From NCBI GenBank assembly GCA_026003755.1, contig BPHV01000001.1, positions 718,393 to 782,392 on the forward strand: a DNA stretch of 64,000 bases, written 5' to 3'. Shown one piece after another: positions 1 to 64,000 of this stretch (positions are counted from its first letter, which is position 1; each line of letters starts with the position of its first letter). Source of the stretch: Candidatus Roseilinea sp. GTDB taxonomy: Bacteria > Chloroflexota > Anaerolineae > J036 > Brachytrichaceae. Made by a program: the position numbers and the translations under genes. The notes beneath the pieces are model-generated. The model saw only the letters and a list, made by a program, of their open reading frames with translations. It had not been told where the DNA came from and did not search any database.

Positions 1-1
1 C

Positions 2-964
2 GCAGTAGTTACTTCCGGCGGCGACGTCCCCGGCCTCAACGCCGCCATCCGCGCCGTCACGCGCTCGGCGCTGGCGTACGGCGTCCAGGTGATCGGCGTC
101 CATCGCGGATACGAGGGACTCATCGCCGGCGAATTCACCGAAATGACCTCCCGCGACGTGGGCGGCCTCTTGCGCAAAGGCGGCACCATTCTGGGCACTT
201 CGCGCAGCGAGCGGTTCATGACGGAGGAGGGACGTCGCATAGCCAAAGAACGGCTGGAGCAGGCCGGCATCGAAGGCCTGGTCGTGATCGGCGGCAACGG
301 GACGTTGGCCGGCGCGTACCAGCTCTACAAGCTGGGCGTGCCGCTGGTCGGCGTGCCCAAGACGATTGACAACGATCAGTATGGCACCGACACGGCCATC
401 GGCGTAGACACGGCGCTCAACACCATCGCCGAGGCGGTGGGGCGCGTCAAAGACACCGCCTCATCGCACCGGCGCGCTTTCTTGATCGAGGTGATGGGCC
501 GACGATGCGGTTACCTGGCGCTGGCCAGCGGCATCATCTGCGGCGCGGAGATGGTGCTCATCCCCGAACGGCCGGCCTCGCCGGACGACGTCGCGCGCCG
601 CATCATCGAGGTCAGCCACATCGGCAAAGCGCACTGCATCATCATCGTCGCCGAGGGATGGCCGCCCGGCATGCGGGCGCTGAAGGAGCACCTGCTCACC
701 AACCACGTGGACGAGGGGTTCGATGTGCGCGAGGTGGTGTTGGGACACGTGCAGCGCGGCGGCACGCCGACGGCTTTCGACCGGCTGCTGGCCACGCGCA
801 TGGGCGTGCGCGCCGTCGAATCGCTGCTGGACGGCAGCGGCATCGGCCACATGGTCGGTTTACACGGCGGCCAGCTCAGCCTGGTGCCGCTCGAAGTGGC
901 CACGTCGCAGCAAAAGCCGCTCTCGGCCGAGATGCTGCGCATCGCCGATATGCTGTGCCGCTAA
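2..964 (+). CDS. pfkA: 6-phosphofructokinase, 5' end outside window
   Basis: Phosphorylates fructose 6-phosphate in glycolysis. The reading frame is open from base 2 and begins AVVTSGGDVPGLNAAIRAVT, the family's N-terminal phosphate-binding loop, so only a few N-terminal residues are missing. Further signatures follow: GGNGT in the phosphoryl-donor loop, PKTIDND with the catalytic Asp, and VMGRRCGYLA in the sugar-phosphate site. Gly after GGN together with Lys in PKTIDND is the mixed combination seen in some ATP-dependent group III enzymes; classical ATP enzymes have PGTIDND and PPi enzymes have Asp in the donor loop. Donor identity is therefore inferred, not certain. It is convergent with the next gene, 63 bp away. 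Confidence 0.93.
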   Translation, partial: AVVTSGGDVPGLNAAIRAVTRSALAYGVQVIGVHRGYEGLIAGEFTEMTSRDVGGLLRKGGTILGTSRSERFMTEEGRRIAKERLEQAGIEGLVVIGGNGTLAGAYQLYKLGVPLVGVPKTIDNDQYGTDTAIGVDTALNTIAEAVGRVKDTASSHRRAFLIEVMGRRCGYLALASGIICGAEMVLIPERPASPDDVARRIIEVSHIGKAHCIIIVAEGWPPGMRALKEHLLTNHVDEGFDVREVVLGHVQRGGTPTAFDRLLATRMGVRAVESLLDGSGIGHMVGLHGGQLSLVPLEVATSQQKPLSAEMLRIADMLCR

Positions 965-1027
965 CTCAGTAGGCGCCTCTCAGGGTTCGGCGCAGGCCAT
1001 GCCTTCGCACCTGCTGGTGCTCGCCCC

Positions 1028-2290
1028 CTAGATGCGCGTGACCACCGGCCCGGCCTGTGCGCGGGCGAACAGGTCTGCCCACGCACGCGAACCATCGTCC
1101 GGGTGCGTCGCCATGCGCACGCCGCGCGCTTGCGCGGGGATGTTGCCGTGCTGCGCATCCACCCACACTTGCCAGATGTCGGCATAAAAACGGCGATGAT
1201 TGTCCGGCCAGATCACCTCCAACAGCAGGCGTGGCTTAGGCAGCGCATACGGCGGATCCATGCGGTACTTGATCAGCGCGGATTCGTCCACAGGCATGCC
1301 CAGGCCGGGCGCTTCGGGCACGCGGGCGCAGCCGCCGACGATCTCGATCGGCTGCGCGAGTAAGTCATCGGCGTAGTTGTTCAGGCAATTGACCGCCGGC
1401 CACTGGGCGAAGGGCAACACGGCGCCGAGGTGCAGCGCCATCAGCGTGGTCAGCCCGGTGCCGACGAGTTGCAGCCAGAACGGTTTGTCGAACGCTGCGG
1501 CCTGGGCGGCTTCGCGCAACACGCGCGAGACACCTCCGCCGACGACGAAGCCATCGCAAACCTGATCGCGCGCGACGATAGGGAAAGGAGGATCGCCGAA
1601 GTGCAGTGCGATCGGCCGGCTGGTCTTGCTGCGTAGCTGACGCAAGCCTTCGACGTCGCGCTGCATGATGGGCGATTCGTAGATCGCCACGCGCGGCTCA
1701 CGATCCAATTCGGCCAGCACCGGCGCAGCGTTGCCGGCGTTGATGAGCATCTGGTTCCAGTCCAGGTCAAGCCGGAAGTGCGGCGGCGTGACCTGAGCGA
1801 TGGCCTCGACCTGAGCGAACACGTCCCACCACGGCCGGGCCTTGATCTTGTACGACGTGTAGCCGCGCGCCACCGCTTCCTGCGCCTCAGCAGCGTTGTC
1901 CTCTGGCGAGGCGTCAATGTTCCACCAGGAGATCGGACACCAATCGCGCACTTTAGGTAGGTTGAGCAGGCGATAAACTGGAACGCCCAGCGCCTGGCCC
2001 ACGACGTCGTAGAGCGCCATCTGCAGGCCGGCGCCCAACGCATCGTCGCCAAGAAAGTCGGCAGGGTTGCCGCCTTTGACGCGCGCGATTGCCTCGTCGC
2101 TCACACGCCCCCAGGTGTAATGCGGCAACGTTTCGCCGTAGCCGACGATGCCGGCGTCGGTCACCACGCGCGTGATCTCGCTGATGCGCCAGTTCCAGAC
2201 CTCACGCGCGTTCAATCGCTCGCAGCGTTCGGTGAAAGGAACGTTCAAGGTGATGCGTTCAACCTCGACGATTTTGAGTTTTGCAGCCAT
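1028..2290 (-). CDS. Enolase-superfamily enzyme (mandelate racemase/muconate lactonizing type)
   Basis: 420 aa, usual length for the family. Members abstract the proton alpha to a carboxylate of a sugar acid or related substrate using a Mg2+-stabilised enolate. An N-terminal capping domain comes first. In the barrel, a KIK motif near residue 150 supplies the catalytic Lys. Metal ligands are likely the Asp in LDLDWNQ near 178, the Glu in YESP near 206 and an acidic residue after HFGDPP. The GVSRVLREAAQAA stretch is the usual barrel strand-helix. Substrate cannot be read from sequence. It lies head-to-head with xdhC (71 bp), so both may share a control region. Family call firm, function unknown. 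Confidence 0.85.
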   Translation of the reverse strand: MAAKLKIVEVERITLNVPFTERCERLNAREVWNWRISEITRVVTDAGIVGYGETLPHYTWGRVSDEAIARVKGGNPADFLGDDALGAGLQMALYDVVGQALGVPVYRLLNLPKVRDWCPISWWNIDASPEDNAAEAQEAVARGYTSYKIKARPWWDVFAQVEAIAQVTPPHFRLDLDWNQMLINAGNAAPVLAELDREPRVAIYESPIMQRDVEGLRQLRSKTSRPIALHFGDPPFPIVARDQVCDGFVVGGGVSRVLREAAQAAAFDKPFWLQLVGTGLTTLMALHLGAVLPFAQWPAVNCLNNYADDLLAQPIEIVGGCARVPEAPGLGMPVDESALIKYRMDPPYALPKPRLLLEVIWPDNHRRFYADIWQVWVDAQHGNIPAQARGVRMATHPDDGSRAWADLFARAQAGPVVTRI

Positions 2291-2361
2291 AGCATGTTCC
2301 AGGTAAAAAGATCAGCCTATACTTTCGTCGCGATCGAGCCGTTGCGCAAGAAGGCCGTGCG

Positions 2362-3429
2362 ATGCGAGAGATTATTGAGGCGATTGACCGGTGGAGCCAG
2401 CAGGGCGAGCCGATTGCAGTGGCGACGGTGATCGAGACGTGGGGGTCGGCGCCGCGCGGGGTGGGCGCCAAGATGGCGCTCACGCCCAGCCACCGCATCG
2501 CCGGCTCGGTGAGCGGCGGCTGCGTCGAGGGCGCCGTGTTCGAGGCCGGCATCGAAACACTGGAATCGGGGCGCCCCCAGTTGCTGCGCTTCGGCGTCGC
2601 CGACGAAACGGCTTTCGAGACAGTCGGCCTGGCCTGCGGCGGCCGCATCGAGGTCTTCGTCGAGCCGCTCGCGCCGGCGCTGCGCGCATTCTGGCAGCGC
2701 ATCTACGAGCGAGATATCCCGGCCGCTACGGCAACCATCGTCCAAGGCCCAGAGGCATGGCTGGGCTATAAGCTGATGCTCGACGCAGAAGGTGAGATCG
2801 TGCAAATCGCCGGCGCCGCCGAGACATCGGAGGTCTATACGCAATTGCTCCACGCAGCGCAGGAGGCGCTACGTGAGGGCACATCGCGACGGGTCACATC
2901 GCCTACCACCGGCAGCGACCAGATCACCGCCTTTGTCGAGGCCCTTCTGCCCACACCGACCCTCATCATCGTCGGCGGCGTGCACATTGCCATCGCCCTG
3001 ACGACCCTGGCCAAAGCGATGGGTTACCGCGTCATCATTGTGGACCCGCGCCCCGCCTTCGGCAACGACCAACGCTTCCCACACGCCGACTGCATCATCA
3101 ACGAGCCCCCCCGCCGGGCGTTCGAGTCGCTGGCGATCACGCGCTCGACCGCCATCGTCACACTGACGCACGACGCCAAGTTCGACGACCCGGCGCTGTG
3201 CGCCGCGCTGGCCAGCCCGGCGTTCTACGTCGGCGCGCTGGGCGGGCGGAAGACGCGCGAGGCGCGACGCAGAAGGCTGGCAGATGCCGGGCTGGACGAG
3301 GCGCAGTTGAGCCGGCTGCACTCGCCCATCGGCATAGACATCGGCGCGCGCACGCCCGAGGAGATCGCGCTGGCGACGATGGCGCAGATCGTAGCGGCCA
3401 GGAACGCCGGAGGCGCGCACGCAGCATGA
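2362..3429 (+). CDS. xdhC: XdhC/CoxI-family molybdenum-enzyme maturation protein
   Basis: 355 aa. XdhC proteins bind molybdenum cofactor and help sulfurate and insert it into xanthine-dehydrogenase-type hydroxylases. The N-terminal XdhC domain shows a VATVIETWGSAPRGVGAKMA opening and a SGGCVEGAV motif near residues 50-60. The C-terminal Rossmann domain has LIIVGGVHIAIAL near residue 200, followed by VDPRPAFGN and the VTLTHDAKFDDPAL and YVGALGGRKT motifs typical of the family. No molybdenum hydroxylase subunits are encoded in the window, so its client must be elsewhere. Its end lies 13 bp from the convergent ccdA-like gene. Confidence 0.86.
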   Translation: MREIIEAIDRWSQQGEPIAVATVIETWGSAPRGVGAKMALTPSHRIAGSVSGGCVEGAVFEAGIETLESGRPQLLRFGVADETAFETVGLACGGRIEVFVEPLAPALRAFWQRIYERDIPAATATIVQGPEAWLGYKLMLDAEGEIVQIAGAAETSEVYTQLLHAAQEALREGTSRRVTSPTTGSDQITAFVEALLPTPTLIIVGGVHIAIALTTLAKAMGYRVIIVDPRPAFGNDQRFPHADCIINEPPRRAFESLAITRSTAIVTLTHDAKFDDPALCAALASPAFYVGALGGRKTREARRRRLADAGLDEAQLSRLHSPIGIDIGARTPEEIALATMAQIVAARNAGGAHAA

Positions 3430-3442
3430 TGCGCGGGCGAAC

Positions 3443-4241
3443 TTACGCGCGCTGCTGTGCGGCGCTGTTCACTGCAACGCCGCTGATGAAGCCGATATAG
3501 GCCGGCACAAGCGGCAGCACGCATGGCGAGAGGAAGGAGAGCACACCGGCAGCGGCGGCCACAGGGACGCTCAACGCCGCGCCCCCCCAACACCTGCGAT
3601 TCCAACTCGAACGGCACGCCGGCCAGCGAGGCGCTAAGCTGGGAGAGCTGGCCGAAGAGGAGCGCCAAGCCCACGGCGATCAAGAGGATGCCACTGATGA
3701 TCTCGACAACGCGCATGTGTTTCTGGGCGCGCCGCAGAGCAGGCACCAGTTGGTCGGCCAGCGCGGCCACTAGCAGGAAGGGTATGCCCAAGCCGAGCGT
3801 GTAGGCGAAGAGTAGCGTAATGCGGGCGCCGAGTTCGCTGGTGACGCTCAGCGTCAGAATCGCGCCGAGGAACGGGCCGATGCAGGGCGTCCAGCCGGCG
3901 GCGAAGGCCATGCCGGTCAGGTAAGAGCGGGCTGCGCCAGCGCTGCGGCCGATCGCGCCCAGATCGCGGCGGGTGTCGCGGTAGAGGAACGGCAGATTCA
4001 CGATGCGCAACGTGAACAAGCCGAAGACGATCAGGGCAATTCCCCCCACCACGCGCACGCCGTCGCGCAGGTCATAGAAGACGTCGCCGAGCAATGTTCC
4101 GACGAAGCCGAACACGCCGACGACGAAGGTGGCGAAGCCGGATACAAAGATCAACCCCTGCCAAAACGTGCGCCAACGTTGAGCGCGTGTGAGTGGCGCT
4201 GCACCAGCGCGCGCAGCAGGCTGAATGATCTGCTCGGCCAT
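3443..4241 (-). CDS. ccdA: CcdA-type thiol-disulfide membrane protein, apparently circularly permuted, one frameshift
   Basis: CcdA/DsbD-like proteins pass electrons across the membrane through two Cys on opposed helices. From ATG 4241 the protein starts with what is normally helix 2, continues through helix 4 with WTPCIGP, and ends helix 6 near residue 200. After a linker, the signature of normal helix 1, SFLSPCVLPLVPAY, follows near the C-terminus. A run of seven G (minus strand, 3583-3589) shifts the frame by one; removing one G gives a single protein of about 265 aa ending at 3443. The order 2-3-4-5-6-1 departs from the family. Alternatives are a tandem duplication with deletion, or misassembly. 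It follows rpmE by 38 bp on the same strand. Confidence 0.74.
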
Positions 4242-4279
4242 TCATCTAAGTGACAACCGATGCGTTGCCTCATCGGTCA

Positions 4280-4603
4280 TCATTTACTCTTCGATTCGCC
4301 GGATTCCGCCTCGGCAGGTGTCTCTTCGTCCACAATTTCGGCAATCGCACGCTTGCTGCGCCGGCGCCGCGCCTTCTCGGCTTTGTCCACCAGCTCGGTC
4401 GCCTTTCGCTCCAGGCGCTTCTGGAAGCGATCAACTTGACCTTCGGTATCGAGGATGCGCTGCTGTCCGGTGTAGAAGGGATGCGTGCCGCTCCACACAT
4501 CCAGATGTAGCTCAGGGCGCGTCGAACCCACGGTGCCAATGAACTCACCACCGACGTAGACATTGGCCTCGTCGTAATATTTGGGGTGAATATCCTTCTT
4601 CAT
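4280..4603 (-). CDS. rpmE: 50S ribosomal protein L31 with C-terminal tail
   Basis: 107 aa. The first ~70 residues match L31: MKKDIHPKY start, then [11 protein letters not shown] and DRFQKR. This is the Cys-free form (no CxxC zinc motif). About 35 extra residues, rich in Lys/Arg and then Glu/Ser, form a charged tail absent from the shortest L31 proteins. Its start codon overlaps the rpmA stop as ATGA, so the two genes are translationally coupled within rplU-rpmA-rpmE. Grouping L31 after L27 is less common than the usual rplU-rpmA pair. Confidence 0.95.
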
Positions 4604-4878
4604 TGCACTCCCTCCTTAACCACAGCCACCGGCCGAACGCTGACGCGCTTGCTTCCGTTGGGCAGGGTGTCGAATACAACGACGCCATCAGCCGTGGCGA
4701 ACAACGTGTGATCTTTGCCCACGCCGACGTGCGCGCCTGGCTTGAACTTCGTGCCGCGCTGGCGCACCAGAATATTGCCGGCCAGCACGAGTTGACCCCC
4801 AAAGCGTTTTACGCCTAGCCGCTTCGATTCGCTATCACGACCGTTTGTTGTGGAGCTGCCACCTTTCTTGTGTGCCAT
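4600..4878 (-). CDS. rpmA: 50S ribosomal protein L27
   Basis: 92 aa, standard length. It begins [28 protein letters not shown], the conserved L27 N-terminus that reaches the peptidyl-transferase centre, followed by the diagnostic [12 protein letters not shown](K/H)PG and GKDHTLFA motifs. It lies 83 bp downstream of rplU on the same strand, the near-universal L21-L27 pairing, and overlaps rpmE by 4 nt. No N-terminal pre-sequence like that cleaved by Prp in Firmicutes is present; the protein starts directly at MAHKK. Confidence 0.97.
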
Positions 4879-4961
4879 CTCTGCTCCTGCTTAGCGACGA
4901 CCGACGATGGGCGATGAGCCGCTTGATGCAGCCATCACAACGTTCGCCGGTCATTATCACA

Positions 4962-5261
4962 TCAACCCATGATCTTCAGCTTAGTGTACGTTTGGCGATG
5001 GCCGATCTTCTTGCGATAGCGCTTCTTGGGCTTGTACTTGAAGACGATCAGCTTCTCGCCTTTTTCTTGGCCCACGACCCGCGCCGAGATTTCCCGGCCG
5101 CTGATGCGCGGTTTGCCAACCTGCACGCCATCGTCATCTGATATCAATAGGACCGGCAGCTTCAGCTCACTGCCGGCTTCCGCTTCAAGTTTCTCGACGT
5201 AGATTTCGTCGCCGGGCGACACGCGGTACTGTCGCCCGCTCAATTCGACCACTGCGTACAT
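4962..5261 (-). CDS. rplU: 50S ribosomal protein L21
   Basis: 99 aa from ATG 5261. The start [14 protein letters not shown] is the family norm and is preceded by a Shine-Dalgarno-like AAGGGGAGC; an in-frame GTG 18 nt further upstream (5279) would put the SD inside the gene, so ATG is preferred. The C-terminal [23 protein letters not shown] is the conserved rRNA-binding tail. It is the first gene of the rplU-rpmA-rpmE operon, behind a strong promoter and a ~98-nt leader that contains a perfect hairpin. Confidence 0.95.
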
Positions 5262-5334
5262 GCTCCCCTTCTCGCTCACTCGTCGGCAACACGTTCACAC
5301 GAGAGAACTGCGCGCGAGTGAGAGTATTCGATAG

Positions 5335-5350
5335 CCGGTCGTTCGACCGG
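5335..5350 (-). promoter_or_regulatory. Perfect hairpin in the rplU leader
   Basis: CCGGTCGTTCGACCGG is a 7-bp perfect inverted repeat with a 2-nt centre, lying ~10-25 nt downstream of the predicted rplU transcription start. It could be a leader structure for autoregulation, as known for other L21 leaders, or simply a 5' stabilising stem. No U-tract follows, so it is not a terminator. Confidence 0.35.
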
Positions 5351-5365
5351 CGCTCAAGCCCCGCA

Positions 5366-5393
5366 ATTATATGTGACTCACAAGGGGTGTCAA
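5366..5393 (-). promoter_or_regulatory. Sigma-70 promoter of the rplU-rpmA-rpmE operon
   Basis: On the minus strand a perfect -35 TTGACA (5388-5393) and a perfect -10 TATAAT (5366-5371) are separated by 16 bp. Predicted start is near 5359, leaving a ~98-nt leader before the rplU ATG. It is the best promoter match found in the window and fits a highly expressed ribosomal operon. Confidence 0.82.
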
Positions 5394-5987
5394 TGCGCGG
5401 GAAGTTTGCGCACCGTCTCTGTAGGCGAGTTTGAACCAACGCTTCCCTGAGGGGCACGAGGCGGTATCTCGGCCGGTTGCACGAACGACAACCCCATCGC
5501 CCGCTCTAGTCCCGCCACGCGCTTTACCCCGCGCATCCCCCACCCGGCGCTGCCCAATCCGCCCGATCATCCGCTCAACACGATGATTCATCGCCGGCGC
5601 TTCTTCTGCGATTCTCAAGACAGCACCATTCATCGCAGCGCTCCGGCTTCTCAACGGCCGGGGCGACTTGCGCGTCGCCCGTTCCGGGCAGGTCCTCGAA
5701 GCGGCTGGGGGACGAGCTTCATCCCGACGAAAGCCCTGGTGATTCATCTGCGTGGTACAACCCTGGCAAGACGCTGAGCGCGGGCGCGGCGAAGTTTCGT
5801 GTGCTGCTCGCCGATGGGTTGCGCGTGAACGCAGTAGCTAGCTCCGGCCTGGCGCGTGCGGGCCGGCGATTGATCATCCCGGCCAATGGGCTGCGCGCAG
5901 GTCGGTCGCGTATACTTATCGTCGTTCCCTTGGCATCGTGGGACGACCGCTACCCTGCAAGAGTTTCGTCTACGAGCGCGAACTGCT
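5394..5987. other. Intergenic stretch with no recognisable gene
   Basis: About 590 bp between the rplU promoter and the LysM/CAP gene. Short open frames exist on both strands but none shows a domain, a credible ribosome-binding site or conserved composition. A degraded gene cannot be excluded because the adjacent region has many single-base shifts. Confidence 0.5.
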
Positions 5988-6987
5988 ATGAAGAGATGTT
6001 TCATCCTGTGCGCGTCGCTGGCCGTAATAGCGGCCGGCGTCCTCGGCCAGCCCCAGCGCGCGCGCGCTGCCTGGCCCGCAAATTCCCCTCGCGAGTATGT
6101 TGTGCAACCGGGCGACACGGTTGCTCGGCATTGCGCTCGCCTTTGGCGTGCCCATGGCCTCGATTCAGGCGCTCAACGACCTGCCAGACCCAGACATGAT
6201 CCGGGCCGGGCAGAAGTTGAGGATTCCGACGGAGCCATTGCCAGCCGGCGAGGGCGCACGCTCGACGCTCTACATCGTCCGGCCAGGCGACACACACTCG
6301 GCGCCATTGCCGCGCGCTTTCAGCTTCGGGGTCAGCGACTTAACCCGTGCAAACCAGATCGCGGAAGACGCCATCATCCGCGTGGGCCAAAAATTGGTCA
6401 TCCCCGTTCAGGGGGTGCGGTTCAAGCGGCGCGCTCCCCCCGCTCCGGGCGTCGAACTCATCCCGCTCGTCCCAGTTACAGCCCCTGCGCCGGCGAGCGG
6501 CGCCACGCAGGCGCCTCCGGCAAGCCCCCGAATTGGGCGCCGCGCCGACGGCATATCCCGTCGCAGCAGTCGCGGGGGCAGCAGTCGCGGAGATTGAAAC
6601 GATGCGGGCGCGCCTATTGGAGTTGTACAACCAGGCGCGCATCGCCAACGGCGTCCCGCCGCTGGCTTACTCGTTCGTCTTGCAGGCCGCCGCGCAGGCA
6701 CATGCTGAAGACTGCGCCGCGCGCGGCGCGGGCAGCCACATCGGCTCTGACGGCTCGCGCGCCAGCCAGCGCATCGCGCGCGCCGGCTACGCCGGTCGCG
6801 TGACCGGCGAGAATTGGGCGTTCGCCCGCAGCGCCGATCAGGCCTTTGAGATGTGGTATACGAACGAGATCCCCAGCCAAGGCCCACCAACCTGAAGAAC
6901 ATCCTCTCGCCGCGCTACAAAGAAGTCGGCTTCGGCATAGCGCCTGCACGCCATGGCTTCTTCCTCATCGCCAACTTGGGGGGGTGA
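5988..6987 (+). CDS. Secreted LysM-LysM-CAP domain protein, several frameshifts
   Basis: ATG 5988 opens a signal peptide (MKRCFILCASLAVIAAGVLG, then cleavage near ARA-A). LysM 1 begins YVVQPGDT; after one extra base the frame continues GIALAFGVPMASIQALNDLP to AGQKLRIP. LysM 2 begins YIVRPGDT and ends VGQKLVIP, again with paired shifts. A Pro/Ala-rich linker leads to a CAP/SCP domain: LLELYNQARIANGVPPLAYS, HAEDCAARGAGSHIG, GENWAFA and a final KEVGFGIA. LysM domains bind peptidoglycan or chitin; bacterial CAP domains often have unknown targets. At least four one-base shifts interrupt it, yet each domain is well conserved, which favours sequencing error over decay. Extracytoplasmic protein. Confidence 0.76.
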
Positions 6988-7018
6988 GTTCGGGCGCGCA
7001 CGGCGCGCCGCAACGCCT

Positions 7019-7348
7019 ATGAACTTCTCCGACTACCAACGCCTGTCGCGCCGCACAGCGCAATATCCATCCATCGGCCATGCGGTGATCTATCCGGCGC
7101 TCGGCCTGACCAACGAAGCCGGCGAAGTGGCCGGCAAGATCAAGAAAATCTTCCGCGACAACGCCGGCGTCATCGGCGAGGCCGACCGCGAGGCGCTCAA
7201 GGCCGAGCTGGGCGACGTGCTGTGGTATTTAGCCCAGGTATGCACCGAACTCAACCTATCGCTGGAGGACGTCGCCCAGCACAACCTGGACAAGCTCGCT
7301 TCGCGCCAGGCGCGCGGCGCCATCGGCGGAGAAGGCGACGAGCGATAA
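7019..7348 (+). CDS. MazG-like nucleotide pyrophosphohydrolase
   Basis: 109 aa from ATG 7019, a single-domain MazG-type protein. Motifs [12 protein letters not shown] and [12 protein letters not shown] carry the EExxE-like and ExxD acidic residues that bind Mg2+ and the NTP phosphates in this all-alpha family. Family members hydrolyse NTPs or dNTPs to NMP and pyrophosphate, often as housecleaning. A longer frame starting at 6953 overlaps the preceding gene and adds no conserved residues. yjbQ follows 19 bp downstream and may be co-transcribed. Confidence 0.82.
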
Positions 7349-7367
7349 ACCCAGAACTGCAACCGCG

Positions 7368-7792
7368 ATGAAGTCCTACCGCAAAGAAATCTGGATGAAC
7401 GTCCCTAAACGGCGCGCCTTCATCAACATCACGCCACAGGTCGAACAAGCGCTGCGAGAGGAGCGGCATCCGCGAAGGGCTATGCCTGGTGAACAGCATG
7501 CACATCACCGCCTCGGTGTTCATCAACGACGATGAGAGCGGCCTGCACCACGACTTTGAGCGCTGGCTGGAGGCGCTGGCGCCGGAAGTCCCCGGCCCGT
7601 CGCACTACCGACACAACCTGACCGGCGAGGATAATGCCGATGCGCACCTCAAGCGCCAGGTGATGGGACGGGAAGTCGTTGTGGCCGTGACCGATGGCCG
7701 GCTGGATTTCGGGCCCGTGGGAGCAGATCTTCTACGGCGAGTTCGATGGGATGCGTCGCAAGCGTGTGCTGGTCAAGATCATCGGCGAGTAA
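7368..7792 (+). CDS. yjbQ: YjbQ/UPF0047 family protein, two frameshifts
   Basis: ATG 7368. With two extra bases removed (one in the GAGAGGAG stretch near 7459, one in the CCC run near 7724) the frame reads about 140 aa: [45 protein letters not shown]-like [24 protein letters not shown], and the C-terminal [20 protein letters not shown] that defines UPF0047. Some members have weak thiamine-phosphate synthase activity; the true role is unsettled. The conserved His and Asp/Glu positions appear intact. Confidence 0.88.
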
Positions 7793-7814
7793 CGCCGACG
7801 GCGCGCGCCCCTCC

Positions 7815-8949
7815 CTATCGGCACAGTTTAGCCTGGTGCTCCTGAAAGGTCACCGAGAACTGATGCGAGCCGTCGCCATTGCAAGACGCGACGAAGTAGT
7901 AAAAGTTAGTCTGCGCCGGCTGGAGCACGGCTTGGATGGAGGACAGGCCCGGGTTGGCAATCGGCCCAGGCGGCAGGCCGGGGTTGGTGTAGGTGTTGTA
8001 GCCCCCTGGATCCACAAACTTCAAGTCCTCTAGCGTGAGCCCTTTCTTCCACCACGTGCCTTGATCCGGCTGATAGCCCAGCGCATATTGCGTCGTGGGG
8101 TCAGCCTGCAAAGGTTGCCCCACCCGCAAGCGATTGAAGAATACGCTAGCGATGATCGGCCGTTCGGCCGGGATGACCGCCTCGCGCTCGACGATGGACG
8201 CCAGGGTCAGCAGCTCATGCGGGCTGCGCCCTTCCTGGCGGGCCTGCTCCAACAGCGGCGCCGCTTTGGCGCCGAAGTTATCCAGCATGCGCAGGATGAC
8301 ATCTTGGGCAGTGGGGTTCTCCGGCAGGCGGTAAGTGTCCGGGAAGAGATAGCCCTCGAGCGTGGCGTCGGTGGGCGCCCCCGCGCAAGAAGGGATAGCT
8401 GTATGCGCGGGCGCGGCTGGTCAGCCGAATGAACTCATCGGCGCTCAAGCCGAGCTGTTGCTCCAGAAGCTGGGCGATCTCTTCGCGCCGCCGGCCTTCG
8501 GGAATGGTGACTTGAACTTCGCGGGCAGTGCTGCGTTGGAGGGCGAACGCGATTCTGCTCAATGTTCATGTTGGGCCGCAGCGTGAATACGCCGGCGTTG
8601 ATGGTCGCATCCAACCCTTTGAACCGCACATAGAGCCGGAATAGGTCGGGGTCGTCAATCAGGCCTTGTGCCTGCAGCTTGCGCCCGATCTCGGCCACGG
8701 ACTCGCCAGGGGCAACTACGAAGGTCTGCGGGGTGGGATCGTCGCTGACCGGGCGGCTCAGGTCGTTGCTGCGCAGCAGGTCAAGATACGTGCCGATCAG
8801 CCAGCGATCCAGGCCGGTCATCGCGTTGGGCATCCGAGACGCCGACGCCCGCGAATGCGCTGCGTCCATGTCGCGCCCGCGAAGACGAGCAACGCCAGGG
8901 TTGCAGCGAAGACGCCTGACCTCAAGATCGAGAATCGTGCTTTGTTCAT
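7815..8949 (-). CDS. mltG: Endolytic murein transglycosylase MltG, frameshifted
   Basis: MltG cuts nascent glycan strands in the inner membrane. ATG 8949 ([25 protein letters not shown]) gives a membrane anchor and overlaps the ruvX stop as ATGA. A LysM-like part contains [22 protein letters not shown]. After shifts near 8560 and 8385 the catalytic domain reads [19 protein letters not shown], then [10 protein letters not shown] with the catalytic Glu, [22 protein letters not shown], and SYNTY-like [25 protein letters not shown]. The C-terminus [22 protein letters not shown] is typical. The order ruvX-mltG on one strand is common in bacteria. Confidence 0.89.
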
Positions 8950-9390
8950 GGCTTGTTGATGATCGCGGGTGATTCACGCGCGCCGCCCGTGCGCGCGTCG
9001 AGATAGCGTTGCAAGATGACCGCGGCCGCGATCGCGTCATCGTGATCGGGCTGCTTGCGCCGCCGAACCTCGGCGAGCACCCGCCTCGCGTCCTGCGTCG
9101 TGTAGCGCTCATCCACCCAGCGAATCGGCACGCCGAGGCGCGCGCCCAAGCGCTTCGACGAACGCTTGCACCTGCCGGGCCTGCTCGCTGATGTTACCGT
9201 CGGCATGCAGCGGCAGGCCGACCACGACCTCGTCGGCTTCGTGCTCGGCGACCAACGCGAGGACGCGCGCGACCGCGTCCTCGCGCCGGCGGTCTATCAC
9301 GCACAGCGGACGGGCGATCAGCTTGGTCACGTCGCTCACCGCTGCGCCGATGCGGCGGTTGCCTATGTCCAGTGCTAACGTTCGCGCCAT
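8946..9390 (-). CDS. ruvX: YqgF/RuvX Holliday-junction resolvase-like protein, one frameshift
   Basis: RNase-H-fold nuclease family implicated in pre-16S rRNA 5' processing. The N-terminus MARTLALDIGNRRIGAAVSD carries the first catalytic Asp; VVVGLPLHADGNISEQARQVQAFVEAL carries the GLP motif; after an extra G near 9145 the frame continues GARLGVPIRWVDERYTTQDA and ends with DDAIAAAVILQRYLD, holding the last acidic pair. Corrected length ~147 aa is normal. It is the upstream partner of mltG with a 4-nt overlap. Confidence 0.89.
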
Positions 9391-9443
9391 CGCCGGATAA
9401 GGATCATGGCCGACTTCCCGTTGCCTAGAAGTCAGGCACGCAC

Positions 9444-10956
9444 CTACTCACGCTCCACCTTCGTCTCGATGCGCAAGGTGACGAGCGGCAGGCGGTTGAC
9501 GAACTGCATCAACCAGTCGGGGCCGGCCTTCGATGCGCGGGTTGCGCTGGAGCACGAAATTTTGCAACAGCGCCGCCTGCGCATCGGCCGGCGTCTTGCC
9601 GCGCACCAGCCGCCGGACAGCGTTCTCGTCAATCGCTGCGCCGGCCAGTCCGCGCGCCTCGACGAACAACAGCGTCTCATTGCCGGTGCCCTCTTCGGCC
9701 ACCTCGCCGCGCCATGCTTCCGCGGAGAGCAGCTCGAAGTCCTCGGGGGTCTTCAACTTGAGCGCCTCGCGCGCCACGGTCTCCAGATCGCGCGGCGACA
9801 CGGCCAACCCGGCAACCTGCAGGCGCATGTTCAAGGTGGACGCGGTCGGCCTGCTCGGTCAAGAAGCGATCGAACGTTTCATCTTGTCGCTCGGCGATGA
9901 ACAGCGTCTCTGGGAGGACGATCAAGCCGTCGTTGACGACTTCGCGCTGCTGTTGCATCTTCTCAACGGCTTGTTGGAGCAGCGCATCGCGCAAGGCGCG
10001 GCGCAGCCGCCGATAGTCTTCTTCGGTCACGGCGGGCAAAATCACGTTGCCGCCGCCGCCCGTTGGGGCGGCGTTGAACACGGTCACGGCCAGCGCCGGC
10101 ACGCCCTCCACCTGGTTGATCTGGCCAACGGCGACCGTTGCCGCTCGGCCCTGCTTCGATCGCTTCGATCTCGACTTCCGCCCGGCCGCCGGGCGGCACT
10201 TCCACATCGGCCAAAGTGACGAAGCGCACCGGCGCGCTCGTCGCCGTGGTGCGCACCACCGTGTTGCGCGGCACGACAAAGGGCGTGGCCAGCACGTTGG
10301 TGAAGGTCACCTGACCGCGCGCCTTCGCGCTCGGGAGGCTCTTCTTGCCGGTGGCATTCGTGCTCATCCGGCCTTCGACGATCACGTCAATGCGCGTCGC
10401 CGGGATCGTGCGCGCGGCCAGGTTGACCCGGTCGGCGCGGGTATCCAGCGTGACGGGCACAATGGCGCTGATGCGCTGGCTGGATGCGGTGAGCGTGACT
10501 TTGGCGTGAGGCAGCAAGATGAGGGCAGCCGCCGCCATGACTGCGAGGGTGACGAGCGACACGGCAGCCCGACCGACCGTCAAGAGCCGACTGCGGCGCG
10601 GGAAGAAGCGCTGCAGCGAATCGGGCGCAAAAGCGGCGCGGCGGCGTTAGGCGGCGGATCGGCTCAACGCGCTCATCGGGCAGCCATGGCCGGTTGATCG
10701 CGTCGTTGACGCCGGCGAAGGCCGCCAGGCCGACCTCGCGCGCGGCCATGCGCTGCGCGCGGTCGGGGTGGACGACCGCGACTTCGACGCCGTAGTCCCG
10801 CGCGGCGCGGCGCACATGCGCAAAGTCCAGCTCGCGCCAGCGCATGCCTTCGGGCATGACCAGGACGACGCGATCCGCGTCGGCCCATTCAATGCGATCG
10901 CACGCGCCGGGGGCGTCATCGGCGGGGTCGAGCGTGACGATGCGTCCGATCATCAT
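9444..10956 (-). CDS. Membrane protein with baseplate-J-like domain, frameshifted
   Basis: From ATG 10956 the protein has a cytoplasmic N-terminal part (RIVTLDPADDAPGACDRI, then VALVMPEGMRWRELDF-like and VAVVHPDRAQRMAAREVGLAAF), a transmembrane helix (AVSLVTLAVMAAAALILLPHAKVTL) and a long external region. The latter contains ATRTIPATRIDVIVEG-like, GQVTFTNVLATPFVVPRNTVVRT, TLADVEVPPGGRAEVEIEAIEAG and GQINQVEGVPALAVTVFN, which resembles the core of baseplate-J/gp47 proteins. It ends LPLVTLRIETKVERE. At least four one-base shifts (about 10600, 10150, 9840, 9530) divide it. No other phage tail genes are nearby, so this is a cellular protein of unknown role. Recognition rests on memory of similar Chloroflexota annotations. 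Confidence 0.6.
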
Positions 10957-10983
10957 GAGCGAGGCTTCGCCCGGACGAACGGG

Positions 10984-13697
10984 CTAGGCGAGAGTCAGGT
11001 CGGCCAGCAGCCGGCGCGCTCGATCGAGCGCCTCGCCTAGCTTGCCGGGGTCTTTGCCACCGGCCTGCGCGAGTGTGGGTCGGCCACCGCCGCCGCCGCC
11101 GACGATCGGGGCAATTTCACGGATGAGCTTGCCGGCGTCCAAGCCTTTCTTCGTCAAATCCGGCGTGACCGAGACGAGCAGCGACGGTTTTTCGCCGATG
11201 ATCGCGCCAAGCACGACCCACGCCGCTATGATACTTCTCGCGATACCAATCGCTCATCTCGCGCATCAACTCGGGCGTATCCGCTTGCACCTGCGCGACG
11301 AGCACGCGCGCCCCGTTGCGCACCTCGCCTGCGCCATCTGCTCGGCAAAGCGCGCGCGGGCCAGCTCGCGCTGCACCTGCTCCAGGCGCTTCTGCGCCTT
11401 GTGAAGTTGGGCGACGAGCTTGCCGACTTGCTCGGCCAGATGATCGGGCGCAGCGCCCAGCGCGCGCGCCGCCTCGCTCAACTGGTGCGCCTGTCGGCGG
11501 GCATATTCGAGCGCGCCGCGCCCGGTGAGCGCTTCGATGCGGCGCACGCCGGCGCTCACCGCGCTTTCGCTGACGATGATCGCGCTGCCGATTTCGCCGG
11601 TCATGTGCACATGCGTGCCGCCGCACAATTCCATGCTCCAGGGTTGTTCGCCATCGCCGCCGATGCTCACCACGCGCACTACGTCGCCGTATTTCTCGCT
11701 GAAGAAGGCCAGCGCGCCGGCGGCGATGGCCTGTGCATAGGGCATCGAGCGGGCCGTCACCGGCAGGTTGCTCAGGATGGCGTCGTTGAGCATGTCGGCA
11801 ACCTGATCGAGTTCGTCCCTGGTCAGCGGTGCGTTGTGCGAGAAGTCGAAGCGCAGACGGTCCGGCGCGACTAGCGAGCCTTGCTGGCTGACGTGATGGC
11901 CGAGAACCGCGCGCAGGCTGGCCTGCAGCAGGTGTGTGGCCGTGTGGTTGCGCATGATGGCCCAACGGCGCGCTGCATCTACTTGAGCGGTGCACAAGGT
12001 CGCCGACGGTCGGCTCGCCCCACTCCACCTGACCCACATGCACGATCAACTCCGGCGATGGCCGACGCGCGTCTTTGACGGCGACGCACCAGGCCGGCTC
12101 CGCTTCCGTGTGTGGGTCGGTGCGCGCGCAGATCAGGCCAGTGTCGCTGACCTGGCCGCCGCCCCTCGACGTAGAACGGCGTCGCGCGAAGGATGACTTC
12201 CACCGTTTCGCCCTTCACAGCGCGATCGGTCATCTCGCCGTCGCGCAGGATGGCGAGCACCTCAGTATCACGAGCCAGCTCGCCGTATGGGTCATAGGTC
12301 ACGCCGCCTTCGGGCAGCTTGCCGTCGGCGCGCAACGTCTCGAACGCTTCGCGATAGGCGCGCGCTGCGTCGTAATCGCCGGCGAACTTCTCCTGGCCGG
12401 CCGCGCGGGCGATTTCTTTAGCTCGTTCGCGCGCTGCTTGAAAGCCGGCTTCGTCCACCACCAGGCCGCGTTCTCTGGCCACGTCGCGCGTGATCTCGAA
12501 CGGCAGGCCATAGGTGTCGTAGAGGCGAAAGGCGACGTCGCCGGGGATGGTGGGGGATCGGAGATTGCAGATTTCTTGCTCGAGCCGCTCCAGCCCCTGG
12601 TCGAGCGTGCGCGCGAAGCGCTCCTCTTCGGTCTGGATGGTGCGCAAGATGTGGTCGCGGCGGTTGACCAGCTCGGTGTAGTAGCCGCCCATCTTTTCGA
12701 TGACTGCTTCGGCGACCTGATACAGGAACGGCCCATGCAAGCCGAGCTGTCGCCCGAAGCGCATGGCGCGGCGCATGACCATGCGCAGCACGTAGTTGCG
12801 ACCCTCGTTGCCGGGCAGCACGCCATCGCCGATCAGGAAGGCCGCTGCGCGGGTGTGATCGGCAATGACGCGGTAGGCGACGATGTGCTCGCGGCGTTGC
12901 GCGTCGGTCTGGCGCGCCAGCATCTGCACGCGGTCCATCAGCGGCAGGAACAAGTCGCTGTCGTAGTTGCTCTCGCCGCCCTGCAGCAGGCGCACCAGGC
13001 GCTCGAAGCCCATGCCGGTATCCACGCCGGGCTTGGGCAGCGGGGTGAGCTTGCCGCTCTCGTCGCGGTCGAACTGCATGAACACCAGGTTCCACACCTC
13101 GACCGTGGTCTCGTTCGGGTCGTCATCGTTGTTGACCCAGCGGGCGTCGTTGTCTTCGAGTTTGCCGGTGAAGTAGTGGATCTCGCTGTTCGGTCCGCAC
13201 GGGCCGGTCGGCCCCATGCTCCAAAAGTTATCCTTCTCGCCGAAGCGCAAGATGCGCGACGCCTGGATGCCGACTTTCTGCCAGAGGGCGTATGATTCAT
13301 CGTCGTCCTCGTAGATGGTGAACCATAGCCGTTCGCGCGCGAAGCCGTATTCGCGCTCCAGCAGCTCCAGGGCGAACTTCATGGCGTCTTCCTTGAAGTA
13401 ATCGCCGAACGAGAAGTTGCCCAACATCTCGAAGAAGGTATGGTGGCGCCGGCTCGGCCCGACGTTCTCCAGGTCGTTGTGCTTGCCGCTCACGCGCATG
13501 ACTTTTTGGGCGGTCACGGCGCGGGTGTAGTCGCGCTTCTCCAGGCCGAGGAACACGTTCTTGAATTGGTTCATCCCGGCATTGGTGAAGAGTATGGTTT
13601 TGTCGCCGTACGGGATGAGCGACGACGACGGCACATGGCGGTGGCCGTTGCGCACAAAGTAGTCTATGAACGTCTGGCGAACCTGATGACTGAGCAT
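10984..13697 (-). CDS. alaS: Alanyl-tRNA synthetase, frameshifted in the C-terminal half
   Basis: Charges tRNA-Ala. Intact from [29 protein letters not shown] through the class II catalytic core ([49 protein letters not shown]) to the end of the anticodon-recognition part near 12170. There an extra G in a GGGG run shifts the frame; the editing domain follows with the zinc motifs HTATH and CGGTH, then two or more shifts near 11995, 11290 and 11225, and a final [29 protein letters not shown] tail. All family blocks are present, so an active gene with consensus errors is most likely. Confidence 0.95.
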
Positions 13698-13705
13698 GCA
13701 ACTGA

Positions 13706-13711
13706 ATTATA
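13706..13711 (-). promoter_or_regulatory. Candidate -10 element of alaS
   Basis: TATAAT on the minus strand, only 8 nt upstream of the alaS ATG at 13697. If used, the transcript would be leaderless. No good -35 is visible. Confidence 0.45.
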
Positions 13712-13779
13712 AGGACGAACCTAAGCGCTTTGTGCGGGGCAGGCGTTCGCTGCGCTCGTGCGATATACTTCAAATCACC

Positions 13780-14958
13780 TTGATCTCCCGAAGCACCGCG
13801 CGCGCGATCCTCGTCGGGCTCACGATCAGCCTGATCGTCGGCCTCATCACCGTCGCCGGCTCGGCGTTAGCGCCCTTCCTCATCGGCAGTGTGCTGGTGT
13901 ATCTGTTGCTGCCGGCTGTCAACGCCTTGGAGCGGTGGATGCCGCGCTGGGCGGCCATTTTGTTGCTCTATGTCGTAGGGCTGCTTGTCGTGATCACGCT
14001 CCTGATTCTGCTGGTGCCGTCGCTGATCAGCCAGACCATCCGCCTCACCATCAACGTTGCTCGGCCGGATCAGTTGGAGCAGCTCGTCGCGCAAATCGTG
14101 GTCTGGTATCAGACCAACGTCCCAGGAGAATTTCAATCTCCGCTCGAACAGATTCTGCGCGCCAGCCTGCCCGGCATTCAAGCCAACCTGAGCACGCTGG
14201 CCACGACGACCGCGACCTTCCTGCTGGGGCAAATCCGGCAGGTCTTTAGCTGGTTGTCTTTTGTCGTCGGCCTGCTGATCGTGCCGATTTGGGCCTTCTA
14301 TGTGCTGAACGACGTGCGCAAGGTGCGCCTGTTCATCAACCGTCAATTGCACTATCGCATCCGCGCGGACTTTTGGAACGTGTGGAGCATCCTCGACCGC
14401 GCGCTCAGCGCCTACATTCGCGGTCAGCTCCTCTTGGCGTTGATCATCGGCATCGCCGCCGCCGTCAGCCTCCTCGTGATTAACTTGGTGCCGGGCATGA
14501 AGGTGGATTACATTTTGCCGCTGGCGCTATGGGCCGGCATTGCCGAGCTGGTGCCGATGATCGGCGCGACGCTTGGCGCGATCCCGGCGGTCATCGTCAC
14601 CCTGTTCGTCGGGGGCTTGCCCTCAGCCCTGGCGGTGCTCATCGCGTTCACCATCATCCAACTGGTCGAGAACAACCTACTGGTGCCTCGCGTGATCGGC
14701 GATAGCGTCGGCGTGCACCCGGCCATCCTGATCATCATGTTGGTGATCTTCGGCAAGCTGTTCGGGTTGCTCGGCGTCATCGTGGCGGCGCCCGCCACCG
14801 CCGCCGCGCGCGATCTTTACCGCTACGCTTACCATCGGTTAAGCAACCGCTCGCCTGCCGAAGCGCGCGCCCTCGTCCTATCGCCGGCCAGGCCGGTGGC
14901 GCGGCCGGACCGCCAGCCGGCCGCCGCAGCCTTCATGCGCGAGCGGCCACTGCTGTAA
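13780..14958 (+). CDS. AI-2E family transporter-like membrane protein
   Basis: About 390 aa with eight hydrophobic segments in the family layout: two at the N-terminus, a central soluble stretch (residues ~100-160) and a block after FYVLNDVRKVRLFINRQLHYRIR. LVPMIGATLGAIPAVIVTLF and VIVAAPATAAARDLYRYAYHRL match the conserved C-terminal half. Family members export autoinducer-2 or act as Na+/H+ antiporters; which applies is unknown. Start uncertain: TTG 13780 lies 10 nt after a TATACT hexamer (13764-13769); an in-frame ATG at 13696 overlaps alaS and would add a charged 28-residue extension. Confidence 0.84.
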   Translation: MISRSTARAILVGLTISLIVGLITVAGSALAPFLIGSVLVYLLLPAVNALERWMPRWAAILLLYVVGLLVVITLLILLVPSLISQTIRLTINVARPDQLEQLVAQIVVWYQTNVPGEFQSPLEQILRASLPGIQANLSTLATTTATFLLGQIRQVFSWLSFVVGLLIVPIWAFYVLNDVRKVRLFINRQLHYRIRADFWNVWSILDRALSAYIRGQLLLALIIGIAAAVSLLVINLVPGMKVDYILPLALWAGIAELVPMIGATLGAIPAVIVTLFVGGLPSALAVLIAFTIIQLVENNLLVPRVIGDSVGVHPAILIIMLVIFGKLFGLLGVIVAAPATAAARDLYRYAYHRLSNRSPAEARALVLSPARPVARPDRQPAAAAFMRERPLL

Positions 14959-14998
14959 CGCGCGGTCGCCAGGCAAGCGTGATACCATCCACGTCGCG

Positions 14999-16180
14999 AT
15001 GTGGTTCTTTCGCGCCCCTACCCTCGTTCACGGCGAAGACGCGCTGCAACACCTCGGCGAGTTACAAGGCAATCGCGCCTTCATCGTCACCGACCCCGTT
15101 ATCCGACAGGCCGGCCTGCTGGAACCCGTACGGGATGCGCTGGCCGCGACAGGCATGCAACTTGCGACGCACGACGACGTCGAGCCGGAACCCTCCCTGG
15201 CGACCATCCAACGCGGCGCGCAGGTCATGCGACAGTTGGCACCTGATTGGATCGTCGCCGTCGGCGGCGGCAGCGCTATAGACGCCGCCAAGGCGATGTG
15301 GGTGTGCTACGAAAATCCCGAAATTGACCTGGAGGCGCTCAGCCCGCTGGAGCCGATCGCGCTGCGCCGCAAGGCGCGCCTGGTCGCCATTCCCACCACC
15401 GCCGGCACGGGCAGCGAGGCGACATGGGCTTTCGTCATCACCCTCCCCGGCGACCCACCGCGCAAACTGGGCAGCGGCCATCCGCTGGCTGTGCCCGACC
15501 TGGCCATTGTGGATCCGCGCATGACGCGCACCGCCCCACCCCGCGTCGTAGCCGATAGCGGCATGGACGCGCTCACCCAGGCCATCGAGGGCTATCTCTC
15601 CACCTGGGCGAACGACTACACCGATGGACTATGCCTCGTCGCCACCCGACTGGCGCTGGACCACTTGGCGCGCGCGTATCGCAACCCCAACGACGCAGCC
15701 GCGCGAGAGAAGATGGCCAACTGCGCCGCCATCGGCGGGCTGGGCTACATCAACAGCATGGTCGGGCTGGCGCACTCGATGGGGCACGCGCTCGGCGCGA
15801 TCTTCCACCTGCCGCACGGTCGCGCCGTCGGGTTGTGCCTGCCCTACGTCATCGCCTTCTACGCCAGCCCGGCGCGCCCGGCCGAGGTGAAAACGCGTTT
15901 CGTCGAGTTGGCGCGCTTTTGCGGGCTGCGCGGCAACGACGAGCCGTCTGCTGCGCAGGCGCTGATCGAGCGCATCCGCGCCGTGGCTGCCGAGATCGGC
16001 CAGCCGCAGACCATCGCCGAGGCCGGGATTGCAGCGGCAGATTTCGAGCGCCGGCTCGATGCGCTGGTGGACAACGCGATGAACGACACGGTGATCTTCG
16101 CCTCGCCGCGTCAGCCATCGGCAGACGAGCTGCGCGCGCTCTTCGAGTGCGCCTTTCACGGCAGGCCGGTCGAATTTTGA
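14999..16180 (+). CDS. Iron-containing alcohol dehydrogenase
   Basis: 393 aa, group III Fe-ADH. The Rossmann N-terminal domain has VAVGGGSAIDAAKAMWV near residue 85 (NAD(P) phosphate loop) and IPTTAGTGSEAT near 135. Metal ligands are visible: Asp in SGMDALTQAIEGY, His residues in GLAHSMGHALGAIFHLPHGRAVGLCLP. Substrate specificity is not readable. The start at ATG 14999 follows a weak TACCAT hexamer by 10 nt. The glycosyltransferase begins directly after its stop, so the two are probably co-transcribed. Confidence 0.91.
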   Translation: MWFFRAPTLVHGEDALQHLGELQGNRAFIVTDPVIRQAGLLEPVRDALAATGMQLATHDDVEPEPSLATIQRGAQVMRQLAPDWIVAVGGGSAIDAAKAMWVCYENPEIDLEALSPLEPIALRRKARLVAIPTTAGTGSEATWAFVITLPGDPPRKLGSGHPLAVPDLAIVDPRMTRTAPPRVVADSGMDALTQAIEGYLSTWANDYTDGLCLVATRLALDHLARAYRNPNDAAAREKMANCAAIGGLGYINSMVGLAHSMGHALGAIFHLPHGRAVGLCLPYVIAFYASPARPAEVKTRFVELARFCGLRGNDEPSAAQALIERIRAVAAEIGQPQTIAEAGIAAADFERRLDALVDNAMNDTVIFASPRQPSADELRALFECAFHGRPVEF

Positions 16181-16192
16181 TTGACGCAGACG

Positions 16193-17455
16193 ATGCGCAT
16201 CGCGCTGATCAGCTTTCACACCTCGCCGCTGGCGACGCTGGGCGGCAAGGACACCGGCGGCATGAACGTGTTCGTGCGCGAGGTCGCGCGCGAACTCGGC
16301 CGGCGCGGCATAGCCACCGACGTGTTTACCCGCAGCCAGAGCGCACAGTCGCTGCGCATTGACCCGCGCCTCGGCCCGCACGTGCGCGTGATCAACGTGC
16401 CGGCCGGGCCCGAGGCGCCTGCGCCCAAGGATAGCCTGCATCAGTTCGTCCCCGCCTTTACGGAATGGATCTGCCGCTTCGCACACGAAGAATCGCGCCG
16501 GCGCAACGCCTACGATGCGATTCACGCGCACTACTGGCTCTCCGGCCTCGTCGCCGAGGCGCTGCGCGCCTGTTGGGGCGTGAAGTTCGCCATCACCTTC
16601 CACACGCTGGCCGAGCTGAAGAACCAGATCGCACCGCGCGACCAGGAGCGGGAGAGCGAAATTCGGTTGCGCAGCGAATGCCACCTGTGCAGCGTGGCCG
16701 ACCGCATCACGGCCAACACCAGCGTCGAGAAGCAACAACTCGTGCGCTTCTACGGCGCCGGCTCCTCGCGCATCCGCATCGTCCCGCCCGGCGTAGACCT
16801 CTCACGTTTCCATCCGATCGAACAAAGCTACGCCAAATCGGTTGTCGGTATCCCACCTTCGCATCGCATGATCCTGTTCGCCGGACGAATCGAGCGACTG
16901 AAGGGCATAGACACGCTGTTCAAGGCCATGGCGCTGTTGAAGGCCAAGCGCGACGACTGGGACTGGGACCGCCTGTGCGTGGTTGTCATCGGCGGCGATC
17001 CCAGCGCCGCCGGCCAGCGCGAGAACGAGGAGATGGCTCGCCTGCACGAGCTACGCGACGCACTCGGCCTGGGCGAGCTGGTGGTCTTCCTGGGCGCGCG
17101 CGATCAAGACGTTCTGCAGTATTACTACGCCGCCGCCGAGATGCTGGTGATTCCGTCTCATTACGAGTCGTTCGGCATGGTCGCGCTCGAGGCGATGGCT
17201 TGCGGCACGCCGGTGATCGCATCGGACGTGGGCGGGCTGAGTGTGCTGGTGCAACACAACCGGACCGGCCTGCGGGTGAAGGTGAACGACCCGGCAGAAT
17301 TAGCCCGCGCCATCGAGAAGCTCATGGATGACGACGTTCACCGCCGGCGCATGGGCCACGCCGCCTCATGTTACGCCGAGGCCTACGCCTGGCCGAAGGT
17401 CGTGGAGAAGTTGCTGGGGGTGTATCGGGAGCTGGCGGAGATGGGCGGCCGCTGA
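16193..17455 (+). CDS. Glycosyltransferase family 4 (MshA/sucrose-phosphate-synthase-like)
   Basis: About 420 aa GT-B retaining glycosyltransferase. The N-terminal acceptor domain begins MRIALISFHTSPLATLGGKDTGGMNVFVREVARELGRRG, the glycine loop shared by MshA and SPS-like enzymes. The C-terminal domain has ILFAGRIERLKGIDTLFKAM (donor nucleotide binding), IPSHYESFGMVALEAMACGTPVIASDVGGL with the EX7E pair, and the usual closing helix. ATG 16193 is preferred; a TTG at 16181 immediately after the preceding stop is an alternative. Donor and acceptor are unknown. Confidence 0.89.
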   Translation: MRIALISFHTSPLATLGGKDTGGMNVFVREVARELGRRGIATDVFTRSQSAQSLRIDPRLGPHVRVINVPAGPEAPAPKDSLHQFVPAFTEWICRFAHEESRRRNAYDAIHAHYWLSGLVAEALRACWGVKFAITFHTLAELKNQIAPRDQERESEIRLRSECHLCSVADRITANTSVEKQQLVRFYGAGSSRIRIVPPGVDLSRFHPIEQSYAKSVVGIPPSHRMILFAGRIERLKGIDTLFKAMALLKAKRDDWDWDRLCVVVIGGDPSAAGQRENEEMARLHELRDALGLGELVVFLGARDQDVLQYYYAAAEMLVIPSHYESFGMVALEAMACGTPVIASDVGGLSVLVQHNRTGLRVKVNDPAELARAIEKLMDDDVHRRRMGHAASCYAEAYAWPKVVEKLLGVYRELAEMGGR

Positions 17456-17518
17456 CCCCTTGCGAGAGAGACGATGCGCCCTCCACGCTCCCGATTCAAC
17501 TGCAATTACAATCCGGCC

Positions 17519-17869
17519 ATGCCAATCCGCGGAATCAGCTACGTCGCCATATGGTCGAAGGACCTGGCGGCCAACCGGCATGTCTTCGCGAACGTGCTGG
17601 AACTGCCCATCGCTTACGAAGATGAGCACATCGTCGTGTTCGAGACCGACGGTGCTCAACTGGTATTGCAGCGCGCAACCGGCGCCGATGCGCACCTCGA
17701 CGGCACAATTCAATTCGGCTTCGACGTCACCGACCTGGAAACGCTCACGCGCGCTTTAGTCGAGGCGGGGCAGACCATCGAGCTGGATCGGGAAGACCTG
17801 GGCATGAAGCAACACGTCACCGTCCTGCGCCTGCCCTCCGGCCAATCGGTCGAATTCATCGGCGAGTAA
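17519..17869 (+). CDS. VOC (glyoxalase/bleomycin-resistance fold) protein
   Basis: 116 aa, one pair of beta-alpha-beta-beta-beta modules. The first module is ISYVAIWSKDLAANRHVFANVLELPIAYEDEHIVVFETDGAQLVLQ; the second is IQFGFDVTDLETLTRALVEAGQTIE..VTVLRLPSGQSVEFIGE. The first module lacks the His of the classic metal site, though the final Glu of FIGE is present, so an enzyme role is uncertain. ATG 17519 lies 6 nt after a TACAAT hexamer, consistent with leaderless expression. Confidence 0.82.
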   Translation: MPIRGISYVAIWSKDLAANRHVFANVLELPIAYEDEHIVVFETDGAQLVLQRATGADAHLDGTIQFGFDVTDLETLTRALVEAGQTIELDREDLGMKQHVTVLRLPSGQSVEFIGE

Positions 17870-17887
17870 CCCGACCCTGCGCCCGGC

Positions 17888-18382
17888 TTAATCCCGCAGG
17901 ATGCGCTCCAGGTCGGCGCGCGTCAGGCGATAGGGATGCCAACCCTGCAGGCGCGTCGCCCCCATGCGTTCGTAGAATTCGATCGCGGGCGTGTTCCAGT
18001 GCAACACTTGCCACTCCATCCGTCCGCACCCCGCATCGCACGCCACTTGGGCGCAGTGCTTGAACAACGCAGCGCCGATCCGCTGCGAGCGGTATTCGGG
18101 CAGCACAAAGATATCCTCGAGATAGAGCGATGGCAGGGCCAGGAAAGTCGAGTAGGTGAAGAACGTGATCGCGTAACCTACCGGCCGGCCATCCACCTCG
18201 GCCAGCCAGGCGTCGAACCGCGGCGACTCGCCGAACGCATCGCGCTTCAGCCGTTGGCGCGCCGCTTCGTCCGGGCGCGGCAGCCGCTCATAATCGGCCA
18301 ATGCGCAGATTAGCTCACACAACACGTCGCCATCCACCGGCGTGGCTTTGCGAATCTTCACCGTAGCCCGCCCTTTGTGCAT
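17888..18382 (-). CDS. GNAT-family N-acetyltransferase (diamine-acetyltransferase-like)
   Basis: About 164 aa. KIRKATPVDGDVLCELICALADYERLP is the typical start of the SSAT-like GNAT subgroup; PVGYAITFFTYSTFLALPSLYLEDIFVLPEYRSQRIGAALFKHCAQVA contains strand 4, the beta-bulge and the acetyl-CoA loop RSQRIGAA. EWQVLHWNTPAIEFYERMGA is the usual end. It would transfer acetyl groups to a small amine; substrate unknown. Start uncertain: ATG 18382 is used, but GTG 18361 has an AAGGG element about 10 nt upstream. It is convergent with the VOC gene. Confidence 0.86.
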   Translation of the reverse strand: MHKGRATVKIRKATPVDGDVLCELICALADYERLPRPDEAARQRLKRDAFGESPRFDAWLAEVDGRPVGYAITFFTYSTFLALPSLYLEDIFVLPEYRSQRIGAALFKHCAQVACDAGCGRMEWQVLHWNTPAIEFYERMGATRLQGWHPYRLTRADLERILRD

Positions 18383-18496
18383 GGATGCAGACACCGACCG
18401 AGTCATCTCACACGCCCTCCATCGCAAAAGCCGCAGCGCCGTGGCTGCGGTGAAGTTTCGTCGAGATTGTATCCGAGGGGTATGATACAGTCGCGC

Positions 18497-19957
18497 ATGA
18501 TGACGAAGAAGACGAAGCGTCTTTTGGCTTGCTTCCTGGCCTGCGCGTGGACGCTCACTGCATGCGCCGCCCTGCCCCGCATAGACCTGAACGATCTCGT
18601 CGGCGTTGGCGAGATCGCACGCCTGGCAGCCACGCCGGCCGTGGTCACGCCGGGGATCGCGCCCACCGCTGCGCCGCCGACGGTCTCGACGGCGATGCGC
18701 GTCAAACAGCGGTTGAAAATTCGCGCCGGCATTCGCTACGATGCGCCGCCGCTATCGCGCGTGAATGCCGATGGCGAACTGGAAGGCCTGGATGTGGATT
18801 TGGCGCGCGAATTCGCCCGGCGCTGGCTCGGCAGCGAACGCAACGTCGAATTCGTGCAGGTCACGTCGCAATCGGCGCCCAGCAAGGTGAAGAACCGCGA
18901 GGTGGACCTGGCGTTCGGCGGCCTGATCCACACCCGAGCGGCCGAAGCGGAAGTGGACTTCGGTCTGACGTATCTTTACGATGGCGAGGCGTTGCTGGTG
19001 CGAGCCGGCGAGTTCGCCGACTTCCCGAGCCTGGCCCGGCGCACGGTCACCTATATAGACTTCCCCACGGCCGTGGCGCTTGGCGATGCGCAAAGCACGG
19101 CAAACATCACCGTGTCGCTGCAGTCGCGCAACTCATACCGCGCCGCGGTCAACGACTTGCTGGCCGGCGCGACCGATGCGGTGGCCGGCCGGTGGCGGCG
19201 GCTGCGCGCCACAGCCGCCGGCGATCCGGCGCTGGCCATCGCTGCCGTGTTCACCGTTGAACCGGTCGCCATCATGTTGCCCCACAACGACTCAGATTGG
19301 GCCGATCTGGTCAACCTGACGCTGACTGCGATCATCGCCGACGGCACCTTCGGCGCGCTCCATCAGAAGTGGTTCGGCGCGCCGCCAGACCCGATCCAGA
19401 CAATCGCCCAACCTGTGGTGCCGCAACTGGTCAGCCTGCCGGATTCGATCACGCTGCGCGATACGCTGAGCGTGATCCGCCAATCCGGCGTCGTGCGTGT
19501 CGGCTTTGACCCGCAAGCGGCGCCGTTCTCGGTGGCCAACGCAAACGGCGAGCCAGCGGGCTATGAAGTTGAACTTGTGCGCGAGATGGCGCGCCGCTGG
19601 TTCGGCAACGCGGCGCAGGCGCAATTCACGCCGCTGCCGGCGGATCAGTTGGCCATAGCGCTCGCCGACAAAAGGGTCGAGATGGCCATCGGCGGCATCC
19701 GGCGCACCGGCGCGAACGAGCGCATCATGGACTTCAGCATGACCACGTTCGTATTGGCCGGCACGCCGTTGGCGATCGCCCTGCCCACCAATGACTCAGC
19801 GTGGAGAGACTTGGTGAACTTGACGTTGCAAGACATGCGGGCCGACGGCCGATACGCCCGCATCTTCGCCCGGTGGTTCCCCGATCAGCCCCTCAACGAG
19901 ATCACGCCCTGGCCGGGCAGCGAGCCGAGCATCGAATCGCTGCTGGCCGGCACCTGA
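18497..19957 (+). CDS. Lipoprotein with two tandem solute-binding (SBP_bac_3) domains
   Basis: From ATG 18497, MMTKKTKRLLACFLACAWTLTAC is a lipoprotein signal with lipobox LTAC. Two family-3 periplasmic binding domains follow. Domain 1 (about residues 65-300) has IRAGIRYDAPPLSRVNADGELEGLDVDLAREFARRW; domain 2 (about 325-480) has VRVGFDPQAAPFSVANANGEPAGYEVELVREMARRW. Both contain the closing WADLVNLTLTAI / WRDLVNLTLQDM block and AD GT/RY ... WF. Such domains bind amino acids or related polar solutes outside the membrane. No ABC permease or kinase is encoded beside it. TATGAT at 18481-18486 lies 10 nt upstream, which favours this start over ATG 18482. Confidence 0.86.
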   Translation: MMTKKTKRLLACFLACAWTLTACAALPRIDLNDLVGVGEIARLAATPAVVTPGIAPTAAPPTVSTAMRVKQRLKIRAGIRYDAPPLSRVNADGELEGLDVDLAREFARRWLGSERNVEFVQVTSQSAPSKVKNREVDLAFGGLIHTRAAEAEVDFGLTYLYDGEALLVRAGEFADFPSLARRTVTYIDFPTAVALGDAQSTANITVSLQSRNSYRAAVNDLLAGATDAVAGRWRRLRATAAGDPALAIAAVFTVEPVAIMLPHNDSDWADLVNLTLTAIIADGTFGALHQKWFGAPPDPIQTIAQPVVPQLVSLPDSITLRDTLSVIRQSGVVRVGFDPQAAPFSVANANGEPAGYEVELVREMARRWFGNAAQAQFTPLPADQLAIALADKRVEMAIGGIRRTGANERIMDFSMTTFVLAGTPLAIALPTNDSAWRDLVNLTLQDMRADGRYARIFARWFPDQPLNEITPWPGSEPSIESLLAGT

Positions 19958-20065
19958 CTCATCCTCGTTCGGGTCGTCGCTCCTGGCCCGCGGTGAATAG
20001 ATCCAACCGTTCGACCAGGCCGCCGGTTTGTTCGCAATCGGCGCAGCGGCCTGCTGCGCACAGCG

Positions 20066-20818
20066 TCACACCTTCTCCACGACCAACAGATGCGACAGCC
20101 CGAAAACGCGCAACGGCGACGATTCGAACCGATGCGCCGCCGCCCGCAAGGCTCGGCCGGCGAGGCCGGCGCGCGCGACGATGTTATCGAAGCCCGGATA
20201 CACCTGTGTGTGTAAGACCAGGCGCACAGGCGCGCCATCGAACAGCGCACGCAGTTGTCGCGACGTATAGGCACGCACGTGGGGCGCAAGCGCGTTGCGG
20301 ATCACGTCCGGCAGCCAGTTGACCAACGGCTTGTTGCCGAAATGATATTGGCCGCGCCAATAGATGCCATGCGTCTCAAAGGGATACAGCCGGTTGGGCG
20401 CAAAGATCACCGCCCGACCGCCAGGGCGCAACACGCGCGCCATTTCGCGACAAGCGGCGCGGTCATCCACCACGTGTTCGAGCACCTCATTGCTGAACAC
20501 CACATCGAACGCGTTATCGGCAAACGGCAGCCGCTCGGCCGCGGCCGCCAGCAACCCCGTCATCCCCGCCGCGCGCCCGGTCCGCAGCCGCTCGATTTCG
20601 ATATCAAAGCCGAACACGTGCGGCGTGTAGCGGCGGATCTCGCGCATATAGAGGCCGATGCCACAACCGAACTCCAGCACGCGCTTGCCGGCTAACGGCG
20701 CTGCGGCATTCAGCATGGCCAACCGGCGCTCCTGACCCGCGCGCCACACGAACGACGGGTTGCCGCGCTCGGCAGCTTTCGCGGTCAAGGCGCGCAAGGC
20801 ATCAGACGGTTCGCTCAT
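20066..20818 (-). CDS. Class I SAM-dependent methyltransferase
   Basis: About 250 aa from ATG 20818. Motif I is RVLEFGCGIGLYMREIRRY near residue 45; VFGFDIEIERL carries the acidic residue that binds the SAM ribose; FADNAFDVVFSNEVLEHVVDD is the motif II/III region of the methyltransferase-11 group, and RVLRPGGRAVIFAPN follows. The C-terminal half with THGIYWRGQYHFGNKPLVNWLP resembles methyltransferases acting on lipids, quinones or sugars, but the substrate cannot be told. A frame open to 20974 adds an Arg-rich extension judged non-coding. It is divergent from the SDR gene. Confidence 0.86.
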   Translation of the reverse strand: MSEPSDALRALTAKAAERGNPSFVWRAGQERRLAMLNAAAPLAGKRVLEFGCGIGLYMREIRRYTPHVFGFDIEIERLRTGRAAGMTGLLAAAAERLPFADNAFDVVFSNEVLEHVVDDRAACREMARVLRPGGRAVIFAPNRLYPFETHGIYWRGQYHFGNKPLVNWLPDVIRNALAPHVRAYTSRQLRALFDGAPVRLVLHTQVYPGFDNIVARAGLAGRALRAAAHRFESSPLRVFGLSHLLVVEKV

Positions 20819-20880
20819 CGGCGTCCGAGGATTGTAACGGCGCTTCGGCCCAACAGGGCAGGGGCGATCTCCTGCCGTCC

Positions 20881-20886
20881 TATAAT
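20881..20886 (+). promoter_or_regulatory. Candidate -10 of the SDR gene
   Basis: TATAAT ends 9 nt before the ATG at 20896, implying a leaderless or nearly leaderless transcript. No clear -35 is seen in the GC-rich upstream sequence. Confidence 0.5.
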
Positions 20887-20895
20887 CCGCCCACA

Positions 20896-21612
20896 ATGCA
20901 CATCTCCCTAGACGGCAAAATCGTCGCCATCGCCGGCGCGACCGGCGGCCTCGGCCCAACAGTCGCCGCGGCATTCGCGAGCGCCGGCGCGACGCTGTCG
21001 CTGGTTGATCGAGACGCCTCTCAGCTTGACGCGCTCATTGCGTTGCTCGGCGCGCCGCCGGAGAAGCACCATCGAGCCACGGTAGACCTGGTGGACGCGG
21101 AACAGACGCGCGCATGGGCGGAGCAAATCCGGCAGCGATACGGGCGCGTGGACGCCGTGCTCCACCTTGTTGGCGGCTATCGTGGCGGGCAAAAGATTGC
21201 TCATTTCCCCGACGACGACTGGGCGCTGCTGAAGCAACTCTTGATCGAGACGACGTGGAACGTCATGCGCGCCTTTGTCGAACCGCTCAAAGCCAGCGGT
21301 GGCCGCTTCATCCTGGTATCCTCGCCCCAGGCCCAAAAGCCCTCGCACGCGAACGCCGCCTATGCCGCCTGCAAGGCGGCCGGCGAGACGCTGATCCTGG
21401 CCCTGGCCGATGAATTCCGGGGCACGGGCGCGACTGCCAATATTATCGTCGTCAACGCCATCCTCACGCCGCGGATGCGCACGGAAAAGCCCGACGCCGA
21501 CTATGCACAGTTCACCGCCGCCGAGGACATCGCCAGCGCGATGTTGTATCTGTGCTCCGATGCCGCAGCCAACATGAACGGCCAACGCCTCTCGCTCTTC
21601 GGCGCCCGATGA
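20896..21612 (+). CDS. Short-chain dehydrogenase/reductase
   Basis: 238 aa classical SDR. IVAIAGATGGLGPTVAAAFASAGATLSLVDRD is the NAD(P)-binding Rossmann start with a TGxxGxG-like ATGGLG. VLHLVGGYRGGQ replaces the usual NNAG. The catalytic Ser (FILVSSPQAQK) and a YxxxK (AAYAACKAAGETL) are both present. It ends SAMLYLCSDAAANMNGQRLSLFGAR. Substrate unknown. Its stop overlaps the start of the next small gene as ATGA, so the two are translationally coupled. Confidence 0.88.
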   Translation: MHISLDGKIVAIAGATGGLGPTVAAAFASAGATLSLVDRDASQLDALIALLGAPPEKHHRATVDLVDAEQTRAWAEQIRQRYGRVDAVLHLVGGYRGGQKIAHFPDDDWALLKQLLIETTWNVMRAFVEPLKASGGRFILVSSPQAQKPSHANAAYAACKAAGETLILALADEFRGTGATANIIVVNAILTPRMRTEKPDADYAQFTAAEDIASAMLYLCSDAAANMNGQRLSLFGAR

Positions 21613-22013
21613 AGTTCCTCGACCGCGTGAGGTTGCTCGTCCGCTCGACCGTCGGCGGCGCCCTCGGCGCTGGCCCGTTGCACGCCTCATCCAACCGCCG
21701 CTGCGATAGGTTGTTGGACGAGGCGCGATTACAACTGGAGACCCTGCAAGAGGGGCTGGCCGAAGCAGAAAAGCGCGGAGATAGGGCGCGGGCCGGCCGG
21801 CTGAGGGATGAGATCGCCGAACTACGGCGCTTGTGCGATGCAGCGGAGGCTCGTCGGCGAGGCGCGCAGCCACAGCCGCATGCGTCTCCGGCGCCCCAGC
21901 CATCGCTAGCGCCGAGCGCGACTCAGGCCGAGGCAGGCGAGGCGACGCCGGATGCGCAGCTCGACGAGACGCGGATCGCCGATTGGCTTCGCAAGCAGCG
22001 CGCAGGGCGATGA
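21609..22013 (+). CDS. Small coiled-coil protein, function unknown
   Basis: 134 aa coupled by a 4-nt overlap to the SDR gene. MKFLDRVRLLVRSTVGGAL resembles the amphipathic opening of PspA-like proteins but is too short for that family. Residues ~35-85 form a charged coiled coil (LLDEARLQLETLQEGLAEAEKRGDRARAGRL..). A Pro/Ala/Gln-rich linker follows, then a short helix ending IADWLRKQRAGR. It is real by context and codon use, but no function can be assigned. Its stop faces the response-regulator gene 4 bp away. Confidence 0.58.
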   Translation: MKFLDRVRLLVRSTVGGALGAGPLHASSNRRCDRLLDEARLQLETLQEGLAEAEKRGDRARAGRLRDEIAELRRLCDAAEARRRGAQPQPHASPAPQPSLAPSATQAEAGEATPDAQLDETRIADWLRKQRAGR

Positions 22014-22017
22014 ACGA

Positions 22018-22685
22018 TCAGTCTATGCGATACCCTACCCCGCGCACGGTCTGCAAGTGCACAGGGTGAGAGGGGTCTTTTTCGATCTTCTCGCGCAGCC
22101 AGCGCACATGCACATCCACCGTGCGCATGTCGCCTTCAAAGTCGTAGCCCCACACCTGCGTAATGAGAAATTCGCGCGAGAGCACGGCGCCTTTATTGCG
22201 CATGAGCGTGGCGAGTAGCTCGAACTCCTTGTGACTGAGCTTGATCTCCTTATCGCCCAGGAAGACGCGCCGCGAGACCAGGTCCAGTTGCACGTCGCCG
22301 GCCCGCAACAGGCTCTCCATGCGCTTGGGTGTGCGCCGCAAGGCGGCTCGGATGCGCGCAGTCAGCTCGGGCAAGCTGAACGGCTTCACCACGTAATCGT
22401 CGGCGCCGTTATCCAACCCGATCACGCGGTCGATCTCGCCGGCGCGCGCGGTCAGCAGGATGATCGCCATGTTCGACTCGCGCCGCAAGATGCGACACAG
22501 CGACAGGCCATCCAAGCCGGGCAGCATCACGTCCAACACGCAAATGTCCGGTTGCTCGCGCCGCGCTATCTCCAAACCGTCATCGCCACTGGTGGCCGTG
22601 ATGACCGTATAGCCCTCGCTCTCCAGATGTCGAGCGAGTAAATCGAGCAGAATTGTTTCGTCTTCGACAATCAGAACCTTGGCAT
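22018..22685 (-). CDS. OmpR/PhoB-type response regulator, one missing base at codon 3
   Basis: About 222 aa after correction. ATGCCAAGG at 22685 is read as ATG CCA AAG with one lost A, restoring MPKVLIVEDE, the standard receiver start; without this the frame has no plausible start codon. The phospho-acceptor Asp is in ICVLDVMLPG, the conserved Thr in IILLTARAGEIDRVIGLDNGADDYVVKPF with the Lys. The winged-helix domain ends HVRWLREKIEKDPSHPVHLQTVRGVGYRID. It lies 69 bp downstream of phoU on the same strand, suggesting a PhoB/PhoP-like role. No sensor kinase gene is adjacent. Confidence 0.9.
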
Positions 22686-22754
22686 ATCTGCGTCACAATC
22701 CCAGGCGCAAACGCCGGCCGACGACTCGACTCGGCCATGCGCAATGACTACAGA

Positions 22755-23438
22755 TCACTCGGCCGGAGCGGGCTTGTAATCCCCCAGTTCCGCGGTCACG
22801 GCAAAGATCACCCGTTCGCACAGATTAGTCGCCCTATCGGCAATGCGCTCCAGGTTATGCGCAACCCAGAGCAAATATGTTGATTGCGTGATCGTCTTCG
22901 CATCCTGCATCATGAATGTCAACAACTCGCGCAGAACCTGCACATACAGCTCGTCCACTTCTTGATCGCGCGCGAAGATCGCCTTCGCAGCCTCGGCATC
23001 CATCCGCACGAACGCATCCAGCGCATTCCGAATCATCTCGCGCGCGATTGCTTGCATGCGCGGGATGTCAATGAGCGGTTTGACTAACGGCTCATCGCCG
23101 ATTCGAATGGCGATAGCAGCGATGCCGCTGGCGTGATCGGCGATGCGCTCCAGTTCGCCGGCCATGTGAATTGCGGCGACGATGCAGCGCAGGTCTCTCG
23201 CCGCCGGCTGCTGCATCGCAATCGTGCGCACACACTCAGACTCGACCCGATAACGCAGCGCGTTGATGCGCTGATCCGCCTCGATGACTTGGTGCGCCAG
23301 CGACAGATCACGATCCTTGAGCGCGCGAACCGCATTGGCGATCTGTTCTTCGACCAGGCTCCCCATGCGCAGAATGTCGTTGCGAATCTCAGCGATGTCG
23401 TGATCGAGCGCCGAGCGGGTGTGTAGAGCACTTGACAT
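22755..23438 (-). CDS. phoU: Phosphate-signalling protein PhoU
   Basis: 227 aa, two PhoU three-helix repeats. Each carries the acidic metal-binding box: HMAGELERIADHASGIA near residue 90 and WVAHNLERIADRATNLCERV near 195. PhoU links the Pst transporter to the phosphate sensor kinase and keeps the Pho regulon off in high phosphate. It is the first gene of the phoU-response regulator unit, with candidate PHO boxes directly upstream. A TATAAA (23450-23455) ends 11 nt before the ATG. No pst genes are in the window. Confidence 0.94.
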   Translation of the reverse strand: MSSALHTRSALDHDIAEIRNDILRMGSLVEEQIANAVRALKDRDLSLAHQVIEADQRINALRYRVESECVRTIAMQQPAARDLRCIVAAIHMAGELERIADHASGIAAIAIRIGDEPLVKPLIDIPRMQAIAREMIRNALDAFVRMDAEAAKAIFARDQEVDELYVQVLRELLTFMMQDAKTITQSTYLLWVAHNLERIADRATNLCERVIFAVTAELGDYKPAPAE

Positions 23439-23449
23439 CTTAGCCTACT

Positions 23450-23481
23450 TTTATAGACACGTCCTGTTAAGCTAAAGTTAA
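23450..23481 (-). promoter_or_regulatory. phoU promoter with two 11-nt-spaced TTAAC repeats (candidate PHO box)
   Basis: On the minus strand, TTAACTTTAGC and TTAACAGGACG are adjacent 11-nt units (TTAAC at 23477-23481 and 23466-23470), ending 10 nt upstream of a -10 TATAAA (23450-23455). PhoP/PhoB-family regulators bind such 11-nt direct repeats in place of a -35. Inference from spacing and context. Confidence 0.52.
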
Positions 23482-23520
23482 TAAGAAGAAAAGAGAAGGT
23501 AAAACATCAAATGCAGATGG

Positions 23521-23553
23521 CTTAACTTGAAGTTCACTCGGATTTCACACCTC
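23521..23553 (+). promoter_or_regulatory. Three 11-nt direct repeats (candidate PHO box)
   Basis: CTTAACTTGAA, GTTCACTCGGA and TTTCACACCTC are consecutive 11-nt units sharing TT(A/C)AC at positions 2-6. The array is exactly 55 nt (5 x 11) in register with the GTTAA pair at 23466 and 23477. It ends 19 nt before the ATG at 23573, with a TATGTT in between (23559-23564). Confidence 0.5.
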
Positions 23554-23572
23554 AGCGCTATGTTTAATATGG

Positions 23573-23809
23573 ATGACCAGACAACTCCTTGATGAGACGA
23601 TCGCTTACTTGAGGAAGGAACTGACGAGCATCCATTACGACTTGACCTGGGCGGACGGGGCGCAAGCCGAATCCTTCCGTGTGCGACAAATGCGCTTGCT
23701 CGCAGAGCTAGATCGCCTGGAAGCGCTGCGACGGACGATGGCCGCGCCGGTTACGACGCGCAACCCCACATCCTCAGCATATTCCGCCAGCAGCATTTCG
23801 GCCGAATGA
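23573..23809 (+). CDS. Small hypothetical protein downstream of the candidate PHO box
   Basis: 78 aa. The first ~55 residues are predicted helical and charged (QLLDETIAYLRKELTSIHYDLTWAD..RVRQMRLLAELDRLEALRR), the rest a Ser/Thr-rich tail. No family is recognised. Support comes from its position after a credible promoter region and before a terminator-like hairpin. It is divergent from phoU and may belong to the same regulon. Confidence 0.5.
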   Translation: MTRQLLDETIAYLRKELTSIHYDLTWADGAQAESFRVRQMRLLAELDRLEALRRTMAAPVTTRNPTSSAYSASSISAE

Positions 23810-23815
23810 TAGAAC

Positions 23816-23855
23816 AGAGGGCAAACCCGCCTCGCCGAGACGTTTGCTCTTTTTT
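23816..23855 (+). terminator. Rho-independent-like terminator after the small gene
   Basis: GCAAAC (23821-23826) pairs with GTTTGC (23842-23847), extended by AGA/TCT across a GG bulge and followed by a run of six T. It ends at the 3' end of the convergent tRNA-Arg. Confidence 0.5.
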
Positions 23856-23926
23856 GCCCCTACGCAGATTCGAACTGCGATCTACGGCTCCGGAGGCCGG
23901 CGCTCTATCCATTGAGCTATAGGGGC
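23855..23926 (-). tRNA. tRNA-Arg (anticodon CCG)
   Basis: 72 nt cloverleaf on the minus strand: acceptor GCCCCTA/TAGGGGC with discriminator A, D-stem GCTC/GAGC, anticodon loop CTCCGGA (CCG), T-arm CGCAG-TTCGAAT-CTGCG. The outermost anticodon-stem pair is a C-T mismatch. No CCA is encoded. Confidence 0.93.
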
Positions 23927-23990
23927 ATGGCTGATCTTTGCCCCGATTGTAGCAGCGGTTGGGTGTACGTTCAATAGCAGCGCTACCAGG

Positions 23991-25573
23991 GGGTGCATTT
24001 CAGTTTTGGGGCAGGAGCGCACTCAAAAAGCGCGCAGATTGACCTCGCCCGCGTGAACATCCGAAGATCACGGACGTCGTCGTGGATTGACAGACCGGCA
24101 TCTCAGCGAGGGACGACAAGCCGCAGGCCGCTGCGGGCATAATGCGAGGACAGTTATATCCGGGAGGTGTGCCATGAAAGAGACCAGGGCGACGACACAG
24201 CGCAAGTCAGCGTCTTCGCCACGGCGAGGCGAGATGAAAGCGGTGCTGATGCGAGAAGCGGAGGCCGTGATCGATGAATTGCTGGACTGGAATGAACAGG
24301 CCGGCCAGCCGACGCTGACGCAGATCGAGGAGGTGATCCTGAAGCTGCGCAAGCGGATGAGCGAGGCGATGGCGGTCACCGTGATCGAGGCGCAAGAGGC
24401 GAGCCGCCCGGTGCCGGGGCCGGTCTGTCCGCAGTGCGGGCGGGAGATGCACTCCAAAGGCCGCAAGCGGAACACGGTCGAGAGCCGCGTGGGCAGCCTG
24501 TCCGTGCAGCGAGGATACTACTACTGTGAAGCCTGCCGCGTCGGGCTTTTCCCCCCTCGATCGGCAGCTGGCGGTGTGGGACAAGCACTGGAGCGAACAG
24601 GTGGCCAAGCAGGCGGTGTGGCTGAGCGGGCTGGTGACGTTTGAGGAAGCGGAGCGCATCCTGGGACAGGTGGGCGGGCTGGTCATGTCCGACAGCAGTG
24701 TGTGGCGGCGGGTGGCGGTATGGGGAGAGCGCTTTCGGGGGGGTAGAAGCCACACAACGCGCCCTGGCGGACGGCGGCGGGCGCACCGCCGAGGCGGCGA
24801 CCGTGCCGGGCAAGATGGGTGTCGCCCTGGACGGAGCAACGGTTCATGTGCGTGGCGAAGGCTGGAAGGAACTCAAGGTGGGGTGCGTGTTCGATGTCGT
24901 GCTACAGCCGACTTGGGATCGCCAGAGCGAGGAGTGGGTTGACACGGCCCACGCCGTCCGCGCCAGCTACGTCGCCCATCTGGGCGGGCCGGAACGGTTC
25001 GGCCAGGTGTTGTGGACGGCCGCCCAACGTCGCGGCTGGACGCAGGCACGTGACACCATCGCCTTGGGCGATGGCGCCGCGTGGATTTGGAATCTGGTCA
25101 GCGAGCACTTCTACGACAGCCGACAAGCCGTGGACTGGTATCACGCCAGCCAGCATCTGTGGCAGGTTGCTCACGGCCTGCACGCAGCAGGCAGCCCGGC
25201 GGCCCAGGCTTGGTATCGTGCCCACGAAACCCTCTTGTTCCAGGGCCATGCCGACCGGATTGCGGCTCGACTCCGTCAGGCCGCCCATACCCATCCCCAG
25301 CACGCCGAGATGCTACGGCGTGAAGCGGGCTACTTCGGGGACAACCGGCGACGCATGCAATACCAGAGCCTGCGCGAAGATGGCTGGCCGATCGGCAGCG
25401 GCGTGGTCGAGAGCGCCTGCAAGCAATTCCGTCATCGCTTCGCCGGTAGCGGGATGCGCTGGAGCCGTCCCGGCATCGAGCGTCTGCTCCCGATTCGGGC
25501 GGCCGTCATGGGTCACGCCTTTGACGCGATGTGGTCTGCTGCCTATTCTTCGCCCCCAAACTGAAATAGACCC
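23991..25573 (+). mobile_element. ISKra4-family-like insertion sequence with target duplication
   Basis: 1583 bp element. Terminal inverted repeats are GGGTGCATTTCAGTTTTGGG at the left and GGGTCTATTTCAGTTTGGGG at the right (complement); over the 22-bp ends 19 positions match. It is flanked by a 9-bp direct repeat GCTACCAGG (23982-23990 and 25574-25582), the expected target duplication. It carries one transposase gene in three frames. Insertion is between tRNA-Arg and the aspartate kinase gene and disrupts no recognisable gene. Intact ends and duplication suggest recent arrival. Confidence 0.88.
24174..25564 (+). CDS. ISKra4-family transposase, two frameshifts
   Basis: ATG 24174 follows a strong GGGAGGTG ribosome-binding site. 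The N-terminal part has two CxxC pairs (CPQCGREM and CEAC) forming a zinc finger. The catalytic part contains VALDGATVHVRGEGWKELKVGCVFD, IALGDGAAWIWNLVSEHF with a catalytic Asp, DWYHASQHLWQVAHGL, and WPIGSGVVESACKQFRHRFAGSGMRWSRPG with the Glu. Frame moves +1 at a C6 run near 24555 and +1 at a G7 run near 24740. These match the insertion errors seen elsewhere but could also be true inactivation or programmed shifting, which is known in some members. Confidence 0.85.
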
Positions 25574-25612
25574 GCTACCAGGCTACCAGAGGGCGTAGCG
25601 CTACACCCCGGC

Positions 25613-25618
25613 TATAAT
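25613..25618 (+). promoter_or_regulatory. Candidate -10 of the aspartate kinase gene
   Basis: TATAAT 22 nt before the ATG at 25641 and 31 nt downstream of the IS target duplication. No clear -35 is seen. Confidence 0.4.
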
Positions 25619-25640
25619 CCGCGACGCTACACAACGCACC

Positions 25641-27095
25641 ATGTCACTGGCAGTCCTCAAATTCTGGCGGCACGTCTGTCGGCAATGGTGCCGCCATCCG
25701 TCAAACCGCACAGATCGTCCGCGATGCAGTCACGCGCTGGGATCATGTAGTAGTCGTGACATCCGCGATGGGCAAAATCGGCCGACCCGCGCGACACGTT
25801 CAAAGTGACCGACTTGTTGCTGACCGCGGCGCGGTCGGCTGCCGCGGGCGACAGTGAGAGCTATCCACGTGCCCGCCGCATGTTGGCCGACAAGCACCAC
25901 GCCGCAATCGAGGCAACCATCGGCAACGCCGACGAACGCCAACGCATTGGCGAGGAAATTGACCAACTGCTCAGCGGCTTCGAGATGCTGTGTGCCAGCG
26001 TGCGCGTGCTAGGCGAAGTCACCCCGCGCGCGCGCTCGACGCCATCGCCGGCCTGGGCGAACGCGATGGCCGCCCGCATCCTCGCCGGCGCCATTCGCAG
26101 CGTTGGGGTGATGGCCGAGCCGCTCGACCGCCACCGAATTTATCATCACCACCGACCGGGTACCAATCGGCCGTGCCGCTGATGGGCCCCACCCGCGAGC
26201 GGACCACCGCGCGATTGATGCTCCTTGTTGCAGGCCGGCGTGACGCCGGTGGTGACCGGCTTCATCGGCGCCACGTTGTCCGGCGTGCCTACCACGCTCG
26301 GGCGCGGCGGGCAGCGACTACAGCGGCCAGCATCGTCGCCGCGGTGCTGAACGCCGACGAGGTCTACAACTACACCGACGTGGACGGCGTCCTGACGGCC
26401 GATCCGCGCATCGTGCCGGACGCGCGCACCATCGAGGTGCTGACCGCGCAGGAGATGAGCGAGCTGGCTTACTTCGGCGCATCCGTGCTGCATCCGATGA
26501 CGATCGCGCCGCTGGTGGAAAGGAAACATCCCGCTGCGCGTGAAGAACACCTTTAACCCGACGCATCCCGGCACGCTCATCGTGCATCGCAGCGACAGCG
26601 CGCCGAGCAGCAGCGTGATCAAGGCGGTCACGGCGAGTCAAAGAACCGTCAGCATGATGACCGTATCAGGCAGCGGGCTGAAAGGCGTGCCGGGCATTGC
26701 CGGTCGAACCTTCATGGCTGTGGCACGCACCAACACCAGCGTGCTGATGATCTCTCAGGCATCGGCTGAACAAAACATCTGCTTCGTCATCCCCAAAGCC
26801 GCCGCGCCAAGCGTGGTCGCCGAACTGAGCGCCGAATTCCGCCAAGAGATGGAACACGGCGAAATCAATCCGATCGAGACGTTCGACGAGGCGTCCATCA
26901 TCACCGCCGTCGGGGCATTGGGCATCAGCGAGACGCCCGGCGTCAGCGGCCGCGTGTTCAGCGCGCTGGGCGCGCAGAACATCAACGTGTTCGCCATCGC
27001 GCAGGGGGTCTTCCGAATGCGCGATCAGCATGATCGTGGCCGCCGACCGCTGCGACGAAGCGGTGCGCGCCGTGCATGCGCTGACCCAATGCTGA
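25641..27095 (+). CDS. lysC: Aspartate kinase, many frameshifts
   Basis: Phosphorylates aspartate, the first step towards Lys, Thr and Met. After removing extra bases the start reads [21 protein letters not shown], the family ATP-site motif. [62 protein letters not shown] and [14 protein letters not shown] are all present. Two ACT domains form the C-terminus ([18 protein letters not shown] and [31 protein letters not shown]), and the gene ends there, so it is monofunctional. At least nine one-base shifts, mostly extra bases (for example TTCTGGCGG for TTCGGCGG near 25662), break the frame, but no conserved block is lost. Consensus error is far more likely than decay. Confidence 0.89.
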
Positions 27096-27185
27096 GCGGT
27101 CTCGCCGAGCGCGATACACCAATGCACCGGCGGTGGTTATCTCTGTCGTGAAAATCAACGGACTACAAAAAGGAGCTGAAGGCAA

Positions 27186-27931
27186 ATGAGTCAATTGGAA
27201 AGGCACTGGTCGCCGAATTCATCGGCACGTTCACGCTGGTCTTCATCGGCTCGGCGGCAGTGTGGTTTGCCAAGACCACGCCGGGCTATGCGGGCGGCAC
27301 GCTCGGTTCCGGCGTGTCGCCCACGGCCTGGCCATCGTCTTCGCCGCCTATTCGATCGGCAAGATCAGCGGCGCGCACTTGAACCCGGCTGTGACGACCG
27401 CCATCGCCATCGTTGGCGGTATTGATTGGGCCAAAGCGGCCATGTATATCGTCACACAGGTCGTCGCCGGCCTGGTCGCCGCATTCGCGCTGAACAGCAT
27501 CCTGTCGCCCGTGACGCAGAACGGGCGTCACGGTCGCCGCTGCAAACTTCTTCGGCGCGTTCAGTTACAACACCGCCGCCACCACATCCATCGGCGCGGT
27601 GTTCACCGAGGCGATCCTGACGTTCTTCCTAGCATTCGTGGTCGTGATGGGTGCGGTCTACGGCAAGGCGGGGGACTTTGCCGGCTTGGCCATCGGCCTG
27701 ACGCTGGTGATGGCCATCGCCGGCGGCGGGCGGCATCAGCGAAGCCCTCGCCTCCAACCCGGCGCGTTCCATCGGCCCGGCGACTCGTGGCCGGCAACCT
27801 GGGCAATATCTGGATTTACATCATCGGCCCGATGCTCGGCGCGGCGGCAGCCGCTGCAGTCGCGCGCTACGGGCTGGACCCCAAACGCGCCGCCGCGCAC
27901 GCCTCCTGTGCGCAACACCGGCCGGCGCTGA
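27186..27931 (+). CDS. MIP-family aquaporin/glycerol channel, frameshifted
   Basis: From ATG 27186: [23 protein letters not shown] after one correction, then [19 protein letters not shown] with the first NPA box and, after further shifts, [33 protein letters not shown] with the second. Six hydrophobic helices are present in the normal order. NPA pairs line the pore of channels for water or small neutral solutes. Selectivity cannot be decided here. At least four one-base shifts occur. The C-terminus is uncertain: one frame stops at 27931, another runs to 28017 into der. Confidence 0.82.
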
Positions 27932-28013
27932 ATCCCCTTACGCCCAGCGCGCAACGGCTGCGGAGGCGCACCGACCTGTGTACACTTGGTCGTGCGCCTT
28001 CGTATTTTTCGCC

Positions 28014-29562
28014 ATGAAGAAGTCTTTCGTCGCGCTCGTCGGCCGCCCCAACGTCGGCAAGAGCACCTTGTTCAACAGGTTGATCGGCGAACGCCGGTCG
28101 GTGGTGGACGAGTCGGCCGGGCACCACGCGCGACCGCATCCAGGCGCCGGTCGTCTGGCGCGGCGTCGAGTTCACGCTGGTGGACACCGGCGGCCATCGA
28201 GCCGCTGGAGCCGCTGCGCCACAAAGACACGCCGGCGCTTGCCGAAGCCTCGGTGGACTTCGTGCGCGAAATCCGCGAACAGGCCGAGATCGCCATCGCC
28301 GAGGCCGATGTGATCGTGTTCACCGTGGGACGCGCAGGGCCGGACTGACGGCGGCTGATGAAGCCGTGGCCGAAATCCGCTGCGCAAGCTGATCGGCCAA
28401 CGCCAGCGCCTGGGCAAACCCCACGCCGCCCATCATCATCGCTTGCCGAGCAAGGCCGAGGCGCCAAGCCCTGCGCAACGCCAGCACCGAGTTCTATAAG
28501 CTCGGCCTGGGCGAGGTCTATCCCCGTCAGCGGCATCCACCGGCGACGGCGTCGGCGACCTGCTCGATGCCATCGTCGCGGCCATCCCGCCCCAGCCGGC
28601 GGAGGAAGCCGCGCCGGATGAATCGGTCAAGATCGCGCGTGGTGGGGCCGCCCCAACGTCGGCAAGTCCTCGCTGTTCAACCGATTGATCGGCGAGGAGC
28701 GGGACGTGATCGTGAGCGACGTGCCGGGCACCACGCGCGATGCGATCGACACAAAGTTAGAGATTAGAGATTGGAGATTGGGTCTTGAATCTCCTATCTC
28801 CAATCTCCATTCCCCTGATCTCCAATCGCCTAATCTCCAATTCCCCGAAATCACCCAAATCACGTTGATAGGACACCGCCGGCATCCGCAAGCGCGGCAG
28901 CATCACCCCCGGCGTGGAAGAAGTGGAGCGTGCTGCGCGCGTTCAGGGCAGTTGAGCGCAGCGATGTGGCGCTGCTGCTGCTCGACGCCACCGCAGGCGT
29001 AGTCGCCCAGGACGAGCACATCGCCGGCTACATCCTCGACGCAAACAAGGGGCGTCGTCGTGGTGGTCAACAAGTGGGATTTGATCGAGAGCGCGGAGAA
29101 GGTGGCCCGCACCGCGCAGCCGGTGGAAGGCTTGGGCTTGCTGACGGCTAAGATGCAAGACTTCCTGAAGCTGATCCAGGAAAGGCTGAACTTCATGGCC
29201 TACGTGCCCGTGTTGTTCGTCAGCGCCAAGACCGGCTTTCGCGCCGACCACATCCTGCCGGACCGCCCTGCGCGTGAACGAGGCGCGCGCCATGCGCATC
29301 TCGAACCAGCGACGTGATGCGCATCGTGCGCGAAGCCAGCCGAACGACACGCGCCGCCGACGCGCGCCGGCAAGCGCCTGAAGATCTACATGGCAGCGCA
29401 AGTCGGCGTGAACCCAACCCACCTTCGTCTTCCACGTCAACGACACGCAACTGGTGCACTTCACCTACCAGCGCTTTTTGGAGAACCGGTTGCGCGAAAG
29501 AGTTCACCTTCCTGGGCACGCCGATCCGCTTGATCTTCCGCGGACGAAAGGAGGATCGCTAG
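28014..29562 (+). CDS. der: GTPase Der (EngA) with an in-frame repeat insertion, frameshifted
   Basis: Tandem-GTPase 50S assembly factor. G-domain 1 starts [24 protein letters not shown] and has LVDTGG. G-domain 2 has [37 protein letters not shown]. Between that DT and the following [13 protein letters not shown], where E. coli Der has about eight residues, there are about 35, encoded by an AT-richer heptanucleotide repeat (28757-28846) that keeps the frame. [10 protein letters not shown] (NKxD) and the KH domain ([26 protein letters not shown]) follow. At least eight one-base shifts are present. The stop overlaps the convergent DUF554 gene by 4 bp. Confidence 0.9.
28757..28846 (+). repeat. 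Heptanucleotide repeat inserted inside der
   Basis: Units of the form GAGATTA/GAGATTG are followed by inverted units AATCTCC/GATCTCC, so the block can fold on itself. Composition is far lower in GC than the flanking gene. It encodes [20 protein letters not shown] and onward in frame. The same heptamer (TAATCTC) forms the tandem array at 30304-30345. Confidence 0.72.
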
Positions 29563-30300
29563 ACAAAGCCGGGCAACCCCAGTGCGCCGAGCGCAGCCAC
29601 CATGGCCGGCCCGATCACCAACGCGGGCAAATAGTTCACCAACCGAATCTGCTTCAGGTCGAGGCAGGGTGAGGCCGATGCCGATGATGAGCAATGCGCC
29701 GGTGGCCGACAACACGGCCAGCATCGGCGAGGTGAACCAGCTCTGAAGCTGGCCGGCCAGCAGCGCGATGCCGCCTTGCACCACAACGATGGTGATGATG
29801 GAGAAGCCCACGCCGACGCCGAGCGAGGCGGCGAAGGCCAGCGCCGCAAAGCCGTCGAGTGTGCTCTTGATGGCCAGCAACGAGTAGTCCCCGTTCAGGC
29901 CATCCTGGATCGAGCCGAGGATGGTCATCGGCCCAACGCAGAACACCAGGCTGGCGGCGACGTAGCCGCGAATGAAGCGCGCGGTGCGCTCGGCGTCCTC
30001 GCTCTTGGCGAAGCGCCGCTCCAGGGCCGCGCCGAAGCAATTCAATGCGCCATCAAGATCCAGCAACTCGCCGACCACGCCACCGAGCAGGACGCTGAGC
30101 AGGATGACGATGAACTTGAACGGCGCGTTCTGCTGCCCCGCCATCGCATCCACAATGTTGAGGACGGCGTAGCCGGTGGTGCTCAGGCCCAAGCCGATGA
30201 GCACCGTCTCGCGCATCCGCGCCGACAGGCGGTTGCCCAGCGTCACGCCCAGCGCAGTGCCGACCAGCACCGTGACAACGTTCAGGATCGTGCCGACCAT
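29559..30300 (-). CDS. DUF554 (YqgA-like) membrane protein, one frameshift
   Basis: About 247 aa, seven hydrophobic segments. [25 protein letters not shown] is the standard DUF554 start; [24 protein letters not shown] with the conserved CVGPM motif and [22 protein letters not shown] follow. After one shift near 29670 the end reads [25 protein letters not shown]. Function in the family is unknown. It starts right after the heptad array and is probably in one unit with xseB. Confidence 0.83.
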
Positions 30301-30303
30301 CGT

Positions 30304-30345
30304 TAATCTCTAATCTCTAATCTCTAAGCTCTAATCTCGAATCTC
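30304..30345. repeat. Six-copy heptanucleotide tandem array
   Basis: TAATCTC repeated six times with single changes (TAAGCTC at 30325-30331, GAATCTC at 30339-30345). It fills the gap between xseB and the DUF554 gene, and on the minus strand supplies the xseB stop codon and its last codons (EIRD*). Confidence 0.87.
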
Positions 30346-30543
30346 CCTCACCCGCAACTCCGCCCGATCGAGGAGCTGAGCGCAGTGCGCCGCGAGCCGT
30401 TGGCCACGCGCATACAGTTCCAGCGATTGATCGAGGGACAACTCACCTTGTTCGAGTTGCGCGACGATGGCTTCGAGTTGCTGGAAGGCTTGCTCGAACG
30501 TCAACTGTTCGACGGCCGCCTCGGCGGTTTCTTTTTTGGCCAT
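30331..30543 (-). CDS. xseB: Exodeoxyribonuclease VII small subunit
   Basis: 70 aa, usual size. LTFEQAFQQLEAIVAQLEQGELSLDQSLELYARGQRLAAHCAQLLDRAELRV is the conserved XseB helical pair that binds XseA. The complex degrades single-stranded DNA into oligonucleotides. Its last residues and TAG stop come from the heptanucleotide array, so the repeat has replaced or extended the original C-terminus. The large subunit xseA is not in the window. Confidence 0.91.
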   Translation of the reverse strand: MAKKETAEAAVEQLTFEQAFQQLEAIVAQLEQGELSLDQSLELYARGQRLAAHCAQLLDRAELRVREIRD

Positions 30544-30664
30544 GCGCGAATGTTACTGCAGGGCGCGACGAACGCGCGGACGCGCCGCAAGCATAGCGGG
30601 GCGAGGGCCCCAGCGCGCATCGCGCTGCCATCACGCTACCACGCTACAATGAAGCGCTGTCCGG

Positions 30665-30758
30665 GAGGGTGGATGCGCCCCGGTGGGCGTCCTGGTCTTC
30701 AAAACCAGTGGCAGGTTGCTCGGCAAGCTGCGGTGAGTTCGACTCTCATCCGCCCTCG
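30665..30758 (+). tRNA. selC: tRNA-Sec (selenocysteine, anticodon TCA)
   Basis: 94 nt. Acceptor stem of 8 bp (GAGGGTGG/CCGCCCTC with one G-T), a long D-stem (GCGCCC/GGGCGT), anticodon stem CTGGT/ACCAG with loop CTTCAAA (TCA), a long variable arm (GCAGGTTGC/GCAAGCTGC) and T-arm GTGAG-TTCGACT-CTCAT. These are the diagnostic traits of bacterial tRNA-Sec. No CCA is encoded. The organism should also have selA, selB and selD elsewhere. Confidence 0.94.
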
Positions 30759-30856
30759 TTGATTTCGGAGAATTCGGCGGCGTTGGGTGCACAAAAGCGC
30801 TGCCGCATTCCCGCGATCGCTTGGCTCGGCAGCTTGCTCGTTTTCGGAAGCGGGGC

Positions 30857-31924
30857 TCAATCGTCGAATTCGTCTGCCCCTTCGTCTTCCTCGCCGGCCT
30901 CCGGCTTGGTCGTCGGGGCAAACTTGGCGGCTTGGCCGCTGGCGATGGACTCGCGCACCTGCGCTTCGATCTTGGCGGCGACTTCGGGATGCTCGGCCAG
31001 GTAGGCTTTGGCGTTTTCGCGTCCTTGGCCGATGCGCGAGCCGTCGTACATGAAGAACGTGCCGCGCTTCTCGACGATATTCATGCTGGTGGCCACATCC
31101 AGCATATCGCCGAGCGTGCTGATGCCCTCGTTGTACATGATGTCGAACTCGGCTTCTTTGAAGGGCGGCGCCACCTTGTTCTTGGTCACGCGCACGCGCG
31201 TGCGGCTGCCGGTCACTTCCCCGCCCGACTTGATGGCTTGCACCCGGCGCACATCCAGGCGCACCGAGGCATAGAAACGCAGCGCCATCCCGCCGGTCGT
31301 GGTCTCCGGGTTGCCGAACATCACGCCGATCTTCTGACGGAGCTGGTTGGTGAAGATGACGGCCGTGTTGGTTTGCTTGATCACACCGGCCAGCCGTCGG
31401 AGCGCCTTGCTCATCAGCCGCGCCTGGACGCCGGGCTGCAGGTCGGTGATCTCGCCTTCGATCTCGGCCTTCGGCACCAGCGCAGCCACCGAGTCAATCA
31501 CCACGACGTCAATTGCGTTGGAGCGGATGAGCTGTTCGGCGATGTCGAACGCTTGCTCGCCCGTGTCGGGCTGCGAGATGAGCAAATCGTTCACGTTCAC
31601 GCCGCAGCGCGCCGCGTAGGCCAGGTCGAGGGCGTGCTCCATGTCAATATACGCCGCGATGCCGCCGCGCTTTTGCGCCTGCGCCACAACGTGCTGGCAG
31701 ATCGTGGTCTTGCCCGAAGATTCGGGGCCGTAGATCTCAGTGATCCGCCCGCGCGGGATGCCGCCGACGCCCAGCGCAATGTCCAACGCCAGGCTGCCGG
31801 TTGGAATGACCTCCACGTTCATCTGGGATGCTTCCCCCATGCGCATGACCGCGCCATCGCCATGAGCTTTGAGGATCGCGGCGAGCGCAATATCGAGCGC
31901 CTTCTTCTTTGCGTCTGCTGCCAT
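30857..31924 (-). CDS. recA: Recombinase RecA
   Basis: 355 aa. Walker [10 protein letters not shown] near residue 70, MEHALD with the conserved Glu, [19 protein letters not shown] (Walker B), loop 1 and loop 2 with [36 protein letters not shown]. The C-terminus is acidic as usual. RecA forms filaments on ssDNA for recombination and triggers LexA self-cleavage. The ATG at 31924 has an AGGAGA ribosome-binding site. An SOS box and promoter lie ~60-95 bp upstream. Convergent with tRNA-Sec. Confidence 0.97.
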
Positions 31925-31976
31925 TTCTCTTCTCCTGAGAGCGCCGCCGGGTGTTCGCCAACCTGGGCCGGCTACT

Positions 31977-31990
31977 CGAACAACTGTTCT
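31977..31990 (-). promoter_or_regulatory. LexA (SOS) box upstream of recA
   Basis: CGAACAACTGTTCT matches the Gram-positive-type SOS consensus CGAACRNRYGTTCG at the GAAC-N4-GTTC core. It sits directly downstream of the recA -10, over the expected transcription start, where LexA would block RNA polymerase. Confidence 0.82.
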
Positions 31991-31991
31991 A

Positions 31992-32019
31992 ATTATATTC
32001 CGTGTGTATCGCCGAGCAA
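31992..32019 (-). promoter_or_regulatory. recA promoter
   Basis: Minus strand TTGCTC (32014-32019) and TATAAT (31992-31997) with 16 bp between, immediately upstream of the SOS box. Confidence 0.7.
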
Positions 32020-32058
32020 GGCGCTGCGCCTCCCCGGTCGCCGTTGGGATGGCGCGCG

Positions 32059-33342
32059 CTAACGCACCACCAACTGCTCTCGCTCCGGCCCCACGCTGAC
32101 CATCGTCACCCGAACGCCGGCCAGCGCCTCGATGCGGGCGATGTAGGCGCGCGCCTCCGCCGGCAGGTCATCGAAGCGGCGCGCCGATTTGACGTCGGCC
32201 TGCCACCCCGGCAGCTCTTCGTAGATCGGCCGGCACTGGGCCAGGATGTCACTATCCTGCGGGAAATCCTCCAGTTGCGCGCCGTGGTATGCGTAAGCCA
32301 CGCAGACGCGCAGCGGATCCAGGCCGGTGAGGATGTCCAGCTTGGTGAGCGCCAGCTCAGTCAGACCGTTCATTTGCGCAGCGTAGCGCAGCGCCACGCC
32401 ATCAAACCATCCCACGCGACGCGGCCGGCCGGTGGTTGCGCCGTATTCGTCCCATGGGTTGGCGCCAGTGCCGCGCAAGCGCAACGCCAGTTCGCCCTCC
32501 AGTTCGGTGACGAACGGCCCTGCGCCGACGCGCGTGCAAAACGCTTTGGCCATGCCGACGACGCGCGTGATCGCCTGCGCCGGCACGCCCAGGCCCGTCA
32601 ACACGCCGCCGATGGTCGCGTTGGACGACGTGACGAACGGATACGTGCCGTGGTCAATATCGAGCATGACGGCTTGCGCGCCTTCGGCCAACACGCGCTT
32701 GCCCTGCGCCAGGGCACGGTGCAGCGTGCGAAAGGTGTTGGCCAGGTAGGGCGCGACGTGTCGCGCGGCCTCGGCGTATTGGTCGGCGACCGCCTGGGCG
32801 TCGAGCGGCGGGCGCCCATATTCGCGCTCGAGCGCGCGATTGACGCGCTGGGTGTGCTCGTACACAGCGCCGGCGAATCGCTCGGGATCGCGCATCAGCC
32901 CTGCGCGCAGGCCCAGGCGCGCCGCCTTGTCGCTATAGGCGAAACCGATGCCGCGCTGCGTGGTGCCGATGCCGCCCCGCGTCGCCTCGCGCGCAGCGTC
33001 GAGCGCGATGTGCCCCGGCAGGATGACGTGCGCGGCCTCGCTGATCTGCAGGTTCTCCGGCGTGACGGGAAATCCGGCGGCGACGATCTCATCGCGCTCC
33101 TTGAGAAAATGGATCGGATTGAGCACGACGCCGTTGCCGATGAGGTTCAGGCATCGTTCGCGGAAGATGCCGGCCGGCAACAGGTGCAACTTGAACACCC
33201 GCGAACCGATGGTGATGGTGTGGCCGGCGTTGTCGCCGCCGTTGAAGCGCGCGACGATGTCGGCGTCGGCCGCCAGCGCATCGGTGATCCGGCCTTTGCC
33301 TTCGTCGCCCCACTGGGCGCCAAGTAAGACGGTGATGGACAT
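32059..33342 (-). CDS. purA: Adenylosuccinate synthetase
   Basis: 427 aa. Joins IMP and Asp using GTP in AMP synthesis. [24 protein letters not shown] is the GTP-binding start with catalytic Asp; [11 protein letters not shown] carries the catalytic His; [20 protein letters not shown] and [24 protein letters not shown] are conserved IMP-site blocks; [12 protein letters not shown] precedes the C-terminal part. Full length and intact. It lies upstream of recA on the same strand but with a separate recA promoter between. Confidence 0.97.
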
Positions 33343-33406
33343 GGGGATTGCGTCTGGTGGTTGATTTTTTGAGTATCGGGCATTTGCCCGTCGCCCTCGG
33401 CGCGCG

Positions 33407-34075
33407 TCAGGCAGATGGACGCCGCGCCTTCAGCTCGGCCAGGCCGGCCTCCGCTTCGTCGCGCGGCAGGCCGCCCAGCAACAACTCGTGATCCTTGAGC
33501 CGCAGCAACCGCTCGTAAAACGCCACGCCGGCTTCGAGCAGCGATTCGTCCTCCGGCGCATCTTCGAGCAAGCCATACAGGTCGTCCTCGGCGTCGGCGA
33601 AGCGATGAATGCGCTCATGATAGCGGAACAGGCGCTCGCGCGTCGCAAACGGCACATCGAAATGCGCCAACTTTTCGATCAGCGCATCCGCTCGCGCGAC
33701 GTCGTCTTTGGCGACACCAAAAGGCTGCCGCAACAGCGCCTCGAGCAGCACGTTGGCGGCCTTCACATAGCAGGCTTGCGCCACGTCATATTCACCGGCC
33801 AGGGCGTGCCAGTCGCCATCGGCGCTCAACAACTCGCTGAGCACCACGCTTTTATTCATGTCGCCGACTCGGGCGAGGCCGGTCGCCAGGATCAAGTAGT
33901 CGTCGGGCGCGTCGCGGACGAATTGCGGCGTCATGCCTAACAGCTCGCGGTAGGCCAGGTCAAGTTGTTCGCGGGCCTCTGCGCGCTTGTCTTCGGTGAG
34001 CAGTTGCTTGAGTGCGAGCAAGAATTCGCCAAACTGCTCGATCATGCGTTTGATGTAGTCCTGTGAATAGCGCAT
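33407..34075 (-). CDS. Helical-repeat protein, DUF6483-like
   Basis: About 222 aa from ATG 34075. MRYSQDYIKRMIEQFGEFLLALKQLLTEDKRAEAREQLDLAYRELLGMTPQFV matches my memory of the DUF6483 family, helical proteins of unknown function found in Firmicutes and Chloroflexota. The remainder is all-alpha with TPR-like pairs (ALAGEYDVAQACYVKAANVLLEALL). A frame open to 34276 adds an Arg-rich extension without support. It follows the HDAC-family gene by 5 bp and is likely co-transcribed. Confidence 0.62.
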   Translation of the reverse strand: MRYSQDYIKRMIEQFGEFLLALKQLLTEDKRAEAREQLDLAYRELLGMTPQFVRDAPDDYLILATGLARVGDMNKSVVLSELLSADGDWHALAGEYDVAQACYVKAANVLLEALLRQPFGVAKDDVARADALIEKLAHFDVPFATRERLFRYHERIHRFADAEDDLYGLLEDAPEDESLLEAGVAFYERLLRLKDHELLLGGLPRDEAEAGLAELKARRPSA

Positions 34076-34080
34076 GGCAG

Positions 34081-35175
34081 TCACTTCAGGCCGTTGAGCG
34101 CAGCGAAGGCGGCGATCAAGTCCTCGACCGGCGCTTCGGGAGCCGGACATGGGCCGAGTGGATCTTCGACATCGGCGTGGCTGCCCTGCATGATGCGCAA
34201 CGCATTGAGCACGCCGTAGCTGAGGGCTTGCAAATCGTAGCCGCCCTCGAGCACAACGACCATCCTGCCGCCGCACAGCTCATCGCTCAGATCGCAGAGC
34301 AGGCGCATCATGCGCGCAAAGCCGGCCAGCGAGACGCGCATATGCGCCAGCGGGTCGCGCCAGTGCGCATCGAAGCCGGCCGAGACCAGCAGCAAATTGG
34401 GGGCGAACCGTCGCGCGGCCGGGACGAGGATCTCGTCAAAGACCAGCGCATATCCAAAGTCGCCCGTCTCCGGCGGCAGCGGCACGTTGATCGTTGCCCC
34501 GCGACCCGCGCCCCGGCCGCGTTCGTCGGCGGCGCCGCTGCCGGGGTACACCCAGCCATACTCGTGGATCGAGACGTAGAGCACGCGCGGGTCGTCGTAA
34601 AAGAGGGCCTGCGTGCCGTTGCCGTGATGCACATCGAAGTCCACGATCATGACGCGTTCCGGCCGGGCGTGGCGATGGTTGCGCATGGCCGAAGGCGACC
34701 AGGCGTAATCGTGGTCTGCGTCCATGTCGTCCAGCGCGCGCTTGGCTGCAAACGCGATGTTGTTGAAGAGGCAAAATCCCTCCCCGTGGTCGGCGAAAGC
34801 ATGATGCCCTGGCGGCCGCACCAGCGCAAAGGCGCGCTGCACCTTGCCTTTCAAGACGGCCTCGGTGGCAGCCAAGCTGGCCCCCACAGCCATGGCCGCG
34901 GCGTTGAACGATTCGGCCACAATATAGGTGTCGGGGTTGAGCGCGCTACGCCCGCGCTCGCTGAGCGCATACACGCGCGAGACGTAGAGCGGCGAATGCA
35001 GGACGGTCAACTGCTCGAACGTGGCCGCCCTGAACGGCAGGGGGGTCAGGGAAGCCAGCGCATCCCGCTCGCGCAGCAAGCCCATGATCGCCTGCAAACG
35101 TTGGGCGTTCTCCGGATGCCCCGGCAGATCGTGCGCGAGGAAGATGGGATCGTAGAGATAGCCGACTGCGGGCAT
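34081..35175 (-). CDS. Histone-deacetylase-family hydrolase (acetoin utilisation/acetylpolyamine amidohydrolase type)
   Basis: 364 aa, Zn2+-dependent deacetylase fold. VRPPGHHAFADHGEGFCLFNNIAFAA holds the catalytic His pair, VMIVDFDVHHGNGTQALFYDDPRVLYVSIHEYGWVYPGSG the zinc ligands Asp and His, and LLLVSAGFDAHWRDPLA the second Asp. VVLEGGYDLQALSYGV completes the site. Bacterial members deacetylate acetylpolyamines, acetyl-lysine or other amides; the substrate is unknown. The MFS transporter gene lies 5 bp upstream on the same strand. Confidence 0.89.
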   Translation of the reverse strand: MPAVGYLYDPIFLAHDLPGHPENAQRLQAIMGLLRERDALASLTPLPFRAATFEQLTVLHSPLYVSRVYALSERGRSALNPDTYIVAESFNAAAMAVGASLAATEAVLKGKVQRAFALVRPPGHHAFADHGEGFCLFNNIAFAAKRALDDMDADHDYAWSPSAMRNHRHARPERVMIVDFDVHHGNGTQALFYDDPRVLYVSIHEYGWVYPGSGAADERGRGAGRGATINVPLPPETGDFGYALVFDEILVPAARRFAPNLLLVSAGFDAHWRDPLAHMRVSLAGFARMMRLLCDLSDELCGGRMVVVLEGGYDLQALSYGVLNALRIMQGSHADVEDPLGPCPAPEAPVEDLIAAFAALNGLK

Positions 35176-35180
35176 GGCAA

Positions 35181-36551
35181 TCACTTCGCGATGCTCACGA
35201 GCGAGCGGCGCCGTTTGGCCGGATCCTGCAGCACCGTTACCACCAACAAGCTGCCGATGATCAAAATGACGGCGTTGGCCAGAAAAGGTCCGGCACGATC
35301 CCAATCGTAGAGCACGCCCATCAGCAACGGGCCGAACACCTGTCCGGTGGACTGCGCCAGGGTATACAAGCCGAAGCCGATGCCGCGTTGTTTGCCACCG
35401 GTCATGTCGGCGACCATCGCTTGCTCAGCCGGCACGGCGGCCGCATAACAGGCCGCCTCGAGCGTCGCAAAGAGCATGAGCGCGAAGATGGCCAGGTTGA
35501 CGCTGGGGAAGACCATGCTCAAAAAGGGGATGGTGAGCGAGAACAGGCCGCTCATCGTCAGGCCGACGACCATCGGCGGCTTGCGCCCGACGCGATCCGT
35601 CACCCGACCCAGGCGTGAGGGCAAAAACGCCCAGATCAGCGCTGCCGGCATGTACGCCGCAGCAATCAGCAATACGTTCTGCGTGAGATGATCTTGAATA
35701 AAAGTCAGGATGAACGGCGCCAGCCCATAAGATGACGCAGTGGTCAGCGTGACGATCGCCATCAAGACGTACAACTGCGGGTCTATCTTCTGCTGAGTCG
35801 CTTCCTCACGCTCCGCTTCGATCAAGGCGTATTTGTGCGTCTCCGGCACCATGCGCACCGCCAGGACGAAGGCGAGCAGCGCCCCGAGCGCATACACCGC
35901 GAAGAGCACCGACCACACCGTTTGATTCAATCGCAACCCATGCGTAGGATCGAAACCGAACAGCAGCAAGATAAGAACAGCAATTAGACCGCCATACAGC
36001 CCGCCACGATATTGCGCTTCCTCGGTATAGCCAAAGCTAGAGCCGCGGCCGCTCTGTCGTGACAGATCCGCCGTGATGGTGTATGAAGAGAGCAACATCG
36101 TGCCCAGCCCAAAGCCCTGAATCATGCGGGCGACGAAGAGCATCGTCACCGCGAATGATGCGTCCGCCTGAATCGCCATTCCACCCAGCGGGAAGCTGAA
36201 TTCGCGGGCGAAGATAAACAACACCATGGCCAGCAGCAAAATACCGACGCCCAGGCAGAGGAAGAATCGGCGGCCGTAGAGGTCCATGCTGCGCCCGATG
36301 ATCGGTCGGGCGATGGCCATCATGAAGGCCGGGATGGCGAACAGCAGGCCCTTCTCCAGGCCGCTGGCGTTGAAGTTGCTCGAATAGATCGGCAGCGCAA
36401 CGACCAGCACAGAAGTCGCGAGCGAGGCTAAACGGATGACCGTCTGCAGCCGTTGCAAGTTACGGTGTGCTTCCAGCAGGTGAACGGATGCCTTTGCGGC
36501 TTCTTGGACCGCTGTAAGCCCATCCTGCGCGCTTTCGATTGTCTGCTGCAT
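35181..36551 (-). CDS. Major facilitator superfamily transporter
   Basis: 456 aa with 12 predicted membrane helices. A cytoplasmic helix of ~40 residues precedes helix 1. The MFS loop 2-3 signature is PIIGRSMDLYGRRFFL near residue 90, and its pseudo-repeat SRLGRVTDRVGRKPPMVVGL lies near 310. Substrate unknown; the architecture fits a drug- or metabolite-exporting permease. It is the first gene of a likely three-gene unit with the HDAC-family and DUF6483-like genes. Confidence 0.88.
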   Translation of the reverse strand: MQQTIESAQDGLTAVQEAAKASVHLLEAHRNLQRLQTVIRLASLATSVLVVALPIYSSNFNASGLEKGLLFAIPAFMMAIARPIIGRSMDLYGRRFFLCLGVGILLLAMVLFIFAREFSFPLGGMAIQADASFAVTMLFVARMIQGFGLGTMLLSSYTITADLSRQSGRGSSFGYTEEAQYRGGLYGGLIAVLILLLFGFDPTHGLRLNQTVWSVLFAVYALGALLAFVLAVRMVPETHKYALIEAEREEATQQKIDPQLYVLMAIVTLTTASSYGLAPFILTFIQDHLTQNVLLIAAAYMPAALIWAFLPSRLGRVTDRVGRKPPMVVGLTMSGLFSLTIPFLSMVFPSVNLAIFALMLFATLEAACYAAAVPAEQAMVADMTGGKQRGIGFGLYTLAQSTGQVFGPLLMGVLYDWDRAGPFLANAVILIIGSLLVVTVLQDPAKRRRSLVSIAK

Positions 36552-36685
36552 TAAGCGTGCATTGTAACCGCATCAGCCGCGATTGGCGTGAGTGTGCGCC
36601 GGAACGCGGGCTGTGCCCCGGCGCCGGCAGCTCGGTCTGCGGCAACAATATGATTTGTGTGGGCCATGCGGCAGCCCCATTCGTC

Positions 36686-36691
36686 TAAAAT
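36686..36691 (+). promoter_or_regulatory. Candidate -10 of the NBR1-type lipoprotein gene
   Basis: TAAAAT ending 6 nt before the GTG start at 36698, implying a leaderless transcript. Confidence 0.4.
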
Positions 36692-36697
36692 GGCGAC

Positions 36698-37468
36698 GTG
36701 GCGCTACGAAAGCTCGGCTGGCGCGCATGGGCTGCGGCGCTTCTCGTCGCAGTCGCCCCCGCCTGCGGCAATCCTCCTCCGAGCGACCTCAAGCCGATGG
36801 TGGCGATCGTGACTCCGCCCGACGGGGCGCGCTACGAACCCGGCGAAACGATCCCGCTCACGATCGCTGCCGTCGCCAGCCGAAACGTGGTCCGCGTTGA
36901 AATTATGCTCGACGAGCAGATCGTCGCCACGCAGCCGAATCCGCAACCGTCGCTCACGTTCTCCACGCGCATCGAGTACACGCCGCGCGCGCAAGGGCGG
37001 CTACAACTACGCGCCGTGGCTGTGGATGCCGCCGGCGTCGCCAGCGAGCCTTATACGATTACGCTCGTCGTCGGCGAGGCGTCGCCCGCCTCTCTGCCGC
37101 CGATCGAGACCACGCCGGTCGCCGGCCCAGGCGGTTGTATTCTGACGGCTGCGTTTGTTGAGGACATCAGCATTCCCGACGGCACACTCATCGCCGCCGG
37201 CGCGGCCTTCACCAAGACCTGGCGCATGCGCAATACCAGCGGCTGCGATTGGGGCGAGGGCTACACCATTGCCTTCTTCTCCGATACGCCCATGCACCCA
37301 ACCGGCAGCGAGCCGATCCGGCCGACGCCGAGCAATGCCCTGGTTGATATCAGCGTGCCGTTGACCGCGCCAACGCAACCCGGCGTTTACACGACCACTT
37401 GGCGCTTGAAAGATCCGAGCGGGCGGTTCTTCGGCAATCGCGTGTTCGCTGTGATCCGCGTGCCGTGA
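36698..37468 (+). CDS. Lipoprotein with Ig-like and NBR1-Ig-like domains
   Basis: 256 aa from GTG. ALRKLGWRAWAAALLVAVAPAC is a lipoprotein signal with Cys at the lipobox. Residues ~30-125 form an Ig-like domain (IVTPPDGARYEPGETIPLTIAAVAS..VAVDAAGVASEPYTITLVV). Residues ~150-256 match the NBR1 Ig-like central domain: IPDGTLIAAGAAFTKTWRMRNTSGCDWGEGYTIAFFSD and VPLTAPTQPGVYTTTWRLKDPSGRFFGNRVFAVIRV. Such domains are frequent in Chloroflexota surface proteins. Probably a structural or binding protein outside the membrane. Confidence 0.77.
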   Translation: MALRKLGWRAWAAALLVAVAPACGNPPPSDLKPMVAIVTPPDGARYEPGETIPLTIAAVASRNVVRVEIMLDEQIVATQPNPQPSLTFSTRIEYTPRAQGRLQLRAVAVDAAGVASEPYTITLVVGEASPASLPPIETTPVAGPGGCILTAAFVEDISIPDGTLIAAGAAFTKTWRMRNTSGCDWGEGYTIAFFSDTPMHPTGSEPIRPTPSNALVDISVPLTAPTQPGVYTTTWRLKDPSGRFFGNRVFAVIRVP

Positions 37469-37724
37469 GCGGCCTTGCCGGCGCAACATCACCGCACATA
37501 TACGCGCACCTGCCACAGCATGCCGGCGCTGCGCTGAAACCGCACACTCAGCCCGCTGCGCGCAACAACGGCGTCCAACGCCGCAAAGCGATCTTCGCCG
37601 CGCGGCTGCGCCGGGTGCCGCTCTTCCGCTGGCTGCTGTCGCTGCTCCGGGCCTCGCAGCGGCAGCAACTGGATCGCGGGGTGGTGCAGACCGCGCTGGA
37701 GCTGGAGTTCCCACAGGTGAAGCT
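37469..37724 (+). other. Left edge of accessory island; unrecognised coding fragment
   Basis: 256 bp. The last ~170 bp translate as an Arg/Gln-rich piece (RRVPLFRWLLSLLRASQRQQ..) that ends exactly at the terminal repeat of IS copy A. It may be the remains of a gene cut by the IS, but no family is recognised. Confidence 0.3.
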
Positions 37725-38432
37725 GCTCAGTTGAAAACCTTCAGACACATCAGCGATGAGCGTTGTAAATAACGCGGCTTTCACGGTTTTGGCAGGCCGG
37801 CTTAACCGAGCGAACCGCATCACCAAATTTGCGTTTGATGACCGAGTTGACCGTTTCGTTCTTCCAAAACAAGCCGTCCAGACGCGCATGCGAGACCAAC
37901 TCAGCCCGCGCCTGGCGTTCAGACTACCCCCACGCCGAATCGGTGGGATGATGTCACGTGGGCCAACCGTCTTGCTGTCGAAGCCGCTGTTGGCCAGCCT
38001 CACCCAAACTGGATGACTGCTTTTCTCACGTTTGCCATACCGCCCTGCGCGCCGCTCGAGCGTGGACAAGTGCGGCGCGTCGTTGCTCGGCCCGACGCCA
38101 TGCACTACGGCCAGGATCATCTGGCTGCTGACACCGACGGCATACGCGCCTTTCAACCAGCGTTTGAACCGCTTGCCGCGGCGGGTCTGAAAGTAGGCGC
38201 TGGCATTCGTCGGGCGAAAAGAGGGTCGAGTCGAGCCTGATCGCGTCTTCCTGAACCAAACCGCCGTTATCCAGGGCGCTCAGCAGCGCCTCGTTCATCT
38301 CCTCCAAGCGACCGGCTCGAAAGCGGTGATACATCCGGTTAAGCGTGCTGTAGTCCGGCACGCTGGTCAGCTCCAAGGCGTCGCGGAGTTCAACAGCAAC
38401 GCTTCAAAGTTGCGGTAGCTCATCTTGAAAAT
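37725..38432 (-). mobile_element. IS5-like element, copy A, truncated
   Basis: One terminal repeat GCTCAGTTGAAAACCT is at 37725-37740. The transposase lies on the minus strand and is about 95% similar by eye to copy B (40506-41446) but lacks roughly the first 190 bp of that copy. It has further small deletions, and the conserved LADSGF (second DDE Asp) reads LANSGF. It therefore cannot encode an active enzyme. Its inner break abuts a methyltransferase fragment at 38433. Confidence 0.77.
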
Positions 38433-38877
38433 GTGGAGCAGTTGCAGTTGCAGTTGCAGTCGCCGTTCTCTTACCGACTCCACATCCACCGCGACGGCGA
38501 GACGCGTGCCCGGCTTGTTAACCTGCCCGAAACCTTCGCCTACCTGCTGGGGCTGGACGTTCAGACGCGCCGGGTGTACGATTGCAGGCAAGACGCCTGC
38601 GATCCCGGGGGAGGAGACTGGGAACGCGGACGTCCCGTCCGCACGTTACCTGGTCTATCGCGGCACCTTGCGCAACGGCCGCACCGTTGTTGTCATCTGG
38701 CGCGAGATCAAAGGCCGGACGGCGGAAGACTACCGGCGCGACGCCGCCTTCGTGGCCGAACAGAAACTGGCTGAAGGCGCGGATGAAATCTGGGTCAACG
38801 GCGATTCGCTCATACCCGGCGCGTGTTCGCTGGATCCCATCTTCAAGGAACGCTTGTTTTCAAGAGTGGAGGCGTGA
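38433..38877 (+). pseudogene. 3' fragment of a type III-like site-specific DNA methyltransferase
   Basis: Only the C-terminus remains: FSYRLHIHRDGETRARLVNLPETFAYLLGLDVQTRRVYD, then after a palindromic insert and frame change YLVYRGTLRNGRTVVVIWREIKGRTAEDYRRDAAFVAEQ and [23 protein letters not shown]. This tail is known from adenine-specific (Mod-like) methylases that pair with a DEAD-box helicase. The catalytic domain has been lost at the junction with IS copy A. Two nt separate it from mntA. Confidence 0.66.
38584..38642. repeat. REP-like palindromic insert in the methyltransferase fragment
   Basis: GCAGGCAAGACGCCTGC (38584-38600) and GCGGACGTCCCGTCCGC (38626-38642) are two perfect-arm palindromes 25 nt apart. 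They interrupt the conserved VYD..YLVYRG stretch of the methyltransferase and coincide with its frame change. Confidence 0.45.
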
Positions 38878-38879
38878 GC

Positions 38880-39185
38880 ATGAGAGAGAAGATACCTGTC
38901 CCAAAAGAAAAGTTGGCGGAATTTTGCCAGCGACATCATATCCGACGGTTGGCTCTCTTCGGTTCCGCCCTACACGGTGACTTTGGGCTGGAAAGCGACA
39001 TTGACCTGCTGGTAGAGTTTGAACCGGCGCATGTCCCAGGGCTTTTTGGCATGGCTCGCATGGAGCGCGAATTATCGGCGCTTCTGGGCGGCCGCAAGGT
39101 GGACCTGCGCACGCCCGAAGACTTGAGCCGCTACTTCCGGGAAGATGTTCTTCGGGAAGCCGAGGTGCAGTATGCGCAAGGATGA
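38880..39185 (+). CDS. mntA: MNT-domain nucleotidyltransferase antitoxin
   Basis: 101 aa minimal nucleotidyltransferase. [25 protein letters not shown] has the GSx10DxD catalytic motif, and [13 protein letters not shown] carries the third Asp. In characterised MNT/HEPN pairs this protein AMPylates a Tyr on the HEPN toxin and so silences it. All catalytic residues are intact, unlike the genes around it. It overlaps hepT by 14 nt, the usual coupled arrangement. Confidence 0.89.
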
Positions 39186-39510
39186 CCGCGTCCGTCTCCA
39201 GCATATGCTCGATGCCGCCCGGGAGGCCGTTGAGTTTGCCCGCCTTGCACGCCGCCAGGATTTGGATCACGACCGCAAACTGACGCTGGCGCTGGTCAAG
39301 GATATTGAGATCATCGGCGAAGCCGCTTACCAGATTTCCGAGGCGACGCGTCAGCAATTGCCGCAGATTCCCCGGGACGACATTGTGGGAATGCGCCACC
39401 GCCTGGTCCATGCGTACTTCGACATCAACCTGGACGTTCTCTGGAACACCGTGAAGGACGACCTGCCTGCGCTCATTGCCATTCTACAGCCAGCATTGGA
39501 GGGCGCGTAG
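39172..39510 (+). CDS. hepT: HEPN-domain RNase toxin
   Basis: 112 aa from ATG 39172 ([23 protein letters not shown]). All-alpha HEPN domain with the nuclease motif RHRLVHAYF (Rx4HxY), whose Tyr is the AMPylation target in known pairs. [30 protein letters not shown] is the conserved core. The toxin cuts RNA when free of its antitoxin. It is intact and lies between the two decayed restriction-modification genes. Confidence 0.89.
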
Positions 39511-40505
39511 GCTATACCAGACGGCATCCAGCAGTATGTCAAACTTGAAAACCGCCTGATCCTGCTGGCCTGGCTCAATAGCCTCTTCGGCTACACGAGC
39601 AACCGCGCGTTGCTGGAAGACTGCAAGAGCGTAGCTGAAGGTTTTGGCCCATATGGGCGCAGTTTTCTTTACCATCACCTGATCGCCCGCGGCAGTCAGG
39701 TCAAAATCCTCGCCGACGATCTGGCGCGCTACGATGAAAACATCCGTCTACGCCTGGAGAAGATCAACCGCGGCCGCACCGAGCGCATCACATTGCGCTA
39801 CTTCACAATACCTGGCCGCCTTGTACACGGAAATCTACCTCGACCGCCTCTTCAACGCGCGGGCGCAAGGACGCAGCAGTGCTGCGCCCCTACTCGCCTA
39901 CTGGATAGCCACCGGCAGCAGCGATGTGCTGACCGTCGTGCGCTTTCTCCAGCGCTTCCTGAGCGACCGCGCCTGGGCGATCAAGACGCTGAAAGCGGTT
40001 CTGGACGGCAAGACCGGGCTGGTCGCGCCGGATGGGAGCGATGTGTGTGCCGGGCGATTCCCTTTTCTGCGTGAACTTGGGAGCGCCGGCGTCTGCCTGC
40101 CCGACCTGGGAACGCAGGCGTCTCCGGTGTCTCGCCTGCACATCTCTATGACGACATCCTTCAACGCCTCTTCCACGCCCCAGGCAGCGGCCTGCATGTG
40201 TGCGAGATTCAAGAGCAGTCCCGGCGAGTTGGGACTCAAAGCGGCCAACGCCGGGGACTATTCTGGCGTGATTTCCATCGGCGATACCTCGGCCTTCAAG
40301 AAACTGGTGGAAGAGGATTCCGGCACCATTGCATTGGAAGAAGACGCCATCGCCGGTTCGTTCTTTGAGCACATCAACCGCCCGGATTCCGGCCTGCACG
40401 TGCTCATCGGCGCCAAGAAATTCATGGAAGGCTGGAACTCCTGGTGCGTGGCCAGCATGGGCTTCTTGAACATCGGGCGGCAGGAAGGTTCACAGATCAT
40501 TCAAT
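39511..40505 (+). pseudogene. Decayed DEAD-box helicase (type III Res-like) with internal deletion
   Basis: The N-terminal part (LENRLILLAWLNSLFGYTSNRALLEDCKSVAEGF to YLAALYTEIYLDRLFNARA) and the C-terminal part (LKAANAGDYSGVISIGDTSAFKKLVEEDSG, LIGAKKFMEGWNSW and NIGRQEGSQIIQ) of a large helicase are present. The Walker A and DEAD blocks between them are missing. Frame changes occur near 39810 and 40080. The 3' end is cut at IS copy B immediately after GSQIIQ, before the arginine-finger motif. Relationship to the Res-like partner of the upstream methylase is from memory of similar loci. Confidence 0.62.
40114..40139. repeat. REP-like hairpin in the helicase fragment
   Basis: GCAGGCG (40114-40120) pairs with CGCCTGC (40133-40139). 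With the flanking CCTGGGAACGCAGGCGTCTC it resembles the complement of the palindromic insert in the methyltransferase fragment (38584-38642). Confidence 0.35.
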
Positions 40506-41446
40506 GCTCAGTTGAAAACCTCGCATAATGCCAAGCGATGAGTGCCAAAACCAAAGCTGGACAGATGCGTGAGCGTCGGCATGTGAAAGCCGCGCGGATC
40601 ATCTACGCCCAGGCGCAGGCGGCGTTCCCGCGCTACAGCCATCGGTTCAGCCCGAAGAAGTTTACCCTGCCGCAGTTGGCGACGTGCGTGCTGCTGAGCT
40701 TCTACTTCAAGATGAGCTACCGCGACTTTGAAGCGTTGCTGTTGATGAGCCAGGAACTCCGCGACGTGTTGGAGCTGACCGGCGTGCCGGACTACAGCAC
40801 GCTCAATCGGATGTATCACCGCTTTCGAGCCAGTCACTTGGACAAGATGAACGAGGCGCTGCTGAGGGCACTGGATAACGGCGGTTTGGTTCAGGAAGAC
40901 GCGAGCAGGCTCGACTCGACCCTCTTTTCGCTCGACCGATGCCAGCGCCTACTTTCAGACCCGCCGCGGCAAGCCGTTCAAACGCTGGTTGAAAGGCGCG
41001 TATGCCGTCGGTGTCAGCAGCCAGATGATCCTGGCCGTGGTGCATGGCGTCGGGCCGAGCAACGACGCGTCGCACTTGTCCACGCTCAAGCGGCGCGCAG
41101 GGCGGTATGGCAAACGTGATGAATGCGGTCATCCAGTTTGGGTGAGGCTGGCCGACAGCGGCTTCGAGGGCAAGACGGTTGGCCCACGTGACATCATCCC
41201 ACCGATTCGGCGCGGTGGTAGCCTGAACGCCAGGCGCGGGCTGAGTTGGCCTCGCATGTGCGTCTGGACGGCTTGCTCGGTCAGCGTGGAAGAACGAAAC
41301 GGTCAACTCGGTCATCAAACGCAAATTTGGTGATGTGGTTCGCTCGGTGAAGCCGGCCTGCCAAAACCGTGAAAGCCGTGTCAAGTCTGTCGTTTACAAC
41401 GCTCATCGCTGAGCATGTACTTGTGTCTGAAGGTTTTCAACTGAGC
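40506..41446 (+). mobile_element. IS5-like element, copy B, both ends present
   Basis: 941 bp with perfect 16-bp inverted termini GCTCAGTTGAAAACCT (40506-40521) and AGGTTTTCAACTGAGC (41431-41446). Inverted relative to copy A, so the pair brackets the 2.1-kb defence remnant. No convincing target duplication. Family assignment (IS4/IS5-type DDE) is by transposase motifs only. Confidence 0.83.
40538..41412 (+). pseudogene. IS5-like DDE transposase, copy B, frameshifted
   Basis: MSAKTKAGQMRERRHVKAARIIYAQAQAAFPRY opens an intact N-terminal domain (FTLPQLATCVLLSFYFKMSYRDFEALL, GVPDYSTLNRMYHRF). Then QEDASRLDSTLFS holds the first Asp, LADSGFEGKTVGPRDIIPPIRRGG the second, and NETVNSVIKRKFGDVVRSVK the catalytic Glu. 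Frame changes near 40935 and 41275 split it. The catalytic residues survive, so it may be inactive only through these shifts, or the shifts may be sequence errors. Confidence 0.72.
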
Positions 41447-41519
41447 AAGCCAATGTAAATAGTCGTAGGATGTTCATCTGTCTACTCCTTTCTTTTGGGT
41501 TTTCTGGACTGCATGGCGT

Positions 41520-41661
41520 AACAACGACGCGCCGCATCGGTCCGCGCCAAAGCGCCGCGCCCGGAAGTACGGCAAAGCGGCTTCGACATCCCACCCATTC
41601 GGCGCAGCGGCGCTATGCAACGCAAGGCGCGGGCTATCGGTGGGGTTCAACTGAGCAAGCG
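41520..41661. other. Remnant of a third related IS copy
   Basis: GACATCCCACCCATTCGGCG (41586 onward) followed by AAGGCGCGGGC matches the transposase stretch for DIIPPIRRGG..ARRG in copies A and B, and GTTCAACTGAGCAAGC near 41645-41660 resembles the IS terminus plus flank of copy B. The order suggests repeated insertion and deletion at the same place. Confidence 0.42.
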
Positions 41662-41686
41662 ACAGGCCTTTTCCGACTGTTCTCGA

Positions 41687-41692
41687 TATAAT
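41687..41692 (+). promoter_or_regulatory. Candidate -10 for the SARP-type regulator
   Basis: TATAAT 80 nt upstream of the ATG at 41773, in normal sequence just beyond the IS remnant. No good -35 at the right distance. Confidence 0.4.
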
Positions 41693-41772
41693 CCCCGTGC
41701 GCAACAAGCGCGTGACACACGCGGTCGCATACGCCTCGTCCGTCCAACGCGCCAGAAGCGCAGGACTGCACG

Positions 41773-44700
41773 ATGAGCAGATGGCGAGTTCAATTGTTGG
41801 GCGGTTTCGGCCTATGGCGCGATGAGACCGCGCTGGCGCACCGCTTCGAGACCGATAGCGCGCGCGCCCTGTTCGCCTGGCTGTGTTTGAACGCCGGCAA
41901 GCCGGCCCGCCGCGATGCGCTGGCTGCCCTGCTCTGGCCCGACACGTCACAATCCGCCGCCCTGAGCGCCCTACGCACCACCCTCACCCGCATGCGTCGC
42001 GCCCTGGCTGACGCTGCGCCGGCCTTGCACAGCGATCCCCAAACGGTGACGCTGATCCTGCCGGCAGATTGGGATGTGGACGCAGCGCTCTTCGACCAGG
42101 CCATCGCCCAGACACGGGCGCATACCCACCGGCGAGCGGCGGGCTGCCCGGATTGTCTGGCGCGCTTGCAGCAAGCTGTGGCGCGCTATGCGGGCGATCT
42201 GCTGGCCGGCCTATCGGTCGAGAGCGACCTGTTTATGGACTGGCTGGCCGGCCAGCGCGAGCACTTTCACCAAGCTGCGCTCGATGCGCTGGAGACGCTG
42301 GCCGAGCGGGCCGCGATGGCAGCAGACTGGCCCACTGCCCTCCACTACAGCCGGCGACAACTGAGCCTCGAACCCTGGCACGAACCTGCGCACCGCCGCG
42401 CGATGCTAGGGTTAGCGCATCAGGGCCAACGCATGGCTGCGCTGGCGCAATACCGCGCCTGCCAGCGCGTGCTCCAACAAGAATTCGGCGCAGACCCCGA
42501 CCCAGAGACCCAGCGCCTGGCCGATGCGATTCGCCTCAGCCGGTGGTCTTCTGCCGCCCGCGCGCCTGCGCCGGGGCAGACCCGCGCCGAGGCGCTCGAC
42601 CAGTTGCCGTTCATCGGCCGCGACCGTGACCTGCGCGCGCTGATGGACTTGCTGAACCACCCCGCAACGCGCCTGCTCAGCGTGGTAGGGGAAGGCGGCA
42701 TCGGCAAAACGCGCCTGGTCATCCGCGCAGCGCAACACATGCGCTTCGCCTTCGACGACGGCGCGCGTTTCATCTTCCTGCATCCCGAAGATAAACCGGC
42801 CCACGCGCCCGACCCCGCGCGCACCACATCGCACTTGGCATGGCACATCGCAGAGGCCTGCCAGATCAGCGCCCAAGGCCATCGCTCGCCCGAAGCGCAG
42901 GTCCTGACTGCGCTGAAGGCGCGCCGCCATCTGCTGGTGTTCGACAGCTTCGAGCACGTGCTGGAAGCAGCCGGATTCCTCGGCGAGCTGCTGGAAGCAG
43001 CGCCCGGCTGCGCCGCGCTGGTCGCGTCGCGTCAGCGCCTGAATTTGCGCCACGAGCAGGTCGTGCGACTGGAGGGGATGTCGCTGAATATCGAAGGCGC
43101 AACCGGCAGCGCCGGCGCGCAGCTCTTCCTTGCCCTGGCCGAGCGCAACGGCGTTGTGCTGAACGCGCCAGAGGCCCGTCCGCAGATCGAGGCGATTTGC
43201 GCTGCGCTGCACGGCATGCCGTTGGGCATCGAGCTGGCCGCCGCTTGCCTGAGCGGGATGGGGCTATCGGCGTTGCAACAGGCCGTGCAACAGTCCCCCG
43301 GCGTCCTCAGCATCCCAATCGCCGATCTGCCCGTGCGTCATCGCAGCTTGCAGGCAGTGTTCGAGTCGGCGTGGCAGACGCTGGGCGAAGCCGGTCAACA
43401 GGCGCTGGCCGCACTCAGCGTGCTGCGCGCGCCTTGTCCGCCCCAGGCCGCCGTGCATCTGGCCGGCAGCGCCGCCACCCTCACCGCGCTTGTCGAGCAG
43501 TCGCTCGCGCACCACCTGGCCGACGGCAGCCTGTGGATGCACGAATCCACGCGCCGCTTTGCCGCAGACAAACTGGGCGCCGGCCCCGATGGCGCAGCGC
43601 GCGCCCAGGCCGCGCAGCGCCGACACGCCGAGTGGTTTCTGCGCTGGTTGGCCGAGTCGCACAGCGCGCTGCGCAGCACCGCCAGCGCGGACACCCGCGA
43701 ACAACTCATCGCCAGCTTCGACGATTTGGACGCCGCCTGGCGCTGGGCGCTGGCGCAAGGAGAATGGGAGTGGGTATCGGCTGCCGCCTTCAGTTACGAG
43801 ACGTTGCATCGCCTGGCCGGCCGGCTGGCCGAGGGCGCAGATCACTTGAGCCATGCCCTGCAGATCGCTCCGCCGGCGCACGACGAGGCCGCCTGCCGGC
43901 TGCGCGCGCGGCTGCTCATCGCCCGCGACATCTTGCAAAGCTTGCGCGACAATCAGGCCAACATGGCGGCCGAGCTGCGCGAGGCCGCTGCGCTGGCCGA
44001 GCGCATCGGCGATCGGGCGCTGATTATCCTGGCGTGGAGCCGGCTCGCCAGGGAACTGCGCGACCACGGCAAAGACGGCGCGCGCCAGGCGCTCGATCAC
44101 GCGCAGGCCGCGCTGCAGGAGATTGAGGGGCAGCCGGCCGATCCAGACGCCCTCAGCGCGCAGGCCGAATACTGGCGGCAATCCGGCGCGCTCGACTTCC
44201 GCGAAGGCCGCTGGGAGCCGGCCGAGCGCCATTTTCGCACCGCCCTGGCGTTGGCCCGGCGCGCGCAAGATCACCTGCTGATTCCCAAAATGATGGAGCA
44301 CCTCAGCACCGTGCTCGTCGCGCGCGGCGCAAGCGCCGAGGCCGACGCGCTGCTCAATGAAGCGCTGGAATGCTACCAGCAGTTGCGGCTCACTTATCAG
44401 CAGACCAATGTGCTCGACCTGCTGGGGCAGCGCGCCGACGCACAAGGCCATTACGCGCAGGCCCGGCAACACTATTTGAAAGCAATTGAACTGGCCCAGG
44501 CCAGCGGCAATCGCGACGCCGAAATGGTGACGCGCATCAACCTGGGCATCTCATGCGATCAGATGGGCGACTACGCCCAGGCGCTGGCGCACACCGAGGC
44601 GGCGCTGGCGCTGTGCCGCGAGTTGGGCGGGACCGATCACCTCACCGTCGTGCTGGCCAACCTCAGCCTACACGCCCATCACAACGGCGCGCACGACACC

Positions 44701-45252
44701 GCGCTGCACTACGCGCGCGAAGCCACAACGTTGGCAAAGCAGTTTGGCATCCCTGAGCTGGAAGCGTATGGCTGGGAATTCCAGGGCCATGCGCTGCTGG
44801 CCGTCGGTCAGGTGGATGCAGCCGAAGCCGCATACCGGCGCGCGTTGGAGATGCGCCAAGCGCTGGAACAGGCGATGCTGGCGTTAGAGACGCGCGCCGG
44901 CTTGGCCCGCGTTGCGCTGGCGCGCGGCGACACCCCCGGCGCTTCAGCCTGGGTGGAGCCGATCGCCGCGCATCTCTTGAACGGCCATACGCTCGACGGC
45001 GCCGAAGAGACGCTGCGCGTGTACTGGACGACATACCAGGCGCTGGCGCACAACGACGACCGACGCGCAGGAGCGATCCTGCGCCTGGCCGCGCACCTGA
45101 TTGAACAGCGCGCCGCCCGCCTGAGCGATGCGCACAGCCGGGCAGTGTATCTCAACGTGGAAGCACATCGGTGTATTCTGGAAGCCTGGCGCGCAAACAG
45201 CGTTTCCCGCGCCGCCGCAACGCAAAACCTTCAGACAGGGTTGCCGCAATAG
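41773..45252 (+). CDS. SARP/BTAD-type regulator with NB-ARC ATPase and TPR repeats
   Basis: 1159 aa. Residues 1-95 are an OmpR-type winged helix (WRVQLLGGFGLWRDETAL..ALFAWLCLNAGKPARRDALAALLWPD..ALSALRTTLTRMRRAL). The BTAD domain covers ~105-255 (HYSRRQLSLEPWHEPAHRRAMLGLAHQGQRMAALAQYRACQRVLQQEFGADPDPET). An NB-ARC/STAND ATPase follows with Walker A VGEGGIGKTRL near residue 310 and HLLVFDSFEHV as Walker B. From about 700 the protein is TPR-like. STAND regulators switch on upon ligand binding. Position directly upstream of the amylopullulanase gene makes that a plausible target, but no operator is recognisable. Confidence 0.89.
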   Translation: MSRWRVQLLGGFGLWRDETALAHRFETDSARALFAWLCLNAGKPARRDALAALLWPDTSQSAALSALRTTLTRMRRALADAAPALHSDPQTVTLILPADWDVDAALFDQAIAQTRAHTHRRAAGCPDCLARLQQAVARYAGDLLAGLSVESDLFMDWLAGQREHFHQAALDALETLAERAAMAADWPTALHYSRRQLSLEPWHEPAHRRAMLGLAHQGQRMAALAQYRACQRVLQQEFGADPDPETQRLADAIRLSRWSSAARAPAPGQTRAEALDQLPFIGRDRDLRALMDLLNHPATRLLSVVGEGGIGKTRLVIRAAQHMRFAFDDGARFIFLHPEDKPAHAPDPARTTSHLAWHIAEACQISAQGHRSPEAQVLTALKARRHLLVFDSFEHVLEAAGFLGELLEAAPGCAALVASRQRLNLRHEQVVRLEGMSLNIEGATGSAGAQLFLALAERNGVVLNAPEARPQIEAICAALHGMPLGIELAAACLSGMGLSALQQAVQQSPGVLSIPIADLPVRHRSLQAVFESAWQTLGEAGQQALAALSVLRAPCPPQAAVHLAGSAATLTALVEQSLAHHLADGSLWMHESTRRFAADKLGAGPDGAARAQAAQRRHAEWFLRWLAESHSALRSTASADTREQLIASFDDLDAAWRWALAQGEWEWVSAAAFSYETLHRLAGRLAEGADHLSHALQIAPPAHDEAACRLRARLLIARDILQSLRDNQANMAAELREAAALAERIGDRALIILAWSRLARELRDHGKDGARQALDHAQAALQEIEGQPADPDALSAQAEYWRQSGALDFREGRWEPAERHFRTALALARRAQDHLLIPKMMEHLSTVLVARGASAEADALLNEALECYQQLRLTYQQTNVLDLLGQRADAQGHYAQARQHYLKAIELAQASGNRDAEMVTRINLGISCDQMGDYAQALAHTEAALALCRELGGTDHLTVVLANLSLHAHHNGAHDTALHYAREATTLAKQFGIPELEAYGWEFQGHALLAVGQVDAAEAAYRRALEMRQALEQAMLALETRAGLARVALARGDTPGASAWVEPIAAHLLNGHTLDGAEETLRVYWTTYQALAHNDDRRAGAILRLAAHLIEQRAARLSDAHSRAVYLNVEAHRCILEAWRANSVSRAAATQNLQTGLPQ

Positions 45253-45317
45253 CATGCTGTTCACTCTAGTTATGCAGACACGGGGGCCAGGCGGCTGTTG
45301 TCGAGAGAACAAGTCAC

Positions 45318-45346
45318 TTGCGGGGTGACGCCTTGCCCGTTATAGT
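45318..45346 (+). promoter_or_regulatory. Candidate promoter of the amylopullulanase gene
   Basis: TTGCGG (45318-45323) and TATAGT (45341-45346) with 17 bp between. The leader to the ATG at 45457 would be ~104 nt. It could be the target of the upstream regulator. Confidence 0.5.
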
Positions 45347-45456
45347 CTGCGCCACTGATGCCCTCTGTCTCAGTCGCCGGCATCGCAGATGTCCTGCATG
45401 GAACGCACCGATGAGCCAACGCAGTTCGCTATTGTGTCGTGTGGGGTGAAATCGAG

Positions 45457-48400
45457 ATGTTGTTTGACAAGTTGCCCACAGGTTTTCGCCAGGCGTTGCG
45501 CAGCGCGCTCGTAGGGGTTATCCTAGCCGTCAGCCTGTCCGGTCCATTCCCCCTGGCGAGTGCACCCGGCTGGTCCGGCGTCGGCCATTTCGTCACCGAG
45601 TCCATCGGCTACACCGACGGCAACCATCCCCGCGCTTACACCGTGCCGCCGAACTTTCGCCAAGCCTCCACCAGCCTGAGCGCGGCGCAGTCCACCATCA
45701 CCGCAAATGACGCGGCGGATATCTACGTCAACTTTAACTACGACACGACCGGCAAGACGATCTACATCGTGTACACCACCGACGGCAGCGCGCCGAACAA
45801 GACCAACGGCAGCGTGATCACGGCCAGCTTCTCGAAGTACCACGATCCCAACCGCACCTGGGTGGGCACCATCCCGGCGCAGATCACCGGCACGGTGGTG
45901 AACTACGTGATCTACGCCAGCGATGGCACGCTGGCCGCTGCCTGGGGTCGCATCTCCGGCACACCCTCCGACCGCGCCATCAGCCAATACCAGACAACCT
46001 GGAGCGAGGCCGACAACGCCTACTTCAGCTACACCGTGCAGCCGGCCGGCGGCGGGGGCGGGTTCTCCTGGTCGGGCAAGCGCGCCATCTGGCTGGAGCC
46101 GGGCGTCATCGCCTGGAACGGCGCAGCCGGCGCAAGTTACCGCCTGTATTACGAGCCGAATGCCGGCCTGACGAGCAGCTCGCCCTATCTCACGCTGACC
46201 CTGTCGGGCACGATCAACGGCGCGCACTATCCGAAGAACCCCAACACGCATGGCCTGCCCCGGCTCACGCTGAGCGCCGGCGATCTGGTCAGCGTGCCGA
46301 CCTTGCTCAAGGGCCAGGTGGTCGTCGCCGCGTTGAACAGCAGCAATCAGGTCATTGACGCCACGCAGCCACAAATCCAGGGCGTGCTCGATGCGCTCTA
46401 CGCCTCGGCTGCCGCCACTCAAACGTTGGGGGCGAGCTACAGCGGCGGCGCGCCCACGGTGCGCGTGTGGGCGCCGACGGCGCAGCACGTCGCCTTGCGG
46501 CGCTACGCCGACGCCATCACCACCACCTACGCCGTCCACAGCCTGACGCTCGATACATCCAGCGGCGTGTGGAGCGTCACCGGCGACGCAAGCTGGGATC
46601 GCCAGTTCTACCTGTTCGAGGTCACGGTGTACGTGCCGGAGCTGAACGCCATCACCACCACGCTGGCCAGCGACCCCTACGCCGTTTCGCTCTCGGCGGA
46701 CACCGCCGCGCCGGATGACCCGCGCGCACAGTTCGTCAACCTGGACGACGCCGATCTGAAGCCGGCCGGTTGGGATGCCCACGCCCGCCCCGCGCTCCCT
46801 GCGCCGGAGGATGTCAGCATCTACGAGCTGCATGTGCGCGACTTCAGCATCGGCGACACCACCGTGCTCACCCCCGACCATCGCGGCACTTACCTGGCCT
46901 TCACCTACGATGGCGCGCTGCGCCCGCTCTCCAACGGGATGAACCATCTGAAGCAATTGCGCCAGGCCGGCCTGACCCATGTGCAGCTCTTGCCGGCGTT
47001 CGACTTCGCCAGCGTGCCTGAAGATAACGTGCCGCGCGCGCCCACGCCCAACCCCACCGGCTATCCGCCCGATAGCACTCAGCCCCAGCTCATCATCAGC
47101 GCCACGCGCCACACCGACGGCTTCAACTGGGGCTACGACCCGCTGCACTTCGGCGCGCCGGATGGAAGCTACGCCACCGACCCGCATGGCGTCGCCCGCG
47201 TGCGCGAGTTCCGCGAGATGGTGAAGGCGTTGCACGACAACGGCCTGCGCGTCACCATGGATGTGGTGTACAACCACACTGCCGCCTTTGGCCTACAAGA
47301 CAAGAGCGTGTTGGATCGCATCACGCCGGGCTATTACCACCGCATGAATCTCAACGGCGCGGTGCAGACCTCCTCTTGCTGCGCCGACACCGCCAGCGAA
47401 TACGCCATGATGGAGAAGCTGATGCGCGACACGCTGCGGCGCTGGGTGCAGCAATACAAGGTGGATGGCTTCCGCTTCGACTTGATGAACCTGCACACCG
47501 TCTCGAACATGCTGGCCATCAAGAACGACTTGCTCGGCATCGAGCCGACGCTCTATCTCTACGGCGAGGGATGGGACTTCGGCAGCGCCAAGGACAAAGG
47601 GCTGAACCACGCCAAGATGGGCGCCATGGCCGGCACGGGCATCGGCGTCTTCAACGACCGGCTGCGCGATGCCGCTCACGGCGGCTACAACACCGACCCG
47701 CTGCAAGTGCGCCGGCAGGGCTTCATCAACGGCCTGAGCTATGACTGGAACGGCTATTGCTACGCCAACCGCGCGCAGAGCGACCTGTGGTACGAGACCG
47801 GCCGCATCCGCGCCGGCCTGCGCGGCAGCTTGGGCGACTTCGCCGCCGATCCACAGGAGGCCGTGAACTACGTGGAGAAGCACGACAACGAGACGCTGTT
47901 CGACCTAAACGTCTTCCGCCTGCCCAACGGCGTTGGCGACCCCGGCGCATGCGGCGGGGGCAGCTACACCGTGCCCACCACGTCTCTGGCCGACCGCGTG
48001 CGCGCGCAGAACGTCGCGGCCAGCCTGGCGGCGCTGGCGCAGGGCGTGCCCTTCTTCCACCTCGGCCAGGACATCCTGCGCAGCAAGTCGCTGGACCGCA
48101 ACAGCTACGACAGCGGCGACTGGTTCAACCGCGTGGACTGGACCTACGCCGACAACAACTTCGCCAAAGGGCTGCCGCCGGCCTGGGACAACCAGACGCG
48201 CTGGAGCGTGATGCAGCCGCTGCTGAACAATGCCTCGCTGAAGCCCGGCTCCGCCGAAATGCAGCGCGCCGCCGCGCACCTGCGCGAGATGCTGCGCGTG
48301 CGCTATAGCAGCCCGCTCTTCCGCTTGCAAACGGCCGGCGAGGTCGCCGCCCGCGTGCAGTTCACCAACACCGAGAACAGCCGCGATGGCCTGATCGTGA

Positions 48401-51296
48401 TGACCTTGAGTGATGTGGTCTCGCCCGACCTAGATGCCAACTGGGAGTACATCGTCGTCCTGTTCAACGCGCACAAGATCACGCAGACCTACGCGCTGCC
48501 CTGGCTGATCGGCAACACCGGCGTGCAACTGCACCCCCACCCTGACCGACAACACAGACGATGACCCGCTGATCGGACTGGCGCAGTTCGACGGCGCCAC
48601 TGGCGTGTTCACCGTGCCGGCCCGCACCACGGCGGTGTTCGTCACGCCGCAGGCGCCCAGCGGTGGGCCGCCCCCGTCGCCCAGCACGATTGACTGGGTG
48701 GGCAAGTTGTGGCCGCGCGGCGGCGTCGCCAACCTCGTCAACCAGGGCAACTTCGCGCCGGCCGGGTTCGACGTGTACGTGCAGGTCTATGAACCCGGCG
48801 TCACCGACTCCCCTGGGCAGGGAGCGGGCATCAGTTGCTCTCTGCACTGGGGGCGCTACGGCGACCCCTGGCAGGACGTGCCGATGAGCTACAACTCCAC
48901 GCCAGGCGTGGATGTGCCGCCCACCCACGACGAATACAAAGTCACCCTCCCCAAGGCCACGCTGGAGGCGCTGCCGCCCGGCACGTATGGTTTCACGGCA
49001 TATTGCCAGAAAGTCGGCGAGGACAAGAAGTGGAAAGAAGACACCTACAACATCAACGGCAACCCTGCCGATGACGACCAGGGCGATGGGTTGATCACCG
49101 TCGTGCCGGCGAGCGACCCGAAGCCGGCCCCGCCCGGCGGCGTGTTCGTGCATCTGTTCGAGTGGCGCTGGGCGGACATCGAGAAGGAATGCCACTTCCT
49201 GGCCCAGAAGGGCTACAAGGGCGTGCAAGTTTCGCCGCCGCAGGAGCACGTGGTGCCCACGGCCAACATGTTCGGCAATCCGGCCAACGCCTACCCGTGG
49301 TGGGTGCGCTATCAGCCGGTGAGCTACACCTTGCAAAGCAGCCGCAGCGGCACGCTGGCCGAATTCCAGAGCATGGTGAACACCTGCAACAGCCTGGGCG
49401 TGGATGTCATCGTGGATGCGGTGATCAATCACATGACCGGCCTGCACCCCGACACCATTACCAACACCGGAACGGCCGGCACGAGCTATTCCCACTACAC
49501 CTATCCCGGCCTGTTCGGCCCGTCGGATTTCAACTACTGCGGCACCAATCCGGGCGCCACCAACGGCGATGCCCACGACATTGTGGATTACACCGACCGC
49601 CGCCAGGTGCAGACCTGCGAGCTGTTGAACCTGGCCGACTTGAAGACCAGCGATGCCGGTGTGCGGTCGCGCATCACGAACTATCTACAGGCGCTGGTGA
49701 ACATGGGCGTCAAAGGGTTCCGCGTGGACGCGGCCAAGCACATGCCGGCGCACGAGGTGGGCGCCATCTTAGCCGGCGTCACCGGCACGTTCTACGTCTT
49801 CAACGAAGTGATTGACGCAAACCCCAGCGAGCGCGTGCGCAGCCTGGAATACTCGCCCTACGGCGACGTGACCGAGTTTTACTACTCCATCCGCATTGGC
49901 GAAGCCTTCAACAACTGCTCTGGCGGCGTGCTGAGCCAGTTGCAAAGCATCCCGCTCGGCCACTGGCTGCCCGGCCGTTTTGCCGTAGTGTTCACCGACA
50001 ACCACGACAATCAGCGCGGCCATGGCGCCGGCGGCGGGTGCATCGTGGATCATCGCGACGGCGCGGCCCATGTGCTGGCCAACATCTTCGCCCTGGCGCA
50101 TCCCTACGGCGACTACGTCTCGGTGATGTCCAGCTACTACTGGAACAACAACCCGAACAGCAGCGCCGGCGATAGCAAGGGGCCGCCCAGCGCCGATCCA
50201 CCCTACACCGCCGGCAGCGGCCCGAACACGCGCCCGGTGTACAGCGTCACACAGACCATCGGCGACTGGCCGGCCAACTGCTCGGCCACGTATGAGGATG
50301 GCAAATGGGTGTGCGAACATCGCCGGCCCTCCACTGCCGGCATGGTGGGCTTCCGCGCGGCCACGCACGGCGAGCCGGTGAGCGGCTGGGTCAACGTCTC
50401 GCCCAACCACATTGCGTTTGGGCGAGGGGGGCAAGGGCTACGTGGCGATCAACCGCACCCACACGGCCAACACGCGCACCTACACCACCACGTTGCCGGC
50501 CGGCTACTACTGCGACGTGACGCGCTACGCCTTCATCAACGGCTGGTGCGTGGACTACTACACCGGCGCGCCGTTGCCGCTCAACCAGTGGATCGTGGTG
50601 CAGGCAGACGGCAGCATCCAAAACCAGACGCTCAACGCCATGGATGCCTTGGCCATTCACATCGCTGCCAGCCGGCACGAAGTGCTCTTGAACGCTGCGC
50701 CGGCCGCCGGCGGCAGCGTGAGCGGCGGCGGCACCTACACCTATGGGCAGACGGTGGCGATCACGGCGACGCCCAACGCCGGCTACATCTTCCTGCACTG
50801 GCAGGATGCGCTGAGCAATGTTGTGAGCACCAGCCCAACGTATAGCTTCGTCGTCACTGCTGATCGCGCGCTGACTGCTGTGTTCAGCCCTACGCTTGCC
50901 CAGCTTGCGCTGAGCAAGGCGCAGACCTACACGTTGGGCGCCGGCGGTGCAGTGCGGCAAGGCGGATGGGTGACTTACACCCTGGTGGTAACCAATCACG
51001 GGCCGGCGGCGGCCACCAACGTGGTGTTGACCGACGCTTTGCCGGCGGCGCTGAGCTTCGCCTCGGCCTCGGCGGGGTGCGCGCATGGCGGCGGCGTGGT
51101 GACGTGTGCTGTGGGCGACCTGTCGGTGGGCCACAGCGCAAGCGTGACGATCACCGCGCAGGCCGGCGGCGCGCCGGGCAGCGCACTGCTCAACGTGGCG
51201 CAAGCGAGCGCGGATCAGTTGCCCACAGTCGTGGCCAGCAACGCGGTTGTGGCGCAGATCGAGCATCGCCTCTATTTGCCGATAGCGCGGCGGTGA
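45457..51296 (+). CDS. Giant secreted amylopullulanase (pullulanase + alpha-amylase), two frameshifts
   Basis: About 1945 aa after removing one extra C near 48535 and one extra G near 50428. Signal peptide residues 1-35. A starch-binding-type N-terminal part and CBM48-like module (VRVWAPTAQHVALRRYAD) lead to GH13 domain 1 of pullulanase type: FNWGYDP, DVVYNHT, DGFRFDLMN (nucleophile Asp), YGEGWDFG (acid/base Glu), EKHDNET. GH13 domain 2 is alpha-amylase: HLFEWRWADIEKEC, DAVINHMTG, GFRVDAAKH, VFNEVID, FTDNHDNQR. Then a repeat module (AGGSVSGGGTYTYGQTVAITATPNAGYIF), a DUF11 domain and the C-terminal LYLPIARR. The start is ATG 45457, 9-10 nt after GGGGTGA. It would cleave alpha-1,6 and alpha-1,4 bonds of starch outside the cell. 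Confidence 0.91.
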
Positions 51297-51529
51297 GCAG
51301 ACGAAGCGATGCACGTCGGGCGCGCCCTTCTAGATGCCGCGCTGCTATACCTGCGGCACGGCATCCTTGAAACCAGCGGTGAGGGGCTGCCGATCTGCGC
51401 GAACGGGGTGATCTCGATCCAGAACCAGCCGGTGAGCCATGCCCATCATGCGTTCATCGGTACGGCGTGGAAACTGGTGGTTGGAATAATGACCGAAACG
51501 AGCGGATCGCCCATGCCTCAATCAGTCAG

Positions 51530-51535
51530 TATACT
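51530..51535 (+). promoter_or_regulatory. Candidate -10 of the M24 peptidase gene
   Basis: TATACT ending 9 nt before the ATG at 51545; a leaderless start is implied. The 248 bp between the amylopullulanase stop and this gene show no convincing gene. Confidence 0.45.
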
Positions 51536-51544
51536 GTCCGCGCC

Positions 51545-52795
51545 ATGAAATCCGACCTCCCCCGCCTGATGCAAGCGCGCAATCTCGATGCGCTCGTCAT
51601 CATCGGGCCCGACGGCTTCGGCCCGGCCAACGCGCCGTTCACCTACTTTGTCGGCGACGCGCACGTGACCAACGGCGCAGTCATCGTGAAGCGACGCGGC
51701 GCGGATGCGACGGAAACCTACCTGGCGCACCACCCCATGGAGCGCGAAGAGGCCGCGCAGACCGGCCTGCAACTCATCAACAAAGCCAACTACCTGCTGC
51801 CGGAGATCATCCGACAGAAGAACGGCGACCGCCTCGCCGCCGAGGTCGAACTATGGCGGCGCATATTCGCCGATCTCGGCGTCGGCGGGCGCGTGGCGTT
51901 TTACGGCGCCGACCACATCAACACCGCGTTCAACTTCCTCAGCGCGCTCATCCGCGAAGGCGTGTGCGAAGTGGTGACCGAACAGGAAAACGACCTAATC
52001 AGCGCGGCGCGCCTGACGAAGGACGCCGACGAAGTCGCGCGCATCCGCCACACCTGCCGGCTGACCGAAGCAGTCATCGGCGCGACGCGCGACTTCCTGC
52101 GCGGCCACCGCGTCGCCGACGAGACGCTCATCAAAGCCGACGGCAGCCCGCTGACCGTCGCGGACGTCAAACGCTTCATCCGGCGCGAGGCGGCAGGGCT
52201 GGGCCTGGACATCCAAGACTGCATTTTCGCCATCGGGCGCGACGCCGGCATTCCCCACAGCGCCGGCACGCCGGGCGATCCGATCCGGCTTGGCCGCACC
52301 ATCGTGTTCGACATCTTCCCGCGCGGCCCCGGCGGCTACTACAGCGACATCACCCGCACCTGGTGCCTGGGCTACGCGCCCGACCACATCCGGCAAGCCT
52401 ACGAGCTGGTGATGCAGGCCCACGACATGGCCGAAGCCGCCTTCAACACAACCGACCCGACCTACACCTTCAACGAAGCGGTATGCGACCTGTTCGAGGC
52501 GCACGGACACCCCACCCTTCGCCAAAACTTCGCGACCACCTGCGGCTACATGCACAGCCTCGGCCACGGCTTCGGCCTCGCAGTCCACGAGCCGCCGCAT
52601 ATCAGCCTCAAAGGGCTGTGGCCGGACGAGACCTTCCAACCGGGCGCGATTGTGTGCAACGAGCCGGGCCTGTATTACCCGGATGACCCGCGCGGCGGCT
52701 GGGGCGTGCGCGTCGAAGACGACTACTGGTGCAACCCCGAGGGCCGCTTCGAGCGCCTCACCGAGTTCGACCGCGCCCTGGTCGTGCCGATGTAG
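51545..52795 (+). CDS. M24-family metallopeptidase (Xaa-Pro dipeptidase-like)
   Basis: 416 aa. The N-terminal creatinase-like domain (residues 1-155) precedes a pita-bread catalytic domain. Metal ligands are in VFDIFPRGPGGYYSDITRTWCLG (two Asp), MHSLGHGFGLAVHEPPHIS (His), CNEPGLYYPDDPRGGWGVRVEDDYW (two Glu). Members remove N-terminal residues before proline or split Xaa-Pro dipeptides, though some act on creatine or other substrates. In place of the first Asp's usual DxG context the protein has DIFP, so substrate specificity is uncertain. Cytoplasmic; no signal peptide. Confidence 0.89.
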   Translation: MKSDLPRLMQARNLDALVIIGPDGFGPANAPFTYFVGDAHVTNGAVIVKRRGADATETYLAHHPMEREEAAQTGLQLINKANYLLPEIIRQKNGDRLAAEVELWRRIFADLGVGGRVAFYGADHINTAFNFLSALIREGVCEVVTEQENDLISAARLTKDADEVARIRHTCRLTEAVIGATRDFLRGHRVADETLIKADGSPLTVADVKRFIRREAAGLGLDIQDCIFAIGRDAGIPHSAGTPGDPIRLGRTIVFDIFPRGPGGYYSDITRTWCLGYAPDHIRQAYELVMQAHDMAEAAFNTTDPTYTFNEAVCDLFEAHGHPTLRQNFATTCGYMHSLGHGFGLAVHEPPHISLKGLWPDETFQPGAIVCNEPGLYYPDDPRGGWGVRVEDDYWCNPEGRFERLTEFDRALVVPM

Positions 52796-52810
52796 CAGGG
52801 ATGCGCCCTG

Positions 52811-53872
52811 CTACGGCAGCGTCACCAGCCAGAGGTTGCGGTCGCGCGCAGAGAGGAAGACGAGCTTCGAGCCGTCGCGCGCCACGTCCCAGTCGCCGTT
52901 GGCGATCTTGAACGGCGAGCCGGCGTCGGCGGCGATCAAGCGCTCCGTCCGTCCGGTGGCCACATCAAGCTGCCACAGTTCGTCGCCGGGCGCGCCGGGC
53001 CGCAGTGGGATGTAGAGCAGACGGCCGGCGTCGCGCCAGCGGAACGCACCAAAGAAATTCAAGCGCTGCGGGACGGGTGAAGGATGCGTCAGGTCGAGCA
53101 GATACATGCCGTTCTGCGACGCATCGCGCGCCTGGGCGACGAAGTAAGCCAGCATTCGCCCATCCGGCGAGATGGCCGCGCCTCGCAGCCGCTCCACAGC
53201 GACCATAGGACGCGCCTCGCCTGTGTCCACATCCAGTATGCTCAACATCGGGCTGAGATCGCTGCGATGGGCTCGCCCGCCGACCAGCAAGCGGCGCGAG
53301 TCCGGCAGCCAGCCCAGCGGCCCACCGCCGAAGCGCGTCGCGACCAGTCGCGCATTGCGGCCGTCCACGTCGGCAACGTAAATCTGCGCACGGCGCACGT
53401 CGAATCCGCCGACTTCTTGTGGCACCGTCCACACGATGCGCTTGGAGTCGGGCGAGAAGATCACCGGACGACCGCCGTTGTTGATCGTCCAGCGCTTGCC
53501 ATCGCGCAACCGCTCGATGACCGTTTGGCCATTCTGCAGGTCGAGCGCCAGCGACAGGTCGCGGCTGAACGGGCCGAGGTGCTCAGTAAACAAGGTGGGC
53601 GGCGATAGCGGCGCATCTACCGCGACCGACCAGATGCCGACCGGCGCCGTCGCAGTTGGTTTATCGAGAAAGAGCACATGGCGACTGTCCGCCGAGAAGA
53701 ACGGCTGCGCGCAGCAACCGCCGTCGGTGAGTTGCGTGAAGGCCGGCGACGGCCGAGGCACAGGGGCCGGCGCCGCCGGCCTCGTTTGCGCGGCTGCGTT
53801 CGACACAGCCACCGCTGCGCTCGCGCAACCCACCAATGCACAAGCAACCAGGAAAGCGTAAGGCGGACTCAC
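52811..53872 (-). CDS. Secreted WD40/TolB-like beta-propeller protein
   Basis: 353 aa. MSPPYAFLVACALVGCASAAVAVSNAAAQ is a signal peptide, with an LVGC that might serve as a lipobox. After a Pro-rich linker, PD40/TolB-type blades repeat: FSADSRHVLFLD, FSPDSKRIVWTVP, WLPDSRRLLVGG, ISPDGRMLAYFV, WRDAGRLLYIP, DVARDGSKLVFLS. No catalytic domain is attached, so it is probably a binding or scaffold protein outside the membrane. It stops 15 bp from the M24 gene, convergent, and lies 3 bp downstream of the M23 peptidase gene, possibly co-transcribed. Confidence 0.77.
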   Translation of the reverse strand: MSPPYAFLVACALVGCASAAVAVSNAAAQTRPAAPAPVPRPSPAFTQLTDGGCCAQPFFSADSRHVLFLDKPTATAPVGIWSVAVDAPLSPPTLFTEHLGPFSRDLSLALDLQNGQTVIERLRDGKRWTINNGGRPVIFSPDSKRIVWTVPQEVGGFDVRRAQIYVADVDGRNARLVATRFGGGPLGWLPDSRRLLVGGRAHRSDLSPMLSILDVDTGEARPMVAVERLRGAAISPDGRMLAYFVAQARDASQNGMYLLDLTHPSPVPQRLNFFGAFRWRDAGRLLYIPLRPGAPGDELWQLDVATGRTERLIAADAGSPFKIANGDWDVARDGSKLVFLSARDRNLWLVTLP

Positions 53873-53875
53873 GGC

Positions 53876-54604
53876 TCAGTTCCAATCCCTCGGCCAGGTG
53901 TTCCTGAATTCGTTGATCAGCGGCCGGCCGAAACGGATATCCGGCTGATCGAACACGCTCTGCCACTTGCGCGGGTCGTCCAGGTCACGTTGAAATCCGC
54001 GCCCGAACGCGCCGACCAGCATCAGCGCGTCCCAGTCAGCGTCAATCAGCCGATGCGCGTTGAAGGCGCGGCCCAACGTGCGATCGCGAATTTCCAAATG
54101 CAGATGCGGGCGCGAGGTGCACGTGAGGTCCGGGTCGCCGGTCAAGCCGATCACTTGGCCGCGTCGCACCCGTTGGCCGACGCGCAGCGGCGGGCGCTCC
54201 AGCAAATGGCCATACAGCGACACGTAACCGTTGGGATGAGCGATGAGCAGATTGTGCGGCGCCGAGCCATGCTCCGGCGCATCCACCTTGAGCACCACCC
54301 CATCGCCGATCGCGACGATCGGCGTGCCGCAGCGCGCGGAGAAATCAATGCCGAAGTGGATGCCCTGGCCGGCGCGATACCATTCCCGCCGCCGTGCGAA
54401 CGCGCCGGTGGTGTTGCCATACACCTGGCCAAGCAACCAGGTGTCTGGGCCGGGCGGCTCGGCGAAGGGCAGCCCAAAGACCGCCCTGGCCTCGCCCTGC
54501 GCCAGGGCGGGATGCGCCGTTGGCGCAACGCTTGCCATCAGGACAATCACAGCCGCGCAGGCAAGCGCTCGCGCGCGGCGCGGCGTCGCTCTCACGCACA
54601 ACAT
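53876..54604 (-). CDS. Secreted M23 (LytM-like) peptidase
   Basis: About 242 aa. RARALACAAVIVLMASVAPTAHPALAQ is a signal peptide. The LytM domain has HFGIDFSARCGTPIVAIGDGVVLKVDAPEHGS with zinc ligands His and Asp, YVSLYGHL, VRRGQVIGLTGDPDLTCTSRPHLHLEIRD with the HLHLE pair. Active members cut peptide cross-links of peptidoglycan or other Gly-rich peptides. A C-terminal ~60-residue extension follows. ATG 54604 is taken as start; a TTG at 54613 overlaps xpt and is an alternative. It lies directly downstream of xpt. Confidence 0.88.
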   Translation of the reverse strand: MLCVRATPRRARALACAAVIVLMASVAPTAHPALAQGEARAVFGLPFAEPPGPDTWLLGQVYGNTTGAFARRREWYRAGQGIHFGIDFSARCGTPIVAIGDGVVLKVDAPEHGSAPHNLLIAHPNGYVSLYGHLLERPPLRVGQRVRRGQVIGLTGDPDLTCTSRPHLHLEIRDRTLGRAFNAHRLIDADWDALMLVGAFGRGFQRDLDDPRKWQSVFDQPDIRFGRPLINEFRNTWPRDWN

Positions 54605-54605
54605 C

Positions 54606-55175
54606 TTAACCAAAGACGATCCGCCCCTCGCTCATATCCACGACGCGCGCAAGCGACTCAATCGGCACGCCCAGCACGTCCAGCGCGGCGCGCCCGCCCT
54701 CAAAGGTCTTCTCAATCAGCGCGCCGATGCCGACGATCTCTGCGCCGGCCGCCTTGGCGATGCGCGCCAGCGCCAGGATGGTCTGGCCGGTGGCGAGGAA
54801 GTCATCAATGATCAACACGCGCTCGCCGGCCCGCAGATATTCCGGCGAGGCCATGATCTCCACATCGCGCTTCTTGGTGTGCGAAGGCGCAGTGGTGAGA
54901 AAGACCGTATCCGGCATGGTGATCGGCTTGGTCTTGCGGGCATAGACGACCGGAATGCCCAGCGCGTAGCCGGTGGCCAGCGCCGGCGCAATGCCGCTGA
55001 TCTCGCAGGTCAGCACCTTCGTCGGGTTCACGTCCCGGAACAATCGGGCGAACTCTTTGCCGCATGCCATCATCAGCACAGGGTCCACCTGATGATTGAC
55101 GAACGAGTCCACTTTGAGGATGCCCTGCCCCATGTTCTGGCCCTCGGCCAGGATGCGTTGCTCAAGCGCTTTCAT
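54606..55175 (-). CDS. xpt: Xanthine phosphoribosyltransferase
   Basis: 189 aa. MKALEQRILAEGQNMGQGILKVDSFVNHQVDPVLM is the characteristic Xpt start. The PRPP loop is VLIIDDFLATGQT near residue 125, and VFLTTAPSHTKKRDVEI is the flexible loop. Converts xanthine and PRPP to XMP in purine salvage. A TATAAT (55187-55192) ends 11 nt before the ATG. In many Firmicutes xpt has a purine riboswitch, but here the start is too close to the -10 for one. Confidence 0.94.
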   Translation of the reverse strand: MKALEQRILAEGQNMGQGILKVDSFVNHQVDPVLMMACGKEFARLFRDVNPTKVLTCEISGIAPALATGYALGIPVVYARKTKPITMPDTVFLTTAPSHTKKRDVEIMASPEYLRAGERVLIIDDFLATGQTILALARIAKAAGAEIVGIGALIEKTFEGGRAALDVLGVPIESLARVVDMSEGRIVFG

Positions 55176-55186
55176 GACGAGTCGAG

Positions 55187-55192
55187 ATTATA
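55187..55192 (-). promoter_or_regulatory. Candidate -10 of xpt
   Basis: TATAAT on the minus strand, 11 nt upstream of the xpt ATG, leaving no room for a riboswitch leader. Confidence 0.5.
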
Positions 55193-55372
55193 GAATTCCG
55201 CACGCGCCCAGGGTAGACAAAGGCACTGCCTTCGTCTTCTGCCCCCTGGCAGGCGCGGCCTGCCTTCCAACCGCATGAAACAGCCAAACGTCGGACAGGA
55301 CTTCCGGCCCATCCTAGACAGCTTGGAAGGCTGTCCCACAAAAGGCAAGCCCGCTGTTTCTCAGCAGGCGAC

Positions 55373-55401
55373 TTGTCGCACAAATCGTATACGCGTACAA
55401 T
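55373..55401 (+). promoter_or_regulatory. gntR promoter with overlapping palindromic operator candidate
   Basis: TTGTCG (55373-55378) and TACAAT (55396-55401) are 17 bp apart. The 8-bp palindrome CGTATACG (55386-55393) lies in the spacer; GTATAC-centred palindromes are typical operators of GntR/FadR-type repressors, so autorepression is likely. Confidence 0.55.
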
Positions 55402-55411
55402 CGCATACGCT

Positions 55412-56125
55412 TTGACCGATTTCACCCGCCCTCGGCTCACCAGCGCCGTCACCTCGGAGTGGATCGCCGCCGCACTGCGCCAAGCCATCTTGCAGGGCGA
55501 ATACAAAGGCGGCCAGCCGCTGCCGCAGGACGAAGTCGCCGCGCGCTTCGGCGTGAGCAAGATCCCAGCGCGCGAGGCGCTGTTGCAACTCAAAGCCGAA
55601 GGGCTGGTCACGTTCTACCCCAATCGCGGCGCTGTCGTCTCTGAACTCTCCGCCGACGAGGTAGATGAAATCTACGTCATGCGAATCGCGCTGGAGACGC
55701 TGGCGCTGCGCCGCGCCATCCCCAACATGACTCGCGCCGACTTCGTCCGGCTGGAGGGGTTGATCACCATCATGGACGACGAGCGCGACGCACTGAAATG
55801 GAGCGCCCTGAATTGGGAGTTCCACGCTGCACTGTATCGCCCCTGCGCCATGCCGCGCTTGCTCGACGCGATCCGCGCCTTACACACCAACGTCCAACGC
55901 TACGTGGTGATCTACCTGACCAGCGTGGATTACCACGCCGAGGCGCAGCGCCAGCACCGCGTGATCCTGCGCGCCTGCCGGCGCGGCAACGCCGACCTCG
56001 CCGCCGACCAGTTGGCCAAACACCTGGGTCAGGCAGCCAGGAAAATGACCGTTCTGCTGAAGAGAGGAGCTACCGAAGAACGCCATGACGATTGCGCCAG
56101 CCGTCCCGACTACCACCGCCGTTGA
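55412..56125 (+). CDS. GntR-family (FadR subfamily) transcriptional regulator
   Basis: About 237 aa from TTG 55412. Winged helix in residues ~5-75: AALRQAILQGEYKGGQPLPQDEVAARFGVSKIPAREALLQLKAEGLVTFYPNRGAVV. The all-alpha FCD effector domain follows (EIYVMRIALETLALRRAI, WEFHAALYRPCAMPRL, QHRVILRACRRGNADLAADQLAKHL) with conserved Asp/His metal-binding positions. Starting further upstream at 55373 would place the promoter inside the gene, so TTG 55412 is preferred, 10 nt after the -10. The gene overlaps the AceE-like gene by 41 nt and probably controls it. Confidence 0.87.
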   Translation: MTDFTRPRLTSAVTSEWIAAALRQAILQGEYKGGQPLPQDEVAARFGVSKIPAREALLQLKAEGLVTFYPNRGAVVSELSADEVDEIYVMRIALETLALRRAIPNMTRADFVRLEGLITIMDDERDALKWSALNWEFHAALYRPCAMPRLLDAIRALHTNVQRYVVIYLTSVDYHAEAQRQHRVILRACRRGNADLAADQLAKHLGQAARKMTVLLKRGATEERHDDCASRPDYHRR

Positions 56126-58469
56126 CAGCGCCGACGCCATTCGCACCTTGCAAAATATTGAGCGCCGCCTGCTCTGGCTGAGCACATTGATGATCCACCA
56201 CGCCAACAACGTGCGCCCCAACCCAGACAAAACCAAAGTCGGCGGCCACCAGGCCAGCGCCGCGTCGTCGGTCAGCATCCTCACCGCCCTCTACTTTCAC
56301 TTCCTCAAACCCACCGATCGCGTGCTGGTCAAGCCCCATGCTGCGCCGGCCTTCCATGCCGCCATGTATCTCATGGGCGTTCTGCCGCGCGCCTACCTCA
56401 CCCGGCTACGCGAATTCGGCGGCATCCAGTCCTACCCCAGCCGCACCAAGGATATCTCACCGGTGGATTTCAGCGGCGGCTCGATGGGCCTGGGGCCGGT
56501 TGCACCCACCTTTGCCGCGCTGGTGCAGAAATACGCCGAGGCGCACTTCGGCCACACCACCGCCAATCGCTTCATTGCCATCAGCGGCGACGCCGAGCTG
56601 GACGAAGGCAACATCTGGGAAGCGCTTATCGAGGAGGAACTGCAGCGCTTGCCGAACACGATCTGGATCGTTGACCTAAACCGGCAGAGCCTCGACCGCA
56701 TCACGCCGGGCGTGCGCGCGGCCAAGCTCAAAAAGCTGTTCGCCGATTGCGAATGGCGCGTGCTCGAAGCGAAATACGGCCACGACCTACAGGCCGTCTT
56801 CGCCTGCCCCGGCGGCGAGGCGTTGCGTCAGTGCATTGACGACATGAGCAACGAGGAATACCAACATCTCATCCGCAGCGACGGCGCCACCGTCCGCGAA
56901 GCGCTCGCCCGACGACGCTACGGCCAGGACATCCTGCGCTGCCTGCGCGACGTGAGCGACGCGCAGTTGCCGGCTTTGCTCGGCAACCTCGGCGGCCACG
57001 ACCTGCGATTGCTCATAGATCAGCTCCACGAAGCCGAACGGACAACCGACCGCCCCAGCGTGATATTTGCGTACACCATCAAAGGCTACGGCCTGCCGAT
57101 TTACGGCGATCCGGCTAACCACGCAGCGCTGCTCAGCGCGGAGCGCATCAACGAGCTTCGCGCTTCCCTCGGGCTGACCGAAGCCACGCAATGGGACGGC
57201 TTCGACCCCGACTCACCGGAGGGGCGCCTATGCGCGGAACGCGGCCAATTCCTGCGCCTCAAGGAGCGCGCCCGCGACATCCCACCGACGCCGGTGCAGG
57301 CGGCGGACGTGCCGGATGAACTGAACGCCACCGCGATGCCCATCGTCTCGACGCAAGAGGCGTTCGGGCGCGCCATGATGCGCCTGGCCGATGTGCCTAA
57401 GGTCGGCGCGCGCATCGTCACCTCGTCGGCGGATGTGTCGGTCAGCACAAACTTGGGCGGATGGATCAACAAAGTCGGCACGTTCACCCTGCGCGAGGCC
57501 ACCGACTACGAGGCCGGCCGCGCGCGCATCCTCAACTGGCAGCTCGGCAGCCAGGGGCAGCACATCGAGATGGGCATCGCCGAGATGAACCTGTTCTCGC
57601 TGATCGGGCAGATGGGCATGGCGCACGAACTCATGGGCCAGTTGCTCTTCCCCATCGGCACAGTCTATGACCCATTCGTCTGCCGCGGGCTGGACGCCAT
57701 CATCTACGGCTTGTACTCAGGGGCAAAGTTCATCTTCGTCGCCACGCCCAGCGGCGTGACGCTGGCCCCAGAAGGAGGCGCGCACCAATCGTCGGTCACG
57801 CCCTCGCTCGGCATCGAGCTGCCCGAGTTGGACTACTACGAGCCGACCTTCGCCATCGAAGTGGAATGGGCGCTGTGCGAGGCGCTCAAGCAGTGCTGCG
57901 ACCGGCAAGGTGGGCGCTCTTCATACTTGCGCCTGTCCACCAAGCCGATCGAACAAGCGTTGCTCGAGCCGGTGATGGCGCGACTAGGCAAGGACGAACT
58001 CCGGCGGCAATTCCTGGCCGGCGGCTACGTCGTCCACCGCTCCCCTGCTCCCCTTGACCCGCAGTCGGCGCTGCACATCGTCACCACCGGCGTGATGCTG
58101 CCCGAGGCGCTCGAAGCCGCACATTACCTCGAAAGCGAGGGCGTTGCGGTCAACCTGATTAACCTCACCAGCCCACGCCGCGCCTACGACGACTGGCACG
58201 CGGCGCAACAGCGCGGCGATGATGCGCATCACCTCGCAGCGCTCATCCCCGCCGACGCCCGGCGCGCGCCCATCCTCACCGTTCACGACGCCGCGCCGCA
58301 TGCCCTGGCCTGGGTCGGCAGCGTCTTCGGCCAAAAGACCCGAGCGCTCGGCGTGACCAAGTTCGGCCAATCCGGCTACCGCGCCGACCTATACCGCCAC
58401 TTCCACATTGACGCGGAGAGCATCATCCGACACGGCTTCGCGCTGGTGGATGAATCGCTGCGCAGCTAG
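56085..58469 (+). CDS. AceE-like pyruvate dehydrogenase E1 / transketolase-family enzyme
   Basis: 794 aa, homodimeric-E1 architecture, somewhat shorter than E. coli AceE (887). ThDP domain: GGHQASAASSVSILTALYFHFL, DRVLVKPHAAPAFHAAMYLMG, YPSRTKDISPVDFSGGSMGLG and GDAELDEGNIWEA with the Mg2+/ThDP motif ending DLNRQSLDR. The transketolase pyrimidine domain has TSSADVSVSTNLGGWINK and QGQHIEMGIAEMNLFSLIGQMGM with the catalytic Glu. C-terminal domain: HIVTTGVMLPEALEAAHYLESEGVAVNLINLTSPRRAYDDW. It likely decarboxylates a 2-oxo acid. No E2 or E3 gene is nearby, so a free-standing role is possible. Confidence 0.83.
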   Translation: MTIAPAVPTTTAVDSADAIRTLQNIERRLLWLSTLMIHHANNVRPNPDKTKVGGHQASAASSVSILTALYFHFLKPTDRVLVKPHAAPAFHAAMYLMGVLPRAYLTRLREFGGIQSYPSRTKDISPVDFSGGSMGLGPVAPTFAALVQKYAEAHFGHTTANRFIAISGDAELDEGNIWEALIEEELQRLPNTIWIVDLNRQSLDRITPGVRAAKLKKLFADCEWRVLEAKYGHDLQAVFACPGGEALRQCIDDMSNEEYQHLIRSDGATVREALARRRYGQDILRCLRDVSDAQLPALLGNLGGHDLRLLIDQLHEAERTTDRPSVIFAYTIKGYGLPIYGDPANHAALLSAERINELRASLGLTEATQWDGFDPDSPEGRLCAERGQFLRLKERARDIPPTPVQAADVPDELNATAMPIVSTQEAFGRAMMRLADVPKVGARIVTSSADVSVSTNLGGWINKVGTFTLREATDYEAGRARILNWQLGSQGQHIEMGIAEMNLFSLIGQMGMAHELMGQLLFPIGTVYDPFVCRGLDAIIYGLYSGAKFIFVATPSGVTLAPEGGAHQSSVTPSLGIELPELDYYEPTFAIEVEWALCEALKQCCDRQGGRSSYLRLSTKPIEQALLEPVMARLGKDELRRQFLAGGYVVHRSPAPLDPQSALHIVTTGVMLPEALEAAHYLESEGVAVNLINLTSPRRAYDDWHAAQQRGDDAHHLAALIPADARRAPILTVHDAAPHALAWVGSVFGQKTRALGVTKFGQSGYRADLYRHFHIDAESIIRHGFALVDESLRS

Positions 58470-58555
58470 ACCCCGCCGCGTGAGACAACGTCCGCGCCTT
58501 GTCCCAACGCCCGCGCAAGTTTGGGGCGCGCCGGCGATGGTAGATTTAGCACCGC

Positions 58556-59641
58556 ATGGCGAAGCTCATCATTCTCGGCGCGTGGCTCGGTGCCGCCCTT
58601 GGATTCGTTGCATGCGCGCCGCTCAGCATCCGCGCCCCGTTCACATCGGAGCCAAGCCAACCGCACAACACACTCATCCCGGCAACATACTACCCAACGG
58701 CGACGCCACTCCCCACCTGGACGCCGTCGCCACGACCAACCCTGCCTTCGCCGACCGTTGCGCCGCCGAGCGCGACGCCGGCGCCATCGGCGACCGCAAC
58801 GCCCGAACCCACGGCTGCGCCCCGGCCCACCCTGCCTCCGCCGCCCACGCTTACGCCTGCCCCTACGCCCACGCCCACGATGGCGCCCACTGCTGGCGAA
58901 GCCACGCCGCGCGCGTTTGCCATCGCCGCCAACGCGCAAGGCCCCTCGGCGAGCAGCGCCGCCTGCCCGGTCGTCGCCTCCGGCTACGACCTCGTGCCGT
59001 TCGAGGGGCCGCCCTACAAGAACAACGCGCTGACCGACCACAACGCCGATTTGCGCCTCTCGGTGCTCGGGATTACGCCAACGGATGCGCCGCCGACGCT
59101 GGTGGATTACGATGGCCCCACCGACCCCGATGCGCCGAAGCTGCACAGCCTGTTCCCGGCCAACCGCACCCCGACCCTCCTGCGCGCATACCTGCGCTTC
59201 GACTGGATATGGGACGAAGGCCAGGGCGAACCCTATGGACGGCGCGGCGGGTTGAACTTGGACTGGCCGGCCGCTGCGCTCGAGCTGGCAGCCACGCCGG
59301 GCGAAACGATCTATCCGCCGTCGCGCGGCCCGGTCATCTACAGCAGCGGCGCCATTGCGCTCGTGCTCTTCGCCAATGAACGCGAACTCACGCTGGGCTT
59401 CTCAAGACACGACGATGTGGGCGCCGGCTATGTCGTCCACCTGTTGAACCTGTGCGTGGACCCGAACCTGGTCGCGCTTTACCGCGCGCAACTGAACAAC
59501 GGGCGGCGCGCCACCGGCCACCTCCCCGCCGTACGCAATGCCCAGCCGCTCGGCACGGCCATCGGCTCGCTCATCGTGGCCGTGCGCGACCGCGGCGCCT
59601 TCCTCGATCCCCGCTCGCGCAAGGACTGGTGGCCGCGCTGA
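58556..59641 (+). CDS. Pro/Thr-rich lipoprotein of unknown function
   Basis: 361 aa. MAKLIILGAWLGAALGFVAC is a lipoprotein signal. Residues ~45-120 are a low-complexity Pro/Thr/Ala stalk (ATPLPTWTPSPRPTLPSPTV..). The C-terminal ~240 residues form an unrecognised folded domain with LVPFEGPPYKNNALTDHNADLRL, LLRAYLRFDWIWDEGQGEPYG, ETIYPPSRGPVIYSSGAIAL and SLIVAVRDRGAFLDPRSRKDWWPR. The stalk-plus-domain layout suggests display above the cell surface. A TAGATT hexamer ends 9 nt before the ATG. Confidence 0.72.
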   Translation: MAKLIILGAWLGAALGFVACAPLSIRAPFTSEPSQPHNTLIPATYYPTATPLPTWTPSPRPTLPSPTVAPPSATPAPSATATPEPTAAPRPTLPPPPTLTPAPTPTPTMAPTAGEATPRAFAIAANAQGPSASSAACPVVASGYDLVPFEGPPYKNNALTDHNADLRLSVLGITPTDAPPTLVDYDGPTDPDAPKLHSLFPANRTPTLLRAYLRFDWIWDEGQGEPYGRRGGLNLDWPAAALELAATPGETIYPPSRGPVIYSSGAIALVLFANERELTLGFSRHDDVGAGYVVHLLNLCVDPNLVALYRAQLNNGRRATGHLPAVRNAQPLGTAIGSLIVAVRDRGAFLDPRSRKDWWPR

Positions 59642-59650
59642 GCGCAATTC

Positions 59651-59659
59651 TGGTATAAT
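59651..59659 (+). promoter_or_regulatory. Extended -10 promoter of tRNA-Lys
   Basis: TGGTATAAT (TGn plus TATAAT) ends 19 nt before the tRNA 5' end; no -35 is needed for an extended -10. Confidence 0.55.
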
Positions 59660-59678
59660 GCGCGTCGAAAGAGAGCAT

Positions 59679-59751
<73 letters not shown>

Positions 59752-59754
59752 CTG

Positions 59755-59792
59755 AGCGGACGAACGTTCGGTTCGTCCGCTTATTTTTTTTT
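59755..59792 (+). terminator. Rho-independent terminator of tRNA-Lys
   Basis: Perfect 11-bp stem AGCGGACGAAC (59755-59765) with GTTCGTCCGCT (59771-59781), loop GTTCG, then TA and nine T. Confidence 0.86.
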
Positions 59793-59915
59793 GCCGGGCT
59801 TCATCCCTCTCTCAGCTTATTTGCCTATAGTCGCGCGCGAATTGAAATGCAGCGCAGCCGCGCCGCGCTCAAGCCGGCGTCATGCCGAACGCGCCTAAGG
59901 GGAGAAGAGAGGGTC

Positions 59916-61472
59916 ATGCGCCAAAAAGACTCGAAAGAACGAAAGCCAAACCGGCTGGCAGGCCTGGCATGTTGCGCAGCGCTCGCACTCAGCGCATGCG
60001 GCAACCCCCTCAGACAAGAACCAACGCCCCAACTCGCCCTTTCCCCGACGCGCACGCCCGTCTCTCAGCGGGAGCAGATCGCGCGCGCACAATCCACGCC
60101 CACCGCGCCTCCGCCCGCCGCTGCGGACACAGCGACGAAGCAGCCCGCATCCACTGCCGCGACCCGCACGCGCTATGCCGCGTGCAGCGCGGTCAAGCCG
60201 AACATCGGTCGCATCGCGCCCAGCCCGACGAGCGACGGCGGGCAGATCGTCTACCTCACCACCGACGGCAACATCATGGTGACCGACCCGACCGGCCGCA
60301 AAACCACCGCGATCACGTCCGACGCCTTCATTTCCGAGAACCGGCAAGCCGGGCGCATCTATCAATTCCCGGCCTTCTCAAGCGACAGCCGTTTTGTCGC
60401 CTTCGTCAGCCTGAGCACCTCCGAAGGCTTCAACGGCTTCACAAGCACCGTCCACGTCGCGCCGGCCTCTGGCGGCGCGATGACCGACCTATACAGCACG
60501 TCCGAATGGAACATCCCCTATGTGGACTGGTCGCCGGACGGCAATCAGGTGGCCTTCCTCACCATCAGCCCGCGCAGCGGCGCCATTCGCGTTGTGGGGC
60601 GCAGCGGCGGCAAGATTGCGATCTTCGACACCGGTTCGCCGACTTACTGGCACTGGCGCGCCGACTCAGCAGCGATGGTCACCCACCTGGGCGGACGGGC
60701 GACGACGCCGGGCCGCGCCAACGTCTCGATCATCGAAGCGAAAGGCTCGGTCAAGGGCAAGCACACCGTCATCGAAGTGTTGCCCGGCGCGTTCCAATCC
60801 CCGCACTGGTCGCCGGACGGCCGACATGTGCTGTTCGTCGCTTACACGAACAATCAAGACGAGCTGGTGTTGGCCGATGCGGGCGGCAAACCGATATGCA
60901 CGCTCGCGCGCATCGAGGACAACGCCTATTTCGCCTGGTCGCCCGATGGCCGGCGCGTCGCCGTCCTGGATACGGCGCCTGCGCCGCAGGGCATCCCGAT
61001 ACCGGCCGCGTTGACAGTCTACGACCTCGCCGTTGGGACGAGTGCAACCATCCACGACGAAGCCTCGATGTTCTTCTGGTCACCCGCCGGCGACAAGTTG
61101 GCCGTTTACTCGATCGTGTTCAACACGACCCCCACGCCGCTGGGCAATGCTGCGGGCAAGCCCAGCGCGCCGTTGGCGCAGACGCGCTCGCCGGCGCTGC
61201 GCATCGAGATCGTGGACGTCAACACCGGCGCCAAGATCAAAGTCGCCGATACCTACCCATCGCGCCAGTTCATCCAGTACTTCCCCTACTTCGATCAATA
61301 CTCGCGCGCCGTCACGCCCTGGTCGCCTGATGGCCGCCGACTCGTCCTGGCCAGCATCTCGCCATCGCGCGAGACGGCGGACGTCGCCGTGGCCACCCTA
61401 AACGCGGCCGGCAGCAGCGTAGACCTGAAACGCATCGCTGCCGGCACGGTTGCATTCTGGTCGCCCCAATGA
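59916..61472 (+). CDS. WD40/TolB-like propeller lipoprotein, paralog 1
   Basis: 518 aa from ATG 59916, which has GAGAGGG upstream. MRQKDSKERKPNRLAGLACCAALALSAC is a lipoprotein signal. A Pro/Thr/Ala-rich linker (residues ~35-85) leads to a propeller with repeated (W)SPDG blades: YVDWSPDGNQVAFLT, SPHWSPDGRHVLFVAY, FAWSPDGRRVAVLD, FFWSPAGDKLAVYS, TPWSPDGRRLVLAS, and a C-terminal VAFWSPQ that probably closes the ring. No enzyme domain. Stop and next start overlap as ATGA, so it is coupled to its paralog. Confidence 0.77.
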   Translation: MRQKDSKERKPNRLAGLACCAALALSACGNPLRQEPTPQLALSPTRTPVSQREQIARAQSTPTAPPPAAADTATKQPASTAATRTRYAACSAVKPNIGRIAPSPTSDGGQIVYLTTDGNIMVTDPTGRKTTAITSDAFISENRQAGRIYQFPAFSSDSRFVAFVSLSTSEGFNGFTSTVHVAPASGGAMTDLYSTSEWNIPYVDWSPDGNQVAFLTISPRSGAIRVVGRSGGKIAIFDTGSPTYWHWRADSAAMVTHLGGRATTPGRANVSIIEAKGSVKGKHTVIEVLPGAFQSPHWSPDGRHVLFVAYTNNQDELVLADAGGKPICTLARIEDNAYFAWSPDGRRVAVLDTAPAPQGIPIPAALTVYDLAVGTSATIHDEASMFFWSPAGDKLAVYSIVFNTTPTPLGNAAGKPSAPLAQTRSPALRIEIVDVNTGAKIKVADTYPSRQFIQYFPYFDQYSRAVTPWSPDGRRLVLASISPSRETADVAVATLNAAGSSVDLKRIAAGTVAFWSPQ

Positions 61473-63046
61473 TGAAACATATGAGCAAGAAAAGAGCGAG
61501 CAGCCCCTACCTCCTCGCAGCGACGACAGTGTGCGCAGCTCTGGGATTGAGCGCGTGTAGCTTCGATGCGCCCACCCAGCAAAAGCTGCGCGTGGAGCTG
61601 CCCCAGGAGTTTCGCCTGCCGCAGAACGATCTGGTCAAGGCCTTTGAGCGCCGCGTGGGACGCATCGCCGTGGTCGCCGAAGACGGCAACATCCTGGTCA
61701 TGGATCAAACCGGCGGCAACATCGTGCGCATCACCCGCGACGGCAACCGTCTGACGCCGGGGAGCAACGAAGCCCTGTTCTACACCTTGCCGGTGTGGTC
61801 GCCCGATGCCAAACAGATCGCCATCGTCGAGCTGACCACCCGACGCACGCCCGCAAACGCCTTGATCGAACTCAACCCAGAGGCGGTTGTCATTCAGCGC
61901 GGGCCGAACAGCATCGTGATCGAGCAAACGGAGGAAGGCCCGACGATGCAGCCGGCCAAGCCGGGCACGCACATCGAGCGCCGGCCACAGCGCGTCATCA
62001 TCCAGCGCAGCGCCGAAGGCGACACGCTCATGTCCAGCGCCATCTATCTGGCCTCGGCGGACGGCAAGCGCCCGTTGCGCGAGATCTTCCTGTCCAAGAC
62101 GCACGACATCCCCTATCTCGACTGGGCGCCAGACGGCTCACACATCGCCTTCCTTGCCCAGAACACCGAGGACCAAACCTACGAGGTCAACCTGATCGCC
62201 ACGCAAGAGGACGCCCGCCCGCGTCGGCTGTTCGTCGGAGAGTCGGTCTTCTGGAATTGGAACCCTGATGGCAAAACGCTAATCGCCAAGGTCGGCGCAT
62301 CGAAAGGTGCGCCAGACCGGCTGCACCTGGTAGACGTCGTCCGCAACCAGGCGACGCGCCTCACGAGCAAAGACCGGCTGGCCTTCCAGTCGCCTCACTT
62401 CTCGCCCGACGGCGGATACATGCTCATCACCGAGTCGGCCGGCGCGGGCCGCAACAAGCTGGTGCTGGCCGACCGGATGGGCAAGCCGCTGCGGACGCTC
62501 ACCGATTTCGAGGGGCGCATCAGCTTCGCATGGTCGCCGACCGGCGCACAGGTCGCCTACGTCGTGCATGCCGACGAGCGCGAGTCTGGCGGCCCGCTCA
62601 CCGTGCTCGAGGTGAACACCGGCGCCAAGAAAGTGATCAGCAACAAACCGGTCGTGGCTTTCTTCTGGTCACCCGACGGCCAGCGCATCGCCAGCTTCAG
62701 CAGCGCCAGCGCCACCGACATCCCACAAGGCTTTAAGGGCTTCGACTTCACGCCGCCGCTGGACGTGCCGTATATGCTCCTGGAGACGATCAACCCCGAG
62801 GACGGCAACGCGCGCGGCCTGTTCTACTTCGCGCCAACGGCGGCCTTCCAGCGGCTCGCCGCCGAGTTCGACCGCTATAGCCGGTCGGTCACCATCTGGT
62901 CGCCGGACAGCCGCAAGCTGGTGTTCACCCTGACCTATGGCAACGCCAACAGCACGCGCGACTACGTACTGGAGACAGAAGCATCGGGCAGCATCAACCC
63001 GCGCGTGCTCGGCAACGGGTCGCTGGCCTTCTGGTCGCCCAGGTGA
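61469..63046 (+). CDS. WD40/TolB-like propeller lipoprotein, paralog 2
   Basis: 525 aa. Signal with lipobox in LLAATTVCAALGLSACSF. The same blade pattern as the upstream gene: PVWSPDAKQIAIVE, YLDWAPDGSHIAFLA, WNWNPDGKTLIAKV, HFSPDGGYMLITE, FAWSPTGAQVAYVV, FFWSPDGQRIASFS, TIWSPDSRKLVFTL, and an identical-style end LAFWSPR. Blade 1 (VGRIAVVAEDGNILVMDQTGGNIVRIT) parallels IGRIAPSPTSDGG in the first copy. It lacks the long linker. Tandem duplication with divergence; likely function as a surface binding pair. ATG 61481 is an alternative start. Confidence 0.77.
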   Translation: MMKHMSKKRASSPYLLAATTVCAALGLSACSFDAPTQQKLRVELPQEFRLPQNDLVKAFERRVGRIAVVAEDGNILVMDQTGGNIVRITRDGNRLTPGSNEALFYTLPVWSPDAKQIAIVELTTRRTPANALIELNPEAVVIQRGPNSIVIEQTEEGPTMQPAKPGTHIERRPQRVIIQRSAEGDTLMSSAIYLASADGKRPLREIFLSKTHDIPYLDWAPDGSHIAFLAQNTEDQTYEVNLIATQEDARPRRLFVGESVFWNWNPDGKTLIAKVGASKGAPDRLHLVDVVRNQATRLTSKDRLAFQSPHFSPDGGYMLITESAGAGRNKLVLADRMGKPLRTLTDFEGRISFAWSPTGAQVAYVVHADERESGGPLTVLEVNTGAKKVISNKPVVAFFWSPDGQRIASFSSASATDIPQGFKGFDFTPPLDVPYMLLETINPEDGNARGLFYFAPTAAFQRLAAEFDRYSRSVTIWSPDSRKLVFTLTYGNANSTRDYVLETEASGSINPRVLGNGSLAFWSPR

Positions 63047-63367
63047 ACCCCCGATGGGCGCTCACAAAGCCGGGTAGATCGCTTCGGCCCCGCGCATGAG
63101 CGGTGCTGGACGACGGCCCGCGCGAGATGGCCGACCTCGCCCTCGCCTGGATGAACAACACGGCGCGCGCGGCGACGCTCCTACCGGACGGCAACCTGCG
63201 CATCTGGCCGCTGTCGGGGCTGACGGCTCACTACGATCCACACGTCAGCCGGCTGGCGGCGGCAATGGCCGTGCTCCGATCGGTAGAGCGCATTCGGCCA
63301 CCATGCGCATGTCGAATTTGTTCGGCTAGCGGATAATCCGCCCTGTATCGCGCTCGACGAGAGACGC
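63047..63367. other. Intergenic stretch, possible degraded gene
   Basis: 321 bp. One frame at 63103-63336 reads MADLALAWMNNTARAATLLPDG and HYDPHVSRLAAAMAVLRSVER before losing sense. It could be the remnant of a gene, but no domain or start context supports it. Confidence 0.3.
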
Positions 63368-64000
63368 ATGATGAGAATCGAAGAACTCGACACGCCCGCG
63401 CTCGTGGTAGACCTCGACAAGCTCGAGGCCAACATCGCCAAGCTCCAGTCCTACCTTTCGTCGCACGGCATCGCCAACCGCCCGCACATCAAAACGCACA
63501 AGATTCCCGAGATCGCGCACATGCAAATCCGGGCCGGCGCAATTGGCATCACCTGCCAAAAGCTCGGCGAGGCCGAGGTGATGGCCGACGCCGGCATCCG
63601 CGACATCTTCATCCCCTACAACCTGCTGGGCGAGCAGAAGCTCGCGCGGCTGGCCAAGCTGATGCAGCGCGCCACGGTCAGCGTGACGGCCGACTCCGAA
63701 GTGACCGCGCGTGGCCTGTCCGAAGCCGCCCAGATGGCCCACCGGCAGTTGACCGTGCTGGTCGAGTTCGACGCCGGCGCGCACCGCTGCGGCGTGCAAT
63801 CGCCGCAGGAGGCCGCCGCGCTGGCGAAACGCATCGCCGGCCTGCCCGGGCTGACCTTCGGCGGGCTGATGTGCTATCCGAACACGCCACGACTCGACCC
63901 GTTCGTGCGCGAGACGCGCGCGCTGCTCGAAGCCGAAGGGCTGGGCGTCACCCGCGTGAGCGGCGGCGGCACCGCGTGCATGTGGCAGGCGCACACCCAT
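63368..64000 (+). CDS. D-threonine-aldolase/alanine-racemase-like PLP enzyme, 3' end outside window
   Basis: 211 aa visible, open at the window end. MMRIEELDTPALVVDLDKLEANI is the standard N-terminus of the DSD1/D-threonine aldolase branch of fold-type III PLP enzymes. RPHIKTHKIPEIA contains the PLP-binding Lys; GITCQKLGEAEVMADAGI, LVEFDAGAHRCGV and SGGGTACM (PLP phosphate-binding loop) follow. Enzymes here cleave D-3-hydroxy amino acids or dehydrate D-serine. The C-terminal metal site that would separate these is beyond the window. ATG 63371 is an alternative start. Confidence 0.88.
   Translation, partial: MMRIEELDTPALVVDLDKLEANIAKLQSYLSSHGIANRPHIKTHKIPEIAHMQIRAGAIGITCQKLGEAEVMADAGIRDIFIPYNLLGEQKLARLAKLMQRATVSVTADSEVTARGLSEAAQMAHRQLTVLVEFDAGAHRCGVQSPQEAAALAKRIAGLPGLTFGGLMCYPNTPRLDPFVRETRALLEAEGLGVTRVSGGGTACMWQAHTH

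Follow-up and report, generated by a model that had tools for sequence, protein, structure and literature searches.

PhoB-type response regulators bind head to tail to 11-nt direct repeats, which together form the PHO box (PMC4415409). The cyanobacterial SphR box (CTTAACCT) consists of at least three 8-bp repeats joined by 3-bp linkers and precedes pst genes (PMC1906773), and RegX3 of the SenX3-RegX3 system is the mycobacterial phosphate response regulator (PMC4415409). Some very small proteins are also tied to phosphate control, for example the DUF1127 proteins that bind or act on PhoR (PMC12501420). A 2021 paper describes the Chloroflexota lineage studied here as represented solely by metagenome-derived genomes, all incomplete, and by enrichments still at a preliminary stage (PMC8446752), and we found no published Pho operator for it in the open-access literature.

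We analyzed a 64-kb stretch (hereafter, the window) of the genome of Candidatus Roseilinea sp. (3.34 Mb, five contigs), in which two arrays of TTAAC/TTCAC repeats lie between phoU and a divergent small gene. These arrays resemble the PHO boxes of Escherichia coli PhoB and Streptomyces coelicolor PhoP (GTTCACC) in that at least two 11-nt head-to-tail units lie before pst or phosphate-signalling genes, although the core is TTAAC/TTCAC rather than CTGTCAT, three or four units are often present, and the box is known here from sequence. They share with the SphR box the 11-nt period, the TTAAC core, the presence of three units, and the location at pst genes, whereas the phylum is different and the outer bases of the 8-mer are not conserved in the Roseilinea arrays. 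The design is of a well-known kind; the new element is its instance in this Chloroflexota lineage.

Divergent repeat arrays in the phoU spacer

The phoU gene (positions 22,755 to 23,438, minus strand) encodes a phosphate signalling complex protein (PF01895, 157.5 bits; TIGR02135, 211.6 bits against a curated cut-off of 130.25) that is 96% identical to PhoU of Candidatus Roseilinea sp. NK_OTU-006 (Anaerolineae, Chloroflexota). A gene for a 78-aa protein (23,573 to 23,809, plus strand) diverges from it across a spacer of 134 nt. Read on the phoU strand, the spacer shows TTTAC-N6-TTTTC-N6-TTAAC-N6-TTAAC-N10-TATAAA-N11-ATG. The proximal pair TTAAC-N6-TTAAC occupies 23,466 to 23,481 of the minus strand (units at 23,477–23,481 and 23,466–23,470) and is in phase with two weaker distal units at 23,488 to 23,503 (TTTAC at 23,499–23,503 and TTTTC at 23,488–23,492). 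The -10-like hexamer TATAAA (23,450 to 23,455, minus strand) lies 10 nt past the last unit, with the ATG 11 nt further downstream. In congeners, TATANN and its spacing are kept, and the distal units are conserved in most of the genus as TTYAC/TTYAT-N6-TTYTC-like sequences. Read toward the small gene, the plus strand shows TTAAC-N6-TTCAC-N6-TTCAC-N10-TATGTT-N8-ATG, with an array at 23,522 to 23,548 (TTAAC at 23,522–23,526, TTCAC at 23,533–23,537, and TTCAC at 23,544–23,548) followed after 10 nt by the hexamer TATGTT (23,559 to 23,564, plus strand) and, 8 nt later, the start codon at 23,573.

The two arrays thus sit on opposite strands, each aimed at its own gene, with a period of 11 nt and exactly 10 nt to a -10-like hexamer. 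No sigma-70 -35/-10 pair was found in the spacer, the -35 consensus being absent at both promoters, as expected of activator-dependent promoters. Since transcription from these -10 hexamers would begin within a few nucleotides of either start codon, the mRNAs are probably nearly leaderless.

The repeats are real and non-random. When the 134-nt spacer was shuffled 5000 times with its dinucleotide composition preserved, neither the three 11-nt-spaced TT(A/C)AC pairs nor the triple was ever reached, and three pairs at any spacing from 6 to 16 nt did not appear in 3000 shuffles. AT-rich repeats could in principle arise by chance in a GC-rich genome, given that the spacer is AT-rich and that the bare pair occurs approximately ten times in this genome without enrichment; this explanation is refuted by the composition-preserving shuffles together with the conservation of the arrays across genera and their recurrence at pstS, described below.

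An earlier note on this DNA had reported five repeat units in two 11-nt arrays, which the coordinates and shuffles confirmed, while overlooking that the strands are opposite, that both arrays have -10-like hexamers at 10 nt, and that the phoU side has two weaker units. It had also placed all units in a single 11-nt register over 88 nt. We dropped that reading: only the palindromic TTAA core fits it, and it is not conserved among relatives, in which the far array, counted from the start of phoU, begins at -110 (three species) or -111 (four other species). Because the distance between the arrays differs in this way while the internal period and the -10 distance stay fixed in congeners, the shared register is accidental, and from their sequence the arrays are best read as two operators, not one.

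Conservation of the promoter pattern at phoU and pstS

A stand-alone phoU gene with an array occurred in 13 genomes, nine from the genus itself and four from two other genera. The repeat pair was present in all 13 of these units, and the full pattern including the -10 hexamer in 9 of 13 (shuffle mean 0.08). In other genera, phoU directly follows pstB; in three genomes with this arrangement (G025, G026, and G027), an array of four or three units lies approximately 1 kb upstream of phoU, before the pstB-phoU stretch.

The motif recurred at pst genes, as the earlier note had proposed. The pstS gene of this genome, identified by TIGR02136, is preceded by TTAAA-N6-TTAAC-N10-TACAGT, and the pstS promoters of the family carried the pair in 19 of 21 cases and the full pattern in 16 of 21, compared with means of 1.15 (maximum 5) and 0.19 (maximum 2), respectively, in 500 shuffles. 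When spacers of 3 to 12 nt were scanned, 6 nt alone was favoured in all three gene sets, so that a 6-nt spacer after a 5-nt core, i.e., an 11-nt direct repeat, is the sole enriched spacing. Among -10 distances of 5 to 15 nt, 10 nt alone stood out in the three gene sets; the repeats accordingly keep a fixed place upstream of a -10 hexamer lacking a -35 consensus.

A weight matrix trained on 14 pstS sites only was then run over the window. The phoU promoter ranked first (22.15) and the small-gene promoter second (13.41), the next non-overlapping site scoring 5.04 once overlapping frames at the same spot were set aside. Because the training sites were picked with the motif already known, these matrix scores are inflated, and the comparison with shuffles, which is less so, is the fairer test. 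In the phoU neighbourhoods of more distant Chloroflexota, whose flanks seldom extend to pstS, the motif was not enriched over the control. A PHO box is missing from the genome's second phoU (G000 C1:115901-116533; L015 11899-12585), which encodes a 36%-identical PhoU and lies beside a ferredoxin gene and a xanthine-dehydrogenase-type gene.

The response regulator of the phoU unit

Directly after phoU lies a second gene of the same unit (22,018 to 22,683, minus strand), which the earlier note had called a PhoB-type regulator gene. The product belongs to the OmpR/PhoB family by Pfam, with a receiver domain (PF00072, Response_reg) and a winged-helix DNA-binding domain (PF00486, Trans_reg_C) both above their cut-offs. 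It scored 230.8 bits with the PhoB model TIGR02154, below the curated cut-off of 296.2, and 238 bits with each of the MtrA and YycF models, again below cut-off. Its best match among solved structures was RegX3 of Mycobacterium tuberculosis (PDB ID: 2oqr; E = 1.4e-59). Because the protein falls below the PhoB equivalog cut-off, we refer to it as PhoB/RegX3-type and not as PhoB. It is comparable to the SenX3-RegX3 system in that RegX3 is its closest solved relative, but its gene is linked to phoU instead of to a kinase gene: no histidine kinase or other sensor kinase gene adjoins the phoU-regulator unit (22,018–23,438).

The start of the regulator gene (22,675–22,695, minus strand) reads ATGCCAAGGTTC, and the frame is lost after four codons. 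Close relatives have ATGCCCAAGGTTC at this place and one has ATGCCAAAGGTTC; this assembly has one base fewer, possibly a sequencing error.

The arrays might instead bind another OmpR-family regulator, MtrA- or WalR-like, that controls phosphate genes only partly. The neighbouring regulator does fit the MtrA and YycF models about as well as the PhoB model, and OmpR-family motifs resemble one another. We nevertheless regard this as unlikely, because throughout the family such sites are concentrated at pstS, at phoU, and at other P-type transporters, and because the regulator gene is itself tied to phoU, which it follows in relatives that span four to five genera. Binding by the PhoB/RegX3-type neighbour is the reading that we retain.

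A family-restricted small gene with its own repeat array

Orthologs of the 78-aa protein were found in 20 of 28 genomes of the family, representing five of eight genera, and a phylum-wide sample yielded only borderline matches outside the family. The protein had no match in Pfam or NCBIfam, and a profile search against the PDB gave nothing significant. AlphaFold2 predicted, with high confidence, a two-helix hairpin (residues 2–26 and 29–57; mean pLDDT 83) with a disordered tail. Directly behind the gene is a probable intrinsic terminator (23,816 to 23,856, plus strand) with an 11-bp stem followed by TTTTTT (fold -13.1 kcal/mol, z only -1.2), from which we take the gene to be probably monocistronic. 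Further along, a tRNA-Arg(ccg) gene (23,854–23,927) lies beside a transposase-like gene (24,087–25,598, plus strand) that is split over two overlapping frames and weakly matches UPF0236.

The array upstream of the small gene could be conserved merely through the shared spacer, the phoU array alone being the Pho operator, and in several congeners the small gene does start approximately 100 nt from the array. The orientation of the array toward the small gene speaks against this, as do seven genomes of three other genera (G008, G009, G010, G012, G025, G026, and G027) in which the small gene lies away from the phoU-regulator unit and has kept the repeat pair or triple. In six of these (G008–G010 and G025–G027), the repeats end approximately 10 nt before a -10-like hexamer; in G012, the pair is present without a good -10 region. 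The box was not seen at the small gene of G011, where the upstream sequence is short and the contig end is near. Conservation through the spacer alone therefore appears very improbable. Since the box is kept where the gene has been relocated, membership of the small gene in the Pho regulon would be independent of the shared spacer; the relocated boxes are the strongest evidence that it is a putative Pho target in its own right, and they favour its placement in the regulon, which the earlier note had made from this one locus. In one of the genera with a relocated gene (g4; G008–G010, loci L083–L085), no more than a few kilobases separate the small gene from the second phoU, and the surrounding genes, judged by eye, include MFS- and chromate-transporter-like ones.

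By analogy, the hairpin protein might be a partner devoted to feedback on the phosphate-signalling proteins (PhoU, Pst, or the kinase) and thus a new small Pho regulator. We offer this as a guess, more doubtful than probable, modelled on the DUF1127 proteins that bind PhoR. Both are very small proteins tied to phosphate control, but DUF1127 is a different family, and the 78-aa protein is a two-helix hairpin without a Pfam match.

Other genes preceded by the boxes

Beyond pstS and phoU, boxes were present at further core Pho genes. A PhnS2/U2/T2-like transporter adjoining pst has TTAAC-N6-TTCAC-N6-TTAAA, which recurs in congeners, and a ugp-like operon has TTTAA-N6-TTAAT-N6-TTAAC-N10-TAGCCT, which recurs in two congeners; the permease and the binding protein of this operon best match UgpA and UgpB, both below cut-off. 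The recurrence that the earlier note had expected at ugp genes was seen at the ugp-like and phosphonate-type transporters, more weakly than at pst. A sulfatase-superfamily gene of this genome (C2:17749) is preceded by the pair plus a -10 hexamer.

Genome-wide tests were made as pattern searches. The scan for the bare pair that had been proposed gave no enrichment (10 matches of TTMAC-N6-TTMAC compared with 11 for the backwards control), whereas longer arrays, or the pair with a -10 hexamer, were enriched. Triples of the form TTHAH-N6-TTHAH-N6-TTHAH numbered 37 in the genus against 4 in the control. A stricter triple gave 90 against 71 in all genomes of the family and 58 against 4 without genera g2 and g6, which are AT-rich or laden with repeats and were excluded after the control counts had been seen; the pattern counts in these two genera do not exceed the controls and are uninformative.

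Two further occurrences were recorded. A conserved TTAAC-N6-TTTTA-like triple lies upstream of a secreted DUF5666 protein (G000 C2:727077 = L121; G017 C64:62504). In five congeners, a conserved TTCAC triple ends 14 nt short of a gene for a hybrid histidine kinase (L120, L095, L119, L115, and G017:C111:9288). This kinase was rejected as a PhoR candidate, a -10 at the fitting position and a close ortholog in this genome both being absent.

Proposed regulation and implications

The recurrence of the pattern at pstS, its conservation at phoU, and its presence at other P-type transporters support, at the sequence level, the Pho operator predicted by the earlier note. We consider it highly probable that the spacer comprises a divergent pair of PHO-box promoters driven by the PhoB/RegX3-type regulator under phosphate starvation; the identity of the binding regulator, the sign of regulation, and the dependence on phosphate are the parts of this proposal that we infer. 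Points that speak against it are the bare pair's lack of genome-wide enrichment, the sub-cut-off PhoB score of the regulator, the frame loss at its start in this assembly, the lack of a kinase gene in the unit, and the second phoU without a box. Under phosphate starvation, the phosphorylated regulator encoded after phoU would bind head to tail to the 11-nt repeats, contacting two strong and two weak units on the phoU side and three on the small-gene side. It would take the place of the missing -35 element and bring RNA polymerase to the -10 hexamer that lies 10 nt past the repeats, thereby raising the output of its own unit (phoU and the regulator gene, a positive autoregulation) and of the monocistronic small gene.

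The promoter model TTNAN-N6-TTNAN-N10-TANNNT would make the Pho regulon of this Chloroflexota lineage readable from sequence. It also places a family-restricted small protein in the putative regulon by evidence independent of location, and the main interest of the locus lies in this helical-hairpin protein as a candidate member of the phosphate response of the family.
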